Shown piece after piece: positions 1 to 31,714 of a stretch of 31,714 bases of DNA. The position numbers and the translations under genes are program-made. Source of the DNA: an uncultured Mediterranea sp. (GTDB lineage Bacteria > Bacteroidota > Bacteroidia > Bacteroidales > Bacteroidaceae); contig CAMGAL010000001.1 of the NCBI GenBank assembly GCA_946007445.1, positions 1 to 31,714 on the forward strand, written 5' to 3'. Within the stretch, counting starts at the first letter, position 1, and each line of letters starts with the position of its first letter. The notes under the pieces were generated by a model. The model was not told where the DNA came from. It ran no database searches and worked only from the letters and a program-made list of their open reading frames with translations.

Positions 1-197
1 GTCCTAAATCACATGTAGATGGCCGGATTTATTTTACAGATAATACTTATACAATTCATCATTTTGCTGGGAGTTGGCAACCCAAATCTTTAAGAATAGG
101 AAAAAAAATTAGATGGATTATTGGGGAGAGAATGTATCTTCTATTGGTGAATGTTATTAGGTGGATGTCAGGGAAAAAAATAGTTGATGCTATATAA
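1..197 (+). CDS. Glycosyltransferase, C-terminal fragment (GT32-like), 5' end outside window
   Basis: Reading from base 3, the frame is open for 64 codons and stops with TAA at 195-197. The fragment contains YTIHHFAGSW about 20 residues in. An aromatic/His-rich 'IHHxAGSW' segment of this kind is characteristic of the C-terminal end of GT32-type sugar transferases in capsule and O-antigen loci. It is followed by a Lys-rich amphipathic tail that could lie against the inner face of the membrane. The catalytic DXD part lies upstream and is not in the window. The base composition is very AT-rich, as in the four genes that follow, and it is evidently part of the same polysaccharide operon. The family call rests only on this tail. 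Confidence 0.6.
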   Translation, partial: PKSHVDGRIYFTDNTYTIHHFAGSWQPKSLRIGKKIRWIIGERMYLLLVNVIRWMSGKKIVDAI

Positions 198-255
198 TGG
201 TAGGGGTATTATTACTGAATTTTTTTTTTTATTCCGTCTTAATAAATGATAGATT

Positions 256-1323
256 ATGAACTCAATGAAGACTATATTGTTCGTAATGCCTGCCCAGTAT
301 GGTTATCATACTGATTCATATAAGTATTGTGAGCTATTATCAGAAAAATACGATGTTGTATATTTAGGCATTTATGTTGGTAAGCCTATTAGAGAGTCGA
401 AAAGTGTCCATATATATCATATTGATATATCTCGATGTTATTTTTGGCGGTATTCCATGCTAAAGCAAGTCTTTCTACTAAAAAGGAAACACTCTTTTGA
501 TGTTTCTTTTATTTATTCTTTCCCTCTTTGCTCTTTATTTTTATTCCTTTTAGGTAGAGATAAAACTCTGATGGATATTAGAACTTCTTTTGTAGAAGGA
601 AAATTTAAGTCGAAGATTCTAAATTGCTTGTTGACTATTGAGTCATGCATGTTTAAACGAATTTCAGTAATTTCGTGGGGAGTAGCAGATTTTTTACATC
701 TCAATTTGAAGAAATGTAGATTGTTACCGTTAGGCGGTGATAAAGTGCCATTCTATCCGAAAGAAAAATTCCCGCTATCTTTGCTTTATGTAGGGACTTT
801 TTATGATAGATTTATCGAGACTACAGTTCAAGGAGTTGCAATCTTTATCAAAAACAACCCATTGTTGGCCATAAAATATACAATAATAGGGTTTGGAACA
901 GAATCTGAAGTAAAAAAAATTCGGCATTCAATAGAAGAATATCATCTTGAGGGTGTTGTGACCTATGTAGGAGAACGGAGACATGAAGAATTGATTCCTT
1001 ATTTTAAGTCTCATAATATTGGCGTTTCGTATATTCCTTTAACCGATTATTATGATTGTCAACCTCCTACTAAAACGTATGAGTATCTTTTGAATAGTAT
1101 GCTAGTTTTGGCTACTCCTACTTCCGAGAACGCAAAGGTAATTAATGTTACGAATGGAATACTCTCTGAAGATGATTCTGCAGAAAGCTTTTCAAAGGGG
1201 TTAGAAAAGCTGTATGCTGAGAATCATTTATTTAATTTCAAATCAATATACCTTAATGCCCAACGATATACCTGGAATAATATTGTTGATAGGTATCTTG
1301 TTCCACTAATTGAAAATGTATAA
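256..1323 (+). CDS. Glycosyltransferase, GT4/GT-B type, polysaccharide biosynthesis
   Basis: A 355-residue protein that probably transfers a sugar from a nucleotide-sugar donor to a growing lipid-linked repeat unit at the cytoplasmic face of the inner membrane. The N-terminus (KTILFVMPAQYG) resembles the first Rossmann strand of GT-B enzymes. The C-terminal half has a weak donor-binding signature, PPTKTYEYLLNSMLVLAT at about residues 273-290, the place where GT4 enzymes carry their E-x7-E motif. Start 256 is the first ATG in frame; a second ATG at 265 gives MKTILF and is an equally good start. There is no clear Shine-Dalgarno sequence, which is normal in Bacteroidetes. The next gene begins three bases after the stop. 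AT-rich codon use marks it as part of the variable cassette. The sugar specificity cannot be read from the sequence. Confidence 0.72.
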   Translation: MNSMKTILFVMPAQYGYHTDSYKYCELLSEKYDVVYLGIYVGKPIRESKSVHIYHIDISRCYFWRYSMLKQVFLLKRKHSFDVSFIYSFPLCSLFLFLLGRDKTLMDIRTSFVEGKFKSKILNCLLTIESCMFKRISVISWGVADFLHLNLKKCRLLPLGGDKVPFYPKEKFPLSLLYVGTFYDRFIETTVQGVAIFIKNNPLLAIKYTIIGFGTESEVKKIRHSIEEYHLEGVVTYVGERRHEELIPYFKSHNIGVSYIPLTDYYDCQPPTKTYEYLLNSMLVLATPTSENAKVINVTNGILSEDDSAESFSKGLEKLYAENHLFNFKSIYLNAQRYTWNNIVDRYLVPLIENV

Positions 1324-1325
1324 AA

Positions 1326-2372
1326 ATGGTTGTTTCCATTGTATGTCTCCTTTTTTTTCTGAGCATATTTTGTTCGTTGACTTGTCCGAAAAGCCGATAC
1401 GAACAGCCCCTTCTAATCATCCTTACGATTTTGCTCATTTTTGTTGCCTCATTCCGAGATGGTGCTGATCACGACTATACTACTTATATCGAGTACTATA
1501 ATACAATCACCTCTGGTTTCTCTTATAGCGTAGAACCATCATTCCATTTAATTGCCAAAGTTGTCAAATATATTTTTTTTGATGAAGTCTTGATATTGTT
1601 TGCTATTTATGCAATCCTCGGAATAGGACTTAAAGCTTATGGCATTTACCAATTGACAGAGTTCAGATTTCTTTCGATAGTGACATATATATCATTTTAT
1701 TTCTTGATGCATGATTTGACACAAATGCGTGCAGGTATTGCAAGTGCTTTGCTTTTATTTTGCGTTAAACCGCTTTATGAAAGAAAATATGTTTTATTCT
1801 GTATATTAGTTACTATTGCTTCGCTATTTCATTATTCTGCTTTGGCTCTTATTCCTTTAGCATTTATTAATCCATATTCTTTGCAGAAGAAAATCTATTT
1901 GTTTTTGATACCTATAGGATATGCTTTATGTTTTGTACATTTGGATGTTACGGGATTATTATACTTAATACCTGTTGCTGATATCCAATCAAAAATACAA
2001 GCATATCTGTATTTACAATCGTACTCGGATGATGTTGAGATGCCCAATATCTTCAATGCCCTATTCTTAATTCGTTGTACTGTCGCAACGTTTTTAGTTT
2101 TTTATGCTGATTTATTGTTTGCAAGTAATAAATATGTGTATATCTTAATAAAGATTTATGTTTGGGGGCTATTTTCTTTTTTGATTTTTTCAAGTGTAGC
2201 GGGTTTTGCCTTTAGAATTAGTGAATTGTATGGTATTGTAGAGATTATTTTGCTGCCATATATTACTATCGTTTTTGTACAGAAAAAGTTAGCATATATA
2301 TTTCCTATCATGATATCGACGTTCATTTTATATATAGAACTCTTTTATGTTAAGCTGTTATCATTATCATAA
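1326..2372 (+). CDS. EpsG/Wzy-like polysaccharide polymerase (integral membrane)
   Basis: A 348-residue, strongly hydrophobic protein with about ten predicted membrane segments, starting two bases after the preceding stop codon. Near residues 40-55 it has ASFRDGADHDYTTYIEYY, the charged first periplasmic segment (R-x-G-x-D-Y-x-x-Y) that recurs in EpsG-family and O-antigen polymerases. These proteins join lipid-linked repeat units, after export, into the long polysaccharide chain. Its place among glycosyltransferases supports that role. The family is defined by topology and this short motif more than by sequence identity, so the call rests on hydropathy, motif and context. No flippase is visible in the window; one would be expected upstream. 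Confidence 0.72.
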   Translation: MVVSIVCLLFFLSIFCSLTCPKSRYEQPLLIILTILLIFVASFRDGADHDYTTYIEYYNTITSGFSYSVEPSFHLIAKVVKYIFFDEVLILFAIYAILGIGLKAYGIYQLTEFRFLSIVTYISFYFLMHDLTQMRAGIASALLLFCVKPLYERKYVLFCILVTIASLFHYSALALIPLAFINPYSLQKKIYLFLIPIGYALCFVHLDVTGLLYLIPVADIQSKIQAYLYLQSYSDDVEMPNIFNALFLIRCTVATFLVFYADLLFASNKYVYILIKIYVWGLFSFLIFSSVAGFAFRISELYGIVEIILLPYITIVFVQKKLAYIFPIMISTFILYIELFYVKLLSLS

Positions 2373-2375
2373 TGT

Positions 2376-3233
2376 ATGCGGGACATTAATTTGAATAATA
2401 CGTGTAGTGTGATTGTAACATACAATCCTGAAGCCTCTATTGTCGATAATATTAGAAAAATTGCTTCGTTTTCTTATAAAGTGGTAGTTGTCGATAACGC
2501 TTCATACAATATCTCCTCATTACTGAATACATTGAAAAATGAGATTAATAATATTTGCATTATCGAGAATCTTTCAAATTTAGGAATTGCGAAAGCTCTA
2601 AATATAGGCATTAAATATGCATTGCAATTTGCTCCCAATTGGATTTTTACTTTTGATCAAGACTCGCTTCCAAGTGATGATTTCTTGTCTGCATATAATA
2701 TTGCATTATCTAGTCTCTCAGTAGATAAAGTTGGTCTTCTTTCCTGTTGTTTTTCAGATGCACCATGTCCTGCTCCAAAGAATATCTCTGTTAAAAAGAA
2801 ACATACTATTATTACGTCTGGGTGTCTTCATAACACTGATATTTTTTCTAAGGTTGGTTTTTATAATGAGTCGTTATTTATTGATTGTGTAGATTTTGAT
2901 TATAGTCTTCGTGTTGCAAAAGCAGGGTTTAGCACTTATCGTATCAGTCAATGTTTGCTATTACATCATCTTGGTAATCCGCTATCTAGAAAGTTTTTGT
3001 TTTGGAAAATATCAAGTACAAATCACTCACTAATGCGAAGGTACTATATGAGTAGGAATCATTTCTATTTATCAAAGGTCTATTTTACATCTTTTCCTTT
3101 ATATATTATTAAAAAAAATATATACTTTGCATTTATGATACTGCAACTTTTGTTTGTTGAAACAAATAGGAGAGAGAAAGTGTTAATTATGTGGAAAGGA
3201 TTTAAAGACGCCTTTAGTTTTATTTGCTTGTAA
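2376..3233 (+). CDS. Glycosyltransferase family 2, rhamnosyltransferase-like
   Basis: A 285-residue GT-A fold enzyme. The N-terminal part shows the GT2 pattern: SVIVTYNPEASIVDNI at about residues 11-26, VVVDNAS at about 37-43, and then NLGIAKALNIGI. The metal-binding region is FTFDQDSLPSDD at about residues 91-102. The FDQDS form and the later DCVDFDYSLR segment are typical of the rhamnosyltransferase (WbbL/RfbN-like) branch of GT2. The C-terminus is hydrophobic and could associate with the membrane. The gene lies three bases after the polymerase gene, and its stop codon directly abuts the next ATG, so the genes are translationally packed in one operon. Rhamnose as substrate is an inference from subfamily resemblance only. 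Confidence 0.78.
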   Translation: MRDINLNNTCSVIVTYNPEASIVDNIRKIASFSYKVVVVDNASYNISSLLNTLKNEINNICIIENLSNLGIAKALNIGIKYALQFAPNWIFTFDQDSLPSDDFLSAYNIALSSLSVDKVGLLSCCFSDAPCPAPKNISVKKKHTIITSGCLHNTDIFSKVGFYNESLFIDCVDFDYSLRVAKAGFSTYRISQCLLLHHLGNPLSRKFLFWKISSTNHSLMRRYYMSRNHFYLSKVYFTSFPLYIIKKNIYFAFMILQLLFVETNRREKVLIMWKGFKDAFSFICL

Positions 3234-3962
3234 ATGAAAGTATCAATATGTATCGCCACCTATAACGGTCAAAAGTATCTTAAAGCACAATTGGATTCAA
3301 TCATATCTCAATTGTCACTTGATGATGAGATTATCATTTCAGATGATGGCTCTTCTGATGATACTCTTTCAATTATTAGTGCATATAAAGACTCTAGAAT
3401 TAAAATAATACATAATCAATTTGAACATGGATATACCCCCAATTTTGAGAATGCTTTAAGACATTCTTCTGGTGATATAATTGTACTCTCGGATCAGGAT
3501 GATGTCTGGATGCCTAATAAACTATCTGTTATAAAAGATGATTTGAAAAATGCTGGTATGGTTGTGTCAGATGCAATAGTTACAGATTCAGAATTGAATA
3601 TAATTTCTGATTCGTTTTGGAAGTTATCCTCACCATATCATTCTTTTTGGGGGAATATCCTTCGCTTTTCGTATCTTGGTTGTTGTTTAGCTTTTCATCG
3701 AAAGGTATTAGATGTAGCTCTGCCGTTTCCAGCTAAACATTTGCTGGCTACACATGATAATTGGCTATTTTTAGTGGGTGTCTCATTTTTTTGTGTATGT
3801 TTTGAATCAAAACCATTAATTAAATATAGAAGGCATAATCAAAATACGTCAAATGGATGTTTGGCTAAATCAACAAATTCTGTTTGGTTCATGTTTAAAT
3901 ATAGAGTATATTTAGTTGGGCATATTTTGATTCGTAAAATTCATCATTTGTTGCCCCTGTAG
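3234..3962 (+). CDS. Glycosyltransferase family 2
   Basis: A 242-residue GT2 enzyme whose ATG directly follows the previous stop codon. It shows SICIATYNGQKYLKAQLDSI at residues 4-23, then IIISDDGSSDDT at about 43-54 and the VLSDQDDVWMPNK block at about 85-97. Those Asp residues bind the metal ion and nucleotide-sugar. The SDQDDVW form is common in transferases of the variable parts of Bacteroides capsule loci and of streptococcal rhamnan loci. The protein is short (usual length about 300), ending soon after an R-rich RRHNQNTSNG segment. It is the last gene of the very AT-rich stretch; only four bases separate it from the GC-rich gene that follows. Confidence 0.8.
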   Translation: MKVSICIATYNGQKYLKAQLDSIISQLSLDDEIIISDDGSSDDTLSIISAYKDSRIKIIHNQFEHGYTPNFENALRHSSGDIIVLSDQDDVWMPNKLSVIKDDLKNAGMVVSDAIVTDSELNIISDSFWKLSSPYHSFWGNILRFSYLGCCLAFHRKVLDVALPFPAKHLLATHDNWLFLVGVSFFCVCFESKPLIKYRRHNQNTSNGCLAKSTNSVWFMFKYRVYLVGHILIRKIHHLLPL

Positions 3963-3966
3963 AATT

Positions 3967-4734
3967 ATGAAGATATCAATCATAACTGTAACCTATAACA
4001 GCGCAGCGACCCTCCGCGATACAATGGATTCGGTGCTGGCACAGACTTACCCAAACATTGAATATATCTTGGTGGATGGGGCTTCAAAAGATGGCACTGT
4101 AGACATCATCCGAGAGTATGAACCACGGTTCGAGGGGCGTATGCGTTGGGTTAGCGAGAAAGATAAGGGGCTTTATGACGCCATGAACAAGGGAATCCGG
4201 ATGGCTACAGGGGATGTAGTGGGAATTATTAATTCGGATGACTTCTATCATCGGACGGATGTGATTGGTCGGGTGGCCGAGGCTTTTTCTGATGTAGAGG
4301 TACAGGCTGTGTATGGAGATATCCGCTTTGTGAATCCTGACAACTTGGATAAAACAGTGCGTTACTATTCATCCAAGAACTTCTCGGTGAAGAGATTCCG
4401 CTATGGCTTCATGCCGGCACACCCTTCTTTCTTCACTTATAAACGTTATTTTGAGGAGTATGGCTATTATAAGACGGATTACCGAATAGCGGCTGACTAT
4501 GAGTTGTTGACTCGTTTCCTGGCGGCTCATCATCTGCGGGCAAAGTACCTGAATCTGGATTTTATGAAGATGCGTACCGGTGGGGTGAGTACGGCTTCGC
4601 TGAAGAGCAACATCCTGCTAAATCAAGAGATTGTACGGGCTTGCAGGGAGAATGGTATATGGACATGTATGCCTCTGCTGTTCCTTAAGTATTTTGTGAA
4701 AGTATTTGAACTGGTTTTTACGCGAAACGAATGA
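3967..4734 (+). CDS. Glycosyltransferase family 2 (WcaA/PGL-type), conserved locus end
   Basis: A 255-residue GT2 enzyme. It shows SIITVTYNSAATLRDTMDSV at residues 4-23, YILVDGASKDGT at about 33-44, SEKDKGLYDAMNKGI at about 63-77 and the DXD-like INSDDFY at about 88-94. The KGLYDAMNKG form belongs to a subfamily very common in Bacteroides capsule loci, where it is often the last transferase before an epimerase and an undecaprenyl-phosphate transferase, exactly as here. Codon use switches to GC-rich at this gene, unlike the five transferase and polymerase genes before it. The TGA stop is followed after one base by the next ATG. The protein likely adds the second sugar of the repeat unit, but that order is inferred from position alone. 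Confidence 0.82.
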   Translation: MKISIITVTYNSAATLRDTMDSVLAQTYPNIEYILVDGASKDGTVDIIREYEPRFEGRMRWVSEKDKGLYDAMNKGIRMATGDVVGIINSDDFYHRTDVIGRVAEAFSDVEVQAVYGDIRFVNPDNLDKTVRYYSSKNFSVKRFRYGFMPAHPSFFTYKRYFEEYGYYKTDYRIAADYELLTRFLAAHHLRAKYLNLDFMKMRTGGVSTASLKSNILLNQEIVRACRENGIWTCMPLLFLKYFVKVFELVFTRNE

Positions 4735-4735
4735 G

Positions 4736-5704
4736 ATGAATATATTAATTACCGGAATACATGGTTTTGTGGGTTCCAACTTGGTGAAGGCCATGATGGA
4801 ACGCCACACGATTTATGGACTGGATATCGTGGCGCCTCAAAAAGAGGGGGTGGTGAAGACGTTCTCATGGGACAATCTGGGTGATATGGCCAAGAAACCG
4901 GAGGAGTTTCCGGCGTTTGATGCCATCATTCATCTGGCTGGAAAGGCTCATGATACAAAGAATCAGTCAGAGGCTCAAGTCTATTTTGATATTAATACTG
5001 GATTGACTCAGAAGGCCTTTGATTATTTTTTGCTATCCTCTGCCTCTCGTTTCATCTTTTTCAGTTCGGTGAAAGCTGCTGCTGATATGGTTTTGGGAGA
5101 TGTGCTGACGGAAGATGTGGTGCCTGCTCCGAAAGGTCCGTATGGTGAAAGCAAGATAGCAGCGGAGAAATATATTTTGGGTAAGGAGGCTGAAGCGGCT
5201 CGACTGCATAAACGCGTCTATATCCTGAGGCCGTGCATGATTCATGGACCTGGCAATAAGGGAAACTTGAATTTGCTCTATGGAGTGGTGCGCAAGGGAA
5301 TACCTTGGCCGTTGGGTAGCTATGAGAACCGTCGTTCGTTTACTTCTATCGGGAACCTTTGCTTTGCTGTGGAGGGATTGGTCACCAAAGATGCACCGGG
5401 AGGTATTTACCACATAGGTGATGATGAAGCGCTGTCGACCAACGAGTTGATTGCGTTGATGTGTGAGGTGTTGGGACGAAAACCGCATATTTGGAGATGG
5501 AACAAAGGGCTGATGGAGTCGTGTGCCAGAGTGGGTACAGTGTTGCATCTGCCTCTGAACTCGGAACGCCTGCGCAAACTGACGGAGAATTATGTGGTGA
5601 GCAATGCCAAATTGAAGCAGGCGTTAGGTATTGACCGGATGCGGGTTTGGGCTGCCGATGGCTTCCGGGATACGAATGCGTCGTTTACTCAAACTAAGAA
5701 TTAA
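4736..5704 (+). CDS. NAD-dependent epimerase/dehydratase (WbpV/WcaG-like sugar-nucleotide reductase)
   Basis: A 322-residue extended short-chain dehydrogenase. The chosen start gives MNILITGIHGFVGSN, with the TGxxGFxG dinucleotide-binding loop right at the N-terminus. An upstream in-frame ATG at 4706 would add ten residues that overlap the previous gene and is unlikely. Catalytic residues are Ser110/111 (FFSS) and the Tyr136-x3-Lys140 pair in YGESK. In Bacteroides capsule loci and in Pseudomonas/Rhizobium O-antigen loci, an enzyme of this type next to a WecA/WbpL transferase makes UDP-N-acetylquinovosamine or UDP-N-acetylfucosamine, the first sugar placed on undecaprenyl phosphate. That substrate is inferred from the pairing; a plain UDP-sugar 4-epimerase is the alternative. 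The next gene begins 27 bases downstream. Confidence 0.8.
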   Translation: MNILITGIHGFVGSNLVKAMMERHTIYGLDIVAPQKEGVVKTFSWDNLGDMAKKPEEFPAFDAIIHLAGKAHDTKNQSEAQVYFDINTGLTQKAFDYFLLSSASRFIFFSSVKAAADMVLGDVLTEDVVPAPKGPYGESKIAAEKYILGKEAEAARLHKRVYILRPCMIHGPGNKGNLNLLYGVVRKGIPWPLGSYENRRSFTSIGNLCFAVEGLVTKDAPGGIYHIGDDEALSTNELIALMCEVLGRKPHIWRWNKGLMESCARVGTVLHLPLNSERLRKLTENYVVSNAKLKQALGIDRMRVWAADGFRDTNASFTQTKN

Positions 5705-5731
5705 TTTTTCTACCTACCTCAGCGAACGATT

Positions 5732-6682
5732 ATGTTTTATTACATTCTTATTCTACTCCTCCTCACCGTCGCCGAGCTACTCTACTTCAAGGTGGCCGAC
5801 AAGTGCAACATCATTGACAAACCCAACCAGCGGAGTAGTCATACACGGATTACCTTGCGGGGTGGGGGAATCATCTTCTACTTTGGAGCGTTGCTCTATT
5901 TCATAGCGAGTGGAGGGGAGTATCCGTGGATGATGGCGGCGCTGACGCTGGTGTCGTTCATCAGCTTTTGGGACGATGTGCGGTCGGTGCCTCAGGGCAT
6001 CAGGCTGCTGTTTCACTTCTCGGCCATGGGGCTGATGTTTGTCCAGTGGGGCTTGTTCTCGCTGTCGTGGATATGGGTCGTGGTGGCCTTGATAGTCTGT
6101 ACGGGCATCATCAATGCCTACAACTTCATGGACGGCATCAATGGCATCACGGGTGGCTATTCGTTGGTCATCTTGACTCTCTTAGCGTATGTCAATCGCA
6201 TGAGGGTGCCGTTTGTGGAGGAGAGCTTCATTGGTACGTTGCTTTGTGCCGTGATTGTGTTCTGCTTCTTCAACTTCCGGAAGCGGGCCAAGTGCTTTGC
6301 CGGCGATGTGGGTTCGGTGAGCATTGCCTTCGTGCTGCTGTTTCTGTTGGGCAAGCTGGTGGTGGTGACGCAAGACCTCAGCTGGCTGGTGCTGCTGGCT
6401 GTGTATGGAGTGGATAGTGTGCTGACCATCGTACACCGGCTGATGCTGCACGAGAACATCGGCCTGCCCCATCGGAAGCATCTCTATCAGCTGATGGCCA
6501 ATGAACTGAAGATTCCGCATGTGGTGGTCTCCTCTGTCTATATGGGAGTGCAGGCCGTTGTGGCTGTGGGCTATCTGGCAATTCCCGTCAATGGCTATCT
6601 CTATCTGGCCACGGTGGTGGCCTTGCTGAGCGGTGCCTATGTGGGCTTCATGAAGAAGTATTACCACCTGCACCAAGGCTAA
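5732..6682 (+). CDS. Undecaprenyl-phosphate N-acetylaminosugar-1-phosphate transferase, WecA/WbpL (MraY) family
   Basis: A 316-residue polytopic membrane enzyme that starts surface polysaccharide synthesis by moving an N-acetylaminosugar-1-phosphate from its UDP carrier to undecaprenyl phosphate. All family landmarks are visible: DKPNQRSSHTR at residues 29-39 followed by RGGGI, the Asp pair WDDV at 80-83, NAYNFMDGING at 128-138 with Asp134, GDVGS at 191-195, and the basic cytoplasmic loop PHRKH at 246-250. About ten to eleven membrane segments are predicted. It closes the polysaccharide operon; its TAA at 6680-6682 sits only four bases from the 3' end of a convergent gene. Together with the preceding epimerase it forms the conserved end of the locus. 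The amino sugar used (probably QuiNAc, FucNAc or GlcNAc) is not certain. Confidence 0.88.
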   Translation: MFYYILILLLLTVAELLYFKVADKCNIIDKPNQRSSHTRITLRGGGIIFYFGALLYFIASGGEYPWMMAALTLVSFISFWDDVRSVPQGIRLLFHFSAMGLMFVQWGLFSLSWIWVVVALIVCTGIINAYNFMDGINGITGGYSLVILTLLAYVNRMRVPFVEESFIGTLLCAVIVFCFFNFRKRAKCFAGDVGSVSIAFVLLFLLGKLVVVTQDLSWLVLLAVYGVDSVLTIVHRLMLHENIGLPHRKHLYQLMANELKIPHVVVSSVYMGVQAVVAVGYLAIPVNGYLYLATVVALLSGAYVGFMKKYYHLHQG

Positions 6683-6703
6683 GAGGTCAGTCTTTGACCT
6701 CTT
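6681..6703. terminator. Hairpin across two convergent stop codons
   Basis: AAGAGGTCA at 6681-6689 pairs perfectly with TGACCTCTT at 6695-6703 around a five-base loop, a 9-bp stem. It covers the last bases of the plus-strand transferase gene (TAA 6680-6682) and the stop codon of the minus-strand ligase (6687-6689). A run of T is absent on both sides, so it is not a classical intrinsic terminator. A bidirectional stop or transcript-end stabiliser is the most likely role. Confidence 0.5.
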
Positions 6704-8354
6704 GGTACATGAACCGCTTGATGCTCTTCTTGGCGGTCTTCTCAAATTCCTCGAAGTGAATCTTCACCTTCGTAATCTGGCAATAGGCCGGTAACGACTG
6801 GTTCAGCTCTACCCGGTTCTGCTCCATGGCATCCTCGATGTCGCTCTGCTGGAGGCCGTGGGCAAAGGCATCGTCGAAATCCGGAAAAATCAGAGCCACC
6901 AACTTGTTCTATTGCAAGACTATCAGCGACTCGGCCACGTAGGGCATGTTGTTGAGCTTGCTTTCAATCTCTTCCGGATAAATGTTCTGTCCGCTGGCGG
7001 TGAGCAGCATGTTCTTGCTCCGTCCGCGCACGGTGACGTGGCCTTCGCTGTCCATGATGCCCAGGTCGCCGGTGTGGAGCCAGCCATTGACGTCGATGAT
7101 TTGTGCCGTGGCTTCGGGATTCTTGTAATATCCCAACATCAGATTCTCGCCGCGGCAGATGATTTCGCCGGCCTCCTTCTGGGGGTCGGATGAGTCGATG
7201 CGCACCTCCATCTGCGAGGCGGCCCGTCCGCAAGAGCCTAAGCGCAGCCGGTCCCAACGGCTGGAGCAGATGATGGGGCCGCACTCGGTCATGCCATAGG
7301 CAATGGTGTAGGGGAAGCCGATGCTGTGCAGGAAGCGCTCCACGTCTGCATTGAAGGGGGCACCGCCGATGATGATTTCATCGAAATTGCCTCCGAACAC
7401 CGCTTTCGACTTGCGGCAGATCTCCGCTTTGATTTTATCGTTGATGACGGGCATACGCAGCAGTAGCTTGCCCAGGCGGTTGTCGATGAGGGGCAGGATG
7501 TCTTTCTTGATGATTTTCTCGACAATGAGCGGCACGCTGGATATGATGCGTGGCCGAATCTCGGAGAAAGACTGGGCAATGATCTTGGGCGACGGCATCC
7601 GGGTGAGAAAGTAGAGGTGGGCACCGGCCACGAAGCCGAAGAGGAAGTCATAGACCATGCCGAACACATGTCCCAAGGGAAGCATGGAGACGATGTGGTC
7701 GCCCGGACGGATGGGCAGCATCTCGCGGCAATAACGGATGTTGGAGAGGATGCTGCGATAGGGCAGCATGACTCCCTTGGAGTAGCCTGTCGTGCCGGAG
7801 GTGTAGTTGATGATGACCAACTCCTCGGGCGACTGCTCCTTGCGATAGCAGATGTGCTCGGGGCGGAAGTTCTTGGGGTAGCGCTGCCCGTAGAGGACGT
7901 TGCGCGTCTCCATCGCCTCCTTCAGTCGAGGGTTGCGACATACCAACAGGGAGAAATCGTTGAGCTGGATGATGCCTTGTAAGGCGGGCATGGCCTCTTC
8001 ATTGAGGTTCTCCCACACCTGGTCGCCCACCAGCAGCAGTTTGGCCTCCGAGTGGTTGACGATGTTGTGGACGTTGTCGGCCTTGAATTCATGCAGGATG
8101 GGGACTATGACCGCGCCGTAGGTGATGGTGGCCAGGAAGCTGACCGCCCAATGGGCACTGTTGCGGCCGCAGAGGGCCACTTTGTCGCCGGGTTGCAACC
8201 CCATTTGCTCAAATACCAGATGGAATTTAGCTATTTTGCGGGCCCCATCCTTGTATTGCAGGGTGATGCCTTTGTAGTCGGTCAAAGCATCCAGGTCCCA
8301 GTTGCGGATGATGCTTTGTTCTATATATTCGATGAATAGTTTGTCAGGTTCCAT
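6687..8354 (-). pseudogene. AMP-forming long-chain acyl-CoA ligase, interrupted by an in-frame TAG
   Basis: The intact reading frame would be 554 residues plus one stop. Residues 1-481 (8354 down to 6912) show an adenylate-forming enzyme: TSGTTGYSKG at 185-194 (AMP/phosphate loop), YGMTE, and GWLHTGDLG near the C-terminal hinge. A TAG then occurs at 6911-6909, followed in the same frame by 73 clean codons to a TGA at 6689-6687. That tail continues the family sequence (NKLVALIFPDF...) and holds KTAKKSIKRF, where the family keeps its C-terminal catalytic Lys. The 481-residue product would therefore lack adenylation function. Start: the frame extends to a GTG at 8369, but the ATG at 8354 gives MEPDKLF and a sensible distance from the promoter at 8388-8395. 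A single substitution in a Glu, Gln or Lys codon explains the TAG; sequencing error or readthrough remain possible. Confidence 0.85.
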
Positions 8355-8387
8355 TGGCTTAAAATGCACACTTTAGTAAAAACTGCG

Positions 8388-8419
8388 CAAAGATAGGGCA
8401 TCTGCGGTAGTTGTGCAAG
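8388..8419 (-). promoter_or_regulatory. Bacteroidetes-type promoter of the acyl-CoA ligase gene
   Basis: On the minus strand, TATCTTTG (8395-8388) matches the -7 consensus TAnnTTTG, preceded after 20 bases by CTTG (8419-8416) at the -33 position. Transcription would begin near 8383, about 29 bases before the ATG at 8354 and only about 14 before the GTG at 8369, which favours the ATG. Confidence 0.6.
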
Positions 8420-8422
8420 CGT

Positions 8423-9874
8423 TTATTTGTTTTTCTCTGATATCAACAACAGTTTATCGCCCAACTGCAGGCGCAGCGTCCCGTTGGGTATGAGGTACTC
8501 TTCGCCCCGCTTCACAATCATCACCAGGGTGCCTTTGGGCAGGTTCAGCTCCTTCAGCGTAGCGCCTCGGGAAAGCAGTTCGGCAGTGACGGTCATGTCG
8601 CGCAGGTCGGAGTCAATCTCTTCGGGCAGCTCTACGCCGAAGGCATTGCCTGTCTGCTCCAGGGGCATGGAGAGCCCCAGCCGGCGGGCCATGCGCGATA
8701 CGGTGGTGCCTTGTACCACGAGCGACACGATGGTGATGAAGAAGACGATATTGAAGATGGCATCGGCCCCCGGCACCTGATGCACCACCGGGTAGGTGGC
8801 GAAGATGATGGGTACGGCACCGCGCAGACCTACCCACGAGACGAAGAGGCGCGAGCGGCCGGTGATGCGGCGGCCGAAGGGGAGCAGGCAGAGCCACACG
8901 CTGACGGGACGGCCTACAACGATCATGAAGACCCCTATCAGCAGGGCTACGGCAGCCACTTCGAGCATCTCGTGCGGATTGACCAGCAACCCTAGGCAGA
9001 GGAACATGATGATCTGAAACAGCCACGTCAGTCCGTCCATGAAGGTGTAGATTTCCTTGCGGTACATGATGCGGTGGTTGCCCACCATCATGCCGGCGAT
9101 ATAGACCGCCAAGTAGCCGTTGCCATGGAGCAGGTCGGTGATGGAGAAGGTGAAGAACACAAACGAGAGGAGCAGGATGGGGTAGAGGGCCTGGTTGTCA
9201 ATGTTCAGCCGGTTGAGCATGAGGATGGCCAGCTTGCCCAGCAGGTAGCCGGCGCCGGCACCGACCATAAACTGCACGGCAAACATCCCCAGGATGTGCC
9301 CCCAACCGCTCCCTGAGGTGGAGAGGCTGAGTTGTATCATGACGATGGTCAGCATGTAGGCCATGGGGTCGTTGCTGCCGCTCTCCAGCTCCAGCATGGG
9401 GCGCAGGTTGTGCTTGAGGTTCATCTTCTGCGAGCGCAGGATGGCAAAGACCGAGGCCGAGTCGGTGGACGACATGGTGGCCGCCAGCAGGATGGAGATG
9501 GTGAGCGGGAAATGGATGTTGGTCCAGCTCATGCCCGACAGCCACCAGATGAACAGGCCGGTGAAGAGGGCCGTGAGCAGTACGCCGCAGGTGGAGAGCA
9601 GGATGCCCGGCCCCAGGATGGGCTTGATGTCGGCAAACTTGGTGTCCATGCCGCCGGAGAAGAGGATGATGCTCAAGGCCACCATGCCGATGAACTGTGC
9701 TTCCTTGGCATTGTGGAACTGGATGCCCAGTCCGTCGCTTCCAAACAACATGCCCACCACCAGAAACAGCAGTAGGGTGGGGACACCGAACCGATAGCCG
9801 GTCTTACCGACGACTATGCTGACAAACAGAAGGATAGAGCCTACCAGGAGGACGTTTTCGGCGGTAAATAACAT
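8423..9874 (-). CDS. Cation/proton antiporter, CPA1 family with TrkA-C domain (CvrA/NhaP2-like)
   Basis: A 483-residue inner-membrane protein that probably exchanges K+ or Na+ for H+ and helps set internal pH and osmotic balance. The start at 9874 gives MLFTAENVLLVGSILLF and a direct entry into the first membrane helix. An upstream in-frame start at 10009 would add 45 residues with no family resemblance, overlapping the next gene. About twelve to thirteen helices are predicted up to residue 400, with the GSNDPMAY signature of NhaP-type transporters at about residues 160-167. The C-terminus from about residue 415 carries a soluble RCK-C/TrkA-C regulatory domain (SRGATLKELNLPKGT ... GDKLLLI), which places it with K+/H+ antiporters of the CvrA branch. 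It lies 38 bases downstream of the outer-membrane protein gene with no evident promoter between, so the two may be cotranscribed. Confidence 0.88.
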   Translation of the reverse strand: MLFTAENVLLVGSILLFVSIVVGKTGYRFGVPTLLLFLVVGMLFGSDGLGIQFHNAKEAQFIGMVALSIILFSGGMDTKFADIKPILGPGILLSTCGVLLTALFTGLFIWWLSGMSWTNIHFPLTISILLAATMSSTDSASVFAILRSQKMNLKHNLRPMLELESGSNDPMAYMLTIVMIQLSLSTSGSGWGHILGMFAVQFMVGAGAGYLLGKLAILMLNRLNIDNQALYPILLLSFVFFTFSITDLLHGNGYLAVYIAGMMVGNHRIMYRKEIYTFMDGLTWLFQIIMFLCLGLLVNPHEMLEVAAVALLIGVFMIVVGRPVSVWLCLLPFGRRITGRSRLFVSWVGLRGAVPIIFATYPVVHQVPGADAIFNIVFFITIVSLVVQGTTVSRMARRLGLSMPLEQTGNAFGVELPEEIDSDLRDMTVTAELLSRGATLKELNLPKGTLVMIVKRGEEYLIPNGTLRLQLGDKLLLISEKNK

Positions 9875-9912
9875 GGCAAAGAAATAATTGTTTTCGTATA
9901 ATGTCTTGTAAA

Positions 9913-10668
9913 TTATAAGAATTGCAGCTTCAGGCCGAAGGAGAGGCAGAGGTAATCCCGCGGCTTCAGGTATCGGTTGGTGAAGGCGCTGACCATGTAG
10001 AGGTCGCAAGTGCTCAACTCATAAAACAGGGTAACCTCTTTGGAGAAGAAGCGCCTGCGCGGGTCCACGGTGTAGGTGAGGCGCTGGCCGATGAAGACGT
10101 GGATGCGAACCTTTGATGAGAAGCCGTAGTAGCCTTCGGGGTAGCGCTCCGGCTCCTTGACCCAGAATTCGTCGCCAAACATCGTGTTCAGGTAGAGGCC
10201 GCAGGTCAGTGGCTCCAGCGAGAGGCGCGGATGGAGCGGACGGCTCCAGGGAATGTAGTTTTGCTTCACGGTGAAGGTGATCTTGTCGCGCTTGGAGTCG
10301 TGCTTGGGCAGGTAGCCGAACAGCAGGTCGGTCTCCCACTGGTTGTGGTGGCCGTAGTCCCAGCCGAAGCCGATGGAGAGTAGCCCCATGTTGCCCGCCA
10401 GCTGTATCTTGTTGTGGGTGGGGATGAGGTTCTCCCAGCTCTTGCGGTAGCGGTGGATGCGCTTGTCGAAACCGCGCAGGTCGGCCGGGCTCTGGTAGAT
10501 GCTGTCTTTGTCGGCAGGTGCCGGCAGGTAGAGGGTGTCGTGCTGCACGATAAAAATGGTGTCGTGACGCAGCGTTTCTTGCGCTTCCACGCGAGAGAAA
10601 GAGATTTCCCACGCGAGGAAAATCAGGAAGGCTGCTACCTGGGCGGGATTAGAAATAGACCACTTCAT
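9913..10668 (-). CDS. Hypothetical outer-membrane beta-barrel protein
   Basis: A 251-residue protein of unknown function. The N-terminus (MKWSISNPAQVAAFLIFLAW ... VEAQ) is a plausible signal peptide with cleavage near residue 30. The mature part begins with a charged linker (HDTIFIVQHDTLYL), then shows alternating hydrophobic/polar strands with many aromatic residues, and ends KLQFL with a terminal hydrophobic residue, all typical of small outer-membrane barrels. The ATG at 10668 overlaps the 3' end of the metallophosphoesterase gene by 20 bases, so the two are translationally coupled and probably work together at the cell surface. The protein resembles conserved hypothetical barrels of Bacteroidales; no substrate is known. 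Confidence 0.62.
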   Translation of the reverse strand: MKWSISNPAQVAAFLIFLAWEISFSRVEAQETLRHDTIFIVQHDTLYLPAPADKDSIYQSPADLRGFDKRIHRYRKSWENLIPTHNKIQLAGNMGLLSIGFGWDYGHHNQWETDLLFGYLPKHDSKRDKITFTVKQNYIPWSRPLHPRLSLEPLTCGLYLNTMFGDEFWVKEPERYPEGYYGFSSKVRIHVFIGQRLTYTVDPRRRFFSKEVTLFYELSTCDLYMVSAFTNRYLKPRDYLCLSFGLKLQFL

Positions 10669-11449
10669 AGCTGTATCCTTCGGGGGTAATGGTGAACAGA
10701 TAGTAGTTGCGATGCTTCATGCAGTCGCACATGTAGTACATGACGCCGTCGTCAAACAGATCTTCCTCAAAGAGCTTGTGCTCGTGGGCGGCACTGCAGA
10801 ACATCAGGCCCGGCAGCTCCGTGATGTAGCGCTGGAAGACGTGAGCCACATTGTTGTTGAACTCATAGCAGAAGGGGCGGATGTGCATGCACACCACACT
10901 GCGGTCGAACTCCTCGCGGCGCTCCTTGATCTCCGAGGTGATGAAGTTGAAGTCGGGGATGGGCTGGGAGTAGTCGTACTCGATGGCATTGGTGTTGAGG
11001 CAGACAAACTTCACCCGCCCGGCTATGAAGCTGAAGTTGGGCTCGCCGAAGATGATGCGGAAGGCCTCCTCGCCCGTGCCCAGGCAGTCGTGGTTGCCCA
11101 GCAGGGCCACATAGGGCACACTGAGCTGGTTGAGGATGTCGCGTTGCCAGACGAACTCGTCGGTCACGCCGAAGTCGCTCAGGTCGCCGTCGTGGATGAC
11201 GAAGTCCACGTCTCTGCGTCGGTTCAGGTGGCTCACGAAATCCTCGGTCTCGTCGTACCAGCGCTGCGAGTCGCCGATGGTGACAAAGCGCAGCGTGTCT
11301 TTGTCGCGGCAAGCCTCCTCGATGCGGGCTATGTTGGTGGCATTGATGTTGCGCTCTCCCTTCACGCGGACGTCGTAGGGATGGTAGTCGAGCATGTCGC
11401 ATCCGGCCAGCAGGAGTAGGAGGGGCAGAGAGAATAGTTGTCGTTTCAT
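10649..11449 (-). CDS. Lipoprotein metallophosphoesterase (calcineurin-like)
   Basis: A 266-residue secreted phosphoesterase. The start at 11449 gives MKRQLFSLPLLLLLAGCDM, a lipoprotein signal with the lipobox LLAGC and lipidated Cys17; the frame runs further upstream, but those residues are not family-like. Metal-binding motifs appear in order: IGDSQR (motif I, with Gln where most family members have His), GDLSD, GNHD, a lone His in CMHIRP, and SAAHEHK (the GHxH position, here AHEH). It would hydrolyse a phosphomonoester or diester in the periplasm or at the outer membrane. The substrate is unknown. The overlapping downstream gene encodes an outer-membrane barrel. A promoter with TATATTTG lies just upstream at 11482-11475. 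Confidence 0.8.
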   Translation of the reverse strand: MKRQLFSLPLLLLLAGCDMLDYHPYDVRVKGERNINATNIARIEEACRDKDTLRFVTIGDSQRWYDETEDFVSHLNRRRDVDFVIHDGDLSDFGVTDEFVWQRDILNQLSVPYVALLGNHDCLGTGEEAFRIIFGEPNFSFIAGRVKFVCLNTNAIEYDYSQPIPDFNFITSEIKERREEFDRSVVCMHIRPFCYEFNNNVAHVFQRYITELPGLMFCSAAHEHKLFEEDLFDDGVMYYMCDCMKHRNYYLFTITPEGYSYEVVYF

Positions 11450-11474
11450 GTCGTTGTCGTTTAGAAATGGTGTG

Positions 11475-11482
11475 CAAATATA
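11475..11482 (-). promoter_or_regulatory. -7 element for the metallophosphoesterase operon
   Basis: On the minus strand TATATTTG matches the Bacteroidetes -7 consensus TAnnTTTG. Transcription would begin near 11470, about 20 bases before the ATG at 11449. No good TTTG is seen at the -33 distance, so the call rests on the -7 element and position. Confidence 0.5.
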
Positions 11483-11566
11483 GAAATTTTCCTTCAATTG
11501 AGGTACCTTTAGGCAGATTCGGTGACGAAAAGAGGCTTCAGGTGAACAACCGATTGGAAAAACCGC

Positions 11567-11574
11567 TACCTTTG
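11567..11574 (+). promoter_or_regulatory. -7 element for panB
   Basis: TACCTTTG fits TAnnTTTG exactly and lies 35 bases before the panB ATG at 11610, giving a leader of about 30 bases. The -33 region is a poor match. Together with the minus-strand element at 11475-11482 it makes this a divergent promoter region. Confidence 0.5.
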
Positions 11575-11609
11575 CGGCCTGAAAACAGAACACTAACTTT
11601 TTCGAGATT

Positions 11610-12428
11610 ATGGGATACATATCAGATGATACACGAAAAGTGACCACTCATCGCCTCGTGGAGATGAAGCAGAGAGGCGAAAAGATATCCATGCTGACCT
11701 CGTATGACTATACGATGGCGCAGATTGTGGACGGTGCCGGGATGGACGTCATCCTGGTGGGCGACTCGGCCTCCAATGTGATGGCCGGCAACATTACGAC
11801 ACTGCCCATTACGCTGGACCAGATGATTTACCATGCCAAGTCGGTGGTGCGCGGTGTGAAGCGTGCCATGGTGGTGGTGGATATGCCTTTCGGTTCCTAC
11901 CAGGGCAACGAGTACGAGGGCCTCTCGTCGGCCATCCGCATCATGAAGGAGAGTCATGCCGACGCCTTGAAGATGGAGGGCGGCGAAGAGATTATCGGTA
12001 CGGTGAAGCGTATCCTCAGCGCAGGCATTCCCGTGATGGGACACCTGGGCCTGATGCCGCAGAGCATCAACAAGTATGGCACCTATACCGTGCGTGCCAA
12101 GGATGAGGCCGAGGCCGACAAGCTGCTGCGCGATGCCCACCTGCTGGAGGAGGCCGGATGCTTTGCCATTGTGCTGGAGAAGATTCCGGCTGCGCTGGCT
12201 ACCCGCGTGGCTTCGGAACTGACCATCCCCATCATCGGTATCGGTGCCGGCAGCGGTGTGGATGGCCAGGTGCTGGTGGTACAGGACATGCTGGGCATGA
12301 ACAATGGGTTCCGTCCGCGCTTCCTGCGTCGCTATGCCGACCTGCATACGGTGATGACCGATGCCATCAGCCGTTACGTCTCCGATGTGAAGAACTTAGA
12401 CTTCCCGAATGAGAAAGAACAATACTGA
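11610..12428 (+). CDS. panB: 3-methyl-2-oxobutanoate hydroxymethyltransferase (ketopantoate synthesis)
   Basis: A 272-residue cytoplasmic enzyme that adds a hydroxymethyl group from 5,10-methylene-tetrahydrofolate to 2-oxoisovalerate, the first committed step of pantothenate and CoA synthesis. The length is normal for the family (about 265-275). Family blocks are clear: [20 protein letters not shown] near residues 27-46 followed by [19 protein letters not shown] at about 90-98, GHLGLMPQS at about 145-153, and [15 protein letters not shown] at about 209-223. The Mg2+-binding Asp residues in VGDS and VVDMP are present. Start 11610 ([16 protein letters not shown]) follows a promoter element at 11567. 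Its last 20 bases overlap the start of a membrane transporter gene. No panC or panD is nearby. Confidence 0.96.
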
Positions 12429-13398
12429 CAAACTGTTTACTTCCGGGTTCAGCCGTATGTGCTTGTCCAATTTCTTGTTTTATGCCTCTGTCTATCTGCT
12501 GCTTCCGCTCTTGCCGATGTGGCTGATGGACGAGAAGGGGTTCTCCGGCTCGCAGGTCGCCATGCAGATGGTGGCAGCCGGTGCCGGTATGCTGCTGGTG
12601 GGGCCTTTCCATGCCTACCTGGGCGATACCTACAAGCGTAAGTATGTCCTCATGGCCGGTGTGGTGGCTGTTGCCCTGGCGCTGCTGGCTATGCTCTATG
12701 CCGAGGGATTTGCTCAGTGGGTGGGCCTGGTGGCCCAGCTGGGTGGCGGACTGGGGGTCGCCTCTCCGGCCGGCTTTGCGGTGGCCATTGACATCACGGC
12801 CTCCTCGCGCCGCAGTTCGGGCAACGAAGCCTATGCGTGGGCAGGACGGGCCGGCATGTTGGTCGGTGTGCTGGCCGGTGTGGCCCTGTTCCCTTGGGCA
12901 GGGTGGAACAGGCTGATCTATCTGGCCGTGGGTCTCGATGTGCTGGCCTTGTTGGTCTCTGCGCGTGTATATGTGGCCTTTCGGGCTCCTATCGGACTGC
13001 CGCTGCTCAGCTTCGACCGTTTCTTTCTGCCTCGCGCCTGGTTGCCTTTCCTCAATCTCTGTCTGCTGGCCTTTGCGGCCGGTGTGCAGTTGCCGTTGCT
13101 TCAGGGGTGGGGGTCTCTGTGGCCATTGCTCCCCTTGTTGCTCCTCACGCTGGGTGCCACCTACTTCACCCAGCTGTTTGTAGGCTTGTCGCAGCATTGC
13201 CAGCGCAGCACGGCCAATACCACTTGCCACATGGCCATCGACCTTGGGGCGCTGGCCGGTCTTTCCATCTATGCGCTCTATGTGGGTGACAAAGACTCCT
13301 TTTTCTTCATCGAAGCAGGACTTCTGGCTGCAGGAGCCGCTCTGCTCGGCTATCTGCTGGCTACTCTTCCTTATTATAATAAGAAGCGGGTCAGATAG
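12409..13398 (+). CDS. MFS-type transporter, short form
   Basis: A 329-residue membrane protein with about ten predicted helices. It shows major-facilitator features: helix 2 is followed by a [10 protein letters not shown] loop, like the conserved cytoplasmic loop 2-3 of the family (GxxxDRxGRR), and helix 4-5 carries [16 protein letters not shown]. Usual MFS proteins have twelve helices and about 390-420 residues, so the C-terminal half appears to lack one helical hairpin. The frame is intact, so this looks like a natural short form, not a truncation. The start overlaps panB by 20 bases, which implies translational coupling. The 3' end overlaps convergent dgkA by 25 bases. Direction and substrate are unknown; a link to pantothenate or a precursor is only suggested by the overlap. 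Confidence 0.72.
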
Positions 13399-13745
13399 GG
13401 CAGGAAGATCACGATGCCCACGACGACGGCTGCAATGGCTGTCACCAATACGGCCCCGGCAGCCAGGTCTTTGGCTTGTCCGGCCAGTGGATGCAGGGTA
13501 GGAGAGGCCAGGTCCACGACTCGCTCTATGGCACTGTTCATCAGTTCGGCGGCTATGACCCCGCCGATGCAGAGGATGACGGCTATCCACTCCATGCGGG
13601 AGATGCCCACTCCCCATCCTGCCACGACGGTGAGCAGCGCCACGCAGAGGTGAAAACGGAGGTTCTGCTCGCGGCAGAACCCGTGGGCAATGCCTTTCCA
13701 GGCATAACTGAAACTGTGTATCTGTTTCTTGAGGTCGTATTTCAT
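13374..13745 (-). CDS. dgkA: Prokaryotic diacylglycerol/undecaprenol kinase
   Basis: A 123-residue inner-membrane kinase with three helices. It phosphorylates diacylglycerol to phosphatidic acid, or in many bacteria undecaprenol, recycling lipids released by envelope synthesis. Family signatures are complete: REQNLRFH at about 25-32, AAELMNSAIERVVDL at 65-79 holding the catalytic Glu67 and the metal-binding Glu74, and AKDLAAGAVL at 91-100. Length matches E. coli DgkA (about 121). It lies 13 bases downstream of the M23 peptidase gene, so both belong to one envelope-related transcript. Its 3' end overlaps the convergent transporter gene. Confidence 0.93.
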   Translation of the reverse strand: MKYDLKKQIHSFSYAWKGIAHGFCREQNLRFHLCVALLTVVAGWGVGISRMEWIAVILCIGGVIAAELMNSAIERVVDLASPTLHPLAGQAKDLAAGAVLVTAIAAVVVGIVIFLPYLTRFLL

Positions 13746-13758
13746 AAGCTACGCATGA

Positions 13759-15411
13759 CTACCATTTGAATGTATAGGTGGCGGTGCCCGTGTTGCCGCA
13801 AGCGTCTGTCACCGACATCACGACCTTGTGGGTCTTGCCCCGCTGTACCCTGCTCGGGTCTATCCGGTATTCGATGTTGCCGCTCAGAGCGTTGCGCTTG
13901 CCGAAGAGGGCATACGCCCCGTCGATAGTGCCCCGATAGCTCCATATGCCGGTCTGTCGGTCTTTGGCGTGCCAGACGATGCGCCCGGTGCGTGCCCACT
14001 GTTGGGGATTGACCGGCTTCACCTCGGGTGCTATGGTATCGATGCCGATGGTGTAGCTGCCCAGTTGGCTCACCCGGGCCTCCATATATCCCTCTTTGTA
14101 GCTCCCCCCGATGTACCGGCGGTTGCCTCCGCGGCCTACTCCGGCTATGTAGTACTTCGTGCTGTCGGCCAGGCAGGGCCGGCGCAGCCCGATGCGCAGC
14201 AGGCATCCTTTGTGGAGGCTTACCTCCTCACCCTGTAGGCGGTAGATGTAGGCGGGTGCCAGTGTGTCGTTCTCCACCTCATAGTCTATCCAGGCATCGG
14301 TGTAGAGCATCCCTTTGGGCACCACCAGCTCCATGCCCGGCAGTTGCAGGTAGTTGGTCTTGTCCCAGCGGAACTGTTGGGCCCGGCCATGGTCGATGGC
14401 TGGAATGGCCTGCGGGCGACCTTGGAGGGTGAACCGCACGCGGGAGGTATTGCCCAACGCATCGCTCAGGGTATAGACCAGCCGGTAGGGACGTGCTTCG
14501 TCGATGCGTATCAGTCCGCCCAGCGAGTCGGCTTGCAGCATACGCAGGCGGTTGCCCGGCTCGATGAATGACTTCATGTAGTTGCCTTGCGTCCAGGAGT
14601 TGATGTAGGGATTCTCGTCGTAGCTGAAGCGATCGACCGTGCTGCGAAACACCTCGCGGCCATCCACCTCGAGCCGCACGGTATGTACGCCGTAGCGGTT
14701 GTGTACGCCGTCCATGTGGTCGAATGCCTTGATGCCTACACCGACGAGGCCCCATGCCTCGATGGGGCGGTCGGGATGGGCGGAGAAAGTCTGCCTCGTC
14801 TGCTTGCCCTGCACGATGCCTTCGCCCGGCATGGGGAAGAGCATCAGCCCTTCGGCATGGGGCGCGGTGTGGTCGTTGACGGCCGAACGGAAGAAGGGCA
14901 GGGGGTCGATGTAGTCGCCGGTGGCGCTCTCTATCAGGTCCAGATGCAGGTGCGGACCGAAGGAGTAGCCGGTATTGCCGCTCAGGGCGATGACCTCACC
15001 GGCCTTGACGGGGTATTCATCTGGCAAAGGGGTGATGTCCACCTCCCAGCTCTCCTGTTCATATTGCGTCTCCTCCACGCGGCGGGCCACTGCGCCTACG
15101 AAAGCCTCCAGGTGTCGGTTGATGGTGCTATAGCCATTGTCGTAGGCCACCTCCAGGATGTAGCCGGAGCCGTGAGTCACCCGGATGCGGCTGATGTGGC
15201 CGTCGGCTAGGGCATGTACCGGCTTCCCGATGGTGCCTTGGGTCTTGAAGTCGAGGCCGCCGTGGAAGTGGTTGGAGCGGATTTCGCCGAAGTTGCCCGA
15301 GAAGGCGATGGGAAAATCGAACGGCGGATGGAGGGCCGATGCCCTCTCCTGTGCGTGGAGGAGGGTGCCCTGAGGCAAGAGGCATAGTATAAGGGGGAGC
15401 AATAGCTTCAT
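13759..15411 (-). CDS. Secreted M23 (LytM-type) metallopeptidase with C-terminal beta-sandwich domains
   Basis: A 550-residue exported peptidoglycan peptidase or amidase activator. The start at 15411 gives MKLLLPLILCLLPQGTLLHAQ, a clean signal peptide cleaved near residue 20; an in-frame upstream start at 15447 adds twelve charged residues and is unlikely. Zinc ligands are visible: His50 and Asp54 in HGGLD, and His154-x-His156 in GPHLHLD. Thus the catalytic M23 domain fills residues 25-165 and all its ligands are kept, so it should be active. From about residue 190 the protein is beta-rich, and the last 90 residues look Ig-like (DTIAPEVKPVNPQQW ... GNTGTATYTFKW). This architecture recurs in Bacteroidetes. 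dgkA follows in the same transcript. Confidence 0.9.
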   Translation of the reverse strand: MKLLLPLILCLLPQGTLLHAQERASALHPPFDFPIAFSGNFGEIRSNHFHGGLDFKTQGTIGKPVHALADGHISRIRVTHGSGYILEVAYDNGYSTINRHLEAFVGAVARRVEETQYEQESWEVDITPLPDEYPVKAGEVIALSGNTGYSFGPHLHLDLIESATGDYIDPLPFFRSAVNDHTAPHAEGLMLFPMPGEGIVQGKQTRQTFSAHPDRPIEAWGLVGVGIKAFDHMDGVHNRYGVHTVRLEVDGREVFRSTVDRFSYDENPYINSWTQGNYMKSFIEPGNRLRMLQADSLGGLIRIDEARPYRLVYTLSDALGNTSRVRFTLQGRPQAIPAIDHGRAQQFRWDKTNYLQLPGMELVVPKGMLYTDAWIDYEVENDTLAPAYIYRLQGEEVSLHKGCLLRIGLRRPCLADSTKYYIAGVGRGGNRRYIGGSYKEGYMEARVSQLGSYTIGIDTIAPEVKPVNPQQWARTGRIVWHAKDRQTGIWSYRGTIDGAYALFGKRNALSGNIEYRIDPSRVQRGKTHKVVMSVTDACGNTGTATYTFKW

Positions 15412-15463
15412 GAGTTCTGTCTGTTGATTACGGCTGCGAAGGTACACATAATCTTTGATATAG

Positions 15464-15495
15464 TTTGCTTTATATTGTTTTTTGGTGTAATTTTG
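15464..15495 (+). promoter_or_regulatory. Bacteroidetes-type promoter for the DUF3078 gene
   Basis: TTTG (15464-15467), 20 bases, TAATTTTG (15488-15495) match the -33/-7 pair of the Bacteroidetes primary sigma factor. Transcription would begin near 15500, about 20 bases before the ATG at 15521. Confidence 0.65.
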
Positions 15496-15520
15496 CGCCG
15501 AACTTTGAAATGTTAAGGTA

Positions 15521-16960
15521 ATGGATTACAGAAAATGGATAATCGGAACAGCTGCCCTCGTCATGTCGGGAGCGCTGTCTGCTCAGGATGTTTCCGACTC
15601 ACCGGTTGCGAACGACTCGGTGGTGACGGTAGTAGTCAACGATACATTATCGGACTTGTTGAAACCTTATTTTATTCAAAAGCTGCGTCCCGTCGAAGAT
15701 GGATTCCGGCTGGACACGGTGTCGATACTCTACGAACAGAAATTGGGTGTGCTGGAGTACCTCAATCATCCCTCCACGCCCGAACGCTACATAGCTGTCG
15801 ATCCCGACTACTGGAAGATGTTCCTCCCTTTCACCTATTATTATGAGCCGGTTGCCCGGATTTCGCAGTTGGAGTGGAGTGCCCAAGCGGAGGCCGATGG
15901 GGCTGAGGCTCCCTTGGAGAGCGTGACCTACAACCAGGCCCCCTTCACCACGAAGCGTCGGGCTGCCGAGGTCATCAATCCGGCCTTGATGAATGCCTAT
16001 TGGCACTGCCCGGGTCGCATTGTGGCCGATGAGAAGGCCATTGCCCAGGGACCTGCCTTCCGAGACAACATCAAGGTGGAGGCCAAGTCGAAACCCACTG
16101 CCCTGAAGCTCTTTGCCGTGGAAGAGGCCAAGCAGGTGAAGGAGGATGCCGACGTGGTCATCCGCAAGCCCAACTGGTGGGTGACGGGTGGCAGCGGCTC
16201 GCTGCAGATTACGCAGAACTACATCTCTGACAACTGGTACAAGGGCGGCGAGAGCACCAACACGGTGCTGGCCAGCCTGCAACTCTTTGCCAACTACAAC
16301 GACCGGGAGAAGATACAGTGGGAAAACCTGCTCGATGCCAAGTTGGGCTTCGGCTCTACGCCTTCAGACAAGGTACACAACTACCTGGTCAACACCGACC
16401 AGCTGCGCCTCTACAGCAAGTTGGGTATTCAGGCTGCCTCCAAGTGGTACTATACCATATCGACCGAACTCAAGACGCAGTTCTGCCACGGCTATAAGGC
16501 CAACAACGAGACGCTAATCTCTTCGTTTCTCGCTCCGTTGGACTGGTCCACCAGTGTCGGTATGGACTACAAGCTGAAGCAGAAGAAGTTCAACCTCTCT
16601 GTCTTCATCGCTCCGCTGACCCACACCATGCGATATGTGGGCAACGACCAGGTGGATGAGACCAGCTTCGGTCTGGACGAGGGCAAGTGTGTGCGCCACA
16701 GCTTCGGTTCGCAGCTGGCTCCTACCTTGTCGTGGAACATCACTCCGCAGATCACGCTCGACTCCCGTCTCAACTACCTGACCAGCTACGAGTGGGTGCG
16801 CATCGACTGGGAGAACACCTTCAACTTCGTGCTCAACCGCTACCTCTCCACCAAGCTCTACCTCTATGCCCGCTACGACGACAGCAACGCTCCTACCACC
16901 GGCAGCAGCTACTTCCAGCTGAAGGAATTGCTCAGTTTTGGTATCAATTATAAATGGTAA
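15521..16960 (+). CDS. DUF3078 domain outer-membrane protein
   Basis: A 479-residue exported protein. Residues 1-22 (RKWIIGTAALVMSGALSAQD) form a signal peptide. The N-terminal 200 residues are a soluble region with no motif I recognise. From about residue 220, WWVTGGSGSLQITQNYISDN followed by WYKGGESTN starts the DUF3078 barrel domain, with repeated amphipathic strands rich in Trp, Tyr and Asn and ending FGINYKW with a terminal aromatic residue, the usual signal for barrel insertion. It is likely an outer-membrane beta-barrel. The family is restricted to Bacteroidetes and its function is unknown. It is monocistronic with its own promoter; no terminator hairpin is obvious in the 100 bases after the stop. 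Confidence 0.85.
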   Translation: MDYRKWIIGTAALVMSGALSAQDVSDSPVANDSVVTVVVNDTLSDLLKPYFIQKLRPVEDGFRLDTVSILYEQKLGVLEYLNHPSTPERYIAVDPDYWKMFLPFTYYYEPVARISQLEWSAQAEADGAEAPLESVTYNQAPFTTKRRAAEVINPALMNAYWHCPGRIVADEKAIAQGPAFRDNIKVEAKSKPTALKLFAVEEAKQVKEDADVVIRKPNWWVTGGSGSLQITQNYISDNWYKGGESTNTVLASLQLFANYNDREKIQWENLLDAKLGFGSTPSDKVHNYLVNTDQLRLYSKLGIQAASKWYYTISTELKTQFCHGYKANNETLISSFLAPLDWSTSVGMDYKLKQKKFNLSVFIAPLTHTMRYVGNDQVDETSFGLDEGKCVRHSFGSQLAPTLSWNITPQITLDSRLNYLTSYEWVRIDWENTFNFVLNRYLSTKLYLYARYDDSNAPTTGSSYFQLKELLSFGINYKW

Positions 16961-17005
16961 ATCCAAAAAGAACGTTTGCGAACACAGAAAAACGGGCTCT
17001 AATGA

Positions 17006-17035
17006 TTTGTAGTTCATAAATTATGCGTACATTTG
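17006..17035 (+). promoter_or_regulatory. Promoter of the rseC-rnf operon
   Basis: TTTG (17006-17009), 18 bases, TACATTTG (17028-17035) fits the Bacteroidetes promoter pattern, with the start of transcription near 17040 and the first ATG at 17064. No other convincing promoter is seen before rnfA, so all seven genes probably share it. Confidence 0.65.
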
Positions 17036-17063
17036 CACCGAATTGTAAAGCACGGTTTGCAAA

Positions 17064-17486
17064 ATGGCGAATACGATAGAACATCAAGGTATTGTGGAAA
17101 ACATAGCGGGGTCGCATGTGCAGGTGCGTATTGTGCAGACCTCCGCCTGTGCAACTTGCAGTATCAAAGGACATTGCACATCGGCAGACACCAAAGAGAA
17201 ACTCATTGATGTGGTGGTGGATGAGCAAGCAGCTTCCTATCGTCCGGGCGACAGCGTCCGGGTGGTAGGAAGTGTTTCTATGGGTATGCAGGCAGTGGCG
17301 CTGGCCTTTGTGGCTCCGCTGTTGCTGCTCATGGCCTCCCTGTTTGCCGGCGTGGCGCTTGGCTTGCACGAGGCGGCTGCCATCGGCTGTTCCCTGCTGC
17401 TGGTGGCCGGTTACTATTTCGTCGTCTGGCTCTGTCGGGCCAAGGTCGGCAAGCGATTCACTTTTTCCATCTTGCCGGCCGCATAG
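17064..17486 (+). CDS. rseC: RseC/MucC family protein, first gene of the rnf operon
   Basis: A 140-residue protein of the RseC/MucC family, associated in other bacteria with the reducing system for SoxR and with Rnf complexes. The N-terminal cytoplasmic part carries a cysteine cluster ACATCSIKGHC (Cys29, Cys32, Cys38), which may hold a metal or take part in redox change. A second block, PGDSVRVVGSVSMGMQA, precedes two membrane helices at about residues 75-120. In Bacteroidetes rseC commonly precedes rnfB, as here, 57 bases upstream. Its molecular role in this group is unproved; assembly or maintenance of the Rnf complex is the best guess. Confidence 0.85.
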   Translation: MANTIEHQGIVENIAGSHVQVRIVQTSACATCSIKGHCTSADTKEKLIDVVVDEQAASYRPGDSVRVVGSVSMGMQAVALAFVAPLLLLMASLFAGVALGLHEAAAIGCSLLLVAGYYFVVWLCRAKVGKRFTFSILPAA

Positions 17487-17543
17487 CGGGCAGGGTGTTT
17501 CATTGAATTTTAATCATAACAATAATCAATAAATAACAAATCT

Positions 17544-18437
17544 ATGAATGTAATTCTGATTGCAGTGATTTCGTTGGGAGCCATAGCCTTGGTCTTGGCG
17601 GCCATCCTCTACGTCGCTTCCAAGAAATTCGCCGTGTATGAAGATCCCCGCATTGCGCAGGTGGCAGCCGTGTTGCCTCAGGCCAATTGCGGTGGTTGTG
17701 GTTTTCCGGGATGTAGCGGATTTGCCGATGCTTGCGTCAAGGCTGGTTCGCTCGAAGGCAAGCTCTGTCCGGTGGGTGGTCAACCCGTCATGGCCAAGGT
17801 AGCCGATATCCTGGGGTTGGCTGCCGAGGCTTCCGAGCCCAAGGTGGCCGTAGTGAGATGTAACGGCACTTGCGCCAACCGTCCGCGTACCAACCAGTAC
17901 GACGGTGCCCGCAGTTGTGCCATTGCCGCTTCGCTCTATGGTGGCGAGACCGGTTGCAGCTTTGGCTGTCTGGGTTGTGGCGACTGCGTGGCCGCTTGTA
18001 AGTTCGACGCCATCCGCATGAATGCCGAAACGGGCATTCCCGAGGTGGACGAGTCGAAGTGTACCGCCTGTGGTGCTTGCGCCAAGGCTTGTCCGAAGGG
18101 CATCATCGAGATTCGTCTGGCCGGCAAGAAGAGCCGTCGCGTCTATGTGCAGTGCGTCAACAAGGACAAGGGTGCTGTGGCCCGCAAGGCCTGCAGCGTG
18201 GCATGTATCGGCTGCGGCAAGTGCGTGAAGACCTGTCCGTTTGAAGCTATCACGCTGGAGAACAACCTGGCCTACATCGACTACAACAAGTGTAAGTCGT
18301 GCCGCAAGTGCGAAGAGGCTTGTCCGCAGGGCTCTATCATTGCCTTGAACTTCCCTCCGCGTAAGCCCAAGACCGAAGAGGCTGCCCCCGCAGCACCTGC
18401 TCCCAAGGCCGCAGAAGCTCCCAAAGCCCAAGCCTGA
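17544..18437 (+). CDS. rnfB: Rnf complex iron-sulfur subunit RnfB
   Basis: A 297-residue subunit of the ion-translocating ferredoxin:NAD+ oxidoreductase; it receives electrons from reduced ferredoxin. Residues 1-25 form one membrane helix. Cys49, Cys52 and Cys57 in NCGGCGFPGC, with Cys75 in LCPVGG, form the N-terminal [4Fe-4S] site. Four ferredoxin-type Cys blocks follow: CLGCGDCVAAC, CTACGACAKACP, CIGCGKCVKTCP and CKSCRKCEEACP. The C-terminus is an Ala/Pro/Lys-rich tail of about 20 residues, probably disordered. rnfC starts 45 bases later. The Cys count supports at least five clusters, in line with RnfB of anaerobes. Confidence 0.95.
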   Translation: MNVILIAVISLGAIALVLAAILYVASKKFAVYEDPRIAQVAAVLPQANCGGCGFPGCSGFADACVKAGSLEGKLCPVGGQPVMAKVADILGLAAEASEPKVAVVRCNGTCANRPRTNQYDGARSCAIAASLYGGETGCSFGCLGCGDCVAACKFDAIRMNAETGIPEVDESKCTACGACAKACPKGIIEIRLAGKKSRRVYVQCVNKDKGAVARKACSVACIGCGKCVKTCPFEAITLENNLAYIDYNKCKSCRKCEEACPQGSIIALNFPPRKPKTEEAAPAAPAPKAAEAPKAQA

Positions 18438-18482
18438 TAATCAGATAAGCATAAAAAGAAACGACTAAAAATACAGAACTGT

Positions 18483-19820
18483 ATGTTGAAGACATTTTCA
18501 ATCGGTGGAGTTCATCCACACGAAAATAAACTTTCAGCACACCAACCCATCGTCAAGGCAGAGATACCGGCCAAGGCCGTCATCCTGCTGGGGCAGCACA
18601 TCGGTGCGCCCGCCAAGCCGATTGTGGCCAAAGGTGATGTCGTGAAAGTAGGTACCAAGATTGCCGAGCCCGGCGGTTTCGTATCGGCAGCCATCCACTC
18701 GTCTGTCAGCGGTAAGGTGGCCAAGATAGACTCCATCATCGATGCCAGCGGCTATGCGAAGCCGGCCATCTTCATTGATGTGGAGGGCGACGAGTGGGAA
18801 GAGAGCATCGACCGCTCGGAGACCCTCGTGAAGGAGTGCAATCTCTCACCCGAGGAAATAGTGAAGAAGATAGCCGATGCCGGTATCGTAGGTATGGGTG
18901 GTGCCTGCTTCCCCACGCAGGTGAAGCTGTGTCCGCCCCCTGCCTTCAAGGCCGAGTGCGTCATCATCAATGCCGTCGAGTGCGAACCCTACTTGACAGC
19001 CGACCACCAGCTGATGCTGGAGCACGCCGAAGAGGTCATGGTGGGTGTATCCATCCTGATGAAGGCGGTGAAGGTCAACAAGGCTTTCATCGGCATCGAG
19101 AACAACAAGCCCGATGCCATCGAGCTGATGACCAAGGTGGCCTCTGCCTATGCGGGCATTGAGGTGGTACCCCTGAAGGTGAAGTACCCGCAGGGCGGTG
19201 AGAAGCAGCTCATCGATGCCATCACCAAGCGTCAGGTGGCCAGCGGTGCCCTGCCTATCTCGACCGGTGCCGTGGTGCAGAATGTAGGTACGGCATTTGC
19301 CGTCTATCAGGCTGTGCAGAAGAACAAGCCGCTGTTCGAGCGCGTCATCACCGTGACCGGCAAGTCGCTCAAGAAGCCCTCCAACTTCCTGGCCCGTATC
19401 GGTACGCCCATGCAGCAGCTTATCGATGCTTGCGGCGGTCTGCCCGAAGATACCGGCAAGGTGATTGGCGGCGGCCCGATGATGGGTAAGGCACTGGTCA
19501 ATACCGACGTGCCCACCGCAAAGGGTAGCTCAGGCATCCTGATTATGAACAACAAGGAGGCCAAGCGTGGCGAAATCCAGCCTTGCATCCGTTGCGCCAA
19601 GTGCGTGGGTGCATGTCCCATGGGATTGGAGCCCTACCTGCTCTCTGCCCTGTCGGAGAACGGCGATTTCGAGAGAATGGAAAAAGAAAGAATTATGGAT
19701 TGCATCGAATGTGGCTCGTGTCAGTTCACTTGCCCGGCCAACCGTCCGCTGCTCGACTACTGCCGTCTGGGCAAGGGTAAGGTGGGCGCGATGATTCGTG
19801 CACGTCAAGCTAAAAAATAA
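18483..19820 (+). CDS. rnfC: Rnf complex NADH/FMN-binding subunit RnfC
   Basis: A 445-residue peripheral subunit that carries the FMN and NAD(H) site and exchanges electrons with NAD+. The sequence opens with the RnfC block FSIGGVHPHENK at 5-16, then a Gly-rich flavin/NAD region GMGGACFPTQVK near 138-149. It has two C-terminal [4Fe-4S] motifs: CIRCAKCVGACP from Cys368 and CIECGSCQFTCP from Cys407. Length is near the short form of anaerobes (about 440) and lacks the long C-terminal repeats of E. coli RsxC. rnfD begins six bases after its stop codon. Confidence 0.96.
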   Translation: MLKTFSIGGVHPHENKLSAHQPIVKAEIPAKAVILLGQHIGAPAKPIVAKGDVVKVGTKIAEPGGFVSAAIHSSVSGKVAKIDSIIDASGYAKPAIFIDVEGDEWEESIDRSETLVKECNLSPEEIVKKIADAGIVGMGGACFPTQVKLCPPPAFKAECVIINAVECEPYLTADHQLMLEHAEEVMVGVSILMKAVKVNKAFIGIENNKPDAIELMTKVASAYAGIEVVPLKVKYPQGGEKQLIDAITKRQVASGALPISTGAVVQNVGTAFAVYQAVQKNKPLFERVITVTGKSLKKPSNFLARIGTPMQQLIDACGGLPEDTGKVIGGGPMMGKALVNTDVPTAKGSSGILIMNNKEAKRGEIQPCIRCAKCVGACPMGLEPYLLSALSENGDFERMEKERIMDCIECGSCQFTCPANRPLLDYCRLGKGKVGAMIRARQAKK

Positions 19821-19826
19821 CGCACT

Positions 19827-20819
19827 ATGAATAAACTTATCGTATCTCTTTCGCCCCATGTCCATGGTGGTGACAGTGTGAAGAAGAATATGTATGGCGT
19901 GCTCATCGCGTTGCTGCCTGCATTCCTGGTGTCACTCTGTTTCTTCGGACTGGGTGCGCTGATTGTCACGGCTACCTCCGTGCTGGCCTGCCTGTTCTTT
20001 GAATGGGCCATTGGCAAATTCATCATGAAGAAACCCACCACCACCCTCTGCGATGGCTCGGCTGCCATTACCGGCGTGCTGCTGGCCTTCAACCTGCCCT
20101 CCAACCTGCCCATTTGGATTATCATCCTTGGCGCCCTGTTTGCCATCGGAGTGGGCAAGATGTCGTTCGGTGGTCTGGGTTGCAATCCCTTCAACCCCGC
20201 CTTGGCAGGCCGTGTGTTCCTGCTGCTCTCGTTCCCCGTGCAGATGACCACCTGGCCTGAGGTCGGTCAGCTCACTGCCTATGCCGATGCCACCACCGGT
20301 GCCACTCCGCTGGGCATCATGAAGGGCGTCATCAACGGTGCTCCGGGTGCTTCGCTCGACCAGCTGCCCGATGCCTTCAGCCTGCTGATTGGTCAGAACA
20401 GCGGTTGCTTGGGCGAGGTCAGCGCCTTGGCCCTGTTGCTGGGTCTGGCCTTCATGCTGTGGAAGAAGATCATCACTTGGCATATCCCTGTATCCATCCT
20501 GGCTACGGTGTTCGTTTTCGCCGGTATCATGCATCTGGTCAATCCCGCTCTGTATGCCTCACCGCTGACGCATCTGCTGGCCGGTGGTCTGATGCTGGGT
20601 GCCATCTTTATGGCTACCGACTATGTCACCTCGCCCATGAGCCACAAGGGCATGTTGATATATGGTGTCTGCATCGGACTGCTGACGGTTATCATCCGTC
20701 TGTTTGGTGCTTATCCCGAAGGTATGTCTTTCGCCATTCTGATTATGAATGCCTTCACTCCGCTGATTAACACTTACGTGAAACCTAAACGCTTTGGGGA
20801 GGTAGCAAAGAAGAAATGA
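19827..20819 (+). CDS. rnfD: Rnf complex membrane subunit RnfD (covalent FMN)
   Basis: A 330-residue integral membrane subunit with about ten helices. The FMN attachment motif D-x-x-T-G-A-T is present as Asp154 to Thr160 in DATTGAT, so Thr160 should carry phosphodiester-linked FMN. The block CDGSAAITGVLLAFNLPSNL near 75-94 and FNPALAGRVFLL near 122-133 are standard for the NqrB/RnfD family. Its last four bases overlap the start of rnfG (ATGA), which suggests translational coupling. Confidence 0.96.
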   Translation: MNKLIVSLSPHVHGGDSVKKNMYGVLIALLPAFLVSLCFFGLGALIVTATSVLACLFFEWAIGKFIMKKPTTTLCDGSAAITGVLLAFNLPSNLPIWIIILGALFAIGVGKMSFGGLGCNPFNPALAGRVFLLLSFPVQMTTWPEVGQLTAYADATTGATPLGIMKGVINGAPGASLDQLPDAFSLLIGQNSGCLGEVSALALLLGLAFMLWKKIITWHIPVSILATVFVFAGIMHLVNPALYASPLTHLLAGGLMLGAIFMATDYVTSPMSHKGMLIYGVCIGLLTVIIRLFGAYPEGMSFAILIMNAFTPLINTYVKPKRFGEVAKKK

Positions 20820-21448
20820 AAAAGTTAGAATCATCTTTGAAGAATATGCTGTTGGTGCTGACCGGCATCACAGCTGTGTGTGTAGCGCTGCTGGCGTATG
20901 TCAATGAGCTGACCAAAGAGCCCATTGCACAGGCTAATGCCAAGACATTGAGCGATGCTGTAAGCGCAGTGGTTCCCGGCTTCGACAACAATCCGATTGC
21001 CGAGAAACAGGTACAGGTGGTCAACGGTGTGGAGTATGCAGTTTATACCACCAAGAAGGGTGAAGAACTGATTGGTGCCGCTGTAGAGGCTGCCACGATG
21101 GGCTTCGGCGGCGAGCTGAAGGTGCTGGTGGGCTTCGATGCCCAGGGCAACATCAACGACTACTCGGTGCTGGCTCATGCGGAGACTCCCGGACTGGGCT
21201 CCAAGTCGGCCGACTGGTTTAAGAAAGGTGCCAAGGGCGACATCACCGGCATGAATCCCGGTCAGGCTCCGCTGAAGGTGAGCAAGGACGGTGGTCAGGT
21301 GGATGCCATCACGGCTTCTACCATCACTTCGCGTGCCTTCCTGGCTGCGGTGAATGCGGCCTACGCTGCCTTTGCCGGACAGAGCACTGCCGACGGTGCC
21401 TCCAGTGCTTCGCAAACGAATGTTGAACCTGCAGACTCTGCAAACTAA
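20816..21448 (+). CDS. rnfG: Rnf complex FMN-binding subunit RnfG
   Basis: A 210-residue subunit with one N-terminal membrane anchor (residues 10-28) and a periplasmic FMN-binding domain. The flavinylation site is Asp163 to Thr169, DAITAST: the usual D-x-x-S/T-G-A-T has Ala-Ser in place of Gly-Ala, but Asp, the first Thr and the acceptor Thr169 are kept. A typical upstream block, AETPGLGSK, lies at 122-130. The last 20 residues (GQSTADGASSASQTNVEPAD) are a low-complexity Ser/Ala tail. It is followed by rnfE after 17 bases. An ApbE flavin transferase needed for the attachment is not in the window. Confidence 0.95.
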   Translation: MKKLESSLKNMLLVLTGITAVCVALLAYVNELTKEPIAQANAKTLSDAVSAVVPGFDNNPIAEKQVQVVNGVEYAVYTTKKGEELIGAAVEAATMGFGGELKVLVGFDAQGNINDYSVLAHAETPGLGSKSADWFKKGAKGDITGMNPGQAPLKVSKDGGQVDAITASTITSRAFLAAVNAAYAAFAGQSTADGASSASQTNVEPADSAN

Positions 21449-21465
21449 GAAAGGAGAGGAAGATT

Positions 21466-22050
21466 ATGAATAACCTGAAAGTGATGATGAATGGTATCAT
21501 CAAAGAAAATCCTACATTTGTGCTCCTGCTGGGTATGTGTCCTACGCTGGGTACCACCTCTTCTGCCATCAACGGCATGGGTATGGGTCTGGCCACCATG
21601 TTTGTGCTCATCTGCTCCAACGTGGTGATTTCTGCCATCAAGAACCTGATTCCCGACATGGTGCGCATTCCTTCGTTCATTGTGGTCATCGCCTCGTTTG
21701 TCACGGTGCTGCAGATGGTCATGCAGGCCTACGTGCCCAGTCTGTACGCTACGTTGGGTCTGTTCATCCCCCTGATTGTGGTGAACTGCATTGTGTTGGG
21801 TCGTGCCGAGGCTTTTGCTGCCAAGAATGGCCCTATCTCTTCTCTGTTCGATGGTCTGGGCATGGGCTTGGGCTTCACGCTGGGTCTCACCCTGCTGGGT
21901 GCCATGCGCGAGTTCCTGGGTACCGGCAAGATTTTCAACCTCACCCTGCTGCCCGAGGAGTACGGTATGCTGGTCTTTGTGCTGGCACCGGGCGCATTCA
22001 TTGCGCTGGGCTACCTCATTGCCTTGATTAACAGCTTGAAGAAGGCTTGA
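21466..22050 (+). CDS. rnfE: Rnf complex membrane subunit RnfE
   Basis: A 194-residue, six-helix membrane subunit, homologous to NqrD. It starts with the family block GIIKENPTFVLLLGMCPTLG at about 10-29, whose Cys is one of the ligands of the intramembrane iron centre shared with RnfA. LVVNCIVLGRAEAFA-like text (IVVNCIVLGRAEAFA) lies near 104-118 and holds the second conserved Cys. It likely takes part in coupling electron flow to Na+ or H+ movement across the inner membrane. A purine-rich GAAAGGAGAGGAAG lies before the ATG. Confidence 0.95.
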   Translation: MNNLKVMMNGIIKENPTFVLLLGMCPTLGTTSSAINGMGMGLATMFVLICSNVVISAIKNLIPDMVRIPSFIVVIASFVTVLQMVMQAYVPSLYATLGLFIPLIVVNCIVLGRAEAFAAKNGPISSLFDGLGMGLGFTLGLTLLGAMREFLGTGKIFNLTLLPEEYGMLVFVLAPGAFIALGYLIALINSLKKA

Positions 22051-22076
22051 TTTGTGAACTTCAATACGTATAGATT

Positions 22077-22655
22077 ATGGAATATATACTGATATTTATC
22101 TCGGCAATCTTTGTCAACAACATCGTATTGTCACAGTTCTTGGGCATTTGCCCGTTCCTGGGTGTCTCCAAGAAGGTAGATACCGCCTTGGGCATGTCGG
22201 CAGCTGTTGCCTTCGTGCTGACCATTGCCACGATCGTGACCTTCCTGATTCAGAAGTTTGTGCTCGATGCGTTCGGCCTGGCCTACCTGCAGACCATCAC
22301 CTTCATCCTGGTCATTGCAGCCTTGGTACAGATGGTGGAGATTATCCTCAAGAAGGTGTCGCCTGCGCTCTATCAGGCACTGGGTGTCTTCCTGCCGCTC
22401 ATCACGACCAACTGCTGCATCCTGGGTGTGGCCATTCTGGTCATTCAGAAAGAGTATGACCTGCTCACCGGCGTGGTGTACGCCTTCTCTACGGCCATCG
22501 GCTTTGGTCTGGCACTGACCCTCTTTGCCGGCCTGCGCGAGCAGATGAGTCTGGTCAAGGTGCCCAAGGGAATGCAGGGCACTCCGATTGCCCTCATCAC
22601 CGCCGGCCTACTGGCTATGGCCTTCATGGGCTTCTCGGGTGTGGTGAAGATTTGA
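22077..22655 (+). CDS. rnfA: Rnf complex membrane subunit RnfA
   Basis: A 192-residue, six-helix subunit homologous to NqrE and paired with RnfE in an inverted membrane arrangement. Family blocks are NNIVLSQFLGICPFLGVSKK at 14-33 (with the iron-ligand Cys) and LITTNCCILGVAILV near 107-121. It closes the operon; a strong intrinsic terminator follows at 22678-22725. All six Rnf subunits are present and intact, so the complex should be functional. Confidence 0.96.
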   Translation: MEYILIFISAIFVNNIVLSQFLGICPFLGVSKKVDTALGMSAAVAFVLTIATIVTFLIQKFVLDAFGLAYLQTITFILVIAALVQMVEIILKKVSPALYQALGVFLPLITTNCCILGVAILVIQKEYDLLTGVVYAFSTAIGFGLALTLFAGLREQMSLVKVPKGMQGTPIALITAGLLAMAFMGFSGVVKI

Positions 22656-22677
22656 TGCTCACGCTTACATGATCATT

Positions 22678-22725
22678 CGGGAGGAGCGGTTTGCCTCGGC
22701 AAATCACTCCTCCCGATGTTTTTTC
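22678..22725 (+). terminator. Intrinsic terminator of the rnf operon
   Basis: CGGGAGGAG (22678-22686) pairs with CTCCTCCCG (22707-22715), and the stem continues inward through one mismatch with G-G-TTTGC against GCAAA-T-C around a short loop, followed by a TTTTTT run. It lies 22 bases after the rnfA stop codon. Confidence 0.88.
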
Positions 22726-22769
22726 AGAAAAAAAGTAGTTAACAACATGGAAATTTCATTTGAATGATG

Positions 22770-22777
22770 TATTTTTG
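22770..22777 (+). promoter_or_regulatory. -7 element for galE
   Basis: TATTTTTG fits TAnnTTTG exactly and lies 20 bases before the first galE ATG. The -33 position is only a partial match. It comes after the rnf terminator, so galE is likely transcribed on its own. Confidence 0.5.
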
Positions 22778-22797
22778 CACGCAAATAACCAAATGAC

Positions 22798-23838
22798 ATG
22801 TCCATGAAAGAAAGAATCTTAGTTACAGGAGGTACCGGCTACATTGGTTCACACACTGTAGTGGAACTTCAGAACGCAGGCTATGACGTGGTCATAGTCG
22901 ATAATTTGTCAAACAGCAATGCCAGCGTGGTTGACCAGATAGAGAAGGTGACCGGCATTCGTCCCGCTTTTGAAAAACTTGACTGTCTGGATTATGCAGG
23001 CATGGATGCCATGTTCGCCAAGTATGCAGGCATCAAGGCTGTCATCCATTTCGCTGCCAGCAAGGCCGTAGGTGAGTCGGTTCAGAAGCCGCTTCTTTAC
23101 TATCGCAACAACCTCGTTTCGCTCATCAATCTCTTGGAGCTGATGCCCAAGCATGGAGTGCAGGGCATTGTGTTCTCCTCTTCATGCACTGTTTATGGCC
23201 AGCCCGACGAGCTGCCCGTCACTGAAGCAGCTCCCATCAAGAAGGCTGAGTCGCCTTACGGCAACACGAAGCAGATCAACGAAGAGATTATCCGCGATAC
23301 CGTGACTTCGGGTTCACCCATTCAGGCCATCCTGCTGCGTTATTTCAACCCCATCGGTGCACATCCTACCGCTTTGATTGGCGAGTTGCCCAATGGAGTT
23401 CCCCAAAACTTGATTCCTTATCTGACCCAGACCGCCATCGGCATCCGTGAGAAGCTCAGCGTGTTTGGCGATGATTACAATACCCCCGACGGCTCTTGCA
23501 TCCGCGACTACATCAATGTGGTCGATTTGGCCAAGGCTCATGTGGTGGCTATCCGCCGCATCCTGGAGAAGAAGCAGGCAGAGCAGGTTGAGGTGTTCAA
23601 CATCGGTACGGGCCGCGGTCTCTCCGTGCTCGAACTGATTCATCTCTTCGAAGAGTCAACCGGCGTGAAGTTCAACTACCAGATTGTGGGTCGTCGTGCC
23701 GGTGACATCGAGCAGGTGTGGGCCAACCCCGAACGTGCCAACAAGGTGCTGGGCTGGAAGGCCGAAACCTCTATCGAAGACACGCTGCGTTCTGCCTGGA
23801 AGTGGCAGTTGAAGCTGCGTGAAGATGGTATTCAATAA
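22798..23838 (+). CDS. galE: UDP-glucose 4-epimerase
   Basis: A 346-residue cytoplasmic enzyme that interconverts UDP-glucose and UDP-galactose, used in galactose breakdown (Leloir pathway) and for surface glycans. RILVTGGTGYIGSH near residues 5-18 is the NAD-binding loop. The catalytic set is in SSSCTVYG (Ser) and SPYGNTKQ (Tyr-x3-Lys). LRYFNPIGAH and DGSCIRDYINVVDL are diagnostic of GalE as against other extended SDR enzymes. There are two candidate starts six bases apart (22798 and 22804); MKERILVTGG from 22804 would be the more usual N-terminus. The gene has its own -7 element and follows the rnf terminator. Confidence 0.94.
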   Translation: MSMKERILVTGGTGYIGSHTVVELQNAGYDVVIVDNLSNSNASVVDQIEKVTGIRPAFEKLDCLDYAGMDAMFAKYAGIKAVIHFAASKAVGESVQKPLLYYRNNLVSLINLLELMPKHGVQGIVFSSSCTVYGQPDELPVTEAAPIKKAESPYGNTKQINEEIIRDTVTSGSPIQAILLRYFNPIGAHPTALIGELPNGVPQNLIPYLTQTAIGIREKLSVFGDDYNTPDGSCIRDYINVVDLAKAHVVAIRRILEKKQAEQVEVFNIGTGRGLSVLELIHLFEESTGVKFNYQIVGRRAGDIEQVWANPERANKVLGWKAETSIEDTLRSAWKWQLKLREDGIQ

Positions 23839-23979
23839 ACCAATTAGTATTATTATAGATTTCTTTTGATAAACGGGAAGTTCGTATGTGAATATAGATT
23901 TCCTGCCACCTATGTCCCTAACATAGGACAAAAGATGCATAGTAGTTTTGTCGTGTTTTATTTTGTGTTTGTGTTGTGG

Positions 23980-24010
23980 ATAGGCGCTATCGCGAGATAG
24001 CGCCTATTTT
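23980..24010 (+). terminator. Intrinsic terminator downstream of galE
   Basis: ATAGGCGCTATC (23980-23991) and GATAGCGCCTAT (23996-24007) form a perfect 12-bp stem with loop GCGA, followed by TTT and further AT-rich sequence. It lies 142 bases after the galE stop codon, which is unusually far, so it may instead close a separate short transcript. Confidence 0.82.
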
Positions 24011-24062
24011 AATTCTAATAAGAGGGTCAGTCAGAAAAGTCGGATAGATGACTTAAGGACAT

Positions 24063-24087
24063 AAAAAAAGGAGTACCGCTGTACTCC
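24063..24087 (-). terminator. Intrinsic terminator of a minus-strand small RNA
   Basis: Read on the minus strand, GGAGTAC and GTACTCC form a perfect 7-bp stem with loop AGCG, followed directly by seven T (24069-24063). ald has its own terminator about 230 bases earlier in the reading direction, so this one should serve a different transcript. Confidence 0.8.
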
Positions 24088-24126
24088 AACCTTTGTTAAC
24101 CTTAAATCTAATACTATGAAAAACAC
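24063..24126 (-). ncRNA. Predicted small RNA of about 64 nt, promoter-to-terminator unit
   Basis: A compact minus-strand unit with a near-ideal promoter 5 bases upstream and an intrinsic terminator at its 3' end. The body between them is AT-rich and unstructured (it reads TTTTTCATAGTATTAG, then ATTTAAGGTTAACAAAGGTTGG) before the terminator stem. No plausible protein is encoded: an ATG at 24128-24126 would give only a four-codon peptide and may lie outside the transcript. The layout resembles the published 'Bacteroidales-1' RNA motif, which is also defined by a Bacteroidetes promoter at one end and a terminator at the other, but I cannot confirm membership. Function unknown. Confidence 0.62.
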
Positions 24127-24130
24127 ATTG

Positions 24131-24161
24131 CAAAGGTACGAACTTTGGGGAAACCTGCAAA
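24131..24161 (-). promoter_or_regulatory. Promoter of the predicted minus-strand small RNA
   Basis: On the minus strand TTTG (24161-24158), exactly 19 bases, TACCTTTG (24138-24131): a complete match to the Bacteroidetes primary promoter, and the best in the window. GGGAAA (24148-24153) and TTTCCC (24162-24167) form an inverted repeat around the -33 box and could be an operator. Confidence 0.78.
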
Positions 24162-24257
24162 TTTCCCAAGGAAAAAAGTATGTTTAATAACATTGTTTTC
24201 CCCATTGAAAGGGTCGTTAACTAAATCGGCAGACTATTTATACCTTCAACGGCTTAC

Positions 24258-24313
24258 GAAGACGTCTTCATCGGCCCACGAAGATACCTTCATGGGCCGA
24301 TGAAGGTATCTTC
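24258..24313. repeat. Tandem palindromic repeat, 22-base period
   Basis: Unit 1 starts at 24258 and unit 2 at 24280, each 22 bases long; unit 3 starts at 24302 and is cut after 12 bases by the poly-A of the ald terminator. Each begins GAAG-N4-CTTC, itself a short palindrome, followed in units 1 and 2 by a GGCC-containing linker. Part of a further unit (TACCTTCAACGGC) is visible just before. Two long alternative hairpins can form: GAAGATACCTTCAT (24280-24293) with ATGAAGGTATCTTC (24300-24313), and TTCATCGGCCCA (24267-24278) with TGGGCCGATGAA (24293-24304). They share bases and cannot coexist. Confidence 0.75.
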
Positions 24314-24345
24314 AAAAAAAGAGGATGTGTCGATGACACATCCTC
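24314..24345 (-). terminator. Intrinsic terminator of ald
   Basis: On the minus strand GAGGATGTGTC and GACACATCCTC (24345-24321) form a perfect 11-bp stem with a three-base loop, followed by seven T (24320-24314). It lies 40 bases after the ald stop codon. Confidence 0.9.
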
Positions 24346-24385
24346 CTATGTGAATGAGACGCGATGTCGCTTGGATGAAGTGACA

Positions 24386-25492
24386 TCACAGCTCTAACGG
24401 TGTGTACTCCAGACCGAAGACATCGGCCACAGCCTTGAAGGTCACTTTACCGTCTACCATGTTGACACCCTTGGCCAGGGCAGCATCGGCGCGGCAAGCC
24501 TCCTTCCAGCCTTTGTCAGCCAAAGCCAAAGCATAGGGCAGGGTAGCGTTGGTCAAGGCCATGGTGGAGGTGAATGGTACGGCTCCCGGAATGTTGGCCA
24601 CAGCATAGTGTACAATGCCGTCTACCTCGTAGGTGGGTTCGCTGTGCGTGGTCGGGTGGGAGGTCTCGAAGCAGCCGCCCTGGTCGATGGCTACGTCCAC
24701 CAGCACAGTGCCGGGCTGCATGAGCTTCAGCATGTCGCGTGTGATAAGATGCGGAGTCTTGTCGCCGGGAATCAGTACGGAGCCGATGACCACGTCGATA
24801 GTGGGCAGTTCACGACAGATGTTGTGATACGAAGAGTAGAGCGTCTTGACGTTCTTGGGCAGGATTTCGCTCAGGTAGCGCAGGCGCTGCAGGTTGATGT
24901 CGCATATCATCACCTCGGCTCCCATGCCGGCGGCAATCCAGGCGGCGTTGGTGCCTACGATACCACCGCCCAAAATCAGTACACGGGCAGGACGTACACC
25001 CGGCACGCCACCCATCAGTTTGCCTTTACCGCCCTGAGGCTTCTCGAGGAAGCGGGCACCCTCTTGTACGGACATGCGTCCGGCCACTTCACTCATGGGG
25101 ATGAGCAACGGCAACGAGCGGTCGGCCTTCTCGACAGTTTCGTAGGCAATGCAGACGGCGCCGCTGGCTTGCATGGCATCAGTCAGCTCGCGGTCGGCAG
25201 CAAAGTGGAAGTAGGTGAAGAGCACCTGTCCGGGTCTTACGAGGGGATATTCGGGTGCTATCGGTTCTTTGACCTTCACAATCATTTCGGCGGCAGCATA
25301 CACGGCTTCGATGCTGGGAAGCAACTCGGCTCCTGCAGCTTTGTACTCCTCATCGGAGAATCCGCTGCCCAAGCCGGCTGTCTGCTGAACGTACACTCTA
25401 TGGCCTCTTTTAACCATTTCGGCTACACCGGCAGGGGTCATTCCCACGCGGTTTTCATTGTTTTTGATTTCTTTAGGTACTCCGATAATCAT
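24386..25492 (-). CDS. ald: Alanine dehydrogenase
   Basis: A 368-residue cytoplasmic enzyme that interconverts L-alanine and pyruvate plus ammonia with NAD(H), linking amino-acid and carbon metabolism. The start MIIGVPKEIKNNENRVGMTP is the standard N-terminus. Active-site residues Lys75 (VKVKEP) and His96 (FTYFHFAAD) are at the positions known for bacterial enzymes. The NAD-binding loop LILGGGIVGTNAA lies near 169-181, and DVAIDQGG near 269-276. Length is typical (about 370). The gene stands alone, with a good terminator at its 3' end. On its upstream side it diverges from the UDP-glucuronate decarboxylase gene, with 155 bases between the two start codons; a weak -7-like TACCTTAG is on the minus strand at 25533-25526. 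Confidence 0.96.
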   Translation of the reverse strand: MIIGVPKEIKNNENRVGMTPAGVAEMVKRGHRVYVQQTAGLGSGFSDEEYKAAGAELLPSIEAVYAAAEMIVKVKEPIAPEYPLVRPGQVLFTYFHFAADRELTDAMQASGAVCIAYETVEKADRSLPLLIPMSEVAGRMSVQEGARFLEKPQGGKGKLMGGVPGVRPARVLILGGGIVGTNAAWIAAGMGAEVMICDINLQRLRYLSEILPKNVKTLYSSYHNICRELPTIDVVIGSVLIPGDKTPHLITRDMLKLMQPGTVLVDVAIDQGGCFETSHPTTHSEPTYEVDGIVHYAVANIPGAVPFTSTMALTNATLPYALALADKGWKEACRADAALAKGVNMVDGKVTFKAVADVFGLEYTPLEL

Positions 25493-25577
25493 AATTTTTC
25501 GTATTTAATGGGGTTTATCGACTCCCTAAGGTAGAAAAAAATATGGAAATGGCCTTGCAAGTTTTAGTTAAATAACC

Positions 25578-25585
25578 TACATTTG
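25578..25585 (+). promoter_or_regulatory. -7 element for the UDP-glucuronate decarboxylase operon
   Basis: TACATTTG fits TAnnTTTG. A CTTG lies 20 bases upstream at 25554-25557 as a fair -33 element. The leader to the ATG at 25648 would be about 58 bases, longer than for most promoters in this window, and contains the direct repeat CCTTAAGTCCTAAG/CCCTAAG. Confidence 0.55.
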
Positions 25586-25647
25586 TACACAAAAAACTAG
25601 AGGTTTGCCTTAAGTCCTAAGAAAAAGCCCTAAGCAAAGTAGGAAGA

Positions 25648-26589
25648 ATGAAGAAAATATTAGTTACAGGAGGTGCCGGTTTTATCGGCTCGCACTTATG
25701 TACACGGCTGGTCAACGATGGCCATTACGTCATCTGTCTGGACAATCTGTTCACAGGCAGAACGGAGAATATAGCCCATCTGCAGGCGCTGCCAAACTTT
25801 GAGTTTGTGGAGCATGATGTAGAGATTCCCTATTATAGAAAGGAGATAGATGAAATCTATAACTTGGCCTGCCCGGCTTCGCCCGTCCACTATCAGTACG
25901 ATGCCGTGAAGACCATCAAGACCTCTGTGATGGGTGCCATCAACATGCTGGGGCTGGCCAAGGCCAACGGGGCCAAGATTCTGCAAGCATCCACGAGTGA
26001 GGTCTATGGCGACCCGACCATCCATCCACAGGTGGAGAGCTATTGGGGCAACGTCAATCCCATAGGCATCCGCTCCTGCTACGACGAGGGCAAGCGCTGC
26101 GCCGAGACCCTCTTCATGGACTATCACCGACAGAACCATGTGCGCATCAAGATTATCCGCATCTTCAATACCTACGGACCACGGATGCAGTCGAACGACG
26201 GACGGGTTATCTCCAACTTTGTGGTTCAGGCTCTGAAGAATCAGGATATTACGATTTATGGTACTGGAAACCAGACCCGTAGCTTCCAATATATCGATGA
26301 CCTCATCGAGGCTATCGTGCGGACAATGGCTACGGAAGACCAATTCATTGGCCCTATCAACCTGGGCAACCCGAATGAGTTCACCATCTTGGAGCTGGCG
26401 CAGAAGGTCATTGAGCTGACCGGCTCCCAATCGAAGCTCGTCTTCAAGCCGTTGCCTCACGATGATCCGAAGCAACGCCAACCTGACATCACGCTGGCCA
26501 AGGAAACGCTGAATTGGGAACCGCGCATACAGCTGGAAGAGGGACTGAAGCAGATGATAGAATTTTTCAAAGATTTCCGTGTGAAGTAA
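25648..26589 (+). CDS. uxs: UDP-glucuronate decarboxylase (UDP-xylose synthase)
   Basis: A 313-residue extended SDR enzyme that turns UDP-glucuronate into UDP-xylose with bound NAD. Diagnostic blocks are [15 protein letters not shown] at 2-16, [12 protein letters not shown] at 72-83, TSEVYGDP at 116-123, Tyr145-x3-Lys149 in YDEGKR, and [10 protein letters not shown] followed by DGRVISNF. The CPASPVHYQ and FNTYGPRM blocks separate UXS from GalE and RmlB. It lacks the N-terminal membrane anchor of eukaryotic forms, as expected. UDP-xylose could feed surface glycans or lipopolysaccharide. The next gene starts 40 bases downstream and may be cotranscribed. Confidence 0.93.
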
Positions 26590-26629
26590 TTTAATAGTGT
26601 CAATAAAATTATATAATAATAGAGAAGTT

Positions 26630-27751
26630 ATGCAAATCAATCCGTCTGAATACAAAATCCTGATTGTGGACGATGTGATGTCGAATGTACTGCTGCTGAA
26701 AGTGCTTTTGACCAACGAGAAATTTGCCATTGCTACCGCCAGCAATGGCCGTCAGGCGCTGTCCCAAGTGGAGAAGGAACATCCTGACCTCGTGTTGCTT
26801 GATGTGATGATGCCTGACCTCAGTGGGTTTGAGGTGGCTCAGAAATTAAAGTCCAATCCGGATACGGCAGAGATACCCATCATCTTCCTGACCGCCTTGA
26901 ATAGTACCAATGACATCGTGAAGGGTTTTCAGGTGGGAGCCAGTGACTTTATCTCCAAGCCTTTCAATAAGGAAGAGTTGATTATCCGTGTCAACCACCA
27001 GATTTCGCTCGTGGCTGCCAAGCGCACCATCATCCGAAAGAATGAGGAACTGAAGCGCACCATCGACGGACGTGACAAACTCTACTCGGTCATCGCACAC
27101 GACCTGCGCTCTCCTATGGGTTCCATCAAGATGGTACTCAACATGCTGCTGCTCAACCTGCCTGCCGATAAAATCGGCGCAGATATGTATGAGTTGCTCA
27201 CTACGGCCAACCAGACGACCGAAGATGTCTTCTCGCTGCTGGACAACCTGCTGAAGTGGACCAAGAGCCAGATAGGCAAGCTGAACGTGGTATACCAGGA
27301 CTTCGACGTGTCGGAGGTGGTAGACGGTGTGATAGAGATATTCAGTAACGTGGCCAGTCTGAAGCACATCACCGTCAAGGAGGTGAAGGAGGGACGCCTG
27401 CTTGTCCATGGCGATATTGATATGGTGAAGACCGTTGTCCGCAACCTGATGAGCAATGCCATCAAGTTCAGCAACGAGAATACCGAGATTGTGCTGACAG
27501 CCCGTCAGGAGGGTGATATGGTGGTCATCAGCGTGAAGGACCAGGGCTGTGGCATTGACGAGGAGAGCCAGAAGAAGTTGCTCCACACCGACACGCACTA
27601 CAGCACCTTCGGTACCAACAACGAGGAAGGCTCCGGTCTGGGCCTGTTGCTCTGCCAGGACTTTGTCGACAAGAACGGTGGAAAACTCTGGTTTACATCG
27701 AAGCTCGGACAAGGTTCCACCTTCTATTTCTCGATTCCTGCCTTGAAGTAA
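26630..27751 (+). CDS. Soluble receiver-histidine kinase hybrid
   Basis: A 373-residue cytoplasmic signalling protein with an inverted order: receiver first, kinase second. The start at 26630 gives MQINPSEYKILIVDD; a GTG at 26597 would add eleven residues and is less likely. Receiver: acidic pair Asp14-Asp15, phospho-acceptor Asp58 (LLLDVMMPD), Thr88 and Lys110 (ISKPF). A short helical linker leads to the HisKA domain with His157 in IAHDLRSPMGS, then the ATPase domain with NLMSNAIKFS, DQGCGID and GSGLGLLLCQDF. There is no membrane segment or sensor domain, so its input is either phosphotransfer to Asp58 or a partner protein. No DNA-binding partner is adjacent. It follows uxs by 40 bases. Confidence 0.9.
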   Translation: MQINPSEYKILIVDDVMSNVLLLKVLLTNEKFAIATASNGRQALSQVEKEHPDLVLLDVMMPDLSGFEVAQKLKSNPDTAEIPIIFLTALNSTNDIVKGFQVGASDFISKPFNKEELIIRVNHQISLVAAKRTIIRKNEELKRTIDGRDKLYSVIAHDLRSPMGSIKMVLNMLLLNLPADKIGADMYELLTTANQTTEDVFSLLDNLLKWTKSQIGKLNVVYQDFDVSEVVDGVIEIFSNVASLKHITVKEVKEGRLLVHGDIDMVKTVVRNLMSNAIKFSNENTEIVLTARQEGDMVVISVKDQGCGIDEESQKKLLHTDTHYSTFGTNNEEGSGLGLLLCQDFVDKNGGKLWFTSKLGQGSTFYFSIPALK

Positions 27752-27781
27752 GTGATACAATACAGGGGTGGAGCACCTGTT

Positions 27782-27849
27782 CCTACCCCTATAAAGTCAG
27801 AAAGCAGCGGACCAATCGGTCCGCTGCTTTCTGACTTTATAGGGGTAGG
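27782..27849. repeat. Perfect 32-bp inverted repeat between convergent genes
   Basis: The left arm 27782-27813 (CCTACCCCTATAAAG...) and right arm 27818-27849 are exact reverse complements with only AATC between them. It lies 30 bases after the kinase stop codon and ends 9 bases before the 3' end of the convergent GH28 gene. No T run follows on either strand. It probably ends or protects both transcripts, but the stem is far longer than needed for a terminator. Confidence 0.9.
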
Positions 27850-27858
27850 GGAGTCTTG

Positions 27859-29268
27859 TTACTCCTTGACCAGTTCGCCATTGATGTAGAGGTTGCGGAA
27901 CCGTATATCGCGGGCACCCTGGATGCTGTTGCCATTCTTGGAGACATTGTTGAATCGGCAATCCTCCACGCTGATGTTATTCACATGGCTGTCGTCGTCC
28001 AGACCGATGATGAGTACACCCAGCTGGCTCTTCTCGCAGGTGACGTTGCGCAGGTGTACATTGCGCACGGTCGGGATGAAGCCGCGGTTGCACTTTTCGC
28101 GGTTCTCGTATTGCAGGTTGATGCGCAATACGGCCTCGCGGCACTGGCCTACGGTGACGTTGCGCACAAAGACATTCTCAATCAGACCGCCACGGCAGGT
28201 GCTGGTCTTGATGCGGATGACGCGGTCCAGTTCGGGGCTGTCCATGCGGCAATTCTCAACGAAGAGGTTGCGATAGCCGCCGGAGATTTCACTGCCTATC
28301 ACTACGCCGCCGTGGCCGTTCTTCATGAAGCAGTTGCGCACGATGATGTTCTCGCTGGGGATGCCCCACTTGCGGCCATCCTGATTGCGGCCCGACTTGA
28401 TGGCGATGCAGTCGTCGCCCGTATCAAACTCACAATCCTCGATGAGCACATTCTTGCACGACTCGGGGTCGCAACCGTCGCCGTTAGGACCGCGGTTGAA
28501 CACCTTCACGCCACGGACTATCAGACTCTCGCAGAACAGCGGATGGATGACCCAGAAGGGTGAGTTGAGCAGCAGTACATCCTCGATGAGTACCGTCTGG
28601 CACGAATAGAAGTTGATGAGCTGAGGACGCATACCGTCTTCCGGCTTCATGATGCGGCGATAGATAGGTGTATTGGTCTCGCCATACATCAGCAGACGTT
28701 CGCGGCCTCCGTTGCGCTGGGCCACCATGCCCTCTTTCCAACCATACTTGGCGGCACCGCACATGGACCACCAGGTGTCGTTGCTGCCTTGGCCGTCAAT
28801 GGTGCCCTTGCCGGTGATGGCAATGTTGCTCTCGCCGTAGGCATAGATCAGGGGACGGGCGTTGTAGCAGTCGATACCCTCCCAGCGGGTGATGACTCCG
28901 GGGAAATAGAGGCTTTGGTCGGTCGAGAACTTCAGGGTAGCTCCTTCGCTGACGTGCAGATTGACGTTGCTCTTCAGCGTGATGGGGCCGGTGTAGAAGG
29001 TGCCTTGCGGTACGATTACTGTGCCGCCTCCCTGCAGACTGCAGGTGGTGATGGCCAGATTGATGGCCTCGTGGCAAGGCTCTTGCGGGGTGTCGGGTTT
29101 GGCTCCGAAGTCAGTGATGTCAAATGTTTGCTTGGGGAAGGAGGTGCGCTTGATCTGTTTTTCAATTTGCTTGCTCTCCTTGAAGGCCTTGTCAAAGTCT
29201 GTGTTGCTGCCTATCGCCCAGCCGGCTGATAGCATCAGTGCAACGAAGCATAATAGTACTTGTTTCAT
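27859..29268 (-). CDS. Exported GH28 polygalacturonase-type glycoside hydrolase
   Basis: A 469-residue secreted enzyme expected to cleave galacturonan or rhamnogalacturonan in pectin. Residues 1-20 (KQVLLCFVALMLSAGWAIG) form a signal peptide without lipobox. FDITDFGAKPD at 49-59 starts the right-handed beta-helix. All GH28 active-site blocks are present: N-G-D at 262-264 (NGDGCDP), G-Asp285-Asp286 (DTGDDC), G-His319-G (NGHGG) and Arg352-Ile-Lys354 (RIK). So the catalytic Asp residues, His, Arg and Lys are kept and it should be active. No SusC/SusD pair or other pectin enzymes are adjacent, so it is not inside an evident polysaccharide utilisation locus here. It lies 39 bases downstream of the PorT-like gene without a visible promoter between. 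Confidence 0.92.
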   Translation of the reverse strand: MKQVLLCFVALMLSAGWAIGSNTDFDKAFKESKQIEKQIKRTSFPKQTFDITDFGAKPDTPQEPCHEAINLAITTCSLQGGGTVIVPQGTFYTGPITLKSNVNLHVSEGATLKFSTDQSLYFPGVITRWEGIDCYNARPLIYAYGESNIAITGKGTIDGQGSNDTWWSMCGAAKYGWKEGMVAQRNGGRERLLMYGETNTPIYRRIMKPEDGMRPQLINFYSCQTVLIEDVLLLNSPFWVIHPLFCESLIVRGVKVFNRGPNGDGCDPESCKNVLIEDCEFDTGDDCIAIKSGRNQDGRKWGIPSENIIVRNCFMKNGHGGVVIGSEISGGYRNLFVENCRMDSPELDRVIRIKTSTCRGGLIENVFVRNVTVGQCREAVLRINLQYENREKCNRGFIPTVRNVHLRNVTCEKSQLGVLIIGLDDDSHVNNISVEDCRFNNVSKNGNSIQGARDIRFRNLYINGELVKE

Positions 29269-29307
29269 GATAAATAGTTATTGGTATAATAAAAAATAGT
29301 CGTTGGT

Positions 29308-30000
29308 TCACTTCCAGATGTCGAACAGGTAGGCCAGCTTGATGCTGATGGCGCTGTGGGCCGACCGCGAGAAATAGTCCTTCTTGGTGCTCTTGTAGAA
29401 GTCTGACAGGGCATAGTAGTAGCGGCCTTCCAGCACGAAGTGGCCTGCCTTGGTGCGCAGTTCCAGACCGGCACCGCCGGCTATGCCGTAGTCGAACTTG
29501 TTCTCCACCTCCTTGTCGTGCTGTTCGACGTTGAGGTTGGGATTCCATTGTGCGGCCTCGTCCCACCCCTCGCTGATGGTGTAGCTGTCGCTGAGGAAAA
29601 AGCCTATCTGCGGCCCCATGTGGAGAAAGAACTGCAGGCCTCTGTCGCGTCCGAAGGCCAGGTGTGCCAGAAAGGGTATCTCCACATAGTTCATCTTGCG
29701 CGTATATTGCAAGTCGGGGAAGTCCTCGTAGTACTCGTCCCAGCCGTGCTGCGAGAAGTTGAGCTCCAGTTGGGCGCCGCAAATCATATTGAAGTACTTT
29801 TCGGAGATGTAGCGGACGGTGAATCCGCCGTTGATGCCTTGCAGGTTCTTCTGTTTGACAGAGGGCTGGAAGCTGACACTGTTCAGATTGATGCCGGCAT
29901 TGACACCTACCGACAGGTTGTTGCGCATCTCACCCATCTGTGCGTGGGCCTGTAGCAGGCAGACACAGCCGAAGAGCCAAAGCAGTATGAGTCGTTTCAT
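29308..30000 (-). CDS. PorT-like outer-membrane beta-barrel protein
   Basis: A 230-residue protein with a signal peptide (MKRLILLWLFGCVCLLQAHAQ, cleaved near residue 21). The mature part begins NNLSVGVNAGINLNSVSFQP and continues as alternating strands with blocks typical of the PorT/OmpW-like eight-strand barrel family of Bacteroidetes: KMNYVEIPFLAHLAFG near 105-120, FFLHMGPQIGFFLS near 126-139, GIAGGAGLELR near 172-182 and FVLEGRYYYALSDFY near 188-202. Function is unknown; in some relatives PorT assists type IX secretion, but that branch is not shown here. It sits between the LysM gene (28 bases upstream) and the GH28 gene, all on the minus strand. Confidence 0.78.
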   Translation of the reverse strand: MKRLILLWLFGCVCLLQAHAQMGEMRNNLSVGVNAGINLNSVSFQPSVKQKNLQGINGGFTVRYISEKYFNMICGAQLELNFSQHGWDEYYEDFPDLQYTRKMNYVEIPFLAHLAFGRDRGLQFFLHMGPQIGFFLSDSYTISEGWDEAAQWNPNLNVEQHDKEVENKFDYGIAGGAGLELRTKAGHFVLEGRYYYALSDFYKSTKKDYFSRSAHSAISIKLAYLFDIWK

Positions 30001-30028
30001 TGGAGTATGCTCGTTAGGAGGTTTGTGG

Positions 30029-31714
30029 TCAGTCGAAGTCGAGTTTCACCAGCTCAAAGCTCTTGGTGAAACGGACAAAGAATACTTTCTTGTTGATGAA
30101 TCCGCCCCAGTTGTTGACACGCTGGAACTTGAAGCCCGTCTGGATGGGCGTGAGATTCTGACTGGTGAGGTTGTTCTCCAGCCCTGTGCCGTAGCGCGAG
30201 AGGCCCTGCAGGAAGAAGAAGCCTGTATCGAAGCCTAGCATACCGTACTTGGGGTAGCGGTCCTCCATCTCCTTGCCATACCAGCGGCGGTAGCTGCGTG
30301 TGAACTGCTTGGCCGAAGGCAGCAGGTCGTTGGTGTAGAAGGAGGAGTAGAAGTAGGTGTCCAGTTCGAAGAAAGCCTCCAAGTGATCCTTGGTGTAGGT
30401 CTGCCACTCCGGATAGCCGAAGAGGTGGATCGAGCACTCGGGGTGCTCGCGCACCAACAGCGTGAGCTGGGGCAAGGTCTTGATGAGGGTCGGATTGCTG
30501 CCCGAGGTGGGGATGAAGATGTTCTCGCGGTCGGGGCGCAGCAGCGGAGCCAGTTGTTCGGCTGTGGCCTCTTCGCTGATGCTCTGCATCGGTATGCCTC
30601 GGTTGCGCAGCTCCTCTTTCAGTCCTTTGATGAATTCTGCCTTCTCCTTGGCTCCTTGTGTGGCTTCGATGAAGACCACCTGGGCGTTGGGGAACTGGCG
30701 TACAAAGTGGTCGTACACCTCGGAGTAGAGGTACGACTGCGGGGTATTGATCTGATAGACGGCACTGTTGCTGAACACGCTGTTGTCGCGCGAGGTGAAG
30801 GGCACCACCAGCCGGATGCCATGCTTGCGGCTGAAGTCGGCCAAAGGCTTCACATGGGAGGGGTAGAGGGGGCCGAAGATGATGTGCATCTGCTGCAGCT
30901 CGCGCTCCTTCTCCAGCAGGGTGGAGATGGAGGAGCCCTCGGGCCCGGAGTTGTAGGTATAGAGGTCGATGTTCGTGCCCAGCCGCTTCAGGCTATCCAC
31001 GGCCATCAGGAAACCTTCGTAGTACTCCACCATGCGCGAGGCCATGTGCTGGGGTACTCCGTCGAGGAAGGGAAGCACCACGGCGGCCTTCAGGGTAGAG
31101 AGGCTCTGCGCCTGCTGGCGGTTGGCATTGAGCAGTTCGTTCTGTCCCACGGGTGCTTGGGTCTTGGTGACGGAAATCTCCGCTTGGTCAGCGGTGTAGG
31201 GGATGCAGAGGAAGGCACCCTTCTTCAACTGCGTGGTGCCCTTCAGCTCCGGATTGGCCGCAATGAGCTGAGCTTCGCTGATGCCATACTGGCGGCTGAT
31301 GCTATAGATGGTCTCCTTGCGCTTCACGCGGTGCATGTCGCGGCATTGGGGTTTCACGGCAGGGCGAATGGAGCTTTGCGGCGTGTCGGTGGCCGGTGCG
31401 GTCTGTGTGGGTTGCTCCTTGGTGGACTCGGCACTGCGTTGCGGGATGCGGATGACCTGCCCCGTACGGAAGTTGCTGGCACTCAGACCAGGATTGGCCT
31501 CGCAGATGGCTTGGGCCGATACGTCATACTGTACCCCCAGCCGGTAGAGCGTCTCACCGGCCTGGATGGTGTGGAAGGTGCCGTTCTGGGTCAGGTTGTC
31601 CGCCTTGCGGGGGATGCGCAGCGAGTGGCCGGTGTAGATCACCTTGTACCACCAATCATTAAAACACACAAACTCCTCTAGGCTGCCTCCATACATACTG
31701 GCTAACAAATAGAG
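30029..31714 (-). CDS. LysM-repeat protein with C-terminal PBP1-like domain, 5' end outside window
   Basis: The frame is open to the window edge, so the N-terminus is missing; 561 codons are visible before the stop. Three LysM peptidoglycan-binding modules come first: a partial one ending VIYTGHSLRIP, a second starting FHTIQAGETLYRLGVQYDVS, and a third starting MHRVKRKETIYSISRQYGIS. A Thr/Pro/Gln-rich linker separates the second and third. From about the 210th visible residue, LKAAVVLPFLDG opens a periplasmic-binding-protein type 1 fold (EYYEGFLMAVDSLKRLGTNID, then IIFGPLYPSHVKPLADFS). A similar PBP1-like domain occurs in LpoA, the activator of penicillin-binding proteins, so a role in wall synthesis is possible. 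A true solute receptor is less likely, as no ABC transporter is near. Confidence 0.82.
   Translation of the reverse strand, partial: LYLLASMYGGSLEEFVCFNDWWYKVIYTGHSLRIPRKADNLTQNGTFHTIQAGETLYRLGVQYDVSAQAICEANPGLSASNFRTGQVIRIPQRSAESTKEQPTQTAPATDTPQSSIRPAVKPQCRDMHRVKRKETIYSISRQYGISEAQLIAANPELKGTTQLKKGAFLCIPYTADQAEISVTKTQAPVGQNELLNANRQQAQSLSTLKAAVVLPFLDGVPQHMASRMVEYYEGFLMAVDSLKRLGTNIDLYTYNSGPEGSSISTLLEKERELQQMHIIFGPLYPSHVKPLADFSRKHGIRLVVPFTSRDNSVFSNSAVYQINTPQSYLYSEVYDHFVRQFPNAQVVFIEATQGAKEKAEFIKGLKEELRNRGIPMQSISEEATAEQLAPLLRPDRENIFIPTSGSNPTLIKTLPQLTLLVREHPECSIHLFGYPEWQTYTKDHLEAFFELDTYFYSSFYTNDLLPSAKQFTRSYRRWYGKEMEDRYPKYGMLGFDTGFFFLQGLSRYGTGLENNLTSQNLTPIQTGFKFQRVNNWGGFINKKVFFVRFTKSFELVKLDFD

Follow-up and report, generated by a model that had tools for sequence, protein, structure and literature searches.

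The closest described relatives of the gene analysed here are the FopS RNAs of Bacteroides thetaiotaomicron (FopS-01 to -14, Rfam RF04319). FopS-10 is reported to pair with the start region of the susC gene BT_3983 and to block its translation, repression having been reported both in vitro and in vivo, and the RbpB protein relieves this block (PMC11697453). According to the same report, B. thetaiotaomicron contains about 3-fold less total FopS on high-mannose N-glycan than on glucose, bile salts elicit a FopS response, and a 35-nt FopS consensus was used by the discoverers of the family for target prediction; they speak of an unknown transcriptional regulator (PMC11697453). GibS (RF04182) resembles FopS in its R1 seed at the 5' end and as a ligand of RbpB, but is longer, has a second seed (R2) and uses a PM2 promoter. 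Cur (BT4338) is a Crp-family regulator with the reported consensus wwwTATGTTnTAnAACATAwww (PMC3878776, PMC6989115). MasB (BTnc201) is a Cur-activated Bacteroides sRNA, for which Cur ChIP and deletion evidence has been reported (PMC10994844); like FopS it is a Bacteroides sRNA, and Cur is the shared regulator proposed here, but it belongs to another Rfam family and has another target, and the Cur link of FopS is predicted from sequence. Cur sites are reported in the vicinity of the B. thetaiotaomicron sRNAs BTnc140, BTnc195 and BTnc364, the alanine dehydrogenase gene of this species is among the reported Cur ChIP examples, and Cur is reported to act both as an activator and as a repressor. Spot 42 and CyaR are CRP-linked sRNAs of enterobacteria, and they offer an analogy, with no sequence relation claimed, in which a Crp-family regulator stands above an sRNA that trims secondary carbon uptake.

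The DNA analysed (the window, 31,714 nucleotides in full) was compared with the Rfam covariance models, as the initial annotation had proposed for this locus. A minus-strand segment matched BTncRNA_FopS over the full model, with a score well over the gathering cut-off of 56 bits and an E-value of 4.4e-10 (Table 1), and its first 35 nt were identical to the published FopS consensus at 35/35 positions. By this sequence match the segment is a copy of the known FopS family and not of Bacteroides-1. The earlier suggestion of a repeated family was thus borne out, while its candidate, the Bacteroides-1 motif (RF01694), reached 19.4 bits against a cut-off of 43, on the other strand and at another place. 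The window gene shares with the B. thetaiotaomicron FopS RNAs the seed, the length, the hairpin, the sigmaABfr promoter, the occurrence in multiple copies and the predicted pairing with susC starts. That the RNA is instead GibS or another sRNA with an R1 seed is hardly tenable: weak matches from the same start were obtained for GibS (48 bits) and BTnc231 (45.6 bits), but both fell far under their cut-offs (115 and 80.4, respectively), which FopS passes, and the promoter carries TAnnTTTG, whereas GibS uses PM2.

Table 1. Positions of the fopS gene, its signals and its neighbours in the window.
Feature	Position	Strand	Evidence
fopS sRNA gene, class A	24060..24126	-	RF04319 full model 1-71, 78.2 bits
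5' seed region R1' GTGTTTTTCATAGTATTAGATTTAAGGTTAACAAA	24092..24126	-	35-nt FopS consensus; predicted susC-start pairing
Terminator hairpin, 7-bp stem GGAGTAC/GTACTCC, 4-nt loop	24070..24087	-	fold
T7 run of intrinsic terminator	24063..24069	-	sequence
-7 box TACCTTTG, sigmaABfr TAnnTTTG	24131..24138	-	TAnnTTTG here in 100/102 class A copies
-33 box TTTG	24158..24161	-	TTTG near -33 in 91/102 class A copies
Cur-like palindrome AATGTTATTAAACATA	24179..24194	-	centre -60.5, 12/14 consensus positions
ald, alanine dehydrogenase	24386..25492	-	Pfam AlaDh_PNT_C/N; own terminator 24314-24345
galE-like NAD-dependent epimerase, convergent	22798..23838	+	Pfam Epimerase / GDP_Man_Dehyd

The gene has the canonical sigmaABfr promoter of the FopS family, TTTG-N19-TACCTTTG, with a spacer of exactly 19 bases and a start near 24126 on the minus strand. 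The strict pattern TTTG-N19..21-TANNTTTG was found twice in the window (24131-24161 minus and 15464-15495 plus, 0.17 expected). This promoter, which had been described as the best of the window, has the boxes and spacing given for it and is, by this pattern, one of two. The perfect hairpin folds as had been described, and the T-run follows it. Among FopS copies the place of the hairpin is constant and the sequence of its arms varies from copy to copy. The RNA measures 67 nt by the Rfam match and 64 nt up to the end of the T-run, which, together with the intrinsic terminator, fits the length of about 65-70 nt in the family. The fold of the 67-nt RNA had an energy of -11.5 kcal/mol (z -1.6) with a weakly paired 5' part; this part of the transcript body, which was earlier proposed to be unstructured and free for pairing with mRNA, is the FopS seed.

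Two explanations would deny the RNA a gene of its own. In the first, it represents the 3'-terminal part of the ald transcript, produced by read-through or processing without its own promoter, and fopS does follow ald on the same strand at a distance of about 260 nt. However, ald has its own terminator (read by eye as an 11-bp stem at 24321-24345 and a T7 run at 24314-24320), which is the stronger of the two, as had been noted before. Moreover, the FopS promoter boxes are conserved in copies elsewhere, and no FopS neighbour of ald or galE was detected in relatives (80 ald loci, bar one 3-mismatch string, and 29 loci from the galE-ald search); this origin is therefore very improbable. In the second, promoter-like and terminator-like sequences coincide by chance. 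Short motifs alone can be chance, and the z-score of the whole-RNA fold is modest at the value given above, but the Rfam E-value and the presence of copies in 60/60 genus genomes make this explanation practically negligible. The original proposal of a self-contained sRNA gene on the minus strand agrees with the boxes, which make its promoter one of the sigmaABfr type, with the hairpin and T-run of its terminator and with the Rfam match, and the conservation of promoter and stem in relatives, which had been set as a check, was seen for both boxes in class A copies (Table 1).

The genome from which the window derives (2.43 Mb, 73% complete) contained four FopS copies that passed the cut-off and a further two with weaker scores. 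FopS matches over the cut-off were present in all 60 genus genomes searched, this genome included, and in the order-wide search 43 of the 198 genomes sampled had a FopS match, 35 of them over the cut-off. Among 20,395 E. coli records, none matched the fopS DNA. In the DNA search, the similarity between FopS copies extended beyond the promoter, out to about 24199. The surroundings of the window gene are not conserved in the same way. The 80 ald loci of other genomes contained no galE and no FopS core except for one string with 3 mismatches (L091), and no FopS core was present in 29 loci of relatives from the galE-ald DNA search (30 loci minus the window's own). The galE-ald position of the window fopS is not common to relatives, and its site, unseen in the 109 relatives' loci checked, sets this copy apart from the known FopS genes; a dependence of fopS on its neighbours galE or ald was rejected on the basis of the same loci. 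In the same genome, a perfect Cur-type palindrome followed by TACCTTTG at FopS spacing runs off a contig end (C13:68-83, L294), and it is probably a fifth, truncated fopS copy, judging by this arrangement.

The initial annotation had overlooked a palindrome upstream of the promoter (Table 1). In an alignment of 136 FopS copies a palindrome, ATGTTATAWAACAT, was revealed that agrees with the Cur consensus. Sites were scored as matches at 14 fixed consensus positions with a threshold of 11/14, and the window fopS promoter carries an operator resembling TATGTTnTAnAACATA at 12/14, in line with the sequence expected for the Cur regulon. The B. thetaiotaomicron fusA2 site, which was shown to bind Cur, also scores 12/14. 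Within 2 mismatches, the Cur pattern occurred twice in the window (0.06 expected) and at 17 places in the genome, against 3 for the reversed pattern; four of the 17 places belonged to the four FopS genes over the cut-off. The second window palindrome within 2 mismatches, at 5731-5746, lies at the start of an open reading frame (5732-6682) and is possibly due to chance. Upstream of ald (25493-25792), the best Cur-like string scored 10/14.

The genus sample comprised 135 loci of 477 matches, mostly the best-scoring ones, with four picked from the galE-ald DNA search. These loci gave 136 cores, of which 134 had 330 nt of upstream sequence after removal of identical upstreams. A site of at least 11/14 was present within 100 nt upstream in 77/134 of these sampled copies, compared with 1/134 and 2/134 in two stretches farther upstream and 79/2680 in shuffled sequences; FopS copies are paralogues, and these counts are not independent. 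One copy of the window's own genome (L003) stood outside the 134 owing to its short upstream sequence and scored 14/14 separately. The site centres were concentrated at -60.5 (49 copies) and at -27.5/-28.5 (23 copies). At least one copy reaching 11/14 was found in 40 of the 50 sampled genus genomes and none in the other 10/50. Since the genus sample favours high scorers, two complete genomes (G021 and G044) were taken whole; with all copies counted, the site was present in 13/25 copies over the cut-off and 0/4 below it, in genomes that were chosen by us, are apparently close relatives and have copies overlapping the 134. Outside the genus, where the loci were the best-scoring ones of the order-wide search, a site was found in 17/27 loci (18/30 copies; control stretches 1/29), near -28 to -30 in 16 copies and at -61.5 in two.

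Within the genus, the two site positions corresponded to two seed types. In class A, with the seed CATAGTA as in the window, the palindrome lies near -60: 53/102 copies reached 11/14 anywhere, 49 of them at -60.5/-61.5, and 49/102 remained below 11/14. In class B, with the seed CATGGTA, 24/28 copies reached 11/14, 23 of them near -28 in the place of the -33 box; TTTG at -33 was present in 91/102 class A copies versus 1/28 class B copies. Four copies belong to neither class and all score below 11/14. Outside the genus, seed type and site position were uncoupled (L346, L348 and L359). At one further site in the window's own genome (contig C18:6675-6690; L298, minus strand), a Cur-like site lies 8 bases before a TATCTTTG box, in the class B layout, ahead of a non-FopS reading frame. 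The recurrence of a Cur-consensus palindrome at either of two set distances ahead of many fopS genes appears to be a new observation. Among the publications searched, none joining FopS and Cur was found, with supplementary tables and most subscription papers outside the scope; the terms 'Cur' and 'BT4338' have 0 occurrences in the main text of the FopS paper (PMC11697453), and the portions consulted of PMC10994844, PMC10294740, PMC12596196, PMC11501099, PMC12119571 and PMC13352367 contained no FopS-Cur link.

The columns of the class A palindrome carry more information than the flanking columns, and the first half carries more than the second; in many class A copies the first half-site is kept and the second is worn, so that the conservation at this place may have a cause other than a Cur dimer. 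The palindrome could accordingly be a site for another regulator, for instance a bile-salt-responsive one, or an upstream promoter element in which the first half alone matters. The better conservation of the first half-site columns, a sublineage that retains only CATGTTATAA, and the bile-linked regulator left open in the FopS paper (PMC11697453) all agree with this. On the other hand, many class B copies and copies from outside the genus agree with 13-14 of the 14 positions in the full Cur consensus, and the fusA2 site with the same score as that of the window is reported to bind Cur, so that we regard a regulator other than Cur, or a bare promoter element, as unlikely but worth keeping in view. 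The PM2 element was rejected as the identity of the palindrome, as PM2 belongs to the -10/-30 elements and canonical promoters are reported for FopS genes.

The sign of a regulation by Cur may be read from the position of the site. The gene fusA2 is the best-proven Cur-activated gene of B. thetaiotaomicron. Its exact 22-mer site was found in 0/158 genus genomes, and a second EF-G-like gene in four genus genomes was taken to be fusA2. In these genes a string resembling the Cur site scores 10 to 12 of 14, and 33 to 46 bases separate it from a downstream TAATTTG box identified by eye; they have no standard TAnnTTTG at this place. The gap between palindrome and box is 40 bases in class A and 7-8 bases in class B, where the site covers the core promoter. 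As the class A site lies on the same side as the fusA2-like sites and the class B site lies over the core promoter, activation is predicted for class A and repression for class B. A Crp/Fnr protein that is, by its domains, a candidate BT4338 ortholog (L307, cNMP_binding and HTH_Crp_2) is encoded in the window's genome, with a Cur-like string of 11/14 near its start. The lower FopS level on N-glycan speaks against a simple activation by Cur and could result from repression of class B or from another regulator; the bile-salt response need not be explained by Cur. We advance tentatively, at somewhat less than even odds, a direct control of the fopS family by Cur through these two architectures, with class A activated and class B repressed.

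Seed pairing was computed against the susC-like genes of the window's genome, where 51 SusC-type hits were obtained. Thirty of these were available as loci, 22 of them starting at profile position 5 or earlier, and 20 usable start regions remained after L323 and L326 had been dropped. Compared with shuffled seeds, pairing in silico reached p<0.05 in 12/20 susC-like starts and 4/43 other genes, and p<0.01 in 7/20 and 2/43, respectively. The mean pairing energy was -17.1 kcal/mol for susC-like starts and -12.5 kcal/mol for other genes (Mann-Whitney p 9e-6), and a first set selected by motif pointed in the same direction (9 susC genes, -18.8 kcal/mol; 19 control genes, -13.3 kcal/mol; p 0.0015). 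The pairing spans the ATG in three loci (L316, L319 and L332). Pairing with susC start regions, a property of the FopS family, is thus predicted in silico for the window RNA. A profile search for RRM_1 (RbpB-type) proteins gave 0 hits in the window's genome, and as this genome is 73% complete this absence may simply reflect gaps in the assembly.

Taken as a whole, the locus is best explained as a fopS gene that encodes a susC-pairing RNA and carries a Cur-type operator, from which we infer control by Cur; we assign this reading a probability of roughly 85%. From its sequence and from relatives with mapped ends, RNA polymerase with sigmaABfr would start at ~24126 and yield an RNA of 64-67 nt that ends at the hairpin. 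The 5' part would pair with susC-like translation starts, with CAT opposite ATG, and exclude ribosomes. Fewer outer-membrane glycan importers would result, as for FopS-10 in B. thetaiotaomicron and as predicted in the species of the window. Cur, a Crp-like regulator acting under carbon limitation, may directly control many fopS genes, with class A, including the window copy, probably activated from the site near -60 and class B probably repressed from the site near -28. FopS sRNAs help to decide which polysaccharide importers gut Bacteroides make, and a putative Cur-type operator in many fopS promoters provides a directly testable candidate regulator for switching them on and off. If true, two global systems would be joined, carbon control by Cur and the RbpB/FopS RNA network, and carbon limitation would swap one set of FopS RNAs for another. 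In Bacteroidota, FopS would then correspond to the Crp-Spot 42 loop, placed between the starvation switch and the glycan importers, and this layer would be spread through much of the order.

Further features were observed around the gene. The bases 3' of the terminator (24044-24059, and copies in L192-L291) are similar across many class A copies, and ATGYCCNTAN with at most 1 mismatch follows the terminator in 48/102 class A and 2/28 class B copies. Upon read-through of the terminator, pairing of 24044-24059 with the seed would be possible in the window, with a fold of -22.0 kcal/mol in place of -11.5 kcal/mol. An inverted repeat of CGAAGATACCTTCATGGGCC-like units was seen by eye at 24257-24313, in the stretch that separates the fopS promoter from the ald terminator.

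FopS-like DNA was also present in 19 'plasmid' records (H5-H23), all from Bacteroides, Parabacteroides, Phocaeicola or Prevotella, and some of these may be chromosome pieces mislabelled as plasmids. FopS-like seeds occurred in phage contigs of IMG/VR (L120-L161), where 33/42 pattern matches were FopS-like by a simple test and 4/15 contigs tested passed the Rfam FopS cut-off; examples are L122:6002-6077, L143:4778-4853, L138:1999-2062 and L129:799-872. Several of these seeds have very different surroundings, other terminators and Cur scores of at most 10/14, as if phages had captured the FopS seed more than once. An origin of the phage copies as tRNA trailers is not claimed, as a tRNA was detected by ARAGORN in 4/17 loci and none within about 1.9 kb of the FopS match. 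In the induced Bacteroides phage BX-TP2 (L396), an intergenic position near the genome end (936-1014) carries a FopS-like match of 86% over 79 nt that is not annotated.
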